Shown here: positions 1 through 64,000 of the stretch, one piece after another
Position numbering within the stretch: position 1 is the stretch's first letter
How the letters are laid out: every line of letters starts with the position of its first letter
Source of the DNA: Bradyrhizobium guangdongense
GTDB lineage: Bacteria; Pseudomonadota; Alphaproteobacteria; Rhizobiales; Xanthobacteraceae
NCBI RefSeq assembly: GCF_004114975.1
Contig: NZ_CP030051.1
Span: 3,224,001 to 3,288,000 of the forward strand
DNA: 64,000 nucleotides
Direction: 5' to 3'
The notes under the pieces: generated by a model
What the model saw: the letters and a program-made list of their open reading frames with translations, nothing else
Databases searched by the model: none
What the model was told of the DNA's origin: nothing
Position numbers and translations under genes: made by a program

Positions 1-155
1 CGATGTCGGTCGACATGACCAATCCCTGCGGCGCCTATGGCTACGCCGTGAAGCCGAAGATCTCGGCCACGCTCAATGCGGCGACGCGCGAATGCTACAA
101 ATATGGTGGCAAGGAATGCGTCATCCGCGCCTGGGCCTGCGACGCCAAAGGTTGA
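1..155 (+). CDS. C-terminal end of a small Cys-containing exported protein (DUF4189-like), 5' truncated
   Basis: The frame is open from the window edge and stops with TGA at 153-155. The visible residues include NPCGAYGYAV, then RECYKYGGKECVIRAWACD. Regularly spaced cysteines around an aromatic-glycine motif recall the C-terminal part of DUF4189-type secreted proteins, but the start and any signal peptide lie outside the window. The family name is an inference from motif style only. The adjacent CYTH-CHAD gene converges on it from the opposite strand, with about 20 bp between the stop codons. Confidence 0.55.
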   Translation, partial: MSVDMTNPCGAYGYAVKPKISATLNAATRECYKYGGKECVIRAWACDAKG

Positions 156-175
156 TCACCGGCTGATGCGCTCGA

Positions 176-1957
176 TCAGGCTTCGGCTCCGACCGACCAG
201 GGTACTTTCGTCTTGACGAATTCCGACCACGCCTTGTTCAGGCGCGGTTCGACGCCGATCATGGCGTGGGCCTGCCAGCCGGCAATTGCGGCCGCGGCGG
301 TGCCGCTACCTGCCTCCGTCCCGATGTCCGCGAGCAGCGAAGCGGTCGTCGCCATGTCGTTGTAGATGCCGAGCTGCTGTTGCAATTCGGCGAGCTTGCC
401 GGAAAAGCGTTTGGCCGATTTTCGTTCGCCGTACAGCGGCAGCAGGAAATCGGCGACGTAGCGCAGTTTCTTCGCGGCAAGCCGGACCCGGTGCCGCTCT
501 TCCGTGCCGCGTGACTTGAAGCGGCGGCCGCGCTTGAGCACCTTGGCATGCTGCGCCGACAGGATGCGCTGCGCGAAATTGGTGGCGGGCTCGGCGAGTT
601 GCGCCAGATGCTCCGGCGCGACGTCGCTGCGCCAGCCGCGTGCCTCGATCCAGCCGCCAAGACCGATCAGGAAAAGCGACGTGCGGCGATCCGCCAGCAC
701 CTGGCGCACCGTCTCATAGCTGGCGGTCCGACGCTGCTCGACGGCGACTTGAAGGGCGTCGAAGCCGGCGATCGAAGGGCAGCCATTCGCGACGACGCGC
801 AAGGTGTCTTGCTGAAACACGTCCCAATCGCGCGCAGGCGAGAGATTCTGTGCCAGCCATTTCGCCTCCGACCGCAGCAGGTCGAGCTTGCTGAGCGACA
901 CCACCGATCGCATCAGGTCCAGCGCGGATCGCAGGCGACGCAGCGCGACGCGAAGCTGGTGAATGCCCTCGGGATCGCGTCCGTCCTCGGCGGCCGGGAT
1001 CGACTGGAGCAGATGCAGCAGACAGGCGCGCAGGATCGCGGCGAATGTCTCGTCGAGCGATGAGGATGGGTCGAGCCGAAGCTTGCGCGGCTTCTTGACG
1101 ACTGGCGAGGTGCCGGCCGCGAGCTCGAACCCGCGCGTCGACTTGCCGCGAATGGAGGGCCTGACCGGCCCATGCTCGGCGAGCCGCAGCGCAAGCTCCC
1201 AGATGGCGGACGGGCTGCCTGCCTTGAGCTCGAGCTCGATCTCGCTGACCTGAAGCGACCGATCGCCGGCGGTCAGATGGCCCTGGTCGAAGGCGACCTC
1301 GATCGTGCCCGACGGCAGGTCGATGACGCGTTGATGCCTGTGAATGTCGGTGCTGAAGATCGCTTCGAGCGGACGGCGCGCGAGATCCGCACGCAGCTTC
1401 TCCGGAAGGAAGGGCAGCGCCAGCGCGAGATCGGGCTCAAAAGAAGGCACGCTCGCCTCCCATTCGCCGCGCCGCAGCGGATCGTTGCCGGATTCGGTCT
1501 TCACCGTTTGGGTGAAACGCGAACCGCTCTGACGGACCCGAAAGCTCAGTCCATTCCGTTGAATCACACGCTTGGACGTATCGTAGTAGACGGCCCGGAG
1601 GTGCTTGCGTGAGCCCTTGTTGCGCGCGTTGGCGACGATGACAGGCGCGTTGCCGAAATCGGCGAGGCGACCGGCGTCGACCAGCAGCTTGAGCTCGATT
1701 TCGGTGGCGTGCGGCGTGGCATCCCGGGAAGGCGTGGTTTCCGGCGCAATCGTCTCCGCGCGAGCTTCGTCGGCGATCCGAGAAGATTCGTTGCGAGAAG
1801 ATTCGTTGTCAGCGCGTGCGGAACCGGACGTCTCGGCGGGAACTGGAACGCCGAAGCCAGTGAATTTCTTCGTGTCGTCCGGGATCGAATGGCCGTTGGC
1901 CTTCGCAAGCCGCTGCAACGGATCGAGGGCTCGTTTGATCGCGCCAGTTTCGGACAT
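176..1957 (-). CDS. CYTH and CHAD domain-containing protein (inorganic triphosphatase-like)
   Basis: 593 aa. The first 85 residues or so are low in complexity and hydrophilic, with a duplicated NESSR. A CYTH domain follows, opening with the signature EIELKLLVD (about residue 86) and rich in paired charged strand residues (RVRQSG, EIELELKAG). From about residue 300 comes an all-helical CHAD domain with conserved histidine and basic residues (HQLRVALRRLRSALDL, RHRVRLAAKKLRYVADF). Such fusions hydrolyse triphosphate or bind polyphosphate. CHAD domains bind polyphosphate granules, so a role in polyphosphate metabolism is likely; the substrate is not proven here. It is transcribed alone and ends close to the partial gene at the window start. 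Confidence 0.88.
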   Translation of the reverse strand: MSETGAIKRALDPLQRLAKANGHSIPDDTKKFTGFGVPVPAETSGSARADNESSRNESSRIADEARAETIAPETTPSRDATPHATEIELKLLVDAGRLADFGNAPVIVANARNKGSRKHLRAVYYDTSKRVIQRNGLSFRVRQSGSRFTQTVKTESGNDPLRRGEWEASVPSFEPDLALALPFLPEKLRADLARRPLEAIFSTDIHRHQRVIDLPSGTIEVAFDQGHLTAGDRSLQVSEIELELKAGSPSAIWELALRLAEHGPVRPSIRGKSTRGFELAAGTSPVVKKPRKLRLDPSSSLDETFAAILRACLLHLLQSIPAAEDGRDPEGIHQLRVALRRLRSALDLMRSVVSLSKLDLLRSEAKWLAQNLSPARDWDVFQQDTLRVVANGCPSIAGFDALQVAVEQRRTASYETVRQVLADRRTSLFLIGLGGWIEARGWRSDVAPEHLAQLAEPATNFAQRILSAQHAKVLKRGRRFKSRGTEERHRVRLAAKKLRYVADFLLPLYGERKSAKRFSGKLAELQQQLGIYNDMATTASLLADIGTEAGSGTAAAAIAGWQAHAMIGVEPRLNKAWSEFVKTKVPWSVGAEA

Positions 1958-2155
1958 CGAAGGTTTATGACAGTTCAGTGACAGAGTGCCGACATATACC
2001 CGACTTGGTCAGCGAGGAGAAGCGCGGCCGGTCAAATCACCATTGAAATTTCCGAGCTGTGATCGATAGGGCAACCCGGGTTACATTCGCATCCGCCGTC
2101 GGCATGAGAGAAATCTTCGTGTCTTTCCCGGCGGTTGGAAGTGTTGGGAGAATTC

Positions 2156-2566
2156 ATGCAGTTCGACACCAAGATTGCCGTTGTCATTCGCAACGATCTC
2201 GAAGCCTGGCAGAAGCTCAATGTCGCATCGTTCCTGACGAGCGGAATTGCCGCTGGCTTTCCGGAGTGCATCGGCGAGGCCTATGAGGATGCCTCGGCGA
2301 CGAAATACCTTGCTCTGATCGGTCAACCGATCCTGATCTACGGCGCGGATGGTCCGGCCTTGTCGCGCGCGCTCGATCGTGCGCTCACGCGCAACGTCAC
2401 GCCGGCGATCTATACGGAGGACATGTTCAAGACCACGCATGATGCCGCCAATCGCGAAGCGGTGAGGGCAGTTGCGCGCGCTGATCTCAATCTGGTCGGC
2501 ATCGCCATGCGCGCCGAACGCAAGGTGACCGACAAGATCGTCGATGGCTTGAGGTTCCATAGTTGA
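2156..2566 (+). CDS. DUF2000 family protein
   Basis: 136 aa from the ATG at 2156, which has a GGGAG motif about 6 bp upstream; an in-frame TTG at 2135 would add seven residues and is less likely. The sequence begins MQFDTKIAVVIRNDLEAWQ and carries the pattern typical of DUF2000 proteins, a small alpha/beta fold related to peptidyl-tRNA hydrolase 2 (KIAVVIR near the start, LIGQPILIYGAD in the middle, RADLNLVGIAMRAERKVTDKIVDGL near the end). Function is unknown for the family. It lies on its own, upstream of the alcohol dehydrogenase and in the same direction. Confidence 0.8.
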   Translation: MQFDTKIAVVIRNDLEAWQKLNVASFLTSGIAAGFPECIGEAYEDASATKYLALIGQPILIYGADGPALSRALDRALTRNVTPAIYTEDMFKTTHDAANREAVRAVARADLNLVGIAMRAERKVTDKIVDGLRFHS

Positions 2567-2621
2567 CGCCGCACACATCGCGGCGTCGGGATCGCGGTCG
2601 CTTGCGCAAACTTTGTGCGGT

Positions 2622-2635
2622 TTGACCCCAATCAA
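2622..2635 (+). promoter_or_regulatory. FNR/FixK-type box upstream of the alcohol dehydrogenase gene
   Basis: TTGACCCCAATCAA fits TTGA-N6-TCAA, the symmetric site used by FNR, FixK and related CRP-family regulators in rhizobia. Its centre lies about 61 bp before the ATG at 2690. A class II activator position (-41.5) would put the transcription start near 2670, leaving room for the Shine-Dalgarno. The site is seen; its use by FixK2 is inferred. Confidence 0.5.
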
Positions 2636-2689
2636 ATGGGGGCTGTGTGGCTTCGCTAGTCTGCTCGCGCAATGCAAAGGAGCAGACAG

Positions 2690-3715
2690 ATGCCGACCAT
2701 GAAAGCCGCCGTCGTCAGACAATTCGGCAAGCCGCTCGTGATCGAGGACGTGCCGGTGCCGCAGCCCGGTCCGGGCGAGGTGCTGGTCAAGGTGAAGGCC
2801 TGCGGCGTCTGTCACACCGATCTGCACGCCGCCTCCGGCGACTGGCCGGTGAAGCCGGTTCCACCCTTCATTCCCGGACATGAAGTCGCCGGCATCGTCG
2901 CCGCGCTCGGGCCCGGGGTGAAGAATCTGAAAGTCGGCGATGCCGTGGGCGTGGCCTGGCTGCACGATGCCTGCATGTCCTGCGAATATTGCGAGACCGG
3001 CTGGGAGACGTTGTGCGAGCACCAGCACAACACCGGCTACAGCGTGAACGGTGGCTTTGCGGAGTATGTCATCGCCTCCGCTGCGTTCGCGGCAAAGCTG
3101 CCGGCGACAGTCGATTTCGCCGCCATTGCGCCGATCCTGTGCGCTGGTGTCACCACCTACAAGGGATTGAAGGAGACGGAGGCAAGGCCCGGCGAGTGGG
3201 TCGTGATCTCGGGCGTCGGCGGGCTCGGCCACGTCGCGATCCAGTACGCCAAGGCGATGGGACTCAAGGTCGCAGCCGTCGACATCGCCGAGGACAAGCT
3301 CGTGCTTGCGCGTGAGACCGGTGCCGATCTCGCGGTCAATGCGCTGGCAGACGGGGCCGTAGACAAGGTGCTGGCCGCGACCGGCGGCGGGGCGCACGGC
3401 GTGCTGGTGACGGCGGTCTCGACCGCTGCCTTTGCCCAGGCGCTGAAGATGGTGCGCCGGAAGGGCACCGTCAGCCTCGTCGGCCTGCCGCCGGGCGAAT
3501 TCCCGACGCCGATCTTCGACGTCGTACTGAAGCGCATCACCGTGCGCGGCTCCATTGTCGGCACCCGCCGGGATCTCGACGAAGCCATCGCGTTCGCCGC
3601 CGACGGCAAGGTCAAGGCGGAGGTGGCGAAGGTGCCGCTCGCTGGGATCAACGAGGTGTTCGACCGGATGAAGGCCGGCAAGATCGACGGCCGCATGGTG
3701 CTCGACTTTGGCTAA
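2690..3715 (+). CDS. adhP: Zinc-dependent alcohol dehydrogenase (AdhP type)
   Basis: 341 aa from the ATG at 2690, chosen because AAAGGAG sits 7 bp upstream; an earlier in-frame ATG at 2672 overlaps that ribosome site. It is a medium-chain dehydrogenase that oxidises primary alcohols with NAD. Visible features are the catalytic zinc residues CGVCHTD and GHE, the structural zinc loop [15 protein letters not shown], and the Rossmann motif [13 protein letters not shown]. Length matches the propanol-preferring AdhP group. The FNR/FixK-like box upstream suggests low-oxygen induction. A dispersed palindromic repeat begins inside its stop codon. Confidence 0.92.
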
Positions 3716-3770
3716 AGCGTTATCGAGCGAAGTGGATACCGGTTCGCGTCAAGAAAACGCGTCAAAACAA
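3714..3770. repeat. Dispersed palindromic repeat, family F
   Basis: The run from AAAGCGTTATCGAGCG through GTGGATACCGGTTCGCG to AAGAAAACGCGTC has partly self-complementary ends (AAAGCGTT... with ...AAAACGC). It resembles an intergenic repeat that I recall as common in Bradyrhizobium and Rhodopseudomonas genomes. It begins in the adh stop codon and fills the gap between two converging genes. It is the only copy I noticed in this window. Confidence 0.5.
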
Positions 3771-3782
3771 GATTCCTTCGCC

Positions 3783-4196
3783 TCAGCCCGGCGGCATCGT
3801 CTCGAATTTCGTCAAGCCGGAATCGAGATGGTCCCAGTCATGCCCGCGCACGGCGTAGGTGACCACCTGCGGCTTGTAGCGGGCGGGCTCGTCGAGGCTC
3901 GCGGCGCGGATGGTGAAGATGTCGGGCATGGCGGCGAAGGTCATGTAGACGGCCAGGCCGCACTCGGGGCAGAAGGCGCGCGTCTTCACATTACCGCTGT
4001 CGCCAATCATGTCCCATGTTTTGGCGTCGCCCGTCACGGTGACTCCGGCGCGGGCGAAGGTGGCATAGGAGCCGTGGCCGGTGCCGCTTTCGCGCTGGCA
4101 GTCCCGGCACTGGCAGTGATTGCTGAACAGCGGTTCGCCGGCGATCGAATAGCGGATCGCGCCGCAGGCGCAGCCGCCGGTATAGGGCTTGTCCAT
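3783..4196 (-). CDS. GFA family (glutathione-dependent formaldehyde-activating / CENP-V) zinc protein
   Basis: 137 aa. The GFA signature is clear: GGCACGAIRY near the N-terminus, CQCRDCQRESG around residues 29-39, and FCPECGL around residue 76. These supply the structural and catalytic zinc cysteines of a single beta-rich domain. Family members bind small thiols or aldehyde adducts, and most are uncharacterised. It is the last gene of a three-gene minus-strand operon behind an ArsR regulator and an SRPBCC protein, with a 12 bp gap. Its substrate cannot be inferred. Confidence 0.88.
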   Translation of the reverse strand: MDKPYTGGCACGAIRYSIAGEPLFSNHCQCRDCQRESGTGHGSYATFARAGVTVTGDAKTWDMIGDSGNVKTRAFCPECGLAVYMTFAAMPDIFTIRAASLDEPARYKPQVVTYAVRGHDWDHLDSGLTKFETMPPG

Positions 4197-4208
4197 CGTG
4201 CTCGCTCC

Positions 4209-4673
4209 TTAACCGTTTTCGCCGCTGATCTCGTCGAGCTGCCGGATGACCTTCTTCCAGCCGCCGCTCATGCCGGTGTAGGCGGTCTCGTTCCTCGGCA
4301 GCACGAAGCCGGCATGAACCAGCTGGACGCGCGTGCCGGCTTCGACGGGGGCGAGGGACCAGGTCACGACGGTGTCGAGCGGCGCGCCATATCCGGTATT
4401 GCGCGCATCGCCGCCTTTCCAGGCGTAAGCGAGTCGCCGGTTCGTAACGACCTCAAGAACGCGGCAATGAATGACGCCATCCCAGTTGCCACCCGGCGTG
4501 GTCTGGAACGTGAAGGCCTTGCCTTCGACGGCTTCGAAACCGGTCGGCTTCATCAGCCATCGTGCGATCAGCTGCGCGCTGGTCAGCACTTTCCAGACCG
4601 TCTCCGGCGCATGAGGGAGCACCTCGTCGATGACGATGTCCTTGGTCTCGGCTTTCAACGCAGCAGCGCTCAC
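4209..4673 (-). CDS. SRPBCC / AHSA1-type domain protein
   Basis: 154 aa forming one START-like hydrophobic-cavity domain. It begins with a strand ahead of PHAPETVWKVLTSAQLIARWLM, the usual AHSA1 opening, and ends with GGWKKVIRQLDE, the typical C-terminal helix. Such proteins bind lipids or other hydrophobic ligands and very often sit beside an ArsR-type regulator. Here its ATG overlaps the stop region of the ArsR gene by 4 bp (ATGA), so the two are translationally coupled. Ligand unknown. Confidence 0.88.
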   Translation of the reverse strand: MSAAALKAETKDIVIDEVLPHAPETVWKVLTSAQLIARWLMKPTGFEAVEGKAFTFQTTPGGNWDGVIHCRVLEVVTNRRLAYAWKGGDARNTGYGAPLDTVVTWSLAPVEAGTRVQLVHAGFVLPRNETAYTGMSGGWKKVIRQLDEISGENG

Positions 4674-5005
4674 GGATCGATCTCCTTCAAGAGGTCACGC
4701 AGATTCTGGAAGCGCTCCCGCCAGAACACGCCGTAATGGTCCATCCAGGTGACCAGCGGTTCGAGTCCTTGCGGGGCGGCGCGGTAATAGACGTTGCGGC
4801 CCTCGGCGCGCTCGGCAACCAGGCCTGCCTGCTTCAACGATTTCAAATGTTGCGAGATGGCGCCCTGCGTCACGCCGCTGCCGCGCGTCAGCTCGGCGAC
4901 ACTGATTTCCTTGCTGTCGAACACGCGCTCGAACACGGCGCGGCGGGTCGGGTCGGCGAGGGCGCGCATCACGGAAGTGACGGGATGTGGAGCAGTTTCG
5001 ATCAT
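4670..5005 (-). CDS. ArsR family transcriptional regulator
   Basis: 111 aa from the ATG at 5005; a TTG three codons upstream (5014) is possible. It is a winged helix-turn-helix of the ArsR fold: ALADPTRRAVFERV, then SVAELTRGSGVTQGAISQHLKSLKQAGLV as recognition region, then EGRNVYYRAAP as wing. No metal-binding CxC is present, so it belongs to the non-metal group that regulates SRPBCC genes. Two perfect dyads cover its predicted promoter, which argues for autorepression. It is first in an operon with the SRPBCC and GFA genes and divergent from a TetR gene about 100 bp away. Confidence 0.9.
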   Translation of the reverse strand: MIETAPHPVTSVMRALADPTRRAVFERVFDSKEISVAELTRGSGVTQGAISQHLKSLKQAGLVAERAEGRNVYYRAAPQGLEPLVTWMDHYGVFWRERFQNLRDLLKEIDP

Positions 5006-5011
5006 GTCGAT

Positions 5012-5048
5012 CAATTAGCAATGGCTAATGCATTAGTCAAGACTAATG
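5012..5048 (-). promoter_or_regulatory. ArsR promoter with two inverted-repeat operators
   Basis: Two perfect dyads lie side by side: ATTAGC-N4-GCTAAT (5014-5029) and CATTAGTC-AA-GACTAATG (5031-5048), sharing the half-site (A)TTAG. On the minus strand a -35-like TTGACT (5035-5040) and a weak -10-like TAATTG (5012-5017) are 17 bp apart and lie within the dyads. Repressor binding would therefore block the promoter. The predicted +1 falls at or very near the ATG at 5005. Confidence 0.65.
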
Positions 5049-5070
5049 GGTGCGATTCCGAAGATTCATT

Positions 5071-5099
5071 TTGACTATGACTGACTAGTCAGTCATAAA
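5071..5099 (+). promoter_or_regulatory. TetR promoter with 22-bp perfect palindromic operator
   Basis: A -35-like TTGACT (5071-5076) and a -10-like CATAAA (5094-5099) are 17 bp apart. The spacer is almost exactly a perfect palindrome at 5076-5097 whose core is ATGACTGACTAGTCAGTCAT. This is the size and symmetry expected of a TetR-family operator and implies autoregulation of the downstream operon. The predicted +1 is close to the ATG at 5106. Confidence 0.75.
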
Positions 5100-5105
5100 A
5101 GAAAA

Positions 5106-5789
5106 ATGACGAAGAAGCCCACCATGGCGACTGCCGCCAGGGCGGCAGGTCAGAAGCCAGCGCTTGGCGGGAAGGCCGCTCCGGTATCAAACCGCGCGAT
5201 GCGCGCCGCGCAGCGGCGCGCCGCAATCGTGGAGGCGGCGATGGAGGAATTCATCGCACGCGGCTTTGCGGCGACGCGGCTCGACGACATCGCCAAGCGC
5301 GCAGGCGTTGCGAAGGGCACGATCTACCTGCACTTCAAGGACAAGGAATCCATGTTCGAGGAGCTGGTGCGCATCGTGATCGTGCCGGTGGTGGCGCGGC
5401 TCGACGCGTTGCCGCCGTCGACGGGCTCCGTGCGCGATCTCATCGAAATGTTTGCGGGCAACTTCATCAACGAGGTGATCGGCACACGGCGCGGCGATCT
5501 TGTCCGCTTGATCGTGGCTGAGGGGCCGCGCTTTCCGGCGGTGGCCGACTTTTACTACCGCGAGGTTGTCTCACGCGGGATGGCCGGCATGCGCGCGCTG
5601 ATCGAACTCGGCATTGCCCGCGGCGAGATCCAGCAGAAGAATCTCGCACGCTATCCGCAGATCCTGGTCGCGCCGGCGATCATCGCGGTGATCTGGCAGA
5701 GCCTGTTTGCGCGGCATGCGCCGCTCGACGCTAAAGACATGCTGCGCGTCCATCTTGATTTGATTTTTGGCGAACGGAGGACGACATGA
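5106..5789 (+). CDS. TetR family transcriptional regulator (CecR-like, export operon)
   Basis: 227 aa. A basic, alanine-rich N-terminal leader of about 35 residues precedes a classic TetR helix-turn-helix: RRAAIVEAAMEEFIARGFAATRLDDIAKRAGVAKGTIYLHFKDKESMFEEL in outline (residues about 37-90). The C-terminal part is the ligand and dimer domain. It is first in an operon with an HlyD-type adaptor, ABC ATPase and permease, each overlapping the next by 4 bp, the same arrangement as E. coli cecR-ybhGFSR. It probably represses that exporter through the palindrome just upstream. No Shine-Dalgarno is visible, so the mRNA may be leaderless. Confidence 0.92.
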   Translation: MTKKPTMATAARAAGQKPALGGKAAPVSNRAMRAAQRRAAIVEAAMEEFIARGFAATRLDDIAKRAGVAKGTIYLHFKDKESMFEELVRIVIVPVVARLDALPPSTGSVRDLIEMFAGNFINEVIGTRRGDLVRLIVAEGPRFPAVADFYYREVVSRGMAGMRALIELGIARGEIQQKNLARYPQILVAPAIIAVIWQSLFARHAPLDAKDMLRVHLDLIFGERRTT

Positions 5790-6574
5790 CGTCGTCGCAA
5801 AGGATAGTTGGAATCATCTTGGCCGCCGCGCTTGCTACCGGCCTTGCCGGTTGCAAGGAGAAGCGCGACCCCGGTTTTCAGGGCTGGGTCGAGGCCGACA
5901 TGATCTTCGTCAGTCCGGACGAAGCCGGCCGGGTCACCAAGCTCAACGTCCGCGAGGGCGACGAAGTCAAGGTCGGCGAAGCGCTCTATTCCGTCGATGA
6001 CGATCTCCAGCTCGCCGATCTCAACCAGAACAAGGCGACGCTGGCGAATGCACAACAGACCTATGATCGTGCGGCTTCGCTGAGCAAGACGGGCGCCGGC
6101 ACCCAGGCCAATCTCGATTCCGCTGTCTCGGCCTTGCGTGTTGCCGAAGCGCGGGTGGCGACCTCGGAGACTCGGCTGGCGCGGCGCAAGGGCTTTGCGC
6201 CGGTCGCCGGCACCATCCAGCAGATCTATTTCCGCGAAGGCGAGATGGTCGCGGCGCAGCGGCCGGTGCTCTCGATCATGCCGCCCGGCAACATGAAGCT
6301 GCGCTTCTTCGTGCCGGAAACGGAGCTCCCGAAACTCTCGATCGGCGACGAGGTGCGGGTCGCCTGCGACAATTGCGCGGCCGATCTCACCGCAAAGATC
6401 TATTTCATCGCAACCTCGGCCGAATACACCCCGCCGGTCATCTACAGCCTCGAAGAGCGCAACAAGCTCGTCTATCTCATTCAGGCGCGGCCGTCGCGGC
6501 CCGATGCCTTGCGGGTGGGGCAGCCGATCGATGTCTACCTCAATCCAAAGACACCGGTGGCGGACAAGCGATGA
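5786..6574 (+). CDS. HlyD family periplasmic adaptor, putative lipoprotein (YbhG-like)
   Basis: 262 aa. The N-terminus MTSSQRIVGIILAAALATGLAGC has a hydrophobic stretch ending in the lipobox LAGC (Cys about 23), so it is probably lipid-anchored. Next come a biotinyl-lipoyl-like half (VSPDEAGRVTKLNVREGDEV), a helical hairpin rich in Gln, Ala and Asn (about 75-140), the second lipoyl half (APVAGTIQQIYFREGEMV) and a beta-barrel. It would bridge the inner-membrane ABC exporter to the outer membrane. ATG overlaps the tetR stop by 4 bp and its own stop overlaps the ATPase start. Confidence 0.9.
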   Translation: MTSSQRIVGIILAAALATGLAGCKEKRDPGFQGWVEADMIFVSPDEAGRVTKLNVREGDEVKVGEALYSVDDDLQLADLNQNKATLANAQQTYDRAASLSKTGAGTQANLDSAVSALRVAEARVATSETRLARRKGFAPVAGTIQQIYFREGEMVAAQRPVLSIMPPGNMKLRFFVPETELPKLSIGDEVRVACDNCAADLTAKIYFIATSAEYTPPVIYSLEERNKLVYLIQARPSRPDALRVGQPIDVYLNPKTPVADKR

Positions 6575-7500
6575 ACGCCGGCAACGACATCGCCATCGAC
6601 GTCAAGGGCCTGAGCAAATCGTTCGGCGGCCGCGAGGTCGTGCACGATCTGTCGATGCAGGTGAAGCGCGGCTCGATCTACGGCTTCCTCGGGCCGAACG
6701 GCTCGGGCAAGACCACGACCATCCGCATCCTCTGCGGCCTGCTGACGCCCGATAGCGGCGAGGGCACCTGCCTCGGCTACGACATCCTGCGCGACGCCGA
6801 AAACATCAAGCGCCAGGTCGGCTACATGACCCAGCGCTTCAGCCTCTATCAGGACCTGTCCGTGCGTGAGAATCTCGAATTCGTCGCGCGGCTCTATGGC
6901 CTCGCTGACGCACGCGGTGCCGCACGCGAGATGATCAAGCGGCTCGGGCTGTCGGGCCGTGAGGAGCAGCTCGCCGGCGAGCTCTCCGGCGGGTGGAAGC
7001 AGCGGCTGGCACTCGGGGCCTGCACGCTGCCCAATCCGAAACTGTTGCTGCTGGACGAGCCGACCGCCGGCGTCGACCCGAAGGCACGGCGCGATTTCTG
7101 GAACGAGATCCATGCGCTCGCCGCCGATGGGCTCACCGTGCTGGTCTCCACCCATTACATGGACGAAGCCGAGCGCTGCCACGAGATCGCTTACATCGCC
7201 TATGGCCATCTGCTGGCCCGCGGCACCGTCGACGAGGTGATCGCGAAGTCGGCGCTGACGACCTACACCGTCACTGGCGAACTGGGCGGTCTCGCGGCCG
7301 AGCTCGACCATAAGCCAGGCGTCGACATGGTCGCCCCGTTCGGCACCTCGCTGCACGTCTCCGGCCGCGACGCTGCGGCGCTCGAAGCCAGCATCGCGCC
7401 GTGGCGCGAGAAGAACGGCTTGCACTGGCAGAAGTCGCATCCGTCGCTGGAAGACGTCTTCATCGAATTGATGAACCGCTCGAAGGATAATTTCCAATGA
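6571..7500 (+). CDS. ABC exporter ATP-binding protein (YbhF / DrrA-like)
   Basis: 309 aa from the ATG at 6571, overlapping the adaptor gene by 4 bp. It is a single nucleotide-binding domain: Walker A GPNGSGKTT, Q-loop YMTQRFSLY, signature LSGGWKQRL, Walker B LLLLDEPTAGVDP, and H-loop STHYMDEAERC. A C-terminal extension of about 80 residues (YTVTGELGGL to EDVFIELMNR) is typical of ABC-2 drug and polyketide exporters. E. coli YbhF has two ATPase domains, whereas this one has a single domain, so it probably dimerises. It energises the permease encoded next. Confidence 0.92.
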   Translation: MNAGNDIAIDVKGLSKSFGGREVVHDLSMQVKRGSIYGFLGPNGSGKTTTIRILCGLLTPDSGEGTCLGYDILRDAENIKRQVGYMTQRFSLYQDLSVRENLEFVARLYGLADARGAAREMIKRLGLSGREEQLAGELSGGWKQRLALGACTLPNPKLLLLDEPTAGVDPKARRDFWNEIHALAADGLTVLVSTHYMDEAERCHEIAYIAYGHLLARGTVDEVIAKSALTTYTVTGELGGLAAELDHKPGVDMVAPFGTSLHVSGRDAAALEASIAPWREKNGLHWQKSHPSLEDVFIELMNRSKDNFQ

Positions 7501-8660
7501 GCACCATCCGCGCAACCGGTCCCGTATCGGAGATCCGCGACCGCTTTGGCTTCTTGCGCCGCTCCTATGCCATGATGGCGAAGGAATTCATTCAGCTCCG
7601 GCGGGACCGGGTCTCGTTCGCGATGATCATTGCGATCCCGGTGATGCAGCTGCTCTTGTTCGGGTATGCCATCAACACCACACCGCACCATCTGCCGAGC
7701 GCGGTGCTGCTGCAGGAGGACTCCGATCTCGCCCGCTCGGTCCTGAAGGCCTTGGAGAATACCGCCTATTTCCGCTTCGTCTATGAAGTGCACGACGTCG
7801 AGGAATTCGACAATCTGCTGAAGTCCGGCAAGGTGCTGTTCGGCGTCGAGATCCCGCGTGGCTTCGAACGGGCGGTGCGCCGCGGCGACAGACCGGCGCT
7901 GCTGGTCGCCGCGGATGCGTCCGATCCGGTCGCCGCCAACTCGGCGCTCGGCTCGCTCGGAATGATCGTGCAGACCGCGCTGCAGCACGATCTCTATATC
8001 GGCGAAGCGCCGGCCCCGCCGTTCGAGATCCGGGCGCATGCGCGCTATAATCCGGCGGCGGAATCGCGGCTCAACATCGTGCCGGGCCTGGTCGGCACCA
8101 TCCTCACCATGACGATGCTGATCTTCACGGCGCTGTCGGTGACGCGTGAGATCGAGCGCGGCACCATGGAGAGCCTGTTGTCGATGCCGATCAAGCCGGT
8201 CGAGGTGATGCTCGGCAAGATCGTTCCCTACATCCTGGTCGGCTTCATCCAGGCTTTCCTGATCGTCAATATCGGCGTGTTCCTGTTCGGCGTGCCGGTG
8301 CTCGGCAATCTGCTGCTGCTGGCCGCTCTTTCGACCCTTTTCATCGCCGCAAACCTCGCGATCGGCTACACGTTCTCCACCATCGCCCAGAACCAACTGC
8401 AGGCGATACAGATGTCGTTCATGTTCTTCCTGCCGAGCCTGCTGTTGTCCGGCTTCATGTTCCCGTTCGCGGGCATGCCGGCCTGGGCGCAATATCTCGG
8501 CGAATGCCTGCCGTTGACGCACTATCTGCGCATCGTGCGTGCCATCATGCTGAAGGGCGCGTCCATGCCGAACCTGCGCTTCGATGCCGCTGCCCTTGCC
8601 ATCCTGATGCTGGTCGCCATGACCGTCGCCGTGACACGCTTCCGCCGCACGCTGGATTGA
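7497..8660 (+). CDS. ABC-2 type exporter permease (YbhS/YbhR-like)
   Basis: 387 aa. One N-terminal membrane helix (about 36-56, MIIAIPVMQLLLFGYAI) is followed by a large periplasmic domain of about 130 residues and five C-terminal helices. The ABC-2 signature VTREIERGTMESLLSMPIKPVEVMLGKI is present near residue 220, and the end AVTRFRRTLD is typical of the family. E. coli has two permeases in this operon; only one is seen here, so it likely works as a homodimer. It overlaps the ATPase gene by 4 bp and closes the tetR operon. Confidence 0.92.
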   Translation: MSTIRATGPVSEIRDRFGFLRRSYAMMAKEFIQLRRDRVSFAMIIAIPVMQLLLFGYAINTTPHHLPSAVLLQEDSDLARSVLKALENTAYFRFVYEVHDVEEFDNLLKSGKVLFGVEIPRGFERAVRRGDRPALLVAADASDPVAANSALGSLGMIVQTALQHDLYIGEAPAPPFEIRAHARYNPAAESRLNIVPGLVGTILTMTMLIFTALSVTREIERGTMESLLSMPIKPVEVMLGKIVPYILVGFIQAFLIVNIGVFLFGVPVLGNLLLLAALSTLFIAANLAIGYTFSTIAQNQLQAIQMSFMFFLPSLLLSGFMFPFAGMPAWAQYLGECLPLTHYLRIVRAIMLKGASMPNLRFDAAALAILMLVAMTVAVTRFRRTLD

Positions 8661-8690
8661 GGCAGACTGCCCCTGAAACGAGGGGGAGAA

Positions 8691-9998
8691 ATGGTCAGCT
8701 TTGCGGACGGGAAAGCCCGGCAGAAGGCCGTCTTGTCGGAGGAGTTCGAGCGCGAGCTGACGCGCGAAGTGCTGCGTACCGAGCTGCTGCGCGTGAAGGC
8801 GCTGATCGCCACCGGCCTGGTCATGATCGTCCTGCTCACCGCAACCTTCGTGGTCGATCCTGCCATCGTGAACCGGATCTGGCACGGGACGGAGGGCATG
8901 ACCCGGGAATACGCCCTCGTGGCAGGTTTCCTGCTGTTCGAGGCGTGGGTTCACGGGCAGATCAAGCGAAACCTCGAGCTCGACCGCGACCTGCCGGTCG
9001 TCAGGCGCTATATCGGCGCAACCATTGAAACCTCGCTGCCGACGCTCATCCTGATCCTGCAGATCCGCAGCATGGGCGCTGGGCCCGCGCTCGGCTTCGT
9101 GTTGCCGCTGGTCTATTTCATCTTCGTCATTCTTTCGACGCTGCGGCTCGACTTCTGGCTGTCCACCTTCACGGGGTTCGTCGCCGGCGCCGAACTTCTG
9201 GCGGTTGCGCTGTACTACAATTCGGCCAGCGACACCGGCGAACCCTTGATCTACTTCCACGCCGTGCGCAGCACCGTCATCCTGGTCTGCGGCGTGCTGG
9301 CGGGCTCGGTCGGCGCGCAATTGCGTCGGCAATTTGCCGCGAGCATCGCGGCGGCCACCGCACGCGATCGGGTGACAAATCTGTTCGGCCAGCACGTCTC
9401 GCCGCAGGTGGTCGAGCGGCTGATGGCCGAGGGCACCAGCGTTGCCGGCGATCTCCGCCGTGTCGCCGTGATGTTCGTCGATTTCCGCGGCTTCACGGCA
9501 GGCGCCCAGACGCGCACGCCGCAGGAGGTAGTGGATAGGCTCGACGGCGCCTTCGCGGTGCTGGTCGACATCCTCGACCGTCATGGCGGCATCGTGAACA
9601 AGTTTCTCGGGGACGGCTTCCTGGCGCTGTTCGGCGCGCCGCTCGAAGCCTCCGATGCCGCCCATCGCGCGGTCGCTGCCGGCCGCGACATGCTGACGGC
9701 GATGGATCACATCAACGCGCAGACGAGCTGGCCGCTGCGGATCGGCATCGGCGTCCATTTCGGCGAGGTCGTCGCCGGCAATATCGGCTCGCCGCGACGC
9801 AAGGAGTACACGGTCATCGGCGACACCGTGAACTTCGCCTCGCGCCTGGAAGCGTTGAACAAGGAGTTCGGCTCCCAGCTCCTCATCTCCGCGTCCGTGC
9901 GCGAGGCGCTCGGCGATGACGTTGGGGATGCGGTCGCGCTCGGCGAGGTCACCGTGCGCGGTTACGAGCAGCCGGTTGCCGTGTTTCAACTGGGATGA
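8691..9998 (+). CDS. Class III adenylate/guanylate cyclase with six-helix membrane sensor
   Basis: 435 aa, with GGGGGAGAA ahead of the ATG. About six hydrophobic helices (residues roughly 37-225) form a membrane input module, followed by a linker (GQHVSPQVVERLMAEG) and the catalytic domain. Metal-binding aspartates are visible in VMFVDFRGFT and in KFLGDGFLALFG, and the substrate-side motif GDTVNFASRLEALN is intact, so the enzyme should be active, most likely making cAMP. Rhizobial genomes carry many such cyclases. It lies 30 bp after the export operon and could be co-transcribed, though its function looks separate. Confidence 0.92.
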   Translation: MVSFADGKARQKAVLSEEFERELTREVLRTELLRVKALIATGLVMIVLLTATFVVDPAIVNRIWHGTEGMTREYALVAGFLLFEAWVHGQIKRNLELDRDLPVVRRYIGATIETSLPTLILILQIRSMGAGPALGFVLPLVYFIFVILSTLRLDFWLSTFTGFVAGAELLAVALYYNSASDTGEPLIYFHAVRSTVILVCGVLAGSVGAQLRRQFAASIAAATARDRVTNLFGQHVSPQVVERLMAEGTSVAGDLRRVAVMFVDFRGFTAGAQTRTPQEVVDRLDGAFAVLVDILDRHGGIVNKFLGDGFLALFGAPLEASDAAHRAVAAGRDMLTAMDHINAQTSWPLRIGIGVHFGEVVAGNIGSPRRKEYTVIGDTVNFASRLEALNKEFGSQLLISASVREALGDDVGDAVALGEVTVRGYEQPVAVFQLG

Positions 9999-10112
9999 GG
10001 GGACTGCTCGCGTTTCTTTGAAGGCGGGCGCTGAAATATCTCCGCGCGCTCTCCGCTCCTGCATTCAGGACGCCGAACTCCTCGGCTTCCTGATGTCACG
10101 CGGAGAAAACCC

Positions 10113-10310
10113 ATGACCCGATTGACCCTTGTTTCGGCCTTGATCGCCGCTTCCGTCTATCAAAGCCAGTCGGCTGCCGCGCGCGACGTTGCGCCTGCGC
10201 GCCGCGCTGCAGTTCATACGACCGCGGATTGCGTCAGGGCACCGGCAGAGGGCGCCTATGCCTCGGCGCCCTACAAGGAGCCGCCCTGCATGCCGAAGAC
10301 CACGAACTGA
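10113..10310 (+). CDS. Small exported protein of unknown function
   Basis: 65 aa, with CGGAGAA 5 bp before the ATG. The first 23 residues or so form a signal peptide (MTRLTLVSALIAASVYQSQSAAA, cleavage likely after AAA). The mature part is about 40 residues, basic at first and then Pro- and Ala-rich, with two cysteines (DCVRAPAEG and PPCMPKTTN) that could form one disulfide. I recognise no domain. A strong stem-loop follows the stop codon, supporting a real independent gene between the cyclase and the gntR cassette. Confidence 0.6.
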   Translation: MTRLTLVSALIAASVYQSQSAAARDVAPARRAAVHTTADCVRAPAEGAYASAPYKEPPCMPKTTN

Positions 10311-10323
10311 CTCTTGCGATGAG

Positions 10324-10366
10324 GCGAGGCCGGGCTGGCGGAGACGGTCAGTCCGGCCTCGCTTTC
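10324..10366 (+). terminator. Stem-loop terminator after the small exported protein
   Basis: GCGAGGCCGG (10324-10333) pairs with CCGGCCTCGC (10353-10362), and the stem can be extended inward by a G-T wobble and two further pairs. It is followed by a short TTT. It lies about 14 bp past the stop codon. The T-run is short, so termination may be partial. Confidence 0.5.
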
Positions 10367-10393
10367 CGTTCGATGGAGGTATTATAGTAGCGC

Positions 10394-10427
10394 TTGACTC
10401 CGGATTCATCCAGTCATCTATATGACT
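10394..10427 (+). promoter_or_regulatory. gntR promoter with dyad operator
   Basis: A -35-like TTGACT (10394-10399) is followed 18-19 bp later by CTATAT/TATATG, matching the rhizobial -10. The perfect dyad AGTCAT-CTAT-ATGACT (10412-10427) overlaps that -10, and TATATGA is repeated just downstream. This is a good GntR-type autoregulatory site. The predicted +1 falls at the ATG at 10430. Confidence 0.6.
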
Positions 10428-10429
10428 AT

Positions 10430-11161
10430 ATGAATTCAGCCTCTCGCGACGACCGCCTGCCACGCTACCAGCGCCTGCGCGACGACCTCGCCGCGCGGAT
10501 CAATCGCAATGAATGGCGCCCGGGCGAGCCGATCCCCTCGGAAGCCGAGCTCGGCGCCCATTACGGCGTCGCGATCGGCACCGTGCGCAAGGCGATCGAC
10601 CAGCTCGTTGCCGACGCCGTGCTGGAGCGTCAGCAGGGCCGCGGCACTTTCGTGCGCCGGGCGCGCTTCAATTCGTCACTGTTCCGGTTCTTCCGCTTCC
10701 AGTCCGAGAGCGGCGAGCGGCGCGTGCCAAAGAGCCGTATCCTCAGGCGCAAGAGCGTCAGCGCGACGTCGGCCGTGGCCTCGGCGCTGCGCATTCCGGT
10801 CGGCGAGCCCGTCATCAGCCTGTCGCGCCTGCGCTTGATCGACGATGTGCCGTTGCTGGCCGAAGAGATCTGGCTGCAGCAATCGCGCTTCGCAAAGATT
10901 CTCGAGATCGACACCGCCGAGTTCGGCGACTTGCTGTATCCGCTCTACGAGGAGCGCTGCGGCGAGGTGGTCGTCTCCGCGGAAGAAATCCTGACGGTGG
11001 AGACTGCGAACGAGATGCAGGCGCGGCTATTGCGGCTCGAGGCTCATGCACCGCTGATCGTGATCGAGCGCCTTGCGTTCGATCTGGAGCGGCAGCCGAT
11101 CGAATGGCGCCGCTCGCGCGGGCCGGCGGATCGCTTCCGCTATCACGCCGAGATCAGGTGA
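10430..11161 (+). CDS. GntR family regulator, HutC subfamily (UTRA ligand domain)
   Basis: 243 aa from the ATG at 10430; a TTG at 10394 would add 12 residues but lies in the promoter. The N-terminal winged helix is typical: PRYQRLRDDLAARINRNEWRPGEPIPSEAELGAHYGVAIGTVRKAIDQLVADAVLERQQGRGTFV in outline. From about residue 95 a UTRA domain follows (ALRIPVGEPVISLSRLRLIDD, then a C-terminal DRFRYHAEIR). It is followed 49 bp later by an MFS transporter and then an amidohydrolase, so it probably senses the substrate of that cassette. No Shine-Dalgarno is visible. Confidence 0.9.
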   Translation: MNSASRDDRLPRYQRLRDDLAARINRNEWRPGEPIPSEAELGAHYGVAIGTVRKAIDQLVADAVLERQQGRGTFVRRARFNSSLFRFFRFQSESGERRVPKSRILRRKSVSATSAVASALRIPVGEPVISLSRLRLIDDVPLLAEEIWLQQSRFAKILEIDTAEFGDLLYPLYEERCGEVVVSAEEILTVETANEMQARLLRLEAHAPLIVIERLAFDLERQPIEWRRSRGPADRFRYHAEIR

Positions 11162-11210
11162 GCGCGACTTTCAACGACGTCAAACAATAACGCGTACAGG
11201 GGTAGGAAAC

Positions 11211-12455
11211 ATGTCGAACTGGTACAGTGAGAGCTCGCCGCTGGAGCGGCGGACGTTCTGGGCAAGCTTTGGCGGCTGGGCGCTGGATGCGCTCGACGTC
11301 CAGATGTTCGGTCTTGCCATCCCTGCGCTGATCGCGGCCTTCGGCATCAGCAAGGCCGATGCGGGCCTGCTCGGCTCGGTTACGCTGTTCTTCGGCGCGT
11401 TCGGCGGCTGGCTCGGTGGTGCGCTCGGCGACCGCTTTGGCCGCGTCAAGGCGCTCCAGATCACGGTGGCCACATTCGCACTCGCGACTTTCGCCTGCGC
11501 ATTCGCGATGAGCTACACCCAGCTTCTGGTGCTCAAGGCCATCCAAGGCATCGGCTTCGGCGCCGAATGGGCCTGCGGCGCGGTGCTGATGGCCGAGATC
11601 ATCCGCCCCCAACATCGCGGCAAGGCGCTCGGCTCGGTGCAGAGCGCCTGGGCGGTCGGCTGGGGCGCCGCGGTGCTGCTGTCGGCGCTGGTGTTCACCT
11701 ATGCGCCGGCGGATCTCGGCTGGCGGATCCTGTTTGCGATCGGGCTGCTGCCGGCGCTGCTCATCATTTTCATCCGCCGTGGCTTGAAGGAGCCGCCGCG
11801 CGCGATTGCTAGGGAAGCCGAGGCGCCGTTCCTCGCCACGCTGTCCGGCATTTTCCATCGCGACGTGCTGCGCTCGACCTTGGTCGGCGGACTCTTCGGC
11901 ATCGGCGCGCATGGCGGTTATGCCGCGCTGACGACGTTCCTGCCGACCTTCTTGCGGGAGGTGCGGCACCTCTCGGTGCTCGGCTCCAGCTTCTACCTTG
12001 CCGTCATCATCGTCGCCTTCTTCTGCGGCTGCGTCGCGAGCGGTTTCATCAGCGACCGGGTCGGGCGCAGGGCCAATGTCGCGTTCTTTGCCGCCGCATG
12101 CATCGCCACCGTGCTGGTCTATATCTTCGTACCCCTGACCAATGGCCAGATGCTGGTACTCGGATTTCCGCTCGGCTTCTTCTCGGCCGGAATCCCCGCG
12201 AGCATGGCGGCGCTGTTCAGCGAGCTCTATCCGGCCGGCGTGCGCGGCACCGGTGTGGGCTTCTGCTACAATTTCGGCCGCGTCGTCTCCGCCGCATTTC
12301 CCTTCCTGGTCGGCTTTCTCAGCGACCGCATCGGCCTCGGGCCCGCGATCGGCATCGATGCGGCGTTTGCCTATTCGCTGGTGCTGATCGCGGTGCTGCT
12401 GCTGCCGGAAACCCGCGGCAAGGTGTTCGAGCAGACGGCGGCAACCCACGCCTGA
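11211..12455 (+). CDS. MFS transporter, probable organic/aromatic acid:H+ symporter
   Basis: 414 aa from the ATG at 11211 with GTAGGAAAC upstream; an open frame continues upstream into gntR but has no ribosome site. Twelve helices are visible. The loop 2-3 signature GGALGDRFGRVKAL and its repeat SDRVGRRANVAF are present, and the acid-symporter feature GWALDALDVQMFGLAIP in helix 1 is clear, as in the AAHS and sialate groups. It lies between gntR and a LigI-like amidohydrolase, so uptake of an aromatic or lactone acid is the natural inference, though the substrate is not shown. Confidence 0.88.
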   Translation: MSNWYSESSPLERRTFWASFGGWALDALDVQMFGLAIPALIAAFGISKADAGLLGSVTLFFGAFGGWLGGALGDRFGRVKALQITVATFALATFACAFAMSYTQLLVLKAIQGIGFGAEWACGAVLMAEIIRPQHRGKALGSVQSAWAVGWGAAVLLSALVFTYAPADLGWRILFAIGLLPALLIIFIRRGLKEPPRAIAREAEAPFLATLSGIFHRDVLRSTLVGGLFGIGAHGGYAALTTFLPTFLREVRHLSVLGSSFYLAVIIVAFFCGCVASGFISDRVGRRANVAFFAAACIATVLVYIFVPLTNGQMLVLGFPLGFFSAGIPASMAALFSELYPAGVRGTGVGFCYNFGRVVSAAFPFLVGFLSDRIGLGPAIGIDAAFAYSLVLIAVLLLPETRGKVFEQTAATHA

Positions 12456-12477
12456 CTGTAAATGAGGAACAACGACC

Positions 12478-13371
12478 ATGACACTGCCCCAGCGCGGCCT
12501 GACGCGCCGACAATTTGGTGCGGGTCTCGCATCGCTGGTAACTCTGGTCGCGACCACAGCCAGGAGTGAGGCGGCCTTGCCCGAGATCGACACCCATGCC
12601 CACGTCTTTCATCGCGGATTGAAACTCGCGCCGGGCCGGCGCTATGCGCCCGATTACGACGCGCCGCTGTCGCTCTATCTCGAGCAGCTCGACCGCAACG
12701 GCATGACCAATGGCGTGCTGGTGCAGCCGAGCTTTCTCGGTACCGAGAATTCCTATCTCGTCGACTGCCTGAAACAGACGGGCGGGCGCCTGCGCGGCAT
12801 TGCGGTCGTCGATCCCGCCGTCTCCGCAGACGAACTGCGTGCGCTCGATCGCGCCGGCGTGGCCGGCATTCGTCTTAATCTCGTCGGCCAGCCGTTGCCG
12901 GACCTTGCGGCGAGCGAATGGAAGAGGCTGCTCGCCAATGTGAAGGCGATGGGCTGGCAAGTCGAGATCCAGCGCAACGCCGCTGATCTCGCTGTGCTCG
13001 TGCCGCAATTGCTTGATCGCGGCGTCCCGGTCGTGCTCGATCACTACGCGTTGCCGGATCCAAAGCTCGGCGTCACCGATCCCGGATTTCAGTCGGTGCT
13101 GAAATTCGGTGCGACGCGGAACGTATGGGTCAAGATCTCGGCGCCTTATCGCAACGGTCCGTCCGCCCAGAGCTTTGCCAGGCAAGCCTATCCGCTCCTG
13201 CGCTGTGCCTACGGCCTCGATCGGCTGCTCTGGGGCAGCGACTGGCCGCACACGCAGTTCGAGGCGACGCAGACCTACGCGAAGAACCGGCAATTTCTCG
13301 ACACGCTCATCGCCGATGCGCGCGAGCGCGCGCAACTGCTGGCCTCGCCGCGGCCACTCTTCCGCTTCTGA
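12478..13371 (+). CDS. Amidohydrolase family protein with Tat signal (2-pyrone-4,6-dicarboxylate lactonase-like)
   Basis: 297 aa. A twin-arginine signal (LTRRQFGAGLASLVTLVATTARSEA) implies folded export to the periplasm. The rest is a TIM-barrel amidohydrolase: metal-binding DTHAHVF at the first strand, the LigI-like segment APGRRYAPDYDAPL, VLVQPSFLGTENSYL, and the final catalytic WGSDWPHT. LigI hydrolyses 2-pyrone-4,6-dicarboxylate in lignin-aromatic breakdown, but LigI itself is cytoplasmic, so this is a related enzyme acting outside. It follows the MFS gene by 22 bp in the same operon, which suggests hydrolysis outside and uptake of the product. Confidence 0.85.
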   Translation: MTLPQRGLTRRQFGAGLASLVTLVATTARSEAALPEIDTHAHVFHRGLKLAPGRRYAPDYDAPLSLYLEQLDRNGMTNGVLVQPSFLGTENSYLVDCLKQTGGRLRGIAVVDPAVSADELRALDRAGVAGIRLNLVGQPLPDLAASEWKRLLANVKAMGWQVEIQRNAADLAVLVPQLLDRGVPVVLDHYALPDPKLGVTDPGFQSVLKFGATRNVWVKISAPYRNGPSAQSFARQAYPLLRCAYGLDRLLWGSDWPHTQFEATQTYAKNRQFLDTLIADARERAQLLASPRPLFRF

Positions 13372-13490
13372 CGCGCTTTGATGATTGCTCCGATTGCACC
13401 GAATTTTGGGGCATGACGGGCGATGTTGCGCACCTGTAGAGTGCTGCGCGAAGCGGCCGGTCGCGGCCGCCATTTGCGTGAGGAAATGCC

Positions 13491-14405
13491 ATGCAGCGCC
13501 GCTATGTCACCGTCGACGTGTTCACCGACCGAGCCTTCGGCGGCAACCAGCTCGCCGTGGTGCTCGACGCTGCAGGCCTGTCCACCCAGCAGATGCAGGC
13601 GATCGCGACCGAGTTCAACTATTCCGAGACGACCTTCGTGCTGCCGCCGCGCGACAAGGCGAACGACGCCGAGGTGCGCATCTTCACGCCGGTGCTGGAG
13701 ATCGCCTTTGCCGGCCATCCCAATGTCGGCACCGCCTTCGTGCTGGCCTCGATGATGAAGGAGCCGAAGCCGCGCCTCTCGTTCGAGGAGAAGGCGGGCC
13801 TCGTGCCTGTTGATATCGTGCGAGAGCAGGGAAGGGTGATCAGAACCGAGCTCACCGCACCGCAGCCGCTTGCGCGGTATGCTCCGCTGTCACCGGCTGA
13901 AGCCGCGAGCTGCATCTCGCTCGATGCAGACGACATCAAGACCGACAACCACGCGCCTCACGTCGTCACCGTCGGAAATGCGTTCCTGGTGATGGAGCTG
14001 CATTCGCGCGAGGCGCTGAAGCGCGCGCGGCCCGACGCTGCGGCCTACGGCAAGCTCTTGCCGCGCGACGGTGCCCGCTCCGTGTGGTTCTATACCCGCG
14101 ACGTGCCCGCGGCGGAAGCGCCGTGCGATCGGCAGGCGCGCATGTTCATGCGCGGTGCTAGCGGCATCAACGAGGATCCCGCAACCGGCAGCGCCACGGT
14201 CGCAGCCGCCGCGCTGTTCGCCGATCTGGATCCGATCAGCGACGGCGAATTGAAACTCACAGTCGGCCAGGGCTTCGACATGGGCCGGCCCAGCATCCTC
14301 CAGACCCGCGTCGTCAAGCAGGATGGCAAGATCGTCTCCGCGCATGTCGGCGGTGCCAGCGTGCAGATGATGGAGGGGACGTTCAGGCTGGCGGGGCAGG
14401 GGTAG
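13491..14405 (+). CDS. PhzF family isomerase/epimerase-like protein
   Basis: 304 aa. The start MQRRYVTVDVFTDRAFGGNQLAVVLDA, the catalytic glutamate in NYSETTFVLPP (about residue 46), the FAGHPNVGTAFVL motif and the mirror-image second half with GINEDPATGSATVAAAALF are all typical of PhzF and diaminopimelate-epimerase-fold enzymes. Members isomerise small unsaturated acids, but most, including this one, have no known substrate. It starts 119 bp after the amidohydrolase, so co-transcription is possible but not evident. A palindromic repeat starts 11 bp past its stop. Confidence 0.92.
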   Translation: MQRRYVTVDVFTDRAFGGNQLAVVLDAAGLSTQQMQAIATEFNYSETTFVLPPRDKANDAEVRIFTPVLEIAFAGHPNVGTAFVLASMMKEPKPRLSFEEKAGLVPVDIVREQGRVIRTELTAPQPLARYAPLSPAEAASCISLDADDIKTDNHAPHVVTVGNAFLVMELHSREALKRARPDAAAYGKLLPRDGARSVWFYTRDVPAAEAPCDRQARMFMRGASGINEDPATGSATVAAAALFADLDPISDGELKLTVGQGFDMGRPSILQTRVVKQDGKIVSAHVGGASVQMMEGTFRLAGQG

Positions 14406-14416
14406 ATGCTCTTTCC

Positions 14417-14538
14417 CCGTCATCCTGAGGTGCGAGCCCTTGCGAGCCTCGAAGGATGCACGGCCGAAATGTCGCGGCGTCAGTGTGACGCCGTCGTCCT
14501 TCGAGGGCCGCTGAAGAAGCGGCCACTCAGGATGACGG
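14417..14538. repeat. Composite palindromic repeat, family C
   Basis: CCGTCATCCTGAGG (14417-14430) is inverted as CTCAGGATGACGG (ending 14538), and inside this CCTCGAAGGATG pairs with GTCCTTCGAGG. The whole 122 bp can fold as a long cruciform. It lies between the converging phzF-like and DUF488 genes and may also serve as a bidirectional transcription end. Only one copy is seen in this window. Confidence 0.7.
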
Positions 14539-14583
14539 CTACGGATAAAGTCGTCGTCTCGTCTTCTCCCGCGACAACGGCAG

Positions 14584-15045
14584 CTAGACCTGCCGTCCCG
14601 CCAAATTCGTCACCGCCACGCCGTCGCGCTCCTCGATGATCTCCGCGATCATCTGCCGGTGGCAATGGGTGTGGTCGCGCTCGTAGCAGAGCAGGCAGAC
14701 GGGGCCGGCTTTCTTCACCAGTGCCGAGAGCTCGTCCATCTGTTCGCGCGCTTCAGGCGTCTTCAAATGCTTTGAGAAGACCTTCTCCAGCACATCGTAT
14801 TGGCCGCTGCGGGCCGCGAGCCGACCTTCCTTGGGAGTGCCGAGGCCAGCGAGATGAACATAGGCGATGCCGCGCTCATCGAGCCCTGCAGCGAGTTGCT
14901 TCTTGGAAAAGCCCGGCCGCCGCGAGGACGTCACCGCCCGCACGTCGACCACGAGCTTGACGCCGGCCTGCTCCAGTTCGTCCAGCACGGCCTTGGGCGG
15001 CGTCTGCTCATAGCCGATGGTGAAAAGCTTCTTCGCCTTGGCCAT
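14584..15045 (-). CDS. DUF488 family protein
   Basis: 153 aa. It starts with KLFTIGYEQTPPKAVLDELEQAGV and includes VDVRAVTSSRRPGFSKKQLAAGL, YVHLAGLGTP and a C-terminal CLLCYERDHTHCHRQMIAEII, all diagnostic of DUF488. The CxxC plus histidine-rich ending looks like a metal or redox site. Function is unknown for the family. It lies 8 bp after a DUF72 gene on the same strand, a pairing seen in other bacteria, so the two probably act in one process. Confidence 0.9.
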   Translation of the reverse strand: MAKAKKLFTIGYEQTPPKAVLDELEQAGVKLVVDVRAVTSSRRPGFSKKQLAAGLDERGIAYVHLAGLGTPKEGRLAARSGQYDVLEKVFSKHLKTPEAREQMDELSALVKKAGPVCLLCYERDHTHCHRQMIAEIIEERDGVAVTNLAGRQV

Positions 15046-15053
15046 CGACTTCC

Positions 15054-15890
15054 TCAGCTCACCCGCGCGATCAGTTCCATGGCGCCGTGCGGCGCGCGCA
15101 CCTTGCCCTCGTGAATGACATAGGCGAACACGTCGCGCGGTTCTTTCTTCGGCTTGCTCTTGTCAACTTTCGGCAGGTCGTCGGGTTCGCCGCCCGCGGC
15201 CCAGGCCTTGAAACGCTCGGCCCAGGCATCCAGCTGCTTCGGTGGATAGCAGGTCTTGATCTCGTCATTGCCCTTCTGCAAGCGCGCATAGACAAAATCG
15301 CCGGCGACATCGGCGATGGCAGGATATTTGCCGTGCTCGGCGAACACCACGGGCGTTTCGAACTCGCGGATCAACGCGACGAAATCAGGCGTGCAGAAGC
15401 TGTCGTGCCGCACTTCCACGACATGGCGCAACGCGCGGCCCTCGAGTTTGCGCGGCAGCAGCTCGAGGAACTTGCGGAAATCGGCGCCGTCGAATTTCTT
15501 GGTCGGCGCGAACTGCCACAACACGGGCCCGAGATGATCGCCGAGTTCCAGCACGCCGGAATCATAGAACCGCTTGATGGAATCGCCGGCCTCGGCGAGC
15601 ACGCGGCGGTTGGTGGCAAAGCGCGGTCCCTTCACCGAGAACACAAAACCATCAGGCACTTCGCTTGCCCATTTGCGAAAGCTCTCCGGCTTCTGCGAGC
15701 CGTAATAGGTGCCGTTGATCTCGATCGAGGTCAGCTTCGAGGCCGCGTAGGACAGTTCTTTCGCCTGCGTCAGCTTCTCCGGGTAGAACACGCCGCGCCA
15801 GGGCTCGAAGGTCCAGCCGCCGATGCCGATGAAGATGTTGCCGGATTTTTTGGACACGGTTTTTGTTTTGGCCACGGGAGGATCTCGCAT
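15054..15890 (-). CDS. DUF72 family protein (YecE-like)
   Basis: 278 aa. It has the typical TIM-barrel-like DUF72 pattern: IFIGIGGWTFEPWRGVFYPE, TSIEINGTYYGSQKPESFRKWA, FVFSVKGPRFATNRR, LGPVLWQFAPTKKF, VVEVRHDSF and the C-terminal segment DVFAYVIHEGKVRAPHGAMEL. The ATG at 15890 gives a start MRDPPVAKTK; a GTG at residue 6 is also possible, and neither has a strong ribosome site. It is first of a two-gene unit with the DUF488 gene. Biochemical role unknown. Confidence 0.88.
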   Translation of the reverse strand: MRDPPVAKTKTVSKKSGNIFIGIGGWTFEPWRGVFYPEKLTQAKELSYAASKLTSIEINGTYYGSQKPESFRKWASEVPDGFVFSVKGPRFATNRRVLAEAGDSIKRFYDSGVLELGDHLGPVLWQFAPTKKFDGADFRKFLELLPRKLEGRALRHVVEVRHDSFCTPDFVALIREFETPVVFAEHGKYPAIADVAGDFVYARLQKGNDEIKTCYPPKQLDAWAERFKAWAAGGEPDDLPKVDKSKPKKEPRDVFAYVIHEGKVRAPHGAMELIARVS

Positions 15891-15960
15891 CGACGGGAAG
15901 GGGAAGGCGGCATCCTAGTCAAACCGGATGTGATTGGCCAGTTGCGACGACCCTGAACCA

Positions 15961-16899
15961 TCAATAGCACGCCGACATCAAGCCGAGCTTCGGATAGAGA
16001 CGGTCAATCGCGGCGATCTCGATTTTCATCTGCGCGATGATCCAGTCGCGGATCTCGGCGGCGACGGGGCGCATCGGCCGGTTGCGCGGCGGCAGGAACT
16101 CGCAGATGCGGCGCGTCGTGGCGAGCGTGTCGGAGGCGGGCACCAGCGCCCCGGTCAGGAGCCAATGAGAGGCCACGGTCAGCCAGCCGAGCGCAATGCC
16201 TTGGCCGAGCAGCGCGGCCTGCACCACGACGGCATAGTCGGTGAAGCTCAGCGCCTTGGCCGCGCCGCGGCGCCCGGTAAGGAGCGAGGCGTAATCCGCG
16301 GCCCAGTCGCCCGGCGTCTCGGCGAGACGAATGATGGTGTTGCCCTCCATGGCCTCGGTCTCGCCGAGATAAGTAGGACTGCACATCGGCAGCATCACTT
16401 CCTTCATGACCAGGGTGCCGCCCGAGGACGGCTCGTCGCGGTCGCGGAAGCGCATGCCGAGATCGACGTTCTCCACCGCTCCGCGTAGTGCGCCGGAGAT
16501 GAGCTGGAAGCGCAAATCGACCTGCGGAAATTGCTTCTGCAGCTTGTCGATGCGCGGCATCAGCCAATGCGTGGTGAAGGCCGAGGAGACCGACAGCGTC
16601 ACGGTCTCCGTGCCCCTGCGACGGCGCTCGATCTCGGTAAGGCCGGTCTCGATGCTGCGAAAGCCCTCGAGCACGCGTCGATAGAGCAGTTCGCCTTCTT
16701 CGGTGAGCACCGCGCGTCCCGCCTTGCGGTCGAACAGGCGCACGCCGAGATGCTCCTCGAACTGCCCGAGCATGCGGCTCACTGCCGGCTGCGTGACATT
16801 CAGTTCGGCGGCGGCGGCCGTGAAGCTGCCATTGCGCGCCGCTGCGTCGAAGACGAACAGGGCGTTACTTGAGGGCAGCATCCGGCGCAGCTCGGGCAT
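15961..16899 (-). CDS. LysR family transcriptional regulator of the divergent ABC transporter operon
   Basis: 312 aa. N-terminal helix-turn-helix: SNALFVFDAAARNGSFTAAAAELNVTQPAVSRMLGQFEEHLGVRLFDRKAGRAVLTEEG (residues about 10-70), followed by the two-lobed effector domain. The helix-turn-helix style and the ending resemble the GcvA-like branch. It is divergent from the transporter operon starting at 17063, and the shared 163 bp gap holds the dyad at 16928-16951, so it very probably controls that operon in response to the imported compound. Confidence 0.9.
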   Translation of the reverse strand: MPELRRMLPSSNALFVFDAAARNGSFTAAAAELNVTQPAVSRMLGQFEEHLGVRLFDRKAGRAVLTEEGELLYRRVLEGFRSIETGLTEIERRRRGTETVTLSVSSAFTTHWLMPRIDKLQKQFPQVDLRFQLISGALRGAVENVDLGMRFRDRDEPSSGGTLVMKEVMLPMCSPTYLGETEAMEGNTIIRLAETPGDWAADYASLLTGRRGAAKALSFTDYAVVVQAALLGQGIALGWLTVASHWLLTGALVPASDTLATTRRICEFLPPRNRPMRPVAAEIRDWIIAQMKIEIAAIDRLYPKLGLMSACY

Positions 16900-16927
16900 A
16901 ACGCCATGTTATGAGCGCAGTGAGAAT

Positions 16928-16951
16928 TTGGCAATTGCCGGATTTTGCCAA
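16928..16951. promoter_or_regulatory. Probable LysR operator between divergent genes
   Basis: TTGGCAA (16928-16934) and TTGCCAA (16945-16951) form a perfect dyad with a 10 bp spacer, and GGCAATTGCC inside it is itself palindromic. It lies 29 bp before the lysR start codon on one side and about 110 bp before the ABC gene on the other, a normal place for an autoregulatory LysR site. Confidence 0.55.
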
Positions 16952-17062
16952 GTCTGGTGTCATTGCCATTGCAGCCTGAAGACAGGGCTCGCGAGAGAGA
17001 AGATGGTGCGGTGCACGCTTCGACCGCGAGTGTGTCAGCTCCTCTGTCTATAAAGCAGGCTT

Positions 17063-18190
17063 ATGGCGCGCAGTGAGGCACGCCGTCGAGCGACATGGCG
17101 AGGGCGATCGTTGGACAAACGAGCGGAAAGCGTCGAGATCAGGTCCGCGAGCAAGGCCTATGGCGCCGTCCGCGCTCTCGACCACGTGTCCCTCAACGTT
17201 GCCGCCGGTGAGTTCGTTTCGCTGCTCGGTCCGTCCGGTTCCGGCAAGACCACCCTGCTCGGCATTCTGGGCGGCTTCATCCTGCCGACGTCAGGCACGA
17301 TCCTGTTCGGTGGCCGCGATGTCACGTACATGCCGCCGCACAAGCGCGACATCGGCGTCGTCTTCCAGAACTACGCGCTGTTTCCGCACATGAGCGTCGG
17401 CGAGAATGTCGCCTTTCCCTTGCGCGCACGGCGTTTGCCGAAAGCGAGATGGCCCGACAAGGTGCGCGCGGCGCTGTCGATGGTCGGCCTTGCCGGCTAC
17501 GAAGAGCGCGGCATCGCCCAGCTCTCCGGCGGCCAGCGCCAGCGCGTGGCGCTGGCGCGCGCCATGATCTTCGAGCCGCGGCTGATCCTGATGGACGAGC
17601 CGCTTTCCGCGCTCGACAAACAGCTGCGCGAATCCATGCAGATCGAGCTGCGCGCACTGCACAAGCGCATCCAGGCCACCATCATATACGTCACCCATGA
17701 TCAGCGCGAGGCGCTGACCATGAGCGACCGCGTCGCGGTGATGAAGGACGGCCGGCTGATCCAGATCGACGAGCCCGAACGACTGCACGATCACCCCGCC
17801 GATTCCTTCGTCGCCAGCTTCATCGGGGAAGCGACAATGCTGCCGGTCCGCCGCGTCGATGCGTCCAGCGTGGCGCTCGGCAATGCCTTGCTGCGCAGCG
17901 CGCGCGCCATTCCTGACGGTGACGCCCTGATGCTCGCCGTGCACAGCGAGAAGCTGCTTATCGATGATGGCGCGCAGGATGCCGCCTGCAACCGCCTGAC
18001 CGGCACGGTCACCGACATCGTCTACCAGGGCGAGAGCCTGCGCATCTTCCTGGCGCTGGCCGACGGCATCGCGCTCAGCCTGCGCCAGCCCAGCTATCAC
18101 CAAGCCTATAGCCGGATTCCGCCTCTCGGCGGCAGTCTCACCGTCACCCTTCACCCCGAGGACACCATCGTCGTGCCCCGGGTGGACTGA
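17063..18190 (+). CDS. ABC transporter ATP-binding protein, polyamine/PotA type
   Basis: 375 aa from the ATG at 17063; a TTG at 17111 with GAGGG just upstream would give a more usual N-terminus (LDKRAESVEIRSASK). The domain is intact: Walker A GPSGSGKTT, Q-loop VVFQNYALFPHMSV, signature LSGGQRQRVALARAM, Walker B LILMDEPLSALD, H-loop YVTHDQREALTMSD. The C-terminal 110 residues are a TOBE regulatory domain (LTGTVTDIVYQGESLRIFL). With the binding protein and two permeases at 20.3-23.1 kb it makes a complete importer of the spermidine/putrescine class. The HAD and oxidoreductase genes intervene in the operon. Confidence 0.9.
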   Translation: MARSEARRRATWRGRSLDKRAESVEIRSASKAYGAVRALDHVSLNVAAGEFVSLLGPSGSGKTTLLGILGGFILPTSGTILFGGRDVTYMPPHKRDIGVVFQNYALFPHMSVGENVAFPLRARRLPKARWPDKVRAALSMVGLAGYEERGIAQLSGGQRQRVALARAMIFEPRLILMDEPLSALDKQLRESMQIELRALHKRIQATIIYVTHDQREALTMSDRVAVMKDGRLIQIDEPERLHDHPADSFVASFIGEATMLPVRRVDASSVALGNALLRSARAIPDGDALMLAVHSEKLLIDDGAQDAACNRLTGTVTDIVYQGESLRIFLALADGIALSLRQPSYHQAYSRIPPLGGSLTVTLHPEDTIVVPRVD

Positions 18191-18220
18191 AGCCTTGTTG
18201 CAACCTGAGAGAAGAAGCCC

Positions 18221-18937
18221 ATGTCGACCCAAGCCGCGTTCAGCAATTTCAAGGTTCTCACCTTCGACGTCGTCGGCACCTTGATCGATTTCGAAACCGG
18301 CGTGCTCGAAGCCGTGCGCAAGATCGGGGGCAAGAAGGCGGCCGAGCTCAGCGACGAGCAGATCTTCGAGCCCTACAAGCGCGGCCGCGACAGGCATTAC
18401 GAGCGCTCCAGCGAAGCGATGTTCCACGTCTATCGCCATCTCGCCAGCGAGCTCGGACTGCCGGCTGACGATGCGTCCTGCGACGTGTTCCAGCTCTCGG
18501 TGCTGCGCTGGGGACCGTTCTCCGACTCGGTCGAGGCGCTGAAGCGTCTGCGGACGAAATTCCGTCTCGTGGCGATGACCAACGCGGACCGCGTCGCCTT
18601 GTCCTGCTACGCGCATGCGCTCGGCAATCCGTTCGACGACACCGTTTGCGCCGACGAGACTGGCGTGGCGAAGCCCAATCCGGAATTCTTCGCCTACAAC
18701 AAGGGCCGGCAATCCGCGTTCGGCTACAAGCAGTCCGAGATCCTGCACGTGGCGCAGAGCCAGTATCATGACATCGGGATCGCGCGAAAACTTGGCTACA
18801 AGGTGTGCTGGATCGAGCGCCGCCAGGGCATTGCCGGCTTCGGCGGCACTCCCGCCGTGGAGACCCTGACCAAGCCGGACTTCCATTATCCGACGCTGAA
18901 GGCGCTTGCCGACGCCGCCATTGGCCCTGCGTCATAA
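18221..18937 (+). CDS. HAD superfamily hydrolase, haloacid dehalogenase type II-like
   Basis: 238 aa. Motif I is KVLTFDVVGTLIDFETG (nucleophile Asp in FDVVGTL, lacking the second Asp of phosphatases, as in L-2-haloacid dehalogenases), motif II VAMTNAD, motif III around GVAKPNPEFF, and motif IV SQYHDIGIARKLG. So it could be a dehalogenase or another C-group hydrolase. It starts 30 bp after the ATPase gene and ends just before the oxidoreductase, so it is part of the transporter operon and likely acts on the imported compound or its oxidation product. Chemistry unproven. Confidence 0.85.
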   Translation: MSTQAAFSNFKVLTFDVVGTLIDFETGVLEAVRKIGGKKAAELSDEQIFEPYKRGRDRHYERSSEAMFHVYRHLASELGLPADDASCDVFQLSVLRWGPFSDSVEALKRLRTKFRLVAMTNADRVALSCYAHALGNPFDDTVCADETGVAKPNPEFFAYNKGRQSAFGYKQSEILHVAQSQYHDIGIARKLGYKVCWIERRQGIAGFGGTPAVETLTKPDFHYPTLKALADAAIGPAS

Positions 18938-18954
18938 GTTCCGTGAGCGCGGGC

Positions 18955-20262
18955 ATGATACGGGACTGGAACGCGCTGCCATCGGCCAATTCGTTGTGGG
19001 AAGCCACGGCGGAGCCGGCCCGCGGATTCCCTGTTCTGTCGGGTGAGTTGCAGGCGGACGTGGTGATCATCGGAGCCGGCTACACGGCGCTCTCCGCGGC
19101 ACACCACATCGCCAGGAGCGGCCTGTTGCCTATCGTGCTGGAGGCCAATCGCCCGGGCTGGGGCGCGAGCGGGCGCAATGGCGGCGTGATCACCGCAAAA
19201 TTCCGCCTGTCGTTTCGCGAGATCGACGCCATGCACGGCCGCGCCATGGCAAAGCGCATGTACGAGATCGCGCATGAATCGACCGACATGGTCGAGGAGC
19301 TCGTCTCCGAATTCGGCATTGCCAGCGCAAACCTCACCCGCACCGGCCAGGTCAAGGCTGCCCACAACGAGACGACGCTGAAGGCCGCGATCGACGAGGC
19401 CAACTGGATGACGCGCGAGATGGGCTCTGCCGAGGTCCGCATCCTCGACAAGCACGGAGTGCGCGAAGAAACCGGCTCCGACGTCTTTGTCGGCGGCGTG
19501 CTCAATCCCGGCTCGGGCGGCATCCATCCGCTGAACTATCTGCGGGGACTTGCCGATGGCGTGGCGCGCCGCGGCGTGCCGATCTTCCAGGAGTCGCCGG
19601 TCGTCAAGCTCCGGCGCGAGAAGGAGGGTATCGTCGCCGATACGCCACGAGGAGCGGTGCGCGCCAAGCAGGCGATTATCGCTACCAACAGCTATTCGGA
19701 TCTGACCGGCGCCACCGCACATCTGCAACGCACCCTGATCCCGTTCCGCAGCGCCATGGTCGCCACGGAGAAGCTGCCGCGCAATCTCGCCGGAAAGCTG
19801 ATGCCGACGGGGCGAACCTATACCGAGACCAAGCGCATGATGCGCTGGTTCCGCATGGTCGACAACCGCGTGATCTTCGGCGGCCGCGGCGCCTTCGGCA
19901 AGCAGGACTCGCAATCCGCTTTCGATGCCTTGCGCAGGGCGATGGTCGGCATCTTCCCTGACCTCGCCGACATCCCGCTCGAATACAAATGGTCGGGCCT
20001 CGTTGCCATGACGCTGGACTCGGTGCCGCATATCGGCCGGCTCGACGAGCGCACGCTGTTCTCGGTGGGCTACAACGGCGCCGGCGTCGCGATGTCGAGC
20101 CTGATGGGCCGCTATCTCGCCGCTTTCGTGCGCGGCGAGACGCCCAATGTCGGCCTGCTGGACGCGCGGCGCATGAAGGCAATTCCGTTCTATCCGCTGC
20201 GTGAGCCCGCCGTGCGCATGGTCGCCGGCTGGTATCAGTTTCTCGATGCGATCGGTCGGTAA
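18955..20262 (+). CDS. FAD-dependent oxidoreductase (DAO family, gamma-glutamylputrescine oxidase-like)
   Basis: 435 aa from the ATG at 18955; a GTG at 18943 is an alternative and neither has a clear ribosome site. The N-terminus has about 30 residues before the FAD Rossmann motif VVIIGAGYTALSAAHHIA, then EANRPGWGASGRNGG, a strongly conserved stretch in PuuB and OrdL-type amine oxidases, and a C-terminal YNGAGVAMSSLMGRYLA. It probably oxidises an amine or amino acid taken up by the neighbouring polyamine-type importer. It lies between the HAD gene and the binding-protein gene, 23 bp before the latter. Confidence 0.88.
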   Translation: MIRDWNALPSANSLWEATAEPARGFPVLSGELQADVVIIGAGYTALSAAHHIARSGLLPIVLEANRPGWGASGRNGGVITAKFRLSFREIDAMHGRAMAKRMYEIAHESTDMVEELVSEFGIASANLTRTGQVKAAHNETTLKAAIDEANWMTREMGSAEVRILDKHGVREETGSDVFVGGVLNPGSGGIHPLNYLRGLADGVARRGVPIFQESPVVKLRREKEGIVADTPRGAVRAKQAIIATNSYSDLTGATAHLQRTLIPFRSAMVATEKLPRNLAGKLMPTGRTYTETKRMMRWFRMVDNRVIFGGRGAFGKQDSQSAFDALRRAMVGIFPDLADIPLEYKWSGLVAMTLDSVPHIGRLDERTLFSVGYNGAGVAMSSLMGRYLAAFVRGETPNVGLLDARRMKAIPFYPLREPAVRMVAGWYQFLDAIGR

Positions 20263-20285
20263 AGATATCTTTGGAGGAGGCGAGG

Positions 20286-21332
20286 ATGAATATGAGGCGG
20301 ACTGTTGGACTGGGTTGTGGGCTGGTCGGCGCAATCGGATGGATCGGCGCGGCTGATGCCGCCGAGCAGATCACTTTCGTCTCTCAAGGCGGCGCCTATC
20401 AGCAGGCGCAGACGGTGGCGATTCTCGATCCCTCCGCCAAGAAGCTCGGCATCACCATCAACCAGGATTCCATTCCGGACGCCTGGCCGGCGATCAAGAC
20501 CCAGGTCGGCAGCGGCAAGCCGATCTGGGACGTGGTCGACACGCCCACCGGCTATTGCCTGCGCGGCGGAGAGCAGGGGCTGATCGAGAAGCTCGACTTC
20601 TCCAAGATCCCGAACGCCGCGGCCATGCCGGAGGCCTATCGCAGTCCCTATTCGGTCTCCTACGAATTCTATTCCAGCGTTCTGGCCTACAGCCAGAAGA
20701 CCTTCCCGAAGGACGGGCCGAACAGTTGGGCCGATTTCTGGGACGTCAAGAAATTCCCGGGCCGCCGCGCGCTGCGCAATCATCCGATCGCGACCCTCGA
20801 GGCGGCGTTGATGGCCGACGGCGTCGCGCCTGACAAGCTCTACCCGCTCGATGTCGATCGCGCCTTCAAGAAGCTCGAGGAGATCAAGCCGAACATTACG
20901 GTGTGGTGGACCTCGGGCGCGCAGTCGGCGCAGCTCCTCAACGACGGCGAGGTCGACATGGAGATGGCCTGGAACGGTCGCGTCAGCGCCGTCGCGAAGG
21001 AGGGCGCGAAGGTCACATTCACCTACAACCAGGGCATCTTGCAGAGCACTTCGCTCTGCATCCTCAAGGGCGCGCCGAACCTGGAGACGGCCGTGAAGTT
21101 CATCAACGAAGCCGTCGATCCCGTGCACCAGGCCAATCTGCCGCTCAACATCGATTACGGCCCGGGCAACCCCAAGGCGTTCGAGACCAGCGTCATCAAG
21201 CCCGAACGGGCCGCGCAATTGCCAAGCGAGCCGGCGAATGCGGCCAAGCAGGCGCTGATGTCCTACGCCTGGTGGTCCTCGCCATCAGGTGAGGCCGCCG
21301 AGAAGCGTTGGGCAGCCTTCATGCAGAAATGA
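20286..21332 (+). CDS. ABC transporter substrate-binding protein, PotD/PotF type
   Basis: 348 aa from the ATG at 20286, with GGAGGAGG upstream; the ATG at 20292 is equally possible. A signal peptide is clear (RRTVGLGCGLVGAIGWIGAADAA, cut before EQITFVSQGG). The mature protein is a periplasmic binding fold of the iron/polyamine group: GAYQQAQ near the start, WDVVDTPTG, EFYSSVLAYSQKTFP, NSWADFWD, and the end WWSSPSGEAAEKRWAAFMQK. It delivers substrate to the permeases encoded next. A stem-loop sits between this gene and the first permease. Confidence 0.9.
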   Translation: MNMRRTVGLGCGLVGAIGWIGAADAAEQITFVSQGGAYQQAQTVAILDPSAKKLGITINQDSIPDAWPAIKTQVGSGKPIWDVVDTPTGYCLRGGEQGLIEKLDFSKIPNAAAMPEAYRSPYSVSYEFYSSVLAYSQKTFPKDGPNSWADFWDVKKFPGRRALRNHPIATLEAALMADGVAPDKLYPLDVDRAFKKLEEIKPNITVWWTSGAQSAQLLNDGEVDMEMAWNGRVSAVAKEGAKVTFTYNQGILQSTSLCILKGAPNLETAVKFINEAVDPVHQANLPLNIDYGPGNPKAFETSVIKPERAAQLPSEPANAAKQALMSYAWWSSPSGEAAEKRWAAFMQK

Positions 21333-21343
21333 GGGAGGTCGCG

Positions 21344-21427
21344 ATGGGCGCAAGTCGAACCAAGGCCGACGCTGCACCTCCGCCGCGAGCGGTGGAGGTG
21401 CAGCAACTGACACCGGGGCAGCGTTGA
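21344..21427 (+). CDS. Possible small ORF with strong ribosome site inside the ABC operon
   Basis: A 27-codon frame starts with ATG at 21344, 5 bp after AGGGAGG, the best ribosome site between the binding protein and the first permease. It reads MGASRTKADAAPPPRAVEVQ and seven more residues to a TGA at 21425, 2 bp before the permease ATG. It may be a leader that couples translation to the permease, or the displaced N-terminus of the permease after a frameshift. The peptide has no known domain, and the frame contains the stem-loop at 21371-21404. Confidence 0.3.
   Translation: MGASRTKADAAPPPRAVEVQQLTPGQR
21371..21404 (+). other. Intercistronic stem-loop between binding protein and permease
   Basis: GCTGCACCTCC (21371-21381) pairs perfectly with GGAGGTGCAGC (21394-21404), with extra GC pairing in the loop. 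No T-run follows, so it is not a classic terminator. Such stems after binding-protein genes often protect the upstream mRNA from 3' decay, giving more binding protein than permease; that role is inferred. Confidence 0.5.
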
Positions 21428-21429
21428 CG

Positions 21430-22293
21430 ATGTCCGTGCCGGATCCATCGCAAAAGCATCAGCGCCGCGAGCACGGCCTGATGCTGGCCCTGGTGTCGCC
21501 GGCGCTGCTGGTGATCCTGGCGCTGATCGTGCTGCCGGTCGGCTGGCTCGCCTGGCAGTCGATCTACCATGACGGTTTCACGCTGGAGAATTATCGCCGC
21601 GTCTTCACCGAAGACATCTACTGGCGCAGCTTTGCGCTGACGTTCGAGATCAGCCTCGCGGTCACCGTCATCGCACTGCTGCTCGGCTATCCCGTCGCCT
21701 ACCTGGCCAATTCAGTGCCGAAGGGATGGAGCATTCTCATCCTGTCGCTGGTCGTCCTGCCGTTCTGGACATCCGTGCTGGTGCGCGCCTATGCATGGCT
21801 GGCGCTGCTCCAGCGCACCGGCGTTATCAACCAGTTCCTGCGCTATCTCGATGTGATCTCCGAACCGCTCGCGCTAGTCCACAACACTCTCGGCACGGTG
21901 GTCGCGACCGTGCACATCCTGCTGCCATTCATGGTGCTGCCGCTCTATGCCACCATGCAGAAGATCCCTGGCGATCTGATGCAGGCCGGCGCCAGCCTGG
22001 GCGCGAGCCCATCGCTGACTTTCTTTCGCGTATTCCTGCCGCTGTCGCTGCCGGGCGTGCTCGCCGGCTGCACCATGGTCTTCGTGCTCTGTCTTGGTTT
22101 CTACATCACGCCGGAGCTGCTCGGCGGCGGGCGCACCGTGATGGTGTCGATGCTGGTGAGCCGCAATGTCGAGCTCTACAACCAGTTCGGCGCCGCCAGC
22201 GCGGTCGCCGTGGTGCTGCTCGCCAGCGTACTGGTGATCTTCTTCATCGTCAGCCGTTTCATTTCGCTCGATCGTGTGCTGGGGCAGAAATGA
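21430..22293 (+). CDS. ABC transporter permease, PotB type
   Basis: 287 aa from the ATG at 21430; the frame is open further upstream, but this start precedes a normal N-terminus for the family (QKHQRREHGLMLALVSPALLVILALIVLPVGWL). Six membrane helices are expected. The ATPase-contact loop is KIPGDLMQAGASLGASPSLTFFRVFLPLSLPG, the EAA motif of binding-protein-dependent permeases. It overlaps the second permease gene by 4 bp. Its own ribosome site is weak, so coupling with the small frame just upstream is possible. Confidence 0.9.
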   Translation: MSVPDPSQKHQRREHGLMLALVSPALLVILALIVLPVGWLAWQSIYHDGFTLENYRRVFTEDIYWRSFALTFEISLAVTVIALLLGYPVAYLANSVPKGWSILILSLVVLPFWTSVLVRAYAWLALLQRTGVINQFLRYLDVISEPLALVHNTLGTVVATVHILLPFMVLPLYATMQKIPGDLMQAGASLGASPSLTFFRVFLPLSLPGVLAGCTMVFVLCLGFYITPELLGGGRTVMVSMLVSRNVELYNQFGAASAVAVVLLASVLVIFFIVSRFISLDRVLGQK

Positions 22294-23075
22294 TGCGCGT
22301 CTCGTCCGCCCGGATTGCTCTCTGCGTGATCAGCGCGCTGGTGCTGGTCTATTTGATCCTGCCCGTGCTGATCATCGCGCCGATCTCGTTTTCCAGCGCG
22401 CGCTTCCTGACCTTCCCGCCGCCCTCGCTGTCGCTGCGCTGGTATCAGTCCTATTTCTCCAATCCGGCCTGGATGCAGGCAACGCGGGTGACGCTGACGG
22501 TTGCGTTCCTGACCGTGGTGATCGCGACCCCATGCGGCGTGGCTGCGGCTTATGCCATCAGTCAATCGAAACTGCGGATCATGCGGATCATCCACATGGC
22601 GCTGCTGTTGCCGCTGGTGGTGCCGATCATCATCACCGCGATCGGCATCTTCTTCGTATATGCCAGGGTCGGCCTGGTCGCGACCATGCCGGGCCTCGTG
22701 CTGGCGAACGTGATGCTGGGGCTGCCCTATGTCGTGATCTCGGTGCTGGCGGGCTTGCAAAGCTTCGACGCCGCGCAGGAGATGGTCGCGCGCAGCCTCG
22801 GCATGAACCGCCTGCGCAGCTTTTTCGCGGTGACCCTGCCGCAGATCAAATCCAGTGTGGTTGCGGGCGGCATCTTCGCGTTCATCTCGGCGATGGACGA
22901 GACCATCGTCGCGCTGTTCATCTCCGGCGGTCAGTATCAGCCCCTGACCAAGCGCATGTTCACGGCGCTCCGCGATGAGATCGACCCCACGATCGCCGCG
23001 ATCTCAACGCTGATGACGGCGGCTTCCTTCATGCTGGTCCTGCTGGCGAGCGCCCGGCAGCGGAGGAACTCGTGA
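22290..23075 (+). CDS. ABC transporter permease, PotC type
   Basis: 261 aa from the ATG at 22290, overlapping the first permease stop (ATGA). Six helices are visible, starting RIALCVISALVLVYLILPVLIIAPISF with the usual SFS motif after helix 1. The EAA loop is AAQEMVARSLGMNRLRSFFAVTLPQIKSSVVAG. It forms the permease heterodimer with the PotB-type subunit. It is the last clear gene of the LysR-divergent operon; the next gene starts 124 bp downstream and looks unrelated. Confidence 0.92.
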   Translation: MMRVSSARIALCVISALVLVYLILPVLIIAPISFSSARFLTFPPPSLSLRWYQSYFSNPAWMQATRVTLTVAFLTVVIATPCGVAAAYAISQSKLRIMRIIHMALLLPLVVPIIITAIGIFFVYARVGLVATMPGLVLANVMLGLPYVVISVLAGLQSFDAAQEMVARSLGMNRLRSFFAVTLPQIKSSVVAGGIFAFISAMDETIVALFISGGQYQPLTKRMFTALRDEIDPTIAAISTLMTAASFMLVLLASARQRRNS

Positions 23076-23199
23076 CGCGCCTGACTTGGGTCATACCAGG
23101 ATCGCGCAGATCGTGCCCTGACGTTTTTCTGTACCTCGTAAGCAGTGCTATTGTCGTTCGAGGAGACTGTCGGCAGCAAAAGAAAAGAAGGAGAACAAG

Positions 23200-23580
23200 A
23201 TGCGGATGCTGATGCTCGGAGCGGCGCTTGTCGTGATGACATCTGCTGCCATGACGCATTCTGCCCTGGCGGAAGATGACGACACCAAGGGTGCGCAGAA
23301 GCTCGCCATGCAGGGCCGCGACGACTATTGGCATTGCCTGGCGCGGGAATATGCGCGCGACAGCAATCAGGGCCTGTCGGAACAGGATTTCAGCCGCTCG
23401 GTTGCCGGAGCCTGCCTCTCGGAGCGGCAATATTACCGGGTGGCGCTGCTCGATTATCTCACCTCACAATATCCGAACATCGATTCCGGGGCCCATCTTG
23501 CCACCGCGAACAGGGCGGTGGAGTCGGCGCAGAAGGACATCGTGACGGCCTACGTCAAGCACAGGCCGCCACAGCAATAG
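23200..23580 (+). CDS. Exported protein of unknown function
   Basis: 126 aa, with AAGGAGAA ahead of the ATG. A signal peptide is clear (MRMLMLGAALVVMTSAAMTHSALA, cut before EDDDTKG). The mature part is about 100 residues, mainly helical, with two cysteines (YWHCLAREYARDSN and SVAGACLSERQYYRVALLDYL) and an aromatic- and charge-rich surface. I recognise no family. The gene stands alone between the ABC operon and a small membrane protein on the same strand. Confidence 0.7.
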   Translation: MRMLMLGAALVVMTSAAMTHSALAEDDDTKGAQKLAMQGRDDYWHCLAREYARDSNQGLSEQDFSRSVAGACLSERQYYRVALLDYLTSQYPNIDSGAHLATANRAVESAQKDIVTAYVKHRPPQQ

Positions 23581-23669
23581 GGCTCCACACCGCTGGAGGC
23601 CGGCAGCCCTTCCGGCCGTGCAGTCTTCCGTGGTATGATTGGTCTTATCAGGAACGGGGACGGGCTGGC

Positions 23670-23876
23670 ATGGCGTCTGAGTCGGTGGGGGGCATTTTTG
23701 GCGCGATCGTCGCGGCGATCGTGCTTGCGGTCGCCGTCGTCTTTGGGCCGATCGGCCAGTACGGCAAGCCCCCCAAGCCGGTCAAGGCCGAGCCGGCGCC
23801 CGCCGCCGCGGTGCCTGCAGCCCCTGTGGCACCTGCGCCGAGAGGCCCGGTGATCCGGGAAGTCCCGAACCAGTAA
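23670..23876 (+). CDS. Small single-pass membrane protein with Pro/Ala-rich tail
   Basis: 68 aa from the ATG at 23670, with GGAACGGGGACGGG just before it. The N-terminus ASESVGGIFGAIVAAIVLAVAVVFGPIG is one membrane helix, followed by a basic and proline-rich tail (GKPPKPVKAEPAPAAAVPAAPVAP) and a short charged end REVPNQ. The layout suggests a small inner-membrane protein with a flexible periplasmic tail, but no family is recognised. Two other frames overlap this region; the helix plus tail composition is why I prefer this one. Confidence 0.5.
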   Translation: MASESVGGIFGAIVAAIVLAVAVVFGPIGQYGKPPKPVKAEPAPAAAVPAAPVAPAPRGPVIREVPNQ

Positions 23877-24133
23877 CGGCCGGAAAAGGCGGTTTTGGCC
23901 CCTTGCAAACCGGCTTCCTCGTTCCCATCTGGTTTCTAACGGCGGCGTTGAGCCAAAAGCTCCGGCGCCGGGACGACCTTGGAATAGTTTGGGCCTGCGC
24001 CGGATGTACGCGCGGTCCGCCGTTCCGGGGTCGTTGGCATTTTAGGCCCGCTTCTGGGCCGTTCCCCTGGAAAACCCGGCTCGGCAGCGCAAGAACTTGG
24101 CAGCGCAGGACGCGGCGGATATACGCTGCCGTC

Positions 24134-25261
24134 ATGAATGAAGCCATCAGACCGGGCGTCGACAACCAGGCTCAAGAGGGGCCGGAGTTGTCGGTCATCG
24201 TCCCGACCTTCAACGAGCGCGACAACGTCACCGTGCTGTACCGGCGGCTGGAGGCGACGCTTGTCAACGTCGCCTGGGAGGTCGTGTTCGTCGACGACAA
24301 TTCGCCCGATGGCACCTGGGACGTGGTGCGCGCGCTGGCGCTGAAGGACAGCCGCGTGCGCTGCATCCGCCGCATCGGCCGTCGCGGCCTGTCCGGCGCC
24401 TGCATCGAGGGCATCCTGGCCTCGAGCGCGCCTTACGCCGCCGTGATCGATGCCGACCTCCAGCATGACGAAACCCAGCTGCCGAAGATGCTGCTCCTGC
24501 TCGCAAGCGATCAGGCCGACCTCGTCGTCGGCAGCCGCTACATCGAGGGCTACAAGAGCGAAGGCTTCAACAAGCAGCGCGCCGGGGCCAGTGCGCTGGC
24601 GACCGAGGTCGCCAGGAAGATGCTGCGGGTCGAGATCGCCGACCCCATGAGCGGCTTCTTCATGGTCCGCCGCGACCGCTTCGAGCAGTTGGCGCCGAAG
24701 CTGTCGGTGCACGGCTTCAAGATCCTGCTCGATCTCGTTGCGACCGCGCATGGCAGTTTGCGCGCCGTCGAAATTCCCTACACGTTCGGCGCCCGCCAGC
24801 ACGGCGAAAGCAAGCTCGATTCCATGGTGGCGCTGGACTTCCTCGGCCTCGTGCTGGCCAAGCTCACCAACGACGTCGTCTCGCTGCGCTTCATCCTGTT
24901 CGCGATGGTGGGCGGCATCGGCCTCGTGGTGCATCTCACCACGTTGTTCGTCGCGCTCGAACTGATCAAGGTGCCGTTCGCCGAGGCACAGGCTGCCGGC
25001 GCCATCGTCGCCATGACCAGCAACTTCATCATGAACAACTTCCTCACCTATCGCGATCAGCGGCTGAAGGGCTTTGCGATCCTGCGCGGCCTGATCATGT
25101 TCTACATCGTGTGCAGCGTCGGGCTGCTCGCCAATGTCGGCGTCGCCTTCTCGGTCTACGACCAGGAGCCGATCTGGTGGCTGGCCGGCATGGCCGGCGC
25201 GCTGATGGGCGTGGTGTGGAATTACGCGATGTCCGGGCTGTTCGTCTGGCGCAAGAAATAG
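24134..25261 (+). CDS. GT2 polyprenyl-phosphate sugar transferase fused to a GtrA-like membrane domain
   Basis: 375 aa from the ATG at 24134. The first 240 residues are a dolichyl-phosphate-mannose-synthase-like GT2 domain: LSVIVPTFNERDNVTVLYRRL, VVFVDDNSPDGTWDVV, DADLQHDETQLPKML (DxD), DPMSGFFMVRRDRFE and RQHGESKL. The last 130 residues are a GtrA-like four-helix domain (LRFILFAMVGGIGLVVHL, SNFIMNNFLTYRDQR, GVVWNYAMSGLFVWRKK). It should load a sugar onto polyprenyl phosphate and help flip it. A GT39 gene follows 18 bp later and would use that lipid-linked sugar, probably on envelope glycolipids. Confidence 0.9.
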   Translation: MNEAIRPGVDNQAQEGPELSVIVPTFNERDNVTVLYRRLEATLVNVAWEVVFVDDNSPDGTWDVVRALALKDSRVRCIRRIGRRGLSGACIEGILASSAPYAAVIDADLQHDETQLPKMLLLLASDQADLVVGSRYIEGYKSEGFNKQRAGASALATEVARKMLRVEIADPMSGFFMVRRDRFEQLAPKLSVHGFKILLDLVATAHGSLRAVEIPYTFGARQHGESKLDSMVALDFLGLVLAKLTNDVVSLRFILFAMVGGIGLVVHLTTLFVALELIKVPFAEAQAAGAIVAMTSNFIMNNFLTYRDQRLKGFAILRGLIMFYIVCSVGLLANVGVAFSVYDQEPIWWLAGMAGALMGVVWNYAMSGLFVWRKK

Positions 25262-25279
25262 CGCGCCGAGGATTCGGAT

Positions 25280-26785
25280 ATGGGCGGGGCTGACGCGCGG
25301 ATCATCCGCAATACGGCGCTGGTGATCCTAGCGCTGGTCGCCTTGCGGCTGGTCGCGGCCGCCTTCACGCCGATCACCTTCGACGAAGCCTATTACTGGA
25401 TGTGGTCGAAGAACCTCGCGGGCGGGTATTACGACCACCCGCCGATGGTGGCCTACGTCATTCGCGCCGGCACCATGATCGCCGGCGACACCGAGCTCGG
25501 CGTCCGCCTGGTCTCGATCCTGCTCGCGCTGCCGATGAGCTATGCGATCTATCGCACGGCCGCGATCCTGTTCGGCGGCGCCCGCGTGGCCGCGACCAGC
25601 GCCATCCTGCTCAATGTCACCATGATGGCCTCGGTCGGCACATTGATCGTCACGCCGGATGCGCCGCTGCTGGTGGCCTCCAGCTTCGTGCTGTTCTTCC
25701 TCGCCAAGGTGCTGGAGACCGGCCGCGGCGTCTGGTGGCTCGCGGTCGGCGCCGCCGTCGGCGCGGCGCTGCTGTCGAAATACACCGCGATGTTCTTTGG
25801 CGCCGCGATCCTGATCTGGCTCGCTTCCGTGCCGAAGCTGCGGCGCTGGTTCCTCTCGCCCTGGCCCTATCGCGGCGGCCTCGTGGCGCTGGCGCTGTTC
25901 TCGCCGGTGATCCTCTGGAATGCCGATCATCACTGGGTGTCGTTCGTCAAGCAGCTCGGCCGCGCGAAGATCGAAGACTTCCGCCCGGTCTACATCGCCG
26001 AGCTGATCCCGACGCAGATCGCATTCGCAACGCCGCTGGTGTTCATCCTCGGCGCGATGGGGCTGCATGCGCTGACCTGGCGCAGGGCCGGCGCGCTCGC
26101 CTCCCGCGTGCTGATCGAGACGATGTTCTGGACCATCGTCGCCTATTTCGTCTGGCATTCGCTGCACGCCCGCGTCGAGGCCAACTGGTTCGCGCCGGTC
26201 TATCCGCCCTTCATCGTCGCCGCTGCGGCCGCGGCCAACCTTGCGCAGTGGAAGCCGCGCGCGCGACGCCTGGTGGACTTTTGCCTGCGCTGGGCGGCCC
26301 CGACAGGCATCGTGATGTTTGCCGCGCTGATCCTGCAGGCCAATACGGGTTGGCTGTCCGGCTATCGCCGCGACGCGACCGTGCGCAGCGTCGGGGTAGG
26401 TTGGCGCGAGCTTGCCGCCGGCATCGAAGCGGAACGCGCGCGCTATGGCGCGAGCTGCGTGCTCACGCCTGATTACGGCACCACCGGCTGGCTCGCCTTC
26501 TATCTGCCCCGCGGCAGCTGCGTGGTGCAGCAGAACCAGCGGATCCGCTGGGTCAACATGCCCGAGCCCGATCCGAACCTGCTTACGGGCAAGCTGCTCT
26601 ATCTCGACGAGATCAGGCCCGACGGCCATCCGTTCCTGAACGAGCTGTTCGCGAAAGTGACGCGCGTCGGCGAGTTGCAGCGTAAGCGCGGACCACTCGT
26701 GGTCGAGACCTACGGCATCGACCTGCTCGAAGGCGCCAAGGGCGACGTGCTGGACCGCTCGCCGCCGCCCGAGCTGGCGCCATAA
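25280..26785 (+). CDS. GT39/PMT-family glycosyltransferase (ArnT-like)
   Basis: 501 aa. It is a polytopic membrane enzyme with the PMT_2 hallmark early on: TFDEAYYWMWSKNLAGGYYDHPPMVAY, where the DE motif is catalytic and YYDHPP binds the lipid-linked donor. About ten helices follow, then a C-terminal soluble part (residues about 370-501, with CVLTPDYGTTGWLAFYLPRG). It transfers a sugar from polyprenyl phosphate to lipid A or another acceptor in the periplasm. It is coupled to the GT2-GtrA gene just upstream. A second GT39 gene begins at the far end of the window. Confidence 0.9.
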   Translation: MGGADARIIRNTALVILALVALRLVAAAFTPITFDEAYYWMWSKNLAGGYYDHPPMVAYVIRAGTMIAGDTELGVRLVSILLALPMSYAIYRTAAILFGGARVAATSAILLNVTMMASVGTLIVTPDAPLLVASSFVLFFLAKVLETGRGVWWLAVGAAVGAALLSKYTAMFFGAAILIWLASVPKLRRWFLSPWPYRGGLVALALFSPVILWNADHHWVSFVKQLGRAKIEDFRPVYIAELIPTQIAFATPLVFILGAMGLHALTWRRAGALASRVLIETMFWTIVAYFVWHSLHARVEANWFAPVYPPFIVAAAAAANLAQWKPRARRLVDFCLRWAAPTGIVMFAALILQANTGWLSGYRRDATVRSVGVGWRELAAGIEAERARYGASCVLTPDYGTTGWLAFYLPRGSCVVQQNQRIRWVNMPEPDPNLLTGKLLYLDEIRPDGHPFLNELFAKVTRVGELQRKRGPLVVETYGIDLLEGAKGDVLDRSPPPELAP

Positions 26786-27153
26786 GCCGCGCCGCTGCGG
26801 AGGGCCGGACGCACCAGCCTCGCGCAACGTTCCACCGGTATCATCCGGGGTATTGAAGACCACGAAAATGACTTGGTTGGTGCGTTTAGAGATGCGGTCG
26901 GAGAGGTGCGCCAGGCGTGCTGAACCGGCCGGGAATGATGGTTAACAACGTCGCCTAAGTCCGTAGTTCTGCGGACGTTTTTCTCGAAATGGCACAGCGT
27001 TAACGACTTGCCCTACAAGTGCCCGAACTTAATCCGCATTTAACTAAAAGTCGCCTTAATGACGCTCCGACCCTCTGCGAGATGCTGTTCCCGGATCGTG
27101 ACGAGCGGCACTTCGAGGGGGGACTTAGTGACACCGTTCTGGACGCAAGGCGA
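26786..27153. other. Intergenic region upstream of the DUF2778 gene, with small stem-loop
   Basis: This gap of 368 bp is richer in A and T than its surroundings. It contains a small hairpin GTCCGT-AGTTCT-GCGGAC followed by G and five Ts (26959-26982), which could end the GT39 transcript or act as a leader element. Two GTTAAC-type sequences (26941 and 26999) flank it. An open frame from 27019 runs into the DUF2778 gene, but its first 45 residues lack a ribosome site and look non-coding. No other gene is seen. Confidence 0.4.
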
Positions 27154-28344
27154 ATGAGTACGAGTATCGCTGCGCAGAGTTACGCGGCCCGGCAGCCCAA
27201 GAATCCTTCGAAGAATCCTTCGAAGCATTCCTATCGGAAGTCTTCCCGGAAAATGACCACCCAAAACGTGCTCGGCGCTGCCGTGATCGGCTGCGTCGCG
27301 CTGGCCGGCTGGACCGTCTACACCAACATCTTCGCCGCCAGCGTCTATCCGACCGTCGGCAGCTCCGGTTACGACGAGCCCGTGGTCAAGCGCGCGCCCA
27401 AGGTCGCGCTGCGCGAGGCCGGCGAGGCCATCCGGGAAACCTTTGCGCTGCTGCCCGACCGGCTGCAGGTGGCCGCACCGATCTCCCGCGAGATGTTCAA
27501 CGAGCGCTTTGCCGCGGCAGCGACGCAGGGCGTGGAGTCCAATGCGGCCAGCGCGGCGCCTGCGACCAAGGTTGCCGAAGCCCCTGCGAAGCAGACCGTC
27601 GTCGCGAAGGTCGCCGAAGTGCTGAAGCCGCTCAATCCGGCCAAGGTGGCCGAGAGGGTCGCCGACAAGGTCGCCGATGTCGCGAAGGGCAAGCACGGCG
27701 CCGACGCGCGCGTCCAGCTCGCATCGGCCGATCCGGCCCAGATCGTGCCGGCGCCGGACGCGAAGCCGAAATCCTTTGCCGACCGCGCCAAGGCCGCGGT
27801 GATGTCGATCACCGGTCCGCGCCAGTCGATGGTGGAGAAGCTCTGGGGCAAGCGCGAGGCATCGGGCGGTTTGCTGGCCTATGCTTCGGCCGATGCCAGC
27901 GTGACCTCGGCGATCGCGCCGAAGGAGCAGAACCCGATGTTCGGCGGCGCGCCGCCCTATGAGCGCGACACCGCGGTCTACGATATCACCGCCAAGACGG
28001 TTTACCTGCCTGATGGCACCAAGCTCGAGGCGCATTCCGGCCTCGGCTCCAATCTCGACGATCCGCGCTCCTCGAAAGTCCGCATGCGCGGCGTGACCCC
28101 GCCGCACATCTACAATCTGAAGCCGCGCGAGGCGCTGTTCCACGGCGTGCCGGCGCTACGCCTCACTCCGATCGGCGGCGAGAGCGCGATCTACGGCCGC
28201 GACGGCCTGCTGGCGCACACCTTCATGCTCGGTCCGAACGGCGATTCCAACGGCTGCGTGTCGTTCAAGGACTATTACGCCTTCCTCGACGCCTATCGCA
28301 ACAAGGGCATCCGCAAGCTCGCCGTGCTGGCGCGCGTCGAGTAA
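27154..28344 (+). CDS. DUF2778 (L,D-transpeptidase-like, Tlde1-type) protein with N-terminal anchor
   Basis: 396 aa from the ATG at 27154 (GCAAGG upstream). The N-terminus is basic, with a tandem KNPSKNPSK, followed by one membrane helix (NVLGAAVIGCVALAGWTVYTNIFAA). A linker of about 170 residues is Ala-, Lys- and Val-rich with AKVAE-type repeats. The C-terminal 125 residues are a DUF2778 domain: DITAKTVYLPDGTKLEAHSG, then GRDGLLAHTFMLGPNGDSNGCVSFKDY, whose His and Cys are the likely catalytic pair. In Salmonella, Tlde1 with this domain is a peptidoglycan-attacking type VI toxin; here no secretion genes are nearby, so a periplasmic wall-modifying role is more likely. Confidence 0.82.
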   Translation: MSTSIAAQSYAARQPKNPSKNPSKHSYRKSSRKMTTQNVLGAAVIGCVALAGWTVYTNIFAASVYPTVGSSGYDEPVVKRAPKVALREAGEAIRETFALLPDRLQVAAPISREMFNERFAAAATQGVESNAASAAPATKVAEAPAKQTVVAKVAEVLKPLNPAKVAERVADKVADVAKGKHGADARVQLASADPAQIVPAPDAKPKSFADRAKAAVMSITGPRQSMVEKLWGKREASGGLLAYASADASVTSAIAPKEQNPMFGGAPPYERDTAVYDITAKTVYLPDGTKLEAHSGLGSNLDDPRSSKVRMRGVTPPHIYNLKPREALFHGVPALRLTPIGGESAIYGRDGLLAHTFMLGPNGDSNGCVSFKDYYAFLDAYRNKGIRKLAVLARVE

Positions 28345-28352
28345 GCCGCGCG

Positions 28353-28982
28353 TCAAGCCGCCATCGTCTTGCGGAGCGCCATTTCGGTCGCGATCGCGTC
28401 CCGCACGGCGGGACGCGCCTGCATGCGTTCGAGATAGGCCACCAGCGGCGGCCATAGCGCGATGTCGACGCCGGCCGGTCGCAGCAGCAGCAAAGCCCAG
28501 GCGAGATGCGCGTCCGCGACGGTGAAGCGTTCACCCACGAGGAATTCGCGCGTCGCCAGATGTGCTGACGGCACCGACAAGGTCTGCGCGATCCGTCCGC
28601 GCGGCTTGGCGAGCGAGGCGTCGTCCTGGTACCAGAAGGTCGGAAACAGGAAGGCCTTGTGGATCTCGGCGCCGACGAAGCTCAGCCATTCCTGCAAGCG
28701 ATAGCGATCGACGTCGCCCGGCTGCGGCGCCAGGCCGCGCTCGGGCTTCAGGTCGGCAATGTATTGCAGCACCGCCGCGCTTTCCGTCAGCCGCTCGCCG
28801 TTCTCCAGCACCAGTACGGGCACCGCGCCCTTCGGTGAAACGCCGCGAAAATCCGCTTCGTCCTCCGCGACCTTCTTGGTCCGGAGATGCACCAGATGAT
28901 AGCGCGCCTCGAGGCCAGCTTCCATCAACGCGATCCGGCTCGAAAGCGAGCAGGCCATCGGCGAGAAATAGAGTTGCAGCAT
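28353..28982 (-). CDS. Glutathione S-transferase family protein
   Basis: 209 aa. The thioredoxin-like half starts MLQLYFSPMACSLSSRIALMEAGL and has the cis-proline region GAVPVLVLENGERLTESAAVLQYIADL (about 52-78). The C-terminal helical half includes FLVGERFTVADAHLAWAL, the usual N-capping motif. The start resembles beta-class GSTs, with Cys or Ser near residue 10. It lies 12 bp after an isochorismatase-family gene on the same strand, and a LysR gene is divergent to both, so it probably belongs to a small LysR-regulated detoxification or catabolic unit. Confidence 0.9.
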   Translation of the reverse strand: MLQLYFSPMACSLSSRIALMEAGLEARYHLVHLRTKKVAEDEADFRGVSPKGAVPVLVLENGERLTESAAVLQYIADLKPERGLAPQPGDVDRYRLQEWLSFVGAEIHKAFLFPTFWYQDDASLAKPRGRIAQTLSVPSAHLATREFLVGERFTVADAHLAWALLLLRPAGVDIALWPPLVAYLERMQARPAVRDAIATEMALRKTMAA

Positions 28983-28994
28983 CGCATTGCTCCG

Positions 28995-29588
28995 TCAGGT
29001 CAGCACATCGCCGCGCGCGATGATCGCGAAGCGGTCGGAGAGTTCGGCGAGTGCAACCTCGTGGATGGTGCGGGCGTCCAGCTTGCCGCCGCGCCCGTCG
29101 GGAAGATCGCGCGTCGCGCAGGATTCTGCATCGATGGTCGTGCGAAAGCCGAGGTCGAGCGCTGCGCGCGCGGTGGAGCTGACGCACATGTGCGTCATGA
29201 AGCCGGCCAGCACGATGTTCTTGCGGTCGGTCGCGGCAAGGCGGGCCTTGAGATCGGTGCCGGCAAAGGAATTGGGCAACTCCTTTTCGATCACCGGTTC
29301 GCCGGCATGCGGCATCAGTTCGGCGACGATCGCGCCGCGCTCGGCGCTGCGATCGAACAGGCTGCCCGCCTTGCCGCGATGGGCGATATGGATGATCGGC
29401 GCGTTTGCCGCTCGCGCCTTTGCCAGCAGCCTAGCTGCTCGCGCGATTGCGGGCCTGGCGTCGGGCAGAGCCAGGGGGCCCGCGAGGTATTCGTTCTGGA
29501 TGTCGATCAGCACCAGCGCGGCGTCGGCAAGTCGCGGCGGGGTGAGGTCGGCGCCGGCGAGCTGCAGCAGGGTCTTGGCAGTCGTCAT
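28995..29588 (-). CDS. Isochorismatase-family cysteine hydrolase
   Basis: 197 aa from the ATG at 29588; the open frame runs much further upstream antisense to the LysR gene, but that part is not coding. The family motifs are intact: ALVLIDIQNEYL with the catalytic Asp, then a Lys-containing VIEKELPNSFAGTDL, and the nucleophile in LAGFMTHMCVSSTARAALDLGF. It hydrolyses an amide, isochorismate or similar. It is first of a two-gene unit with the GST gene. The shared gap with the LysR gene has two matching dyads. Confidence 0.9.
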   Translation of the reverse strand: MTTAKTLLQLAGADLTPPRLADAALVLIDIQNEYLAGPLALPDARPAIARAARLLAKARAANAPIIHIAHRGKAGSLFDRSAERGAIVAELMPHAGEPVIEKELPNSFAGTDLKARLAATDRKNIVLAGFMTHMCVSSTARAALDLGFRTTIDAESCATRDLPDGRGGKLDARTIHEVALAELSDRFAIIARGDVLT

Positions 29589-29636
29589 GGATTGGGAATC
29601 TCCGTCGAGGTCCAGCAAACATAGCGCCGCCGTAAC

Positions 29637-29682
29637 CTGCCGATATGCAGGGATAATGCAGCGGACGGCTGCGATATTGCAG
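29637..29682. promoter_or_regulatory. Pair of LysR-type dyads between divergent genes
   Basis: CTGC-CGATAT-GCAG (29637-29650) and CTGC-GATATT-GCAG (29669-29682) share half-sites and an AT-rich centre. Their centres are 32 bp apart, close to three helical turns, the geometry of a LysR tetramer binding recognition and activation sites. They lie between the isochorismatase-type gene (-) and lysR (+). Confidence 0.6.
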
Positions 29683-29711
29683 GCGCCTCGCGGCCCATGT
29701 AGCCTCATCCC

Positions 29712-30545
29712 ATGAACTGGGACGATCTGCGCATCATCGCCGCCGTCAGGGACGAGGGCAGCTATGCCGGCGCCAGCGCACGGCTGCGCATCGACGAGAC
29801 CACGGTCGGACGCAGGTTGTCGCGCATCGAGCGCGCGCTCGGCCTGCGTCTGTTCGAGGCCGCCGACGGCGCCCGCAGGCCGACGCGGCAATGCGAGGCG
29901 GTGCTGGCGCATGTCGAGGCGATGGCGGCGCATGCCGCCGAGATCGGTCGCCTCAGCGAGAGCGTGGAGGGTCCGGTGGGACGCCTGCGCATCGCCTCCA
30001 CCAACACGGTCGCGGAAGAAGTGCTGTCGCCGCGCGCGAGCGATTTCCTGCGCGCCCATCCCGGCTTGACGCTGCAATTCCTCACCGCGAGCGGGAACGT
30101 CAGGTTCTCGCGCTGGGAAGCCGATCTCGCCATTCGCCTGCGCAAGCCCGAGAAGGGCGACTTCGCGATCTCGAGGCTGGGCGACATCAAGCTCTACTAT
30201 TTCGAGCCTGTTGCGACCCAGGGCGAGCCGATGCTCTGTGCCTACCCGGACGAGCTTGGTGCCATCCCCGAGATGCAGTTTCTGCGGACCAAAACGGCCC
30301 GTGCGCGCTGCGTTACCGACAACGTTCGTGTCATCCGCAATCTGATCCGCGCGCATCACGCTGCCGGGGTGTTGCCGGAATATGTTTGCGCGGATCTTCT
30401 CGCAGATCGCCGCCTGCGCGCCACGCTGCTGCCGAAGCGGCGCGATGCCTGGCTGCTCGTGCAAAACCACCTCAAGCGCGACGCCGCAGCGCGCGTGACG
30501 ATCGACTGGGTGAGGGCGTGTTTCCAGGAGATGGCGCGGGCGTGA
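29712..30545 (+). CDS. LysR family transcriptional regulator
   Basis: 277 aa. The helix-turn-helix is MNWDDLRIIAAVRDEGSYAGASARLRIDETTVGRRLSRIERALGLRLFEAADG (residues 1-53), a variant in which ETTVGRR replaces the more usual QPAVSRQ of LysR proteins. The rest is a shortened effector domain beginning VGRLRIASTNTVAEEVLSPR. It is divergent from the hydrolase-GST unit, with a pair of dyads in between, and most likely controls both that unit and itself. The inducer is not known. Confidence 0.88.
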   Translation: MNWDDLRIIAAVRDEGSYAGASARLRIDETTVGRRLSRIERALGLRLFEAADGARRPTRQCEAVLAHVEAMAAHAAEIGRLSESVEGPVGRLRIASTNTVAEEVLSPRASDFLRAHPGLTLQFLTASGNVRFSRWEADLAIRLRKPEKGDFAISRLGDIKLYYFEPVATQGEPMLCAYPDELGAIPEMQFLRTKTARARCVTDNVRVIRNLIRAHHAAGVLPEYVCADLLADRRLRATLLPKRRDAWLLVQNHLKRDAAARVTIDWVRACFQEMARA

Positions 30546-30698
30546 TGCTTCTTTGCCGGCAGCCATCAACTCTCGTCAAAATCGCATCCTGCACTGAACG
30601 CGTGCCCGCCTCGGCGCGACCAAGTCATCGTATCGGGATTGTGTGAACCGTCGCTTGCGCTAATCTCCGCATACAACCTTGTTGGGCAGGGCAGGCGC

Positions 30699-31442
30699 AT
30701 GACAGTTGTTCAGGACACCATCAGGCCGAAGGCCCGATCGCGGGACTGGAAGGCGATCGTCGTCCTGATCCTGCTCGTCCCGGTGCTGTGGTCGCCGGTG
30801 ATCCTGTTTCGCTTCGTGCTGTTTCAGCCGTTCAACATTCCGTCCAACTCGATGGCCCCGACGCTGATGGTCGGCGACTACGTTTTCGCCGCCAAATATG
30901 CCTACGGCTACGGCCGCTACTCGTTTCCGTTCGCGCCGTCGTTTATCTCGGGGCGCTTCCGCGCCGCCGACCCCAATTATGGCGACGTCGTCGTATTCCG
31001 GGCGCCGAAGGACAGTTCGACCGATTATGTGAAGCGCGTCGTCGGGCTGCCCGGCGATCGCATCCAGATGCGGCAGGGGCAGCTCTTTCTCAACGAGATC
31101 CCGGTAACGCGCATCGCCCTGAAGGAGGTTCCCGCCGGCTCGACTTGCGGCAGCGAGTTCGGTGGAAGGGTCAGGCGCTGGCGCGAGACGATGCCGAACG
31201 GGGCGAGCTACGTCACCTACGACTGCACCGACAACGGCTTTCTCGACAACACCAGCGTCTACACCGTGCCGCCGGGCCACTTCTTCGCGCTCGGCGACAA
31301 CAGAGACAACTCGACCGACAGCCGTATGGCAACGATGGGCTTCATTCCCATGGACAACCTCGTCGGCAAGGTGACGCGGATCTTCTGGTCGCTGGATTCC
31401 GGAGGCGGACTGCGTCCGGGCCGGATGGGGAAGGTGGGGTGA
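30699..31442 (+). CDS. lepB: Signal peptidase I
   Basis: 247 aa from the ATG at 30699 (GGGCAGGGCAGG upstream). One N-terminal membrane helix (residues about 18-42) is followed by the catalytic serine box NIPSNSMAPTL (Ser about 51), the lysine box DYVKRVVGLPGD (Lys about 112), and the C-terminal GHFFALGDNRDNSTDSR, all diagnostic. It cleaves signal peptides of exported proteins at the outer face of the inner membrane. Many alphaproteobacteria encode more than one copy, so this may be the main or an accessory enzyme. A palindromic repeat and a GIY-YIG gene follow. Confidence 0.93.
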   Translation: MTVVQDTIRPKARSRDWKAIVVLILLVPVLWSPVILFRFVLFQPFNIPSNSMAPTLMVGDYVFAAKYAYGYGRYSFPFAPSFISGRFRAADPNYGDVVVFRAPKDSSTDYVKRVVGLPGDRIQMRQGQLFLNEIPVTRIALKEVPAGSTCGSEFGGRVRRWRETMPNGASYVTYDCTDNGFLDNTSVYTVPPGHFFALGDNRDNSTDSRMATMGFIPMDNLVGKVTRIFWSLDSGGGLRPGRMGKVG

Positions 31443-31462
31443 GCGGCCGGTCTCTCCCGTCT

Positions 31463-31502
31463 CGTCATTCCGGGGCGCGCGAAGCGCGAGCCCGGAATCC
31501 AT
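31463..31502. repeat. Family A palindromic repeat, left copy beside GIY-YIG gene
   Basis: 40 bp running from CGTCATTCCGGGG to CCCGGAATCCAT; the two ends pair (ATTCCGGG with CCCGGAAT) and the middle GCGCGC-GAA-GCGCG pairs too. It is identical over all 40 bp to the left half of the element at 51939. Its CCAT end points toward the nuclease gene and lies 12 bp past that gene's ancestral stop codon. Confidence 0.85.
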
Positions 31503-31514
31503 AGGTCTGCAAAC

Positions 31515-31795
31515 TCAGCTCGCAATCTGCGGATACAGGTCGGCCCACTGAGCTCTTCAATGAGTCTGATCTTCCATTCCCTCCGCCACTTCTTCAATTC
31601 CTTCTCGCGTTCGATTGCAGTTACGGGATGGTCGTAGATCTCAAACCAGACCAGCTTGTTAACGGAGTATCGCTTGCTGAATCCAGCGACGACCTTGCTC
31701 TTATGCTCGTACGTGCGCCTGACAATATTGTTCTTCACGCCGAGATAGAGCGTGCCGTATTTCTTGCTGGCGAGCAGGTAGACGTAATAGGCCAT
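31515..31795 (-). CDS. Small GIY-YIG nuclease, frameshifted near its C-terminus
   Basis: The ATG at 31795 starts a GIY-YIG domain: MAYYVYLLASKKYGTLYLGV (Y-V-Y and Y-L-G motifs), NIVRRTYEHKS with the catalytic Arg (about 26), and AIEREKELKKWRREWKIRLIEEL with the metal-binding Glu (about 64-66). The core is intact. After residue 82 (about 31549) the usual family ending NPxWxDLY is found in another frame (WADLYPQIAS, stop at 31515-31517), as if about 7 bp had been lost. The uncorrected frame runs to 31259 through the repeat and antisense to lepB. Length to the corrected stop is normal for this YhbQ-like group. The gene is tightly flanked by inverted palindromic repeats. Confidence 0.75.
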
Positions 31796-31809
31796 GAGCA
31801 AGCCGTGGA

Positions 31810-31851
31810 ATGGATTCCGGGCTCGGCGCTTTGCGCCGCCCCGGAATGACG
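31810..31851. repeat. Family A palindromic repeat, right copy beside GIY-YIG gene
   Basis: 42 bp running from ATGGATTCCGGG to CCCCGGAATGACG, in opposite orientation to the copy at 31463. The ends pair as in the other copies and the centre GGCGC-TTT-GCGCC forms a hairpin. Its ATGG end faces the nuclease gene, 14 bp upstream of the start codon. It has the same length and outer sequence as the right half of the element at 51939-52045. Confidence 0.85.
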
Positions 31852-31889
31852 GAACACACGATCGTGCCACCTTTGCGTGTATCCATGAA

Positions 31890-31923
31890 CAAACAAAAAA
31901 CCCCGGCATCGCTGCCGGGGTTT
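31890..31923 (-). terminator. Rho-independent terminator of groSL
   Basis: CCCCGGCA (31901-31908) and TGCCGGGG (31913-31920) enclose a TCGC loop. Read on the minus strand it ends in TTTTTTGTTTG, a textbook terminator about 80 bp past the groL stop codon. The other side carries only TTT, so it mainly serves the minus strand. Confidence 0.85.
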
Positions 31924-31939
31924 CGTATTTGTTGAGCGT

Positions 31940-31987
31940 GATCCCGGATCTGCGGTGCACCGCTTTGCGCTGCACCGCGTCCGGGAC
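31940..31987. repeat. Palindromic repeat, family E, downstream of groL
   Basis: GATCCCGGA at the left pairs with TCCGGGAC at the right; inside, GCGGTGCA pairs with TGCACCGC. It is a 48 bp hairpin in the 3' region of the groSL transcript, 12 bp after the groL stop. It looks like another dispersed family, but only this copy is seen here. Confidence 0.55.
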
Positions 31988-31999
31988 GACTTCGTCGCC

Positions 32000-33685
<1,686 letters not shown>

Positions 33686-34000
33686 TTAAGCCGCCTTCTT
33701 CTTGGACTCGCTGACTTCGAGAACGCCCATCACGTCGCTCTCCTTCATGATCAGCAGATCCTGGCCGTCGATCTTGACCTCGGTGCCGGACCACTTGCCG
33801 AACAGCACGCGGTCACCAACCTTCAGGTCGATCGGGACCAGCTTGCCGGCCTCGTCGCGGCCACCCGGGCCGACGGCGACGACTTCGCCCTGGGAGGGCT
33901 TTTCCTTGGCAGTGTCGGGAATGATGATGCCGCCAGCGGTCTTCTCTTCTGCGTCGATGCGCTTGACCACGACGCGGTCGTGAAGCGGACGGAATTTCAT
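33686..34000 (-). CDS. groS: Co-chaperonin GroES
   Basis: 104 aa, normal length. It starts [46 protein letters not shown] in outline, containing the mobile loop (about 16-34), and ends with [12 protein letters not shown]. It caps the GroEL cavity. The AGGAGG ribosome site (34006-34011 on the minus strand) is strong. The promoter and a CIRCE operator lie 45-115 bp upstream of the start codon, so transcription should be repressed by HrcA and induced by heat. Confidence 0.97.
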
Positions 34001-34044
34001 GCAGTCCTCCTAAGCATTTGCACGGATTGAGGATTTCAACATTG

Positions 34045-34071
34045 TTAGCAATCTACGCTTGCGAGTGCCAG
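34045..34071 (-). promoter_or_regulatory. CIRCE element (HrcA operator) of groSL
   Basis: TTAGCAATC, a 9 bp spacer, then GAGTGCCAG matches the consensus TTAGCACTC-N9-GAGTGCTAA at 15 of 18 positions with exact spacing. It lies 45 bp upstream of the groS start codon and downstream of the predicted promoter, the usual place for HrcA repression. Confidence 0.88.
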
Positions 34072-34085
34072 CGCAGGCGAAGGTG

Positions 34086-34113
34086 AAATAGGACAGGATT
34101 TTTGCGGGAGCAA
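34086..34113 (-). promoter_or_regulatory. Predicted groSL promoter
   Basis: On the minus strand a -35-like TTGCTC (34108-34113) and a -10-like CTATTT (34086-34091) are 16 bp apart, a fair rhizobial housekeeping promoter. The predicted +1 near 34079 puts CIRCE at the very start of the transcript, as in other CIRCE operons. Confidence 0.5.
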
Positions 34114-34124
34114 GGGTTTGTAGC

Positions 34125-34150
34125 AAAAAAATCAGCACTCGGAAGTGCTG
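34125..34150 (-). terminator. Orphan terminator upstream of the groSL promoter
   Basis: CAGCACT (34133-34139) and AGTGCTG (34144-34150) form a stem with a four-base loop; on the minus strand it is followed by A and seven Ts. It is a good rho-independent terminator, yet no minus-strand gene lies upstream of it. It would end a short transcript starting in the 34.2-34.4 kb gap, so a small RNA or leader is possible. Confidence 0.7.
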
Positions 34151-34401
34151 TCTGCCAAATTCGCTCTGGGATCGTTAACCGGGCCGGGAGGCCTCCCCGG
34201 GGCCCCTTGGGGCCGTATTAGCACGGAGTGTTGTCTGCTGCTAAGGCATTGAATTTCAACAGCTTGTTAAACTTTTGGGCTTGAGATGAATTGTCAGTTT
34301 GCGTCACATTTCTTGTCTTATGTGAGCGCATCGTTTCCGGGTGGCTCCCGGGGCACGGACCAAGCCACCCCCCGTATGCGCTCCTGCAAAGGAGGTTTGG
34401 C
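34151..34401. other. Gap between groS control region and usg, with GC-rich hairpins
   Basis: No protein gene is seen. The left part holds strong hairpins: GGGAGGCCTCCC, and GGCCCC-TT-GGGGCC (34187-34214). A CIRCE-spaced dyad follows at 34218-34244, then an AT-richer stretch. On the minus strand these features end in the orphan terminator at 34125-34150, so a structured small RNA of roughly 100-150 nt is conceivable. The right side must hold the usg promoter. Confidence 0.35.
34218..34244. promoter_or_regulatory. Second CIRCE-spaced dyad
   Basis: TTAGCA and TGCTAA are separated by 15 bp, exactly as the outer six bases of each CIRCE arm are. The inner three bases of each arm are mostly degenerate, giving 13 of 18 matches overall. 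It lies about 175 bp from the groSL CIRCE and about 158 bp before the usg start codon. HrcA binding is possible but unproven. Confidence 0.4.
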
Positions 34402-34689
34402 ATGGGACTGCGCGTTGGGGGCGTTTCCGAGGATTTCCGGAAACAGATGCTGGGTTACGGACTGACGACGGCCCAAATTCTCTACCGGATGCCGGATCAC
34501 CCGTCGCTGCTCCAGACCTACGTCTGGCAGAACTACGACATGTTTCCGAAATTCCCGGCGCTGACCGATTTCCTCGCCTTCTGGCAGCAGAAGCTCGACG
34601 GTCCGCTGCATTCGGTGACGGTGGCGCACTCCAAGCTGATCAAGCCCGCCGAACTCCGCGCCGTGGACGGCGTGTTCCGGCTGCATTGA
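34402..34689 (+). CDS. usg: Usg family protein
   Basis: 95 aa from the ATG at 34402, with a perfect AAAGGAGGT 5 bp upstream. The sequence (VSEDFRKQMLGYGLTTAQILYRMPDHPSLLQTYVWQNYDMFPKFPALTDFLAFWQ in outline, then HSVTVAHSKLIKPAELRAVDGVFRLH) is the conserved small Usg protein of alphaproteobacteria, first noted near tryptophan genes. Its function is not established. No trp gene is close here. It is divergent from groSL across a gap of about 400 bp, and the strong ribosome site suggests high expression. Confidence 0.85.
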   Translation: MGLRVGGVSEDFRKQMLGYGLTTAQILYRMPDHPSLLQTYVWQNYDMFPKFPALTDFLAFWQQKLDGPLHSVTVAHSKLIKPAELRAVDGVFRLH

Positions 34690-34702
34690 CGGCACCGCTC
34701 GC

Positions 34703-34816
34703 GTAGGGTGGATTTGCACTGGTAAGGTGGGCAAAGGCGCGCAAGCGCCGTGCCCACGATCTCTCTCCACGATTGCATCCGGCAACGGTGGGCACGCTTC
34801 GCTTTGCCTACCCTAC
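34703..34816. repeat. Composite palindromic repeat, family D, copy 1
   Basis: It is bounded by GTAGGGTGG at the left and CTACCCTAC at the right. Inside are GGTGGGCAAAGGCGC with GCGCCGTGCCCAC, then GGTGGGCACGC and GCTTTGCC, two inverted halves that each form a hairpin. A related copy lies at 60146-60267. It fills most of the gap between usg and the cupin gene. Confidence 0.75.
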
Positions 34817-34868
34817 GATATCTGTTTCCGTGCTAGCCTCTTCCCATAACAACAACGGGAGGCGGCCC

Positions 34869-35420
34869 ATGGCCAAGACAACAAGCAAGAAAACCAAGTC
34901 GCGCAGCGCAGCCCAGACGGCCGTGAAGAAGCGGAGCGGCGCCAAGCCCGCCGCGCGATCCTCGGCCCGCAAGGCGGTGAAGGCGAAGGCGCGCACCACG
35001 CCGGCAAAGTCATCAGCGAAGACACCCGCGCGCCCCAGGCAGCGCATCGCCATCAGCCATCACCGCGAGGAAGACTTCAAGGCCGACGGCCTGCGCGCCT
35101 ACGCAAAGTACCGCGATCTCGGCATTGCCGATGCGACCCACGGCCTCGCGCAAGCGCACGTAATCCGCCTGCAGGGGCCCTGCAATCCGGCCGAGGTCTC
35201 GAAGCTGCACTATCACGACGTCGAATTCCAGATGGTCTACGTGCTGAAGGGCTGGGTGAAGACCTACATGGACGGGCAAGGCGAGACGATGATGAGAGAA
35301 GGCAGCGCCTGGACCCAGCCGCCGAAGATCAAGCACATGATCCTGGATTATTCTGACGACGTGGAATTGCTGGAGGTGATCCTGCCGGCGGAGTTCAAGA
35401 CGGTGGAGTTGAAGGCGTAG
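34869..35420 (+). CDS. Cupin-domain protein with a lysine/alanine-rich histone-like N-terminus
   Basis: 183 aa from the ATG at 34869, with GGGAGG upstream. The first 60 residues or so are almost only Lys, Arg, Ala, Ser, Thr and Pro (for example KKTKSRSAAQTAVKKRSG and ARKAVKAKARTTPAKSSAK), like histone H1 tails. The rest is a single cupin: KLHYHDVEFQMVYVLKGWVKTYMDG with metal-binding histidines, then EGSAWTQPPKIKHMILDY. The tail could bind nucleic acid or another polyanion; the cupin ligand is unknown. It stands alone and converges on a nucleoside transporter gene. Confidence 0.8.
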   Translation: MAKTTSKKTKSRSAAQTAVKKRSGAKPAARSSARKAVKAKARTTPAKSSAKTPARPRQRIAISHHREEDFKADGLRAYAKYRDLGIADATHGLAQAHVIRLQGPCNPAEVSKLHYHDVEFQMVYVLKGWVKTYMDGQGETMMREGSAWTQPPKIKHMILDYSDDVELLEVILPAEFKTVELKA

Positions 35421-35445
35421 GTCTCGCAATGACGGGTGGAGAGAC

Positions 35446-36696
35446 CTACGTCAGCACCCCCACCACCGCTCCCATCAAGCACGTCGTCAGCGTCCCCGAT
35501 ACGATCGACTTCAGCCCCAGCGCGTTGATCTCCTCGCGCCGCTCCGGCGCCATCACGCCGAGGCCGCCGATCATGATGCCCAGACTGGCGAAATTGGCAA
35601 AGCCGCACATCGCATAAAGCATGATCAGCCGCGAGCGCGCATCGAGCGTATCGGGTGGTAGCTTCGAGAAATCGACATAGGCGACGAGCTCGTTGAGCAC
35701 GGTTTTCGTGCCCATCAGGCTCCCGGCGGTCACCGCCTGGTCCCAAGGCAGTCCCATCAGCCAGCACACCGGCGCCATCACGAGGCCCAGCAGCCGCTGC
35801 AGCGAGATCGCCGCGCCGCCGATGTTCGGCATCAGGCCGAGGATGGCGTTGACGAGATAGACCAGCGCCACCAGCACCAGGAGCATCGCGACGATGTTGA
35901 GCAGCAGCTCAAGCCCCGCGCTCGTGCCTTTCACGATCGCATCCATGGTGCCGGCGACGTGCATCTCCGGATCTTCCAGCGCGCCGCCGGTGCGCTTGTC
36001 CGAGGTTTCGGGCACCATGATCAGGCTGACGAGGATCGCGGCCGGTGCGCCCAGCACCGAGGCGATGACGAAATGCGCGGCCGCGTCGGGAATCAGCGGC
36101 GCAAGCAGCGTCGCATAGAGCACCAGCACGGTACCGGCGATACCGGCCATGCCGCCGGTCATCACCAGAAACAATTCGCTGCGCGACATCTGTGAGAGAT
36201 AAGGTCGCACGAACAGCGGCGCCTCCACCATGCCGAGGAAAATGTTCGCTGCGGTCGAGAGCCCGACCGCGCCGCCGACGCCAAGCGTTCGCTCGAGCAG
36301 CCAGGCCATGCCGCGCACGACCGGCGGCAGCACGCGCCAATAGAACAAGAGTGTCGTCAGCACGCTCATGACCAGCACGATCGGCAGCGCCTGGAAAGCC
36401 AGGATGAAATCGGCGCCCGGCACTTTCAGCTCGAAGGGCAGGGCGCCGCCGCCGACATAGCCGAACACGAAGGACGAGCCGGCGCGCGAGGCCGCCGAGA
36501 TGGCGCCGACCGCGTCGTTGATGGCGCCGAAGCCATGCGCGACCAGGGGCACCTTCAGCAGCACGATCGCGGTGACGAAGGTGACGACAAGGCCGATCAG
36601 CGCCTGTCGAAGCGAGACCGCGCGGCGATTCTCCGCGAGTGCGAAGGCGATCAGCAGCAATGCGAAAACGCCGAGTGTCGATTGCAGCCGCAGCAT
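35446..36696 (-). CDS. Concentrative nucleoside transporter, NupC/CNT family
   Basis: 416 aa from the ATG at 36696; an open frame extends upstream but lacks a ribosome site and overlaps the divergent MFS promoter. Family motifs are clear: SSFVFGYVGGG, the gate helix VVRGMAWLLERTLGVGGAVGLSTAANIFLGMVEAPLFVRPYL, SELFLVMTGGMAGIAGTVLVLY, and GTKTVLNELVAY. It imports nucleosides with sodium or protons. The ending YAMCGFANFASLGIMIGGL is typical. No catabolic nucleoside genes are adjacent; it is divergent from an MFS gene. Confidence 0.93.
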   Translation of the reverse strand: MLRLQSTLGVFALLLIAFALAENRRAVSLRQALIGLVVTFVTAIVLLKVPLVAHGFGAINDAVGAISAASRAGSSFVFGYVGGGALPFELKVPGADFILAFQALPIVLVMSVLTTLLFYWRVLPPVVRGMAWLLERTLGVGGAVGLSTAANIFLGMVEAPLFVRPYLSQMSRSELFLVMTGGMAGIAGTVLVLYATLLAPLIPDAAAHFVIASVLGAPAAILVSLIMVPETSDKRTGGALEDPEMHVAGTMDAIVKGTSAGLELLLNIVAMLLVLVALVYLVNAILGLMPNIGGAAISLQRLLGLVMAPVCWLMGLPWDQAVTAGSLMGTKTVLNELVAYVDFSKLPPDTLDARSRLIMLYAMCGFANFASLGIMIGGLGVMAPERREEINALGLKSIVSGTLTTCLMGAVVGVLT

Positions 36697-36853
36697 GATG
36701 TTCCCAAACCCCCAATGATTATGGCCGCGCTTGCGTTGCAAACGCAATGCCGCAGGCGCCTCGGCGCCGCACGCTGTTGACATCCAGGCCCGGCTCGGCC
36801 ACGCGGGGCGCGTCGATATCAGGGCCGACCAAAAGAGCGTGACCGAAGCGGCG

Positions 36854-38092
36854 ATGCCAGAACAGCCAATGTCCGTCAGTCCGCCGGTCAGCGCCGGTGA
36901 GCTCCTCCGCCATCGCGCCTTCCTGTTCTTCCTGCTCTCGCGCAGCCTGTCGCGCTTCTCCAGCCAGATCGCGGCGGTGGCGATCGGCTGGCAGATCTAC
37001 GACCTCACCGGCTCGGCTTTCGATCTCGGCATGGTCGGCCTCGTGCAATTCGCGCCGACCGCACTGCTCGTCTTCGTCGCCGGCCACGCCGCCGACCGTT
37101 TCGAGCGCAAGCGCGTGGTGCAGCTCTGCCAGCTGGTGGAAGCAGCGACGGCGCTTTACCTCGCCGCGATCACCTGGTTCGGTGCGGTTGGCGAGGTGCA
37201 TATCTTCGTCGCAACCTTCGTGCTCGGCATTGCCGGCGCCTTTGAGAGCCCGACCACCGCGGCCCTGCTGCCGCTGATCGCGCCGCAGGGTTCGCTCCAG
37301 CGTGCCACCGCCGTGTCAAGCGGCGCGGCGCAGGTCGCGACCATCACGGGTCCGGCCCTCGGCGGCTTTGCCTATGCGATCGCGCCGCATCTTGCCTACG
37401 CCGTGATGCTGCTGTTCTGGATTCTCGGGATGGTCCTGACCGGCTTCATCCAGCCGCGCCCGCAGGCGGTCGCCAAGGAGGGGACCGACGAGGACAACAT
37501 CTTCGCCGGCGTCCGCTTCATCCGCCAAAATCCGGCGATCCTCGGCACCATCTCGCTCGACCTGTTCGCCGTGCTGTTCGGCGGCGTTACCGCGCTACTG
37601 CCGATCTACGCGCGCGACATCCTCCAGGCCGGCCCGGTCGGGCTCGGCGTGCTCCGCGCCGCGCCCGCGGTCGGCGCGCTCTTGATGACCATGGTGCTGG
37701 CGCGCCACGCCATCTCCAGGCATGTGGGCCTGCGCATGTTCCAGGCGGTGATCGTGTTCGGGATCGCCACGATCGTGTTTGCGCTGTCGCATTGGATGTG
37801 GCTGTCGGTGCTGTCGCTGGCCGCGCTCGGCGCGGCCGACACGATCAGCGTCGTGATCCGCTTCTCGCTGGTGCAGCTCGCGACGCCCGACGAGATGCGC
37901 GGCCGCGTCGGCGCGGTCAACTTCCTCTTCATCAACGCCTCGAACCAGCTCGGCCAGTTCGAGAGCGGCCTGACGGCGGCCCTGTTCGGCGCCATGCCCG
38001 CGGCCGTGCTCGGCGGCGTCTGCACGGTCGCGGTGGCGCTGTTGTGGATGAAGCTGTTTCCCAGCCTGCGGCGGGTGGAGAGCCTGGAGTAG
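36854..38092 (+). CDS. MFS transporter, EntS-like exporter group
   Basis: 412 aa from the ATG at 36854 (another ATG at 36869 is possible). It begins GELLRHRAFLFFLLSRSLSRFSSQIAAVAIGWQIYDLTG, the typical opening of the MFS_3/enterobactin-exporter group, and carries VAGHAADRFERKRVVQL in loop 2-3 and SGAAQVATITGPALGGF later. About 12 helices are predicted. Substrates in this group range from siderophores to drugs. No siderophore gene is nearby, so the substrate is open. It is divergent from the nucleoside transporter. Confidence 0.87.
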   Translation: MPEQPMSVSPPVSAGELLRHRAFLFFLLSRSLSRFSSQIAAVAIGWQIYDLTGSAFDLGMVGLVQFAPTALLVFVAGHAADRFERKRVVQLCQLVEAATALYLAAITWFGAVGEVHIFVATFVLGIAGAFESPTTAALLPLIAPQGSLQRATAVSSGAAQVATITGPALGGFAYAIAPHLAYAVMLLFWILGMVLTGFIQPRPQAVAKEGTDEDNIFAGVRFIRQNPAILGTISLDLFAVLFGGVTALLPIYARDILQAGPVGLGVLRAAPAVGALLMTMVLARHAISRHVGLRMFQAVIVFGIATIVFALSHWMWLSVLSLAALGAADTISVVIRFSLVQLATPDEMRGRVGAVNFLFINASNQLGQFESGLTAALFGAMPAAVLGGVCTVAVALLWMKLFPSLRRVESLE

Positions 38093-38140
38093 GCGTCGCT
38101 TGACGCCTACTGTGCATGGGGTTGTTTTCGCCTTTTTGCT

Positions 38141-38899
38141 TCAGCCCCGCCCGACAAACGGCATCTTCGTCGCCATGACCGTCATCGTCAGCACGTTGGC
38201 ATCGAGCGGCAGGCCGGCCATGTAGGCGACGGCATCGCCGACCGCCTTCGCATCCATGCGCGGCTCGTGCTTGGTGGTGCCGTCGGGCTGCAGCACGCCG
38301 GGGCCGTTGACCATGCGATCGGTCATCGGGGTCGCGGCGTTGCCGATATCGACCTGGCCGACCGCGATGTCGTACATGCGGCCGTCGAGGTTGCTCGCCT
38401 TGGTGAGGCCGGTGATGGCGTGCTTGGTCGAGGTATAGGCCGCCGAGAACGGCCGCGGCGCATGCGCCGAGATCGAGCCGTTGTTGATGATGCGGCCGCC
38501 GCGCGGGCTCTGGTCCTTCATGATGCGGAAGGCGTGCTGGGTGCACAGGAACGGGCCGGTGAGGTTGGTATTCACCACCGCCTGCCACTGCTCGAGGCTA
38601 AGGTCCTCGAAGTTGACGGCGGGCGCGCCCATGCCGGCGTTGTTGAAGAGCACGTCGAGGCGGCCGTAGGTGTCTTTCACTTTCGCGAACAGCGCCGCGA
38701 TGGAATCGGGCTTGGTCATGTCGGCGGTGACACAGAGGCTCTTGCCGGCGGGGCCGAGCTTGGCCGTCTCCTCCAGCATCTCCATGCGGCGCCCTGCGAG
38801 CACCACGGTGAAACCGGTGTTCATCAGCGCCAGCGCGGCGGCGCGTCCGACGCCGGTGCCGGCGCCCGTCACCAGCGCGATCTTTTTCGCTTCACTCAT
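38141..38899 (-). CDS. Short-chain dehydrogenase/reductase
   Basis: 252 aa. Cofactor motif [23 protein letters not shown], and the active site Ser-Tyr-Lys in [26 protein letters not shown] are all intact. An Arg-rich turn after strand 2 ([11 protein letters not shown]) points to NADP. It oxidises or reduces an alcohol or ketone of unknown nature. It follows the Anbu gene by 24 bp on the same strand and so may be read from the same transcript, though it is not part of the usual Anbu cluster. Confidence 0.92.
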
Positions 38900-38923
38900 C
38901 GTTTCCTGCCTTTTCTTCAGTTG

Positions 38924-39682
38924 TCAGGTTTTGGGTTCTTTTTCGTTCTTGTAGGGCGGCCGCGGAATGTTCTGATGCGCTGCGCGCAACGCCGCCGACC
39001 AGCGCGAGCGCAGGTCGTGGAAATAAGGCTCGCCCGCCTCGATGCGGTGGTTGAGGTCGGCTTCGCAGGCGTCCGCGCGCACCACCAGCACGTCGATCGG
39101 CAGGCCGACGCCGAGATTGGAGCGCATGGTCGAATCCATCGAGATCAACCCGGTCTTCAGCGCCTCGTAGAGCTCGACGTCGTAATGCATGGCGCGATCG
39201 AGCACCGGCTTGCCGTATTTGTGCTCGCCGATCTGCAGGTAAGGCGTGTCGGTGGTGCACTCGATGAAATTGCCGGCGGTGTAGATCATGAACAGGCGCA
39301 TGCGCGCGCCCTTGATCTGCCCGCCGAACAGGAACGAGACGTCGAAGGACACGTCCTCGGATTTCAGCGCCGGCCCCTCGGTGGCGTGCACCGCCCGGAT
39401 CGCCCGACCGATGCGCTGCGCGGCCTGGAACATGGTCGGCGCGTTCATCAGCGTCTCGACCTCGCCCGTGTTGGGATCTTCCAGACCCTCGGTCAAGGTG
39501 GAGAGCACCGACTGGCTGATGGCGAGGTTGCCGGCGCTGGCGATCGCCATGATGCGCTCGCCGGGATTCGAGAAGATATGGAGCTTGCGAAATGTCGAGA
39601 CGTTGTCGAGACCGGCATTGGTGCGGGTGTCGGCGATCATCACCAGACCGTCCCGAACCAGGATTCCGCAGCAATAGGTCAT
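38924..39682 (-). CDS. Anbu, proteasome-like peptidase
   Basis: 252 aa. It starts MTYCCGILVRDGLVMIADTRTNAG, with Thr2 as the catalytic nucleophile after Met removal, followed by the Asp and Lys (FRKLHIF) expected of an HslV/proteasome beta-type Ntn hydrolase. IMAIASAGNLAISQSVL and SMDSTMRSNLGVGLPIDVLVV are typical of Anbu (COG3484). It self-assembles into open rings; peptidase activity has been hard to show. It is fourth in the order ATP-grasp, alpha-E, transglutaminase-like, Anbu, the known conserved cluster, whose cellular role is still unclear. Confidence 0.92.
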   Translation of the reverse strand: MTYCCGILVRDGLVMIADTRTNAGLDNVSTFRKLHIFSNPGERIMAIASAGNLAISQSVLSTLTEGLEDPNTGEVETLMNAPTMFQAAQRIGRAIRAVHATEGPALKSEDVSFDVSFLFGGQIKGARMRLFMIYTAGNFIECTTDTPYLQIGEHKYGKPVLDRAMHYDVELYEALKTGLISMDSTMRSNLGVGLPIDVLVVRADACEADLNHRIEAGEPYFHDLRSRWSAALRAAHQNIPRPPYKNEKEPKT

Positions 39683-39763
39683 TTCCAGTCCCCGAACGCG
39701 TTTGCGCGGAAGTACTAGCCAATTTCGGGGGGCGGTCCAACCCCCGATTGTCGGGGGGAGGCG

Positions 39764-40612
39764 CTAGCTCTGCCGCTGCGACTGCGATTGCGACTGGCCG
39801 CCGCGGCCGGCCTGCTCGACCTTGACCGTAACCGTCAGCGTCTCCGCGCCGCCGCCATAGCGGGTGCCGCGCACCGGCGCCGCGCCGAGATAGTCGAGCC
39901 CGATCGCGACGCGCACATGGGCGTCGGTGGTGCAGATGCTGTTGGCGGGATCGAAACCGACCCAGCCTAGATCGGGAACGTATGCCTCGGCCCAGGCGTG
40001 CCCCGCGTCCTGATGCACGGTGCCGTCGGAGCGCAGGAAGTGGCCGGAGACGAAGCGCGCCGGCACGCCGCCGGAGCGGGCGCAGGCGATGAAGATGTGC
40101 GCGTAGTCCTGGCAGACGCCGCGCTTGAGCGTGAATGCTTCGGCCGCCGAGGTGCCGCTGTTGGTCGGATCCTCGTCGAAGGTCATGTGATCGCTGATCC
40201 CGCTCATCAGCGTGTGCAGGAAGCCGAGCGTGTCGCTCTCCGCCTCGCTGCGCAGTTGGCGCGCGACCGCCATCATCGCCGGATTGACAGTCGTGAGGTC
40301 GGTCGGACGCAGGAACATGCCGGCCGGGAAACGCTCGTCCGTGCCGCGCAGCACACCGCCGGTATCGTGAGTCTCGATCAGCCCTTCGGCGGTGATCTCG
40401 ATGTCGCTGACGGGCCCGCAGGACAGCACATGGGTGACGTTGCCGAACGCGTCTTCGTGCATGTCGAGCTTGGTGTCGGTCGAGACGTCGATCTGCCACT
40501 CCGCCACATATTGCCCGTCATGGCTGCCCGGCGTCATCCGCAGGATCTGGATTACGCTCGTTGCCGCCGGCTGGTAGCGATAGGTCGTGGTGTGCAGGAT
40601 TCGCAGGCGCAT
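39764..40612 (-). CDS. Transglutaminase-like protease-fold protein of the Anbu cluster
   Basis: 282 aa. It opens with the bacterial transglutaminase N-terminal beta domain (MRLRILHTTTYRYQPAATSVIQILRMTP). The catalytic triad is visible: Cys167 in RGVCQDYAH, His205 in DAGHAWAEAYV and Asp221 in GWVGFDPANS. The C-terminus ends in an unusual Gln-Ser repeat (QSQSQSQRQS). Such proteins may cross-link, cleave or ligate amide bonds. It lies 60 bp after the alpha-E gene and 81 bp before Anbu, in the same direction. Confidence 0.93.
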   Translation of the reverse strand: MRLRILHTTTYRYQPAATSVIQILRMTPGSHDGQYVAEWQIDVSTDTKLDMHEDAFGNVTHVLSCGPVSDIEITAEGLIETHDTGGVLRGTDERFPAGMFLRPTDLTTVNPAMMAVARQLRSEAESDTLGFLHTLMSGISDHMTFDEDPTNSGTSAAEAFTLKRGVCQDYAHIFIACARSGGVPARFVSGHFLRSDGTVHQDAGHAWAEAYVPDLGWVGFDPANSICTTDAHVRVAIGLDYLGAAPVRGTRYGGGAETLTVTVKVEQAGRGGQSQSQSQRQS

Positions 40613-40672
40613 CGTGTTTTGCTTCCGTCAGTCCGGGCCGGTCCGTCGGGCGTCCCGGAATGACCGCGTTTA

Positions 40673-41617
40673 TCAAATCAAATACTGCTTCGTGATGATT
40701 TCGCCCAGCCTGGAATTGTCGGCGATGAATTCCTGAATGAATTCATGCACGCCATGCTGGAAAATGTCGTTCATGTTGCTGTGTTCCAGCCGGTTGCGGA
40801 TGCCGCGGGCGTGGCGCTGGGCAGGGCCCTGGCGGCCATAGGCGACGCCGATCTGGTCGAGGTTGCGCACGAGATTGTCGTAGCAGCTCGCCAGCGAGCG
40901 CGGCAGCGTGCCGTTGAGGATCAAGAGATCCGCGACCAGCCACGGCTTCAGCGTCTCGCGATAGACCCAGTGATAGGCCGTCAGCGCCGAGACCGAGCGC
41001 AGGATCGAACTCCACTGATAGAAGTCGAGCGGGCCGCCGACGTGCTCTTCTTCGGGCAGCAGCACGTGATATTTGACGTCGAGAATGCGCGCAGTGTTGT
41101 CGGCGCGCTCCAGATGCAGGCCGAGCCGTGAGAACCAGTAGGCGTCGTTGCGCAGCATGGTCCGGTAGGCGGAGCCATCGAAGCGCAGCGAGGTCTCCTG
41201 CACGAAGCGCAGGAATTTCGCCAGCTCCTCGCGCGTCGAGGTACCCTTGCTCCAGACCTCCTGCAACTCGATCCAGGCCGAGTTGATGGTGTCCCACATC
41301 TCGCTGGTCAGCGCGGTGCGCACCGAGCGCGAGTTCAGCCGCGCCGCCTCGATGCAGTTCCGGATCGAGGACGGGTTGTCGGCCGAGAACGAGAGGTAGT
41401 CGACGACGTTGTGCTCGTTGGCTTCCTCGTGGCTCCGATAGAAGCTCTCCGCGACGCCGGCGGTCAGCAGCGCGGAATCCCATTCGTTGGTCTTGCCGAT
41501 ATAGGCGGCGGGAAGCGCGGTGACGCGCAAGGTCGCATCGATGGTGCGCGCGAGATATTCGGCCCGTTCGACGTAGCGGGCGAGCCAATAGAGGTTTTCG
41601 GCGGTACGCGACAGCAT
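40673..41617 (-). CDS. Alpha-E domain protein of the Anbu cluster
   Basis: 314 aa, wholly alpha-helical. It begins MLSRTAENLYWLARYVERAEYLARTIDATLRVTAL and includes NPSSIRNCIEAARLNSRSVRTALTSEMWDTINSAW, the hallmarks of the alpha-E family, which nearly always accompanies a circularly permuted ATP-grasp protein. Role unknown; it probably partners with the ATP-grasp enzyme. It starts 4 bp after the end of the ATP-grasp gene, so the two are co-translated. The transglutaminase-like gene follows. Confidence 0.93.
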   Translation of the reverse strand: MLSRTAENLYWLARYVERAEYLARTIDATLRVTALPAAYIGKTNEWDSALLTAGVAESFYRSHEEANEHNVVDYLSFSADNPSSIRNCIEAARLNSRSVRTALTSEMWDTINSAWIELQEVWSKGTSTREELAKFLRFVQETSLRFDGSAYRTMLRNDAYWFSRLGLHLERADNTARILDVKYHVLLPEEEHVGGPLDFYQWSSILRSVSALTAYHWVYRETLKPWLVADLLILNGTLPRSLASCYDNLVRNLDQIGVAYGRQGPAQRHARGIRNRLEHSNMNDIFQHGVHEFIQEFIADNSRLGEIITKQYLI

Positions 41618-41621
41618 GTCT

Positions 41622-43040
41622 CTACTCGTCCAGGATCCAGGTGTCTTTGGTGCCGCCGCCCTGGCTCGAATTGACCACCAGGGAGCCTTCCTTCAGCGCC
41701 ACACGCGTCAGCCCGCCGGGCACGATCGTCGTGCTCTTGCTGCCGGTGAGCACGAAGGGCCTGAGATCGACATGGCGCGGCGCGAGGCCGGTCGCGGTGC
41801 AGGTCGGGCACGTCGAAAGCGCCAGCGTCGGCTGGGCGATGAAACCTTCCGGCTCGCGCTTGAGCTTCTCACGGAAGGCCTCGATCGTGGCCTTTGTCGC
41901 GGCAGGGCCGATCAGCATGCCGTAGCCGCCGGAGCCGTGGACTTCCTTGACGACGAGATCGCTTAAATTGTCCAGCACGTAAGCCAGGTCCTTCGGCTCG
42001 CGGCAGCGCCAGGTCGGCACGTTCTTCAGGATCGGCTCCTCGCCGAGATAGAACTTCACGATGTCGGGCATGTAGGAATAGATCGCCTTGTCGTCGGCGA
42101 TGCCGGTGCCGACCGCGTTGGCGAGCGTGATGTTGCCGGCCGCGTAGGCCGACATCAGCCCGGGAACGCCGAGCACGGAATCGGGGCGGAAGGTGAGGGG
42201 GTCGATGAAGTCGTCATCGACGCGGCGATAGATCACGTCGACCCGTTTCAGCCCTTCCGTCGTGCGCATGAACACTTCGTTGTTCTTGACGATCAGGTCG
42301 CGGCCCTCGACCAGCTCGACGCCGAGCTTGTCGGCGAGGAAGGAGTGCTCGTAATAGGCTGAGTTGTAGACGCCCGGCGTGAGCAGCGCGACAGTCGGCT
42401 CGCCCGAAGCGCTGTGCGGCGCGACCGAGCGGAGCGCGGCGAGCAGCTCGTCCGGATAGCGCTCGACCGGCGCCACCCTGTGGCGGGCGAACAGATCCGG
42501 AAACAGCCGCATCATGATCTCGCGGTTTTCCAGCATGTAGGACACGCCCGAGGGGGTGCGCGCATTGTCCTCCAGCACGATGAAATCCTCGGCGTCGACC
42601 CGGACGATGTCGATGCCGGCGATGTGCACGTACACGTCGTGCGGCACCTGCTGGCCGTTCATCTCGGGCCGGAATACCGGGTTCTGGAAGATCAGATCGT
42701 CGGGCACGACCTCGGCGCGCAGAATCTCGCGGCCGTGATAGATGTCGCGCAGGAACATGTTCAGCGCCTTTACGCGCTGCTTTAGCCCCTTCTCCAGCAC
42801 CGTCCATTCCTTGCCGGACATGATCCGCGGGATCACGTCAAACGGAATCAAGCGCTCGGTGGATTCGGACTCGCCATAGACCGCGAAGGTGATGCCGATG
42901 CGGCGGAACAGGAGTTCGGCCTCCTGGCGCCGATATTCGAGCGCCTCGGGAGGCGTCTCCTTGAGCCAGCGTGCCAGCTCCTGATAGGCGGGGCGAAGGT
43001 CCCCGCCCGGAATATTCATCTCATCAAACGCGACTGCCAT
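41622..43040 (-). CDS. Circularly permuted type 2 ATP-grasp protein of the Anbu cluster
   Basis: 472 aa from the ATG at 43040 (MAVAFDEMNIPGGDLRPAYQELARWL), preferred over an upstream frame lacking a ribosome site. Motifs typical of CP_ATPgrasp_2 are RIGITFAVYGESESTERLIPFDVIPRI, GIDIVRVDAEDFIVLEDNARTPSGVSYMLENRE, VTLANAVGTG-like ITLANAVGTGIADDKAIYSYMPD, and VVKEVHGSGGYGMLIGP. ATP-grasp enzymes form amide bonds from carboxylates, so with the transglutaminase-like protein the cluster may make or remodel a peptide modification. It is first in the operon; the promoter must lie in the 276 bp gap to 43317. Confidence 0.92.
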   Translation of the reverse strand: MAVAFDEMNIPGGDLRPAYQELARWLKETPPEALEYRRQEAELLFRRIGITFAVYGESESTERLIPFDVIPRIMSGKEWTVLEKGLKQRVKALNMFLRDIYHGREILRAEVVPDDLIFQNPVFRPEMNGQQVPHDVYVHIAGIDIVRVDAEDFIVLEDNARTPSGVSYMLENREIMMRLFPDLFARHRVAPVERYPDELLAALRSVAPHSASGEPTVALLTPGVYNSAYYEHSFLADKLGVELVEGRDLIVKNNEVFMRTTEGLKRVDVIYRRVDDDFIDPLTFRPDSVLGVPGLMSAYAAGNITLANAVGTGIADDKAIYSYMPDIVKFYLGEEPILKNVPTWRCREPKDLAYVLDNLSDLVVKEVHGSGGYGMLIGPAATKATIEAFREKLKREPEGFIAQPTLALSTCPTCTATGLAPRHVDLRPFVLTGSKSTTIVPGGLTRVALKEGSLVVNSSQGGGTKDTWILDE

Positions 43041-43316
43041 AGATCCCGACTGTTCTCCGCAAGGCGTTGCGCCATAGACAGGTCGCCAAGCCCCGGTGGA
43101 GGCCGCAACGTCCTGGCCATGCGGCAAGAGTGCATGACTCCAGGGAGGTAGCAAGGGCCGGGCCAGCGCTATAAGCATGGAGAGAGGGCATTTGCCTGCT
43201 ATGGCCGGGACGGTGCCTGAAAAAATGGCTGAGGACTGCTTATTTCCGCAGCAAAACCGCGTGACTTCAACGTGTTACCTCGGCAAAGTCGGGACTTGAG
43301 GTGAGGGACTTAAGCT

Positions 43317-44054
43317 ATGAGCGAGATCGTCACGGCGGGCATTCTGGTCATCGGGGATGAAATCCTGTCCGGCCGGACCAAGGACAAGAATATCGGCTTC
43401 ATCGCCGAGTATTTGACCAATATCGGCATCGACCTGAAGGAAGTCCGGGTCGTCTCCGACGACGAGGACGACATCATCGCTGCGTTGAATGCACTGCGGC
43501 AACGCTACACCTATGTCTTCACCACAGGTGGCATCGGACCGACCCACGACGACATCACCGCGGACAGCGTCGCCAAGGCGTTCGGCGTCGGCATCGACCA
43601 CCATCCCGAAGTGGTTGCCCGATTCCGCGAGCGCTGGAGCGGGCAGGATCTCAACGAGGCCCGGCTGCGCATGGCCCGCATCCCTGATGGTGCCGAGTTG
43701 ATCCAGAGCGCGACTATCCTCGCGCCGGGCTTCAAGATCGGCAACGTCATCGTCATGGCCGGTGTCCCCTCGATCATGCAGGCGATGATGGACATCGTCG
43801 CGCCCAAGCTGAAATCCGGTGTCCGCATGCTGTCCGAATCGGTCCGCGCCAATGCGCGGGAAGGCGACATCGGCAGCCCGTTGCGGGCGATCGCCGCGGC
43901 GCATCCCGACACCATCATCGGCAGCTATCCCTTCATGGACGAGGAGCAGAAGCCGAACACGAACCTCGTGGTGCGCTCGCGCGATCCGGATAAGCTCGCC
44001 GCCGCGATGGCGGCGGTGAAGGAAATGCTGGCGGGATTGAACATCACCCGGTAG
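43317..44054 (+). CDS. Molybdopterin-binding (MoaB/Mog-fold, CinA N-terminal-like) protein
   Basis: 245 aa. It starts [50 protein letters not shown] and has the domain hallmark [25 protein letters not shown]. These belong to the MPT-binding fold shared by MoaB, Mog and the N-terminal part of CinA; the C-terminal deamidase domain of CinA is absent. The FAD/CoA or molybdopterin-related role is uncertain, and competence is not implied. It lies 37 bp before gpt and is divergent from the Anbu cluster. Confidence 0.9.
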
Positions 44055-44091
44055 CAGAAGGCTGCCGGACGATGATTGGCAGGAGACGACG

Positions 44092-44619
44092 ATGGCTGGT
44101 GAAACACCGCAATTGAGCGCAGAGGAACGGGCCGGTCGGCCCTTTCCGGTGTCGTGGGACCAGTTCCACCGGGATTGCCGGGCGCTGACCTGGCGGCTCA
44201 ACGAGGTCGGTCCGTTCCACGCGGTGATCGCGATCACCCGCGGCGGCCTGGTGCCGGCAGCGATCGTGGCGCGCGAGCTCGGGGTGCGCGTGATCGATAC
44301 GGTCTGTATCGCCAGCTACGACCACGACAAGCAGGGCGAGCTCCAGGTTCTCAAGGGTATCTCTGACGCCGCGATGAAGCTCGGCGGCGGCACCGGCAAG
44401 GGGCTCCTGATCGTCGACGACCTCGTCGACACCGGCAAGACCGGCAAGCTGGTGCGCGAGATGCTGCCGGATGCGCATTTCGCCACCGTCTACGCCAAGC
44501 CGAAGGGCCGCCCGCTGGTCGATACGTTCATCACGGAAGTCTCCCAGGACACCTGGATCTTCTTCCCCTGGGACACCGCGCTGTCCTATCACCCGCCGCT
44601 GCGCGACGGCGCGGCGTGA
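44092..44619 (+). CDS. gpt: Xanthine-guanine phosphoribosyltransferase
   Basis: 175 aa. The PRPP-binding loop [18 protein letters not shown] is intact, as are the early motif [35 protein letters not shown] and the C-terminal [15 protein letters not shown], which is diagnostic of Gpt. It salvages xanthine and guanine to XMP and GMP. The N-terminus is about 20 residues longer than in E. coli. It lies between the molybdopterin-binding protein and the Ada-like protein, 15 bp before the latter. Confidence 0.93.
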
Positions 44620-44634
44620 GGCGCGGAGGCAGCC

Positions 44635-45252
44635 ATGCCTCTGCAAAACCGCGTCACTCCGCTGGGCGACATCATCGCCACCCCGCACCGGGGGATGTTC
44701 ACCGGCAATCGCGGCATCATCCATGATCCCGCGACGAAGACGCTGCTCAACAAGCGCTGGTCGACGCCGGCCTGGATCACCTGCCTGTGTGAATTCCGCG
44801 GCTGGCGCCGGCCGGTGATGGCGCGGCGAAGCTGGACCGAGCTGTTCTTCCTGGATGAGGCGACCGCCTTTGCCGCAGGACACCGCCCCTGCTTCTTCTG
44901 CCGCCGCGACGATGCCAAGCGGTTTCGGGCTGCATGGGAGAGGGGGAACGAGGTGACCGGGATCAGCGCCAAGGCGATGGATGCCGCACTTCACCGCGAG
45001 CGGCTGGATCGGGGCACGAAGCGCCTGCACGCCTTGCCGGTGCCACTTGCCGAACTGCCCGATGGCGCCATGGTGCAGCAGGGCGAACGGAGTTTTTTGG
45101 TGGTGCAGGGGCGGGCGTTCCTGTGGTCGGCGGCCGGCTATGTGGCCGATACACACGAGCTCACGGAGCCAATGCTGCTGACACCGCCATCGACACTGCG
45201 CGCGCTGAGCGCCGGCTACCGGCCGGTGCTGCATCGCTCTGCGTCAGGCTAG
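44635..45252 (+). CDS. Uncharacterised protein with Ada-like four-cysteine motif
   Basis: 205 aa. I do not recognise a named family. The middle carries WITCLCEFRGW and, about 33 residues on, DEATAFAAGHRPCFFCRRDDAKRF. The second part resembles the zinc-binding half of Ada (the GFRPCKRC pattern), and with the CxC before it gives four cysteines that could bind zinc. The rest is basic and aromatic-rich, with TPHRGMFTGNRGIIHD near the start and LWSAAGYVADT near the end. A nucleic-acid-related role is possible, but inferred from one motif. It is co-directional with gpt (15 bp gap) and ends 2 bp from a converging gene. Confidence 0.6.
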   Translation: MPLQNRVTPLGDIIATPHRGMFTGNRGIIHDPATKTLLNKRWSTPAWITCLCEFRGWRRPVMARRSWTELFFLDEATAFAAGHRPCFFCRRDDAKRFRAAWERGNEVTGISAKAMDAALHRERLDRGTKRLHALPVPLAELPDGAMVQQGERSFLVVQGRAFLWSAAGYVADTHELTEPMLLTPPSTLRALSAGYRPVLHRSASG

Positions 45253-45253
45253 A

Positions 45254-46276
45254 TCACCCCAGCTTCTCGCGCGCCAGCGCGGCGCCGGCGCCGAGCGCCA
45301 TCAGCTTGGCTTCGGCGATCTCGCGCCGCATCGGCGCCATGCCGCAATTGGTGGTGGCGATGATGTTGCTCTTGGGCACGAATTTCGACACCGCGTCGAT
45401 CACCTTGACGACGTCCTCCGCGGTCTCGACCGTGTCGCTGGCGACGTCGATGACGCCGGCCTGAACGATCTTGTTCTTCAGTAGCGCGAGCAGGTCGAGC
45501 GGCACCTTCGAATTGCGGCACTCGATCGCGACCTGCTGAATCGGGCTGGCGTCGATCGCCGGGAAGATCTGCTCGTACTGCCGCCACTGGCTGCCTAACG
45601 TTTCCTTCCAGTCGGTGTTGGCCTTGATGCCGTAGCCGTAGCAAATGTGCACGGCGGTGGTACAGGTCAGCCCTTGCGCCGCGCGTTCCAGCGCCTTGAT
45701 GCCCCAATCATTGACCTCGTCCATGTAGACGTTGAAGGCGGGCTCATCGAACTGCACGAGATCGACGCCATCGGCCTGTAACGCCCTGGCTTCCTCGTTC
45801 AAGAGCTCGGCGAAGGCGAAAGCCATCTTGATGCGGTCGCCATAATAGCGGTCGGCGATGGTGTCGATAATGGTCATCGGGCCGGGCAGGGTGAATTTCA
45901 GTTTCTTCCTTGTGTGCGTGCGGGCGACGCGCGCCTCGAAGGCGTGGACGCGCTCCTTGAGCCGGAGCGGCGCGACCACCTGCGGCACCATCGCCTTGTA
46001 GCGGTCCTTGCGAATGCCCATCTCGACCTTGTGGGCGAAATCGATCCCCTCGATCTTCTCGAGAAACCCATGCACGAAGTGCTGGCGGGCCTGCTCGCCC
46101 TCGGTCACGATATCGATGCCGGCATCTTCCTGGATCTTGAGCCAGATCAGCGTCGCATCGCGCTTGGCGCGGACGAGCTCGTCGCCTTCAGACTTCCAGG
46201 GCGCCCAGAGCATGTTCGGCTCCGCGAGCCATTCCGGCTTGGGCAAGGATCCGGCGATCGTCGTTGGAAACAGCAT
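45254..46276 (-). CDS. MetE-like cobalamin-independent methionine synthase family protein (C-terminal domain only)
   Basis: 340 aa from the ATG at 46276 (GGGAGGG upstream). It matches the catalytic C-terminal barrel of MetE: LFPTTIAGSLPKPEWL at the start, LPGPMTIIDTIADRYYGD, VQFDEPAFNVYMDEV, and the zinc ligands AVHICYG (His, Cys), IECRN (Glu) and ATTNCGMAP (Cys). MetE itself is about 750 aa, so this is the shorter core type, found in organisms with another methionine synthase or used for other methyl donors. The substrate is uncertain. It is divergent from a GST gene. Confidence 0.88.
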   Translation of the reverse strand: MLFPTTIAGSLPKPEWLAEPNMLWAPWKSEGDELVRAKRDATLIWLKIQEDAGIDIVTEGEQARQHFVHGFLEKIEGIDFAHKVEMGIRKDRYKAMVPQVVAPLRLKERVHAFEARVARTHTRKKLKFTLPGPMTIIDTIADRYYGDRIKMAFAFAELLNEEARALQADGVDLVQFDEPAFNVYMDEVNDWGIKALERAAQGLTCTTAVHICYGYGIKANTDWKETLGSQWRQYEQIFPAIDASPIQQVAIECRNSKVPLDLLALLKNKIVQAGVIDVASDTVETAEDVVKVIDAVSKFVPKSNIIATTNCGMAPMRREIAEAKLMALGAGAALAREKLG

Positions 46277-46409
46277 GGGTCCCTCCCGGCGGGTTGTGAT
46301 TGCGCCTCTGTCTGCCATGTCTTAACGTCGAGGTACAGAACAACAAAAGTCGCCCTCTATTCAGCGGCGACGGCAGGGAAGGCCCAAGGGGAAGGCCAGA
46401 GGAAAGCTC

Positions 46410-47111
46410 GTGATCGATCTCCATTACGCGCCGACGCCGAACGGCTGGAAAATCTCGATCATGCTGGAGGAGCTCGGGCTTCCCTACACCGTGAAGCCCG
46501 TCAACATCCGCGCCGGCGAGCAGTTCGCGCCTGAGTTTCTGGCGATCTCTCCCAACAACCGCATTCCCGCAATCGTCGATCACGAGCCGGCCGACGGCGG
46601 CGCACCGTTTTCGGTGTTCGAGACGGGCGCGATCCTGATCTATCTGGCGGAGAAGACCGGCCGGTTCCTGCCGAGCGATCTGCGCGGGCGCTCCACCACG
46701 ATCCAATGGGTGATGTGGCAGATGGCGGGGCTGGGGCCGATGCTCGGCCAGCACGGCCATTTCGCGCTCTATGCGGCCGAGAAGATTCCCTACGCGATCG
46801 AGCGCTACCGCGACGAGGCGGCGCGGCTCTATGGCGTGCTCGATCGCCAGCTCGCCAAGACCGGCGCCTATGTCGCCGGCGACTATTCCATCGCCGACAT
46901 CGCCTGCTTCCCCTGGACCATGACCCACAAGGCGCAAGGCTTTACGCTCGACGACTATCCGAACGTCAAGCGCTGGTACGCCGAGGTGCGCGCGCGGCCG
47001 CAGGTGCAGGCGGGGCTTGCGATCGGAAAATTCGTCAAAGAGCCGTTCGACGAGGAATCACGCAAGATCATGTTTGGCCAGCGGGCTAAGGAAGTTTTGG
47101 GAAAGAAGTAG
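46410..47111 (+). CDS. Glutathione S-transferase family protein (YfcG/YghU-like)
   Basis: 233 aa with a GTG start at 46410 behind GAGGAAAG. The N-terminal half is IDLHYAPTPNGWKISIMLEELGLPYTVKPVNI, the pattern of the Nu-class YfcG group, in which Asn and Thr replace the usual catalytic Ser or Cys; SPNNRIPAIVDHE and VFETGAILIYLAEKTGRFLP follow. The C-terminal half has VAGDYSIADIACFPW. Such enzymes act as disulfide reductases with glutathione. It is followed by a family B palindromic repeat and a DsbA-like gene, so the neighbourhood looks thiol-related. Confidence 0.92.
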   Translation: MIDLHYAPTPNGWKISIMLEELGLPYTVKPVNIRAGEQFAPEFLAISPNNRIPAIVDHEPADGGAPFSVFETGAILIYLAEKTGRFLPSDLRGRSTTIQWVMWQMAGLGPMLGQHGHFALYAAEKIPYAIERYRDEAARLYGVLDRQLAKTGAYVAGDYSIADIACFPWTMTHKAQGFTLDDYPNVKRWYAEVRARPQVQAGLAIGKFVKEPFDEESRKIMFGQRAKEVLGKK

Positions 47112-47125
47112 GCTGCTCGTCCCGT

Positions 47126-47212
47126 CGTCATTGCGAGGAGCCCTTGCGACGAAGCAATCCAGAATCTTTCGGCGGCGGCAGTCTGGATTGCTTCGCTGTG
47201 CTCGCAATGACG
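47126..47212. repeat. Composite palindromic repeat, family B, copy 1
   Basis: CGTCATTGCGAGGAGC at the left is inverted as GCTCGCAATGACG at the right, with GAAGCAATCCAGA pairing with TCTGGATTGCTTCG between them. Its right half, read inverted, is almost identical over 30 bp to the left half of the copy at 56280. It lies between two co-directional genes. Confidence 0.8.
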
Positions 47213-47251
47213 GAGGATAGAGCGTGCCGAATACAAGCAAAGGAAATCGCC

Positions 47252-47860
47252 ATGATCGAATTCTTCTTCGACTGCTCCAGCCCCTGGACCTATCTCGCTT
47301 TCCACAACATCCAGCCGCTGGCGAAAGAACTCGGTGCGGAGATCATCTGGCGGCCGATCCTGGTCGGCGGCATCTTCAATACGGTCAATCCCAGCGTCTA
47401 TGCGCAACGTGAGAAACCGGTGCCGCTGAAGGCGCGCTACATGAAGAAGGATCTTCAGGATTGGGCGCGCTCGGCGGGTCTTGCGATCAAGATGCCGCCG
47501 ACGGTGTTCCCGGTGAACAGCGTCAAGGCGATGCGCGGCTGCATTTGGCTGGCTAAGGACATGGTGCCGTTCGCGACTTCAGTGTTCGAGTCCTATTGGG
47601 GCGACGACAAGGACATTTCGCAGGACGCGGTGCTGGCGGAGATCTGCAAGAAGGTCGGCATCGACGAGCAGAAGTTCTTTGCCGGCATTTCCGAGCAGGG
47701 CATCAAGGATCAGCTCAAGGCCAACACGGAAGAGGTCGTCGCACGCGGCGGCTTCGGCTCGCCGACCATTTTTGTCGACAAGACCGACATGTATTTCGGC
47801 AATGACCGCCTGCCGCTGATCCGCGAGGCGCTGCTGCGCAACAAGGCAAGCGCGGCCTGA
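47252..47860 (+). CDS. DsbA-like 2-hydroxychromene-2-carboxylate isomerase family protein
   Basis: 202 aa from the ATG at 47252, with AAAGGAAAT upstream. It starts IEFFFDCSSPWTYLAFHNIQPLAKELGAEIIWRPILVGGIF, the HCCA isomerase pattern (SSPWTY replaces the CxxC of DsbA), and ends VARGGFGSPTIFVDKTDMYFGNDRLPLIREAL, a strongly conserved end. These enzymes use glutathione to isomerise aromatic breakdown products, and many also act on other thiol adducts. The stop overlaps the ATG of the quinone oxidoreductase by 1 bp, so they are coupled. Confidence 0.92.
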   Translation: MIEFFFDCSSPWTYLAFHNIQPLAKELGAEIIWRPILVGGIFNTVNPSVYAQREKPVPLKARYMKKDLQDWARSAGLAIKMPPTVFPVNSVKAMRGCIWLAKDMVPFATSVFESYWGDDKDISQDAVLAEICKKVGIDEQKFFAGISEQGIKDQLKANTEEVVARGGFGSPTIFVDKTDMYFGNDRLPLIREALLRNKASAA

Positions 47861-48837
47861 TGGTACGAGCTGTCGTCTGCCGCGCGCTCGGCGCGCCCGA
47901 AATGTTGCGGCTGGAAGAAATTCCGTCGCGTTCCTTGAAGCCGGGCGAGGTCCGCGTCGCGATCCGCGCCGCCGGGCTGAATTTCCCTGATGTGCTGATG
48001 GCGGCCGGCGACTATCAGCTCAAGCCGGAGCTGCCGTTCACGCCCGGCATGGAAGCCGCCGGCGACGTCATCGAGGTCGGCGCGGAGGCGAGGGGCGCTG
48101 CCGTCGGCGACAAGGTGATCGTGAAAATGCGCCACGGCGCTTTCAGCGATGAGGTGGTGGTGACGCCGTCGCAGCTCACCCCGAAGCCGTCGACCTTCGA
48201 CTATGCGGAAGCTGCGACCTATCTCGCCGGTCACGGCACCGCCTATCATGCGCTGATCGAGCGCGGCCGGGTCGAGCCTGGCGAGGTGCTGCTGGTCCAC
48301 GGTGCCGGTGGCGGCGTTGGTCTTGCAGCGGTCGAGCTCGGCAAGATGCTGGGTGCCACCGTGATCGCGACCGCGTCCAGCGACGAGAAGCTGGCGATCG
48401 CAAAGTCGCGCGGCGCCGATCATCTCGTTCGCTACGACCGCGAGCCGTTTCGCGAGGCGGTCAAGCGCATCACCCACGGCCGCGGCGCCGACGTCGTGTT
48501 CGATCCGGTCGGCGGCCAGGTTTTCGAAGACTCGATGCGTTGCATCGCCTGGGGCGCACGGCTGCTGGTGATCGGCTTCACCGGCGGCATCGGTTCGGCC
48601 AAGACCAACTTGCTTCTGATCAAGGGCGCCAGCGTGCTCGGCGTCCGCGCTGGCGAAGCCGTACGCCGGAATCCGGCGCTCGGTGAGGTCAGGCTGAAAG
48701 CGCTGCTGCAATGGGCAGAGGAGGGCAAGCTGCGCCCGAACGTCTCCCATCGCCTGCCGCTGCAGGACTGTGCGAAGGCGATGCGGCTGCTGATCGAGCG
48801 AAAGGCGATCGGGCGCGTAGCGCTGGTGACGGACTGA
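47860..48837 (+). CDS. NADPH:quinone oxidoreductase family (zinc-less MDR)
   Basis: 325 aa. It is a medium-chain reductase: VRVAIRAAGLNFPDVLMAAGDYQLKPELPFTPGMEAAGDVIEVG near the start, the NADPH Rossmann motif VLLVHGAGGGVGLAAVELGKMLGATVIATASSDEK, and a C-terminal IGRVALV. The structural zinc cysteines of true alcohol dehydrogenases are missing, so it belongs to the quinone reductase or enoyl-reductase group. It is translationally coupled to the DsbA-like isomerase gene, pointing to a shared pathway for aromatic or unsaturated carbonyl compounds. Confidence 0.92.
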   Translation: MVRAVVCRALGAPEMLRLEEIPSRSLKPGEVRVAIRAAGLNFPDVLMAAGDYQLKPELPFTPGMEAAGDVIEVGAEARGAAVGDKVIVKMRHGAFSDEVVVTPSQLTPKPSTFDYAEAATYLAGHGTAYHALIERGRVEPGEVLLVHGAGGGVGLAAVELGKMLGATVIATASSDEKLAIAKSRGADHLVRYDREPFREAVKRITHGRGADVVFDPVGGQVFEDSMRCIAWGARLLVIGFTGGIGSAKTNLLLIKGASVLGVRAGEAVRRNPALGEVRLKALLQWAEEGKLRPNVSHRLPLQDCAKAMRLLIERKAIGRVALVTD

Positions 48838-48947
48838 TCGGATCTGCCGAATTTCTGAGCAGATGCAGCCCAAGCTTTGGTCACTCGCGTAACGCGTTTT
48901 CTTTACCAGTCTTATCCTATCACGAGTGCACAACGTGAACTCGGTTG

Positions 48948-50993
48948 ATGTTCAAGAACACAAGAATACTCCACCGCATCGCTCTGGCGGCGCTGCTGCC
49001 CCTCGCGACGCTCGCCATGATGGCGTTCTACGAGATTTCCGCCAAATGGGCTGTGCGCTCGGAAATGGCGGAGATGCAGCCGGTCGTGGATGGGGTCGGC
49101 AAGTTGAGCGGCCTGGTTCACGAGCTTCAACGCGAGCGCGGCCTGTCGTTGACCTTTCTGAGCAGCAAGGGCGGACAGTTGGGGCCCGAACTGCTGCAGC
49201 AGCGTGGTCGCACGGATGCCGGCCGGGCAAGGGCGCTTGAAGCGCTGGCTGATCTGGCCCGGGAGAGAAGCGGCCGGCTGACGTCTAGCAGTCAGGCAGC
49301 GACGGAGAGTCTCGGGCGGCTGGATACGCTGCGCGAGCAGGTCGATCGCCAGGCCATCGCTCCGGCCGCGGCAACGGGCGCTCTCACCGAGATCGTGGGG
49401 CGTCTGATCATCGTGATGTCGGGCATTTCCAAGCTTGCAACGGATGACGAGATTTCGCGGTCGATCGCGGCGCATGCCAATCTGGTGGAAGCCAAGGAGC
49501 GGGCCGGTCTGGAACGGGCCACCGTCGCCGGCGCGATTGCCGCCGGCCGTTTCGAGCCACAGGCCTACGTCCGGGCGATCGGCCTTGCCGCGGCACAGGA
49601 CAGTTTCTTCGCGTCTTTCCGTGCGGTTGCATCCGCTCCCGCCAGGGAGCTGCTCAATTCGCAACTGTCAGGGCCGGCGGTCGACAGGTTCGGGAGCATG
49701 CGCAGAGTGGTCGAGCGAGGGGGGCTTGCCGGGGAGTTCGGTTCGCTCGACAGCAAGACCTGGTTCGATGCTGCGACGGTTCGGATCGACCTGATGAAGA
49801 AGGTGGAGGATGGGTTGGTCACCGATCTGGCCGACCTGATGGCCAAGAAAAAGAACGGTGCCACCTTCAGCCTTGGCCTGGTGACCGGGCTTGCCCTGCT
49901 GGCGCTGCTGACCAGCATGGCGGCGGTTTCGATGATGGCGCGGAGCATCACGGCGCCGATCGGTCAGCTGGCCAACGCCATGACCCAGCTTGCCGGCGGC
50001 AAGCTCGATCAGCAGGTCGATGCGACCGATCGGGGCGACGAGATCGGCGCGATGGCGCGCGCCGTCCAGTTCTTCAAGGACAATCTAGTCCGCACCGTCG
50101 AGCTCAACGCGCGGGAACGCGAGGCCACCGCGCAGCGCGCCGCGCGCACAACGCGCATCGGCGAGCTCACGGATCGCTTCAATACCGACGTCGCCGAGGT
50201 GATCGAAACCGTCGTTTCCGCCTCATCGCAGCTCGAGGCGACGGCGGCAAGGATGAACAAGTCCGCAGGTCGGACCAGCGACGAAGCGGCCGGCGTGGCC
50301 GATGTGACGGAGGTCGCCTCCACCAACATGCAGACCGTGGCGGCAGCCACCGAGGAACTGTCCAATTCGATCGCCGAGATCGGCCGGCGTGTGACGCAGT
50401 CGGCCGAGATCGCGCAGAAGGCAGCCGTCGACGGCCGCCGTACGAACGAAACGGTCAAGAGCCTGTCATCGGCCGCTGCATCGGTCGGCGACGTGCTGAC
50501 GCTGATCAACGAGATCGCGAGGCAGACGAATCTGCTGGCGTTGAATGCGGCGATCGAGGCGGCCCGGGCCGGTCACGCGGGCAGGGGATTTGCAGTCGTC
50601 GCAGGGGAGGTGAAAAGCCTCGCCGAACAGACATCCAAAGCGACAGACGACATCCGCAGCCAGATCACCGCGATCCAGACGACGTCCGAACAGGCGGTGG
50701 GCGCAATTCACGGCATCACCGTCACGATCGAAGAGATCAACGAGATCACGGCTTCGATCGCCGCGGCGGTCGTCGAGCAGGACGCCGCCACACGGGAAAT
50801 CGCCCGCAACGTTCAGGAGGCCGCGCGGGGGACCGGAGAGATTTCCCAGAGCATCCAGAGCGTCAAGCTTGGATCGAGCGAGTCCAGTGCCGCCGCGGGC
50901 GAAGTTTTCGATGCTTCTGAGGAACTGACGCGACAGTCGGAAAGCATGCGTCAGTTCGTCGAGACCTTCATCGGCGCGATCAAGGCGGCATAG
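48948..50993 (+). CDS. Methyl-accepting chemotaxis protein with NIT sensor domain
   Basis: 681 aa from the ATG at 48948 (a TTG just before it is possible). One helix near the N-terminus (about 11-30) is followed by a periplasmic NIT-type helical domain, whose start [17 protein letters not shown] is the signature of nitrate/nitrite-sensing domains. After a second helix ([24 protein letters not shown], about 306-330) come HAMP and the signalling hairpin, whose tip [34 protein letters not shown] is intact. It is likely a chemoreceptor for nitrate, nitrite or a similar anion; the ligand is inferred only from the domain name. It stands alone. Confidence 0.92.
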
Positions 50994-51006
50994 GTTCGAA
51001 AGCGCG

Positions 51007-51897
<891 letters not shown>

Positions 51898-51938
51898 GAG
51901 TGGTTTCCTTCCCTTGATCTTCATCGTTCTCTCTAGCA

Positions 51939-52045
51939 CGTCATTCCGGGGCGCGCGAAGCGCGAGCCCGGAATCCATTTGTCCACACCACTTGTGCCGA
52001 TGAATGGATTCCGGGCTTGCGCCAAGAGGGCGCCCCGGAATGACG
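51939..52045. repeat. Composite palindromic element, family A, copy at 51.9 kb
   Basis: Left half 51939-51978 (identical to the repeat at 31463-31502), a 25 bp spacer, and an inverted right half 52004-52045. The inner ends CCAT and ATGG face each other exactly as around the GIY-YIG gene, so it looks like the GIY-YIG unit with its gene removed. It lies between the amidase and enoyl-CoA hydratase genes on the same strand. Confidence 0.88.
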
Positions 52046-52052
52046 AGCGGAG

Positions 52053-53471
52053 TTAGTTGCGCGGCGGCTTCGGCCAGGGCCGCTGCGCTCCGCGCAGTCC
52101 TTCGAACGCCTTGGCAATGCCGAGCACGCCGATATCGTCGAAGCGGCGGCCGACGATCTGCACGCCGATGGGAAAACCCTTGGCGTCGAACCCGCCATTG
52201 ATCGAGACCGCAGGGTTCTCCGACATATTCCACGGAACGGTATAGGCGATGTGCTCGAACGGCTTCATGGGATCGTTGGTCGGCGAGGCCCAATCCGCCG
52301 GATAGTTCACGTTCGGCGCGGTCGGCGAGATCACGTAATCGAGCTCGCAGAACAGCTTGGACGCGGCCGCGCGGATCGCCATGGTCTGGTTGAAGCCGCG
52401 GATCACGTCGACGCCGGAGAGCTTTGCGCCGGACTCTCCCCACTTGAAGATGTAGGGCAGCACCTTGGCCTGTTCGGCCGGCGTCAGCTTGGACAGATCG
52501 TCCCACATCCGCGCGCGCCAGAAATTGTCGAGGCCGTCAAGCATCTCGCGCGTGAGGATGCCGTCAACTTCGGTCACGACGGCGCCTGCGGACTCGAAAG
52601 CCTTCGCGGCCTTTACCGCCACTTCGCGCACCGGCTTCTCCAGCGCCAGGCCGCAGCCGGGATCGAGCATCAGGCCGAAGCGGAGTTTGCGCGGGGACTT
52701 CTCGAGACCCCTCCAGTTCAGCGGCTCGGCGGGCAGGCTCATGCCGTCGCGCCTGTCGGGCTTTGCGATCACGCTCATCATCAGCGCGCAGTCGTCGACG
52801 GTGCGGGTCATCGGGCCGGCGACGCGGCCGACATAGGTGGGGTCGATCGGCACGCGTCCGAAGCTCGGCTTCAGGCCGACGAGGCCGCACCAACCGGCCG
52901 GCAGGCGCACCGAGCCGCCGATATCGGTGCCGAGATGCAGCGGGCCGTAGCCGGCTGCGGCCGCGGCGCCCGCACCGGCGCTGGAGCCGCCGGGATTTTT
53001 GGTGAGGTCCCAGGGATTTCGCGCGAGCGCGTGGAACGAAGAGAGCCCCGACGACAGCATGCCGTAATCGGGCATGGTGGTCTTGGCGAAGATGATCGCG
53101 CCTGACTCGCGCAGCCGCGCGGCGGGCGGGGCATCCTTCTCCGCCGGCACCAGCTTGACGCTGGCAGCTCCCAGCGGCACCGGCACACCTTTGGTCGCGA
53201 TGTTGTCCTTGACCGTGACAGGCACGCCGTCGAGCGCGCCGCAAGGTTCGCCGCCGGACCAGCGCGCCGTCGAAGCCTCGGCGGCCTCGCGCGCGCCGTC
53301 GGGATCGAACGCATAGAGCGCCTTCAGATGCGGCTCCCACGCAGCGACATGCGCGAGCAGATCCTCCAGCACCTCGCTCGGCGAGAACTGCTTTGCGCGA
53401 TAGCCCGCGATCAGATCGACCGCGGACAGATCGTGCAGCGAGGTGACCGCCTCCTCGACGCTCTTCTTCAT
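52053..53471 (-). CDS. Amidase signature family hydrolase
   Basis: 472 aa. The catalytic Ser-cisSer-Lys triad is visible: Lys in DGVPVTVKDNIATKG, Ser in NPGGSSAGAGAAAAAGYGPLHLG, and the nucleophilic Ser in GTDIGGSVRLPAGW. It hydrolyses amides to acids and ammonia. The ending FPIGVQIVGRRFDDIGVLGIAKAFE is typical. It starts 2 bp after the M20 gene ends, so both are coupled and likely act in one pathway fed by the peptide-type ABC importer further upstream. Substrate unknown. Confidence 0.93.
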   Translation of the reverse strand: MKKSVEEAVTSLHDLSAVDLIAGYRAKQFSPSEVLEDLLAHVAAWEPHLKALYAFDPDGAREAAEASTARWSGGEPCGALDGVPVTVKDNIATKGVPVPLGAASVKLVPAEKDAPPAARLRESGAIIFAKTTMPDYGMLSSGLSSFHALARNPWDLTKNPGGSSAGAGAAAAAGYGPLHLGTDIGGSVRLPAGWCGLVGLKPSFGRVPIDPTYVGRVAGPMTRTVDDCALMMSVIAKPDRRDGMSLPAEPLNWRGLEKSPRKLRFGLMLDPGCGLALEKPVREVAVKAAKAFESAGAVVTEVDGILTREMLDGLDNFWRARMWDDLSKLTPAEQAKVLPYIFKWGESGAKLSGVDVIRGFNQTMAIRAAASKLFCELDYVISPTAPNVNYPADWASPTNDPMKPFEHIAYTVPWNMSENPAVSINGGFDAKGFPIGVQIVGRRFDDIGVLGIAKAFEGLRGAQRPWPKPPRN

Positions 53472-53473
53472 CG

Positions 53474-54637
53474 CTAGCCTACCGGCATGCGCGTTTCGAT
53501 GATCCGGGCGAACATGCTGGCGCCGATCGGCAGGATCTTGTCGTCGAGCACGAAGCCGGGATTGTGCACCGGAACCGAGCCGTCATGACCGACCCAGAAA
53601 TAGGCGCCGGGAATTGTCTCCAGCATGTCGGCAAAGTCCTCGCTGCCCATCTTCGGCTGGGTGCGGGTGATCACCTTGGCGGGGTCGACGATCGTGCGCG
53701 CGACCTCCTCGACCACCTTGGACTGCTCGACCTGGTTGACCAGCACGTTGAAGGTGTCGCGGATGTCGACATCGATCGCGCACTCATAGGCGCTGGCGAT
53801 GCCGGCGCAGATGGTGCGGATGCGTTCGCTGACCAGGGTGCGGACTTCCTTCGAGAAGGTGCGGATGGTGCCGCAAAGATGCGCGTCGCCGGGAATGACG
53901 TTGTAGGCGGAGCCCGCATGGATCTGGGTGATCGACACCACCGCAGCCTGCAGCGGCTCGACGTTGCGGCTGACGACGGTCTGGATCGCCTGCGCCAGCG
54001 TGGTCGCGATCACGACCGCGTCCTTGGAGCGCTCGGGCATCGCGCCATGTGCGCCGTAGCCGGTGATGCGGAGGTCGAAGAAGTCGGCGCTGGCCATCGC
54101 GGGGCCGGGCAGGATCGCGATCTCGCCATGGTTGAGGTCGGGCGCGTTGTGCAGGCCGTAGAGCTCGTCGCACGGAAATTTCTCGAACAGGCCGTCCTTG
54201 ATCATGGCGCGAGCGCCGCCCAGGCCTTCCTCGGCCGGCTGGAAGATCAGGTGCACGGTGCCGTCGAAATTCCTGGTCTCGGCGAGGTAGCGCGCGGTGC
54301 CGAGCAGCATGGTGGTGTGGCCGTCATGACCGCAGCCGTGGAAGCGGCCGGGGATCTTCGAAGACCATTTCAGATTGGTGTTCTCTTCCATCGGCAGCGC
54401 GTCCATGTCGGCGCGGAGCCCGATGCGCTTGCTGCCCGAACCCTTGCCCTTGATGACGCCGATCACGCCGGTGCCGCCGAGACCGCGGTGCACCTCGATG
54501 CCCCAACTCGTCAGCTTGTCGGCGACGATGCCGGAGGTGCGCACTTCCTCGAAGCCGATCTCGGGATGGGCGTGGAGGTCGCGCCTGATGGCAGTGAGTT
54601 CGTCGGCGTAGCCGTCGATGCGGTCAATGGTGGGCAT
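53474..54637 (-). CDS. M20 family amidohydrolase (hippurate hydrolase/IAA-amino-acid hydrolase-like)
   Basis: 387 aa. It opens LTAIRRDLHAHPEIGFEEVRTSG and has the metal-binding motifs GCGHDGHTTMLLG and IFQPAEEGLGGARAMI, with HAGSAYNVIPGDAHLCGTIRTF in the dimerisation domain and MGSEDFADML near the end. Members cleave N-acyl amino acids such as hippurate. It lies 13 bp after the MlrC-like gene and 2 bp before the amidase, the middle of a three-hydrolase run. Confidence 0.95.
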   Translation of the reverse strand: MPTIDRIDGYADELTAIRRDLHAHPEIGFEEVRTSGIVADKLTSWGIEVHRGLGGTGVIGVIKGKGSGSKRIGLRADMDALPMEENTNLKWSSKIPGRFHGCGHDGHTTMLLGTARYLAETRNFDGTVHLIFQPAEEGLGGARAMIKDGLFEKFPCDELYGLHNAPDLNHGEIAILPGPAMASADFFDLRITGYGAHGAMPERSKDAVVIATTLAQAIQTVVSRNVEPLQAAVVSITQIHAGSAYNVIPGDAHLCGTIRTFSKEVRTLVSERIRTICAGIASAYECAIDVDIRDTFNVLVNQVEQSKVVEEVARTIVDPAKVITRTQPKMGSEDFADMLETIPGAYFWVGHDGSVPVHNPGFVLDDKILPIGASMFARIIETRMPVG

Positions 54638-54650
54638 GTGTCCTGTCCGG

Positions 54651-56156
54651 TTAGCGTGAAGAAGGATCGAAGGCGGGGCCGTTCGGCTTGATGCGGATAC
54701 CCGGACGCAGGCGCGTCCAGGGGAGGGACGCCGTATCGGCCGGCATCGCGCCGGGCGCGGCGCAGATCATCAGCTTTTCCGCGATCGGTTCGAAATCGGC
54801 GCGGAAATGCACCGAGCTCTTGTTGACCAGGATCTTCTCCCTGGTCGGCTCGATGCCGACATAGCGGTACATCGCCTGGTCGGCGAGTTGTGCCTTGTGC
54901 GAGGAGACGACGACTCGGACGTCGCCGATGCGCAAGGCCGCGGAGGGGCCCATCTCCATCTCTCGGCCGCCATAGTAGGGACCGGGCGCGATGAAACGGC
55001 CGTCGGAGAGGTTTTCGACCACGAAGGTCTCACGATAGGGCGCGTCGCCGGGAATGCCTGATTTGCCGCCGAGCGAGAGCGTGACGGTGGCGCCGACGCC
55101 GGCTGCATGCGCGGCCCTGGCGGATTCCGGATCATAGATCGCCCCAGTGGCGGCGCTCGCCTTGTTGCGCACCAGCGCGCGCAGCATGCCGGTCGTGTCG
55201 GAATCGCCGCCGGCGCCGGGATTGTCCTGGGTGTCGGCGATGATGATCGGCTTGCTCGCGCTCTTCGCAAGTTCCATGGCGTGGCGCACGCCGTCGTCGG
55301 GCGTCCAGATCTTACCGTCGAAATCGTCCTCGTGACTTTCGATCAGCTTGACGATCGCCTCTGCGGCGCGGTCCGCATCGTCTTGCGTCCGGCCGTAGGC
55401 GAACACGCTCGGCCCGCAGTCGCGGAAGTCGGCGGCCGGGAAGCCGGGCGCGAAGGACAGCGTTGGAACCGCATCGCTCTCCAGCGCGGCGAGCTTTTCG
55501 TAGATGCCCTTGGTGGGGAAGTCGTTGGTGCATTGCCAGCTGATCGCGATCAGGAACGGCAGTTGCCGGAACGACTTTGCGAGGCGCTGCTTCGTCTTCA
55601 GGAGCAAGGCAAGATGCTTCGCAGCGGCGCGGCCGGTCTCGGCCATGTCGACATGCGGATAGGTGCGGTAAGCAATCAGCGCGTCCGCGTGTTCCATCAT
55701 TGCGGGAGTCACGTTGGCGTGGAGGTCGAGGCTTGCGACCAGCGGAACATCCTTGCCGATGATGCGGCGCACGCGCGCCAAGATCTCGCCTTCGCCGTCG
55801 TCGAGATGCTCGGTCACCATGGCGCCGTGCAGATCGAGATAGACGGCGTCGATCGGCCCGGCAGCCGCGATGCCGTCGATCATCACCCTCACGATGCGCT
55901 CGAACGCATCCTCGGTGACATGCGCCGACGGGCTCGCACCGCAGGCGATAGTCGGAACGAGTTCCCAGCCGTTGGCTTCCGCGCTGTCGACGAAACCGGC
56001 CAGCCCGACATTGATGCCGCGCATCACCTTGAGAACGTCGGTCCCCACCGTCATCGCCGGCCAGCCGCCGCCATGCTGGAAGTCGGCGAAGGTCGCCTTG
56101 GTCGGAGCGAAAGTGTTGGTCTCGTGCAGGAAGCCGCCGACGGCGATGCGTGTCAT
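54651..56156 (-). CDS. M81 family metallopeptidase (MlrC-like)
   Basis: 501 aa from the ATG at 56156 (MTRIAVGGFLHETNTFAPTKATF). The start, the zinc-ligand region DAVYLDLHGAMVTEHLDDGEGEIL, ASLDLHANVTPAMMEHADALIAYRTYPHVD, and the C-terminal DTQDNPGAGGDSDTTGMLRALV match the MlrC/M81 family. MlrC cleaves the linear peptide in microcystin breakdown, but homologues are widespread and most have other peptide substrates. It precedes the M20 gene by 13 bp. A family B repeat separates it from the ABC ATPase gene. Confidence 0.9.
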   Translation of the reverse strand: MTRIAVGGFLHETNTFAPTKATFADFQHGGGWPAMTVGTDVLKVMRGINVGLAGFVDSAEANGWELVPTIACGASPSAHVTEDAFERIVRVMIDGIAAAGPIDAVYLDLHGAMVTEHLDDGEGEILARVRRIIGKDVPLVASLDLHANVTPAMMEHADALIAYRTYPHVDMAETGRAAAKHLALLLKTKQRLAKSFRQLPFLIAISWQCTNDFPTKGIYEKLAALESDAVPTLSFAPGFPAADFRDCGPSVFAYGRTQDDADRAAEAIVKLIESHEDDFDGKIWTPDDGVRHAMELAKSASKPIIIADTQDNPGAGGDSDTTGMLRALVRNKASAATGAIYDPESARAAHAAGVGATVTLSLGGKSGIPGDAPYRETFVVENLSDGRFIAPGPYYGGREMEMGPSAALRIGDVRVVVSSHKAQLADQAMYRYVGIEPTREKILVNKSSVHFRADFEPIAEKLMICAAPGAMPADTASLPWTRLRPGIRIKPNGPAFDPSSR

Positions 56157-56279
56157 CAATGCAAGTCCGATCAATCAAGGGTGCGCGAAATTAGCCATGG
56201 CCTTGCAGTGAGAGCAAGGCGGGAAGCAATCGCGCAATGCATGGGGTCAAGACGTTTTGGGAATGTGTGCCGCGCACAC

Positions 56280-56360
56280 CGTCATTGCGAGCACAGCGAA
56301 GCAATCCAGAGTCTTTTCCGCGGAGGAAGTCTGGACTGCTTCGCTGCTCTCGCAATGACG
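56280..56360. repeat. Composite palindromic repeat, family B, copy 2
   Basis: CGTCATTGCGAGCACAGCGA at the left is inverted as GCTCTCGCAATGACG at the right, with AAGCAATCCAGA pairing with TCTGGACTGCTT between. It shares about 30 bp almost exactly with the right half of the copy at 47126-47212. It lies in the operon gap between the ABC ATPase gene and the MlrC-like gene. Confidence 0.82.
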
Positions 56361-56371
56361 AGAGGGAAGAC

Positions 56372-58024
<1,653 letters not shown>

Positions 58025-58035
58025 GCGAGGTCTTT

Positions 58036-58162
58036 CGTCATGCCGGGGCGCGCGTCAGCGCGAGCTACGGTGCGCAATTGCGCACCGGAGAATCCATCGG
58101 GCCGCAACACAAGAGGTGAAATGGATTCCGGGCTCGCGCCAAGGGGCGCGCCCCGGAATGTC
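58036..58162. repeat. Composite palindromic element, family A, copy at 58.0 kb
   Basis: Left half 58036-58097, 23 bp spacer, inverted right half 58121-58162. Compared with the other copies the left half contains an extra 20-odd bp with the perfect palindrome GGTGCGCAATTGCGCACC (58069-58086). The inner CCAT and ATGG ends again face each other. It lies in the gap between the dppC-type and ATPase genes. Confidence 0.85.
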
Positions 58163-58175
58163 AGGGCTACTCGCA

Positions 58176-59063
58176 TCACTTCCCCTCCCGCTGCTTCATG
58201 CGGGGGTCGAGTGCGTCGCGGGCGGCGTCGCCGATCAGGTTGATGCTGAGGATGGCGATCGAGAGCAACAGGCCCGGCCAGAAGATCAGCGTCGGCTTGA
58301 GCTGAAAATACTGGCGGCCTTCGGCCATGATGTTGCCCCAGGTCGGCGTCTCAGGCGAGATGCCCGCGCCGAGGAAAGAGAGAATGGCCTCGGTGAGGAT
58401 GGCGGAGGCGCAGACATAGGTGCCCTGGACAATCAGCGGCGCGATCGTATTCGGCATCAGGTGCCGCCACATGATCTTGGGCAGCGACGATCCGACCGAG
58501 ATGGCGGCCTCCACATAAGGCTCCTCGCGGGCGGACAGCACGACCGAGCGTACCAGGCGCGCCACGCGCGGGACTTCGGGAATGGTGATCGCGATCAGCA
58601 CGGTCCAGATGCTGGCGCCGGACAACGACACCACGGCGATCGCGAGCAGGATGCTCGGCATCGCCATCAGGCCGTCCATGATGCGCATCATCACCGAATC
58701 GACCAGCTTGAAGAAGCCGGAGACCAGCCCGATCGCAAGCCCGATGGCGATCGAGAAGATCGCCGAACCGATGCCGATCAGCAGCGAGATGCGGCCGCCA
58801 TAGATGACGCGCGACAACAGGTCACGGCCATAGGGGTCGGTGCCGAGCAGGAACTGCGCGGACGATGGTTTGAGCCGCTGCGAGGGCGCAAGCTGGATCG
58901 GATCATGCGGCGCGATCAGCGGCGCTAGGATCGAGATCACCACGATCAGCGTGAGCAGGATCGTGGCCGCCGCGATGATCGGCGTCGAGGTGAGGAATCC
59001 GAGACGCGGCCGCAGCGGCGACGTGATCGGAATGGAGGACTGGGGAAGGCTATCGACCGTCAT
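58176..59063 (-). CDS. Peptide ABC transporter permease, DppC type
   Basis: 295 aa. An N-terminal helix follows a proline-containing leader (SSIPITSPLRPRLGFLTSTPIIAAATILLTLIVVISILAPLIAPHDP in outline), then LLGTDPYGRDLLSRVIYGGRISLLIG, the standard DppC opening, and the EAA loop EEPYVEAAISVGSSLPKIMWRHLMPNT. The end NLIGDAARDALDPRMK is diagnostic. It pairs with the DppB-type subunit encoded 17 bp upstream. A family A repeat separates it from the ATPase gene. Confidence 0.95.
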   Translation of the reverse strand: MTVDSLPQSSIPITSPLRPRLGFLTSTPIIAAATILLTLIVVISILAPLIAPHDPIQLAPSQRLKPSSAQFLLGTDPYGRDLLSRVIYGGRISLLIGIGSAIFSIAIGLAIGLVSGFFKLVDSVMMRIMDGLMAMPSILLAIAVVSLSGASIWTVLIAITIPEVPRVARLVRSVVLSAREEPYVEAAISVGSSLPKIMWRHLMPNTIAPLIVQGTYVCASAILTEAILSFLGAGISPETPTWGNIMAEGRQYFQLKPTLIFWPGLLLSIAILSINLIGDAARDALDPRMKQREGK

Positions 59064-59080
59064 GGTTGTTCTTCCTTACC

Positions 59081-60022
59081 TCAGTACCTGATACGGGGAT
59101 CGAGCAGCGTATAGGCGACGTCGATCAGAAGGTTGACGACGACGTAGATCAGCGAGGTCAGCAGGATCATCGCCTGGATCACCGGATAGTCGCGCGCCAG
59201 CACCGCATCCACGGTGAGGCGGCCGATGCCGGGGATGTTGAACACGCTCTCTGTGACGACGACGCCGGAGATCAGCAGCGCAAAACCGGTGCCGATCACG
59301 GTGATCACGGGCACCGCGGCGTTGCGCAGCGCATGCCGCATCATCACGGCGACCTCGTTGATGCCCTTGGCGCGCGCCGTTCGCACGTAGTCTTCACCGA
59401 GCACGTCGAGCATCGCTGCGCGCGTCATGCGCGCGATCAGCGCGATATAGATGAAGGAGAGCGCGCAGGTCGGCAGAATGATGCGCTCGAGGAACGGACC
59501 GAAGCCGGCCGATATGCTCTTGAAGCCCTGCACCGGCAACCAGCGCAGGTCGATCGCAAACACCTCGATCAGGACATAGCCGACCACGAACACCGGCACC
59601 GAGAAGCCGAGCACGGACAGGCCCATCACGAAGCGATCGATCCAGGTGCCGTGCTTCCAGGCCGCGATCACGCCGAGCGGCACGGCGACGACGACGGCGA
59701 GAATGATGGTCGACAGCGCGATCGAGATCGACGGCTCGACGCGCTGGCCGATCATCTTCATGACCGGCAGGTTGGAGATCAGCGAGGTGCCGAGATCGCC
59801 GTGCAGCAGCTTGTTCACCCAGGTGATGAACTGGACGATCAAGGGCTCGTTGAGACCGAGTGAGGTGCGGATACGCTCCAGCCGTTCCGGCGTCGCATTG
59901 TCGCCGGCGAGGATCGCGGCGGGATCGCCCGGCGTCAGCCGTAGCAGCAGGAATACGAACAGGGCGACGACGCCCATCACGGGCACGGCGGCGAAGATTC
60001 GGCGAAGGAGATATCCGAGCAA
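59081..60022 (-). CDS. Peptide ABC transporter permease, DppB type
   Basis: 313 aa. It starts MLGYLLRRIFAAVPVMGVVALFVFLLLRLTPGDPAAILAGDNAT, the standard DppB start, with the EAA loop LGEDYVRTARAKGINEVAVMMRHALRNAAVPVIT and the end YTLLDPRIRY. Six helices are expected. It is first of the importer genes on the minus strand. The matching binding protein gene is about 1.6 kb away on the opposite strand, beyond an M20 peptidase gene. A family D repeat fills most of the gap upstream of it. Confidence 0.95.
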   Translation of the reverse strand: MLGYLLRRIFAAVPVMGVVALFVFLLLRLTPGDPAAILAGDNATPERLERIRTSLGLNEPLIVQFITWVNKLLHGDLGTSLISNLPVMKMIGQRVEPSISIALSTIILAVVVAVPLGVIAAWKHGTWIDRFVMGLSVLGFSVPVFVVGYVLIEVFAIDLRWLPVQGFKSISAGFGPFLERIILPTCALSFIYIALIARMTRAAMLDVLGEDYVRTARAKGINEVAVMMRHALRNAAVPVITVIGTGFALLISGVVVTESVFNIPGIGRLTVDAVLARDYPVIQAMILLTSLIYVVVNLLIDVAYTLLDPRIRY

Positions 60023-60145
60023 GTTGGATCCGTCAGATTAGAGTCAAATCGGCGGCAGCGGTGATCGCCCGTTCTGCCACCAGCCTAACATTTCAGCAAT
60101 TCCCGTGCCATCAGGGTCACAGTTTTTGCAGTGCGGCCAGTCTTC

Positions 60146-60267
60146 GTAGGTGGGCGATGCGGCTTGTCCGCCCGTAGCTCGAAGAGCGAAGGCGGATGCG
60201 TGCCCACCCTTTGGTGCGATCGGAGAGAGGTGGTGGGCACGGCGCAAGTGCCCTTTGCCCGCCCTAC
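60146..60267. repeat. Composite palindromic repeat, family D, copy 2
   Basis: It is bounded by GTAGGTGGGC at the left and GCCCGCCCTAC at the right, and inside GTGCCCACC is inverted as GGTGGGCAC. It matches the overall plan of the copy at 34703-34816 but differs in the middle. It lies between the carboxypeptidase-type gene and dppB. Confidence 0.7.
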
Positions 60268-60282
60268 AGAATGACTTGGCGA

Positions 60283-61413
60283 TCACTCCAGGGTGGCCAA
60301 CAGTCCCGCCATCAGGCGGCCGCGTTCGACCAGACTCTCGACCTCGATATACTCTTCGAGCGTGTGGACATTGCCGCCGCGCACGCCCAGGCCGTCGAGA
60401 GTCGGGATGCCCATCGTGCCGGTGAAGTTGCCGTCGGAGCCGCCGCCGGAACTCGCATGCGGTAATTCCGCGCCGAGCGATTTGGCGATGCCGCGCGCCT
60501 TTTCGTACAGTGCCATGGTGCCGGCGTCCGGCTCCCATACCGGCCGCGTCACTCCGCGCGTGACCTTGAAGGCCACATCATTGCTCGTGCCCGACAGCGC
60601 CAGCATCCGCTCGACGCCGCGGTCGAGATCGGCCTGACGCTTGGCCATGGAGAGCGCTTCGCCCGTGGCGGTCGTGGCAACGCAATTGACCCATTGGCCG
60701 CCATGCACGATTCCGACGGAGAAGGTGCAGTCTTCCGTCGTCATCGCCTCGATCGCGAGAATCTGCCGCGCCATCTCGCGGATGGCCGACCGTCCCGCCG
60801 ACAGCGTTGCGCCTGCGTGGCTCGGTCGTCCCGTCGCTTCCAGATTGAATCGCGCGATGGCGTAACGTCCGGTGGTGACGCCGTTGTCGGCGCGACCGGG
60901 CTCGGGCACCAGCACGTATTTGTTGCGCGCGGCTTCCGCCTCGATGATGTCGCGCGTCGAGGGCGTTCCGACTTCCTCGTCCGGCGTGAACAGCACGGTA
61001 ATCGGCAGGGGCGTGGTAAAGGACGCGCGTGCCAGCTGGCGGATCGCCTCCAGGGAGAGATAGTTGCCGCCCTTCATATCGCAGATGCCGGGACCGTAGC
61101 ATCTGTTGCCCTCGCGCCGCCATTTCAGCTTCTCGATGGTGCCGACCGGGTGGACGGTATCCATGTGTCCGGCGATCAGAATGCCCGGTTCGCCCTGCTT
61201 GGGGTGCGGGAAACGCGCGCGGACGACGCCGCCGAAGCCCTGACGGCCGGCAATGCGCTCGATGGTCGCACCCATGACGGCCATATCCCGCGCTGCGATA
61301 TCGAGCATGCGATTGACGGCGCCGGCGTCCCAGGTCGGGCTCTCGCATTCGACCCAGGTGCGCAGGCCCTCGAGCATGGTTTCGGAATCGAAGGGAAGAT
61401 TGGCTGGATTCAT
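60283..61413 (-). CDS. M20 family peptidase (glutamate carboxypeptidase/CPG2-like)
   Basis: 376 aa. Metal ligands and catalytic residues are visible: LIAGHMDTVHPVGT (His, Asp), YGPGICDMKGGNYLSLEAI (Asp), TPDEEVGTPSTRDII (general-base Glu-Glu), and HASSGGGSDGNFTGTMGIPTLDGLGVRGGNVHTLEEYI near the end. The closest type is the zinc glutamate carboxypeptidase that frees glutamate from folate-like and dipeptide amides. It lies between the divergent binding protein gene and the permeases, so it probably hydrolyses a compound brought in by this importer. Confidence 0.93.
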   Translation of the reverse strand: MNPANLPFDSETMLEGLRTWVECESPTWDAGAVNRMLDIAARDMAVMGATIERIAGRQGFGGVVRARFPHPKQGEPGILIAGHMDTVHPVGTIEKLKWRREGNRCYGPGICDMKGGNYLSLEAIRQLARASFTTPLPITVLFTPDEEVGTPSTRDIIEAEAARNKYVLVPEPGRADNGVTTGRYAIARFNLEATGRPSHAGATLSAGRSAIREMARQILAIEAMTTEDCTFSVGIVHGGQWVNCVATTATGEALSMAKRQADLDRGVERMLALSGTSNDVAFKVTRGVTRPVWEPDAGTMALYEKARGIAKSLGAELPHASSGGGSDGNFTGTMGIPTLDGLGVRGGNVHTLEEYIEVESLVERGRLMAGLLATLE

Positions 61414-61681
61414 CTCGATGTCTCCCAGGATTCGAAAGATGGAACGCGCATTGCATCAGCGCCGGCAGGACAAGCGGAGAGCGTTGTAGAGCCAAACCGA
61501 ACTTTGTGGAGCCCGTGCGTACGACGCCGTGGGCTGCACCGAAACCGGATTGACGCGCTCAACACTGTCTGCAAGTCTCGAAAGATAAAGGCGTTGCATG
61601 AGGTTAGTTCGCCCAAAGAACGAACCTGATGCTCAACCAATAACCTGCCTTTGAACAGTTTCACGTCAGGAGAAACTTTCT

Positions 61682-63292
61682 ATGTTGAGCTTGATGCGCC
61701 GGGGGCGTCGCGCGTTCGCCTCCATACTTGCGCTGTCGGTCGTCGCGCTTTCGACGGCGATGGCCTCGCCGGTGTTTGCGGCCGGCAAGACCATCACCGC
61801 GGTGATGCATTCGGATCTGCGCATCATCGATCCGATCTTCACCACCGCCTACATCACGCGTGACCATGGCTACATGGTCTACGACACGCTGATCGCGACG
61901 GATGCGAATTTCAAGATCCAGCCGCAGATGGCGGACTGGAAGATCTCCGACGACAAGCTCACCTATACCTTCACGCTGCGCGACGGCCTGAAATGGCATG
62001 ACGGCACGCCGGTGACCGCGGAGGACTGCGTTGCCTCGCTGAAGCGCTGGGCCGCCGTCGACGGCATGGGCCAGCAGATGATGCAGTTCACTGCGAGCAT
62101 CGAGGCGACCGATCCGAAAACCATCACGCTGAAGCTGAAAGAGCCCTATGGCCTGGTGCTCGAGTCGATCGGCAAGCCGTCTTCGCGCGTCGCCTTCATG
62201 ATGCCGAAGCGTCTCGCCGAGACGCCGCCGGACAAGCAGATCCCCGAACAGATCGGATCCGGTCCGTTCAAGTTCGTCCAGGGCGAATTCCAGCCCGGCG
62301 TGAAGGCGGTCTATGTCAAGAACACCGATTACGTGCCGCGCAAGGAGCCGGTGAGCTGGACTGCGGGCGGCAAGGTGGTGAAGGTCGATCGCGTCGAGTG
62401 GATCACCATGCCGGATTCGCAGACCGCGGTGAATGCGCTGCAATCGGGCGACATCGACTTCATGGAAAATCCGCCCTGGGATCTGTTGCCGGTCCTCGAG
62501 GGCAATCCCGACCTGAAGGTCGAGACGCTGAACAAGTTCGGCTTCCAGACCTTGGGCCGCATGAACTTCCTGCATCCGCCCTTCGACAATCCGAAGATCC
62601 GCCGCGCCGCGCTTCTGGCCACCAGCCAGAAGGACGTGCTCGACGCACTCGTCGGCAATCCCAAATACTACAAGGTCTGCGGCGCCTTCTTCATCTGCGA
62701 TACCCCGTTTGCAACCGACGTCGGATCGGAGACGCTGGTGAAGGGCAACGGCATGGCAGAAGCCAAGAAGGCCCTTGCCGAGTCCGGCTATGACGGCACC
62801 CCGGTCGTGATCATGGCCCCCGGTGACGTCACCACACTCAAGGCCCAGCCGATCGTGGCTGCCCAGCAACTGCGCGAGGCCGGCTTCAAGGTCGATCTCC
62901 AGGCGACCGACTGGCAGACGGTGGTGAGCCGGCGCGCCAGCCAGAAATCTCCCAAGGAGGGCGGCTGGAACATGTTTTTCACCAACTGGGTCAGTGCCGA
63001 CGTGTCCAACCCGATCGCGAATCTCTCGATCGGGGGCCAGGGCAAGAAGGGCGGCTGGTTCGGCTGGGCGGAGGATGCCAAGATCGAGAAGCTCAAGGAC
63101 GACTTCGTCCGCGCCGCCTCGCTCGACGATCAGAAGAAGATCGCGACCGAGATCCAGAAGGAAGCCTACGACCAGGTGATCTACATCCCGCTCGGCCAGT
63201 ACCTGGCGCCGAGCGCCTGGCGGAAGTCGCTGACCGGCGTGCTCGACGGTCCGGCGACCCCGGTGTTCTGGAACGTCGACAAGTCGGAGTAG
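61682..63292 (+). CDS. Peptide ABC transporter substrate-binding protein, DppA/OppA type
   Basis: 536 aa from the ATG at 61682 (CAGGAG upstream; ATG at 61693 is out of frame, and the next in-frame Met is residue 5). Signal peptide: RRGRRAFASILALSVVALSTAMASPVFA, cut before AGKTITAV. The SBP_bac_5 pattern follows: DLRIIDPIFTTAYITRDHGYMVYDTLI, LTYTFTLRDGLKWHDGTPVTAEDCVASLKRW, and IGSGPFKFVQGEFQPG. It is divergent from the M20 peptidase and the permease operon, which it most likely serves. A long GC-rich stem-loop follows. Confidence 0.95.
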   Translation: MLSLMRRGRRAFASILALSVVALSTAMASPVFAAGKTITAVMHSDLRIIDPIFTTAYITRDHGYMVYDTLIATDANFKIQPQMADWKISDDKLTYTFTLRDGLKWHDGTPVTAEDCVASLKRWAAVDGMGQQMMQFTASIEATDPKTITLKLKEPYGLVLESIGKPSSRVAFMMPKRLAETPPDKQIPEQIGSGPFKFVQGEFQPGVKAVYVKNTDYVPRKEPVSWTAGGKVVKVDRVEWITMPDSQTAVNALQSGDIDFMENPPWDLLPVLEGNPDLKVETLNKFGFQTLGRMNFLHPPFDNPKIRRAALLATSQKDVLDALVGNPKYYKVCGAFFICDTPFATDVGSETLVKGNGMAEAKKALAESGYDGTPVVIMAPGDVTTLKAQPIVAAQQLREAGFKVDLQATDWQTVVSRRASQKSPKEGGWNMFFTNWVSADVSNPIANLSIGGQGKKGGWFGWAEDAKIEKLKDDFVRAASLDDQKKIATEIQKEAYDQVIYIPLGQYLAPSAWRKSLTGVLDGPATPVFWNVDKSE

Positions 63293-63343
63293 GACATTCG
63301 GCAGAAGGCAAGGGTGCTCGCGCATCTTTGCCCTGACAAAAAC

Positions 63344-63379
63344 GCGGCGCCGCTGTCATCAGCGGCGCCGCTGTCGTTT
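63344..63379 (+). terminator. Strong stem-loop downstream of the binding protein gene
   Basis: GCGGCGCCGCTG (63344-63355) and CAGCGGCGCCGC (63360-63371) form a perfect 12 bp stem with a four-base loop. On the plus strand it is followed by TGTCGTTTG, a weak T-run; on the minus strand the run CGTTTTTG is better. It probably ends the dppA-like transcript. Confidence 0.65.
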
Positions 63380-63538
63380 GCCGTCCTGTCTCGGCGAGAA
63401 ATGCCGAAAACCTTTTTAACTCTTCCAGTTTCCAATCATTGCTATTTGTTTCCGATCTGAAATAGATGTTTCGCCTTCAGGCATTACTTTCCCCCCTTTG
63501 GTTTGATTCTTGTGCCGCTCGATCTTGCTTTCCAGGCG

Positions 63539-64000
63539 ATGGCCGAACGGTCCGATCGCGCGCCGGCGCGTTGGCGCCGTCCCTTCCTGCGCTGGCTCGA
63601 CGGCGTCGAGGCGGGCTGGGCCGTTCCGCTCCTCATTGCGTGCTTCGTTGCGATCTGGACGCTGTATCTCGCCATCGCCTATGCCGGCGGCGGCCTGCAT
63701 CCTGATACGCTGGAGGCCTGGACGCTGGGGCGGAATTTCGCCTTTGGCTACCCCAAGCATCCGCCGCTGATGGGCTGGATCGCCGCAAGCTGGACCTCCG
63801 TCTTCCCGCTCAGCGACTGGTCGCTGCAATTGATGGCGATGGTCAACGCGGGGCTTGCGCTGGTCTTCGTCGATTGCGTCGCCCGTCAGTTCGTGACCGG
63901 GCACAAGCGCATCCTCGTGCTGCTGCTCCTGATGCTGACGCCGGCCTATCAATTCCACGCCCAGCGCTTTAACGCCAACTCCGTGCTGCTCGCGATCTGG
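63539..64000 (+). CDS. GT39/PMT-family glycosyltransferase, 3' end outside the window
   Basis: The frame is open from 63539 (ATG) to the window edge, about 154 codons; a GTG at 63512 is an alternative start. After a basic leader (ERSDRAPARWRRPFLRW) a membrane helix follows (VPLLIACFVAIWTLYLAIAY), then DTLEAWTLGRNFAFGYPKHPPLMGWIAASWTSVFP, the PMT_2 pattern with the lipid-binding Y-P-K-H-P-P segment, and further helices. The acidic catalytic position is a single Glu (DTLEAW) rather than DE. It is the second enzyme of this family in the window. The acceptor is unknown. Confidence 0.8.
   Translation, partial: MAERSDRAPARWRRPFLRWLDGVEAGWAVPLLIACFVAIWTLYLAIAYAGGGLHPDTLEAWTLGRNFAFGYPKHPPLMGWIAASWTSVFPLSDWSLQLMAMVNAGLALVFVDCVARQFVTGHKRILVLLLLMLTPAYQFHAQRFNANSVLLAIW

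Follow-up and report, generated by a model that had tools for sequence, protein, structure and literature searches.

The stretch of DNA analysed here, referred to as the window, comprises 64,000 nucleotides (G000:C1:3224001-3288000) inside the 8.4-Mb genome of Bradyrhizobium guangdongense and contains a small gene for a GIY-YIG nuclease that lies between two oppositely oriented palindromic repeats (Table 1). A sequence-only reading had pointed out this arrangement, and its measurements hold: 14 bp (31796-31809) separate the start codon (ATG, 31793-31795) from the upstream repeat, 12 bp (31503-31514) lie between the frame-corrected stop codon (31515-31517) and the downstream repeat, the inner ends CCAT and ATGG of the two repeats face inward, and the repeat at 31463-31502 is identical over 40 bp to positions 51939-51978, the left arm of a gene-less pair that is present as it had been described. 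The region 58036-58162, taken in the same reading for a third gene-less relative, does contain a pair, but its left arm harbors a nested palindrome (GGTGCGCAATTGCGCACC), and at the right end GTC stands in place of the expected GACG; this pair was missed by our strict scan. The uncorrected open reading frame of the nuclease gene (31259-31975) spans both flanking repeats. Its catalytic part is open and the conserved C-terminal tail WADLYPQIAS is found in another frame, because of which the window's own copy, frameshifted near its end, may be impaired.

Table 1. Nuclease gene and repeats in the window
Feature	Position	Strand
CGTC REP, 3' of the nuclease gene, CCAT tail facing the gene	31463..31502	+
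GIY-YIG nuclease gene, frame-corrected extent, frame change near the 3' end	31515..31795	-
Catalytic GIY-YIG domain, 81 residues, frame open, pLDDT 94.5	31553..31795	-
CGTC REP, 5' of the nuclease gene, tail facing the gene (ATGG on the + strand)	31810..31851	-
Gene-less REP dimer of the type found at the nuclease gene; arms 51939-51978 and 52004-52045	51939..52045	
Gene-less REP dimer; arms 58036-58097 (left, containing a nested palindrome) and 58121-58162 (right, degenerate at its end)	58036..58162	

The repeats in the window carry the marks of CGTC REPs, namely a CGTC tag, the stem ATTCCGGG, a CCA tail and an arrangement in head-out pairs. In the accessible part of the defining survey (Di Nocera et al. 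2013; PMC3733652), CGTC REPs are described by a CGTC or TGTC tag, a stem starting from AT, an unpaired CCA tail and dimers of opposite orientation, and the repeats studied here share with this definition the YGTC tag, a stem of 8-9 bp, the CCA tail and the opposite-orientation dimers. Unlike in the definition, stems starting from GT, GC or AC and long loops also occur. According to the same part of the survey, CGTC REPs are found mostly in Alphaproteobacteria, with Bradyrhizobium among the genera named, and the Neisseria family CGTC-1 is equivalent to dRS3 (PMC3733652). They are reported there to show no association with transposase genes and apparently to have no dedicated transposase, for which early loss or borrowed enzymes are offered as explanations; that part of the text makes no mention of a nuclease lying between them (PMC3733652). 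The repeats analysed here are associated with a nuclease gene, whose product may or may not act as a transposase.

A strict REP model (YGTC, 8-bp stem, loop, matching stem, CCA-like tail) gave five matches in the window, four of them REPs and one a chance match at 36545, while ten shuffled windows yielded no match in nine cases and one in the tenth. The source genome holds 26 exact copies of a long REP pattern and 94 copies of the 14-base head of the window type, the reversed control being zero for both, and at least 11 copies of this head are present in each of the 80 Bradyrhizobium genomes searched (80/80). From the 26 exact REP places together with the window, 13 head-out pairs emerged; 12 have spacers of 18-27 bp, and the thirteenth is the nuclease unit with 309 bp. 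A small nested palindrome (core TGCGCAATTGCGCA) resides inside one CGTC REP arm at several sites and in several species, as if one repeat had entered another; apart from the window (58036-58097), it was seen at loci L345-L348, L350, L394, L395, L399, L403, L408, L300 and L301.

The window nuclease scores 48.4 bits against Pfam PF01541 (cut-off 22.6), and GIY-YIG is the only Pfam family above its cut-off. It belongs to the GIY-YIG superfamily by its catalytic residues Y6, Y17, R27 and E64, which are invariant in 33 aligned rows, as are H31 and much of a KKWRREWK-like helix. With about 80 residues the protein is a minimal single domain, modeled with a pLDDT of 94.5; neither the Pfam search nor the 81-residue model revealed an added DNA-binding domain (NUMOD). 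The nearest solved folds are UPF0213 and, weakly, SLX1, at 22-29% identity and with weak scores apart from that for 1zg2. Among 257 distinct copies, 215 are open and carry a W.DL tail motif, 15 have a stop within the first 80 codons, and 27, the window copy included, have no in-frame tail. The low median dN/dS of 0.04-0.11 in five Bradyrhizobium types (6-51 pairs each), together with the predominance of open copies, indicates that the protein is under purifying selection. The source genome encodes a second small GIY-YIG protein of another subfamily, without adjoining REPs, and a third match lies inside a long open reading frame. The second gene (L001 1501-1716, G000:C1:108450-108665) directly follows a tRNA-like stretch and contains an in-frame TAG; its relatives in the genus are likewise without flanking REPs.

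The sequence-only reading had held that the link would be a matter of chance if most members of the nuclease subfamily lacked flanking repeats, and among the sampled members the reverse is the case. We used a model-free test that asks for the longest string common to both 200-bp flanks, with a length of at least 11 and windows displaced by 400 bp as the control. Such a string was present at 95 of 107 loci encoding homologues of the window protein (not dereplicated; displaced windows 6/103), at 37 of 40 loci of other Bradyrhizobium members (displaced 5/39), at 11 of 14 loci from a plasmid collection and, with one locus per genome, at 70 of 87 loci from Pseudomonadota (displaced 7/83). When at least 13 bases were demanded, the Pseudomonadota set still gave 68 loci as opposed to a single displaced one; at 17 of the 87 loci no common 11-mer was found. 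A control GIY-YIG subfamily reached 1/30. The Pseudomonadota set stems from a profile search (E ≤1e-15) that detected the nuclease in 101 of 398 genomes and 63 of 212 genera. Ninety of the 101 positive genomes were sampled, three of which were lost from the shared-string test on account of their flanks and seven from the displaced control; the set counts one locus per genome and not per independent site, and it includes Bradyrhizobium.

The strict scan led to the same picture. At 101 distinct loci of window-protein homologues, a REP lay within 150 bp of the gene in 84 cases, on both sides in 60 and with tails inward in 50 (an earlier version of the scan gave 86, 63 and 51), and at distances of more than 300 bp there were 14 REPs in 232.6 kb. 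In Bradyrhizobium, a different subfamily of small GIY-YIG proteins had a REP within 150 bp at none of 30 loci. Lower-identity Bradyrhizobium members were positive in 14 of 20 cases, and the remaining six possess a different inverted palindrome that the scan misses. Among 89 Pseudomonadota loci (one per genome, one of the 90 having been lost because the gene is cut by a contig end), 59 had a strict REP within 200 bp, 41 of them on both sides, compared with 24 strict REPs in 95.5 kb beyond 400 bp. Smaller sets gave 6/14 (plasmid collection), 10/20 and 12/20. When 24 loci, mostly misses of the strict scan, were read by eye, palindromes with other stem starts became apparent beside many of them. 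In a chromosome-sized Neisseria gonorrhoeae record listed among plasmids, the nuclease is situated among CGTCATTCCCGC repeats, the nearest strict repeats being 109 bp upstream and 45 bp downstream. Bracketing by palindromes is a property of the nuclease family far beyond chance, which is ruled out as an explanation by the displaced windows and the control subfamily.

We also asked where similarity between units ends. In pairs of non-syntenic loci, alignments leaving the gene ended within 5 bp of the outer REP edge in 163 of 189 cases on the left and 100 of 137 on the right, compared with at most 13 when the edges were shifted by 15-50 bp; the pairs are not independent and involve 48 loci on the left side. 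They cross phyla (Thermodesulfobacteriota, Nitrospirota, Cyanobacteriota and Pseudomonadota). An unrestricted version of the test (604 non-syntenic pairs, 12-bp limit) failed its control, with 179/810 ends on the left and 112/860 on the right as opposed to 244 and 222 once the edges had been moved outward by 60 bp, since a large share of the alignments break off within the gene. Two copies in one genome (L188 and L300), whose proteins are 97.5% alike, are 88% alike between the upstream REP and the first REP downstream; the REP pair that follows matches in inverted form, and no match is reported past it. A pyrimidine precedes the tag in 84% of 194 outer ends. Target duplications were absent: a repeat of at least 2 bp occurred in 8.2% of 97 units with tails-in outer REPs and in 7.7% after shuffling. 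As there is no target-site duplication at the outer ends, a DDE transposon or MITE was set aside. The REP-nuclease-REP unit is shown by these alignments to be discrete and to end at the REP tags.

Within Bradyrhizobium, 69 of 70 loci could be assigned to one of eight REP types; the remaining locus (L055) is unlabelled though one REP adjoins it. On the nuclease tree, the eight types, whose labels were defined after the flanks had been inspected, require seven changes, which is the minimum, compared with a mean of 39.3 after shuffling. Permutation of labels within genomes yielded a mean of 483 and a maximum of 591 concordant pairs in 2000 rounds, against 607 observed. The type pairing rests on the tree because single-linkage clustering merged several nuclease subfamilies. 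One genome (G473) illustrates the diversity: four of its five fetched loci have four different stem types, and one has no strict REP. Two or more loci were sampled in 13 Bradyrhizobium genomes, and in 11 of these no type occurs twice, sampling being incomplete. Within a type, a single ancestral site is common to most members (A 25/26, A2 9/9, B 9/10, C 7/8, H 8/10, F 2/2), type E being found at three sites, so that descent explains part of the type match and the nuclease gene itself seldom moves within the genus. In one REP type CTCGAG replaces the CCA tail, and this type has its own nuclease clade (L406, L408, L409; L295, L298, L301, L307). Co-variation of repeat and nuclease sequence, put forward as a check in the sequence-only reading, is present within Bradyrhizobium, in part through descent, but did not reach significance outside it. 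There, a Mantel test of protein against stem similarity, in which 36 of the 100 loci were excluded for want of a strict REP, gave a rho of 0.10 (P 0.065 with free permutation), and within families protein similarity was no significant predictor of stem similarity (P 0.55); mean stem identity rose from 0.61 to 0.71, 0.78 and 0.93 only above 60% protein identity.

Sister genomes present alternative states at the same sites, which indicates that REPs turn over at shared spots. At the site of the window's nuclease gene, between the signal peptidase gene (lepB) and groEL, one readable genome is empty (L374), one has a gene-less dimer (L367), one has the nuclease in the orientation seen in the window (L364), and five have it flipped (L370, L372, L375, L382, L391); inversion between the REPs or separate insertion may account for the opposite orientations. 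Four loci (L365, L373, L377, L383) were not readable across this position. In L376 and L378, GTAG-type palindromes are found there, at a shared insertion hot spot of GTAG-type and CGTC REPs. Near-perfect solo palindromes (CGTC..GACG in L366, L369 and L371; ending in GAGG in L379) look like deletion footprints, such as would be left behind if a dimer recombined at its repeated half-stems and lost what lies between them. At the 58036 site, 3 of 20 sister genomes are empty, 10 have the window's type, 4 the ATTGCGAG type and 3 the type with the CTCGAG tail, and at the 51939 site most of 30 loci have either of two REP families, with neither complete in L357 and L360. Empty sites, for which the sequence-only reading had suggested a search in sister strains, exist at two of these positions, in species that are about 8-18% diverged in the flanks and with insertion points that are not base-precise.

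Across 398 Pseudomonadota genomes, a generic REP pattern occurred with a median of 12 matches in the 101 nuclease-positive genomes and of 1 in the 297 negative ones. At least 10 REPs were present in 52/101 and 25/297 genomes, respectively (odds ratio 11.5, Fisher P 8e-19), and permutation within families gave P = 0.0002; 49 of the 101 positive genomes had fewer than 10 matches to the pattern, by which some but not all REP types are captured. At a looser threshold, no intact family member and a single broken one (G159) were recognized on inspection in the 25 nuclease-negative, REP-rich genomes, 13 of whose assemblies are less than 95% complete. Equal abundance of the repeats without the nuclease, named beforehand as an outcome that would make the link fortuitous, is hence contradicted across Pseudomonadota, although within the genus two genomes without a match to the window protein contain 66 and 112 REP heads. 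Apparently, the repeats can outlast the nuclease gene, and persistence without RAYT is likewise reported for REPINs in E. coli (PMC8049555).

In our opinion, the REP-nuclease-REP unit probably represents CGTC REPs in their gene-bearing state (a 'CGTC REPtron'), with the gene-less dimers as non-autonomous relatives and the nuclease as the cognate enzyme of the flanking REP type. Support comes from bracketing in at least four phyla, from the REP-tag-bounded unit and from a distinct REP type for each nuclease subfamily in one genus, and further from co-occurrence across genomes, purifying selection and the alternative site states in sister species. Judged from these comparisons of sequences, the nuclease is a strong candidate for the missing enzyme that spreads CGTC REPs. 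It would recognize a folded palindrome (hairpin or cruciform) near the YGTC foot and cut it. GIY-YIG enzymes hydrolyse DNA and do not rejoin it, and for this reason copying would fall to the replication or repair machinery of the host, and no target duplication would arise. Spread is probably rare today, because the enzyme is mostly present once per type and vertically inherited. More tentatively, the units may constitute a class of bacterial mobile element with a minimal GIY-YIG hydrolase as the sole protein, in which the nuclease would cut folded CGTC palindromes for host replication or repair to copy. The nuclease would then be the driver that CGTC REPs have been missing, in four or more phyla, and it would have diversified jointly with the repeat type within individual genomes.

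Other explanations have to be weighed against this one. The gene could be a passenger of the homing type, free-standing, that invades REP dimers by cutting gene-less ones and being copied in by repair from a gene-bearing one, the REPs themselves spreading by other means. The position of the gene between two dimer arms, the resemblance of gene-less dimers to uninvaded sites and the crossing of phyla by the unit would all suit such a passenger, yet we regard it as unlikely: the ratio of roughly one gene per type to tens of dimers without a gene (11 of 13 genomes, incompletely sampled, without a repeated type; 94 REP heads in the source genome) favors a trans-acting enzyme over homing, the 81-residue domain is devoid of an extra DNA-binding domain, and homing alone does not explain why REPs are more numerous where the gene is present. 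A domesticated, structure-specific nuclease that trims REP cruciforms or hairpins, its gene remaining beside REPs as a relic of former mobility with no spreading now, would account for purifying selection, vertical inheritance at one site, the weak fold likeness to SLX1 and the solo palindromes as possible processing products. We nevertheless think such a caretaker improbable, as lone REPs greatly outnumber the gene and are retained in genomes that lack it, and as the presence of a discrete unit with REP boundaries at sites unrelated to each other implies that movement has taken place at some point. It is hardly credible that the nuclease genes just happen to be located at intergenic hot spots of REP accumulation. 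REPs are indeed intergenic, and several families of them occupy the same spots, but strict REPs are absent within 150 bp at all 30 loci of the other subfamily of small GIY-YIG proteins in the genus, REPs thin out beyond 150-300 bp from the gene, types pair with the nuclease tree, and the units end at REP edges.

The REPtron reading agrees with what is known of RAYT in that an enzyme gene lies between inverted REPs and gene-less dimers occur elsewhere, with the tag YGTC instead of GTAG. RAYT and GTAG REPs are described, in the accessible parts of the publications, as mostly comprising one gene and many gene-less dimers, vertically inherited, with repeats commoner where the gene is present (PMC8049555), and RAYT as a tyrosine (HUH) transposase that acts by cutting REP in single-stranded form and depends on the GTAG motif (PMC8266576). 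The enzyme studied here is not a tyrosine transposase but a GIY-YIG nuclease, and the best reading is that the CGTC system, by analogy, works like a REPtron but is not RAYT, the enzyme class being different. The REP/RAYT-like link proposed in the sequence-only reading is accordingly backed by the architecture, by mostly one gene per type, by long vertical inheritance and by repeats outlasting the gene, though the gene itself seldom moves; the underlying observation is confirmed and reaches wider than its author guessed. With GIY-YIG homing endonucleases, for which the selfish spread of a nuclease gene is known from the accessible part of a further paper (PMC1564403), our nuclease has the catalytic domain in common, but it is without intron, intein or further domain, and its flanks are the repeats themselves. 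UPF0213 and SLX1 are the nearest solved folds, but the small GIY-YIG control subfamily is devoid of nearby strict REPs.

A literature search outside subscription papers and preprints found no paper linking this nuclease with REPs. A nuclease bracketed by CGTC REPs in many genera is a concrete, testable candidate for the dedicated enzyme that CGTC REPs appeared to be without in the 2013 survey. If this is true, the REP/RAYT arrangement would exist with two unrelated enzymes, and a role would be suggested for proteins annotated only as 'GIY-YIG nuclease family protein'. A family member is also encoded on plasmid p1 of Planktothrix agardhii (L200), where it is flanked by a gene for a restriction enzyme of type IIL and by drmA, a DISARM gene, amid repeated TGTCATTCTGAG stretches.
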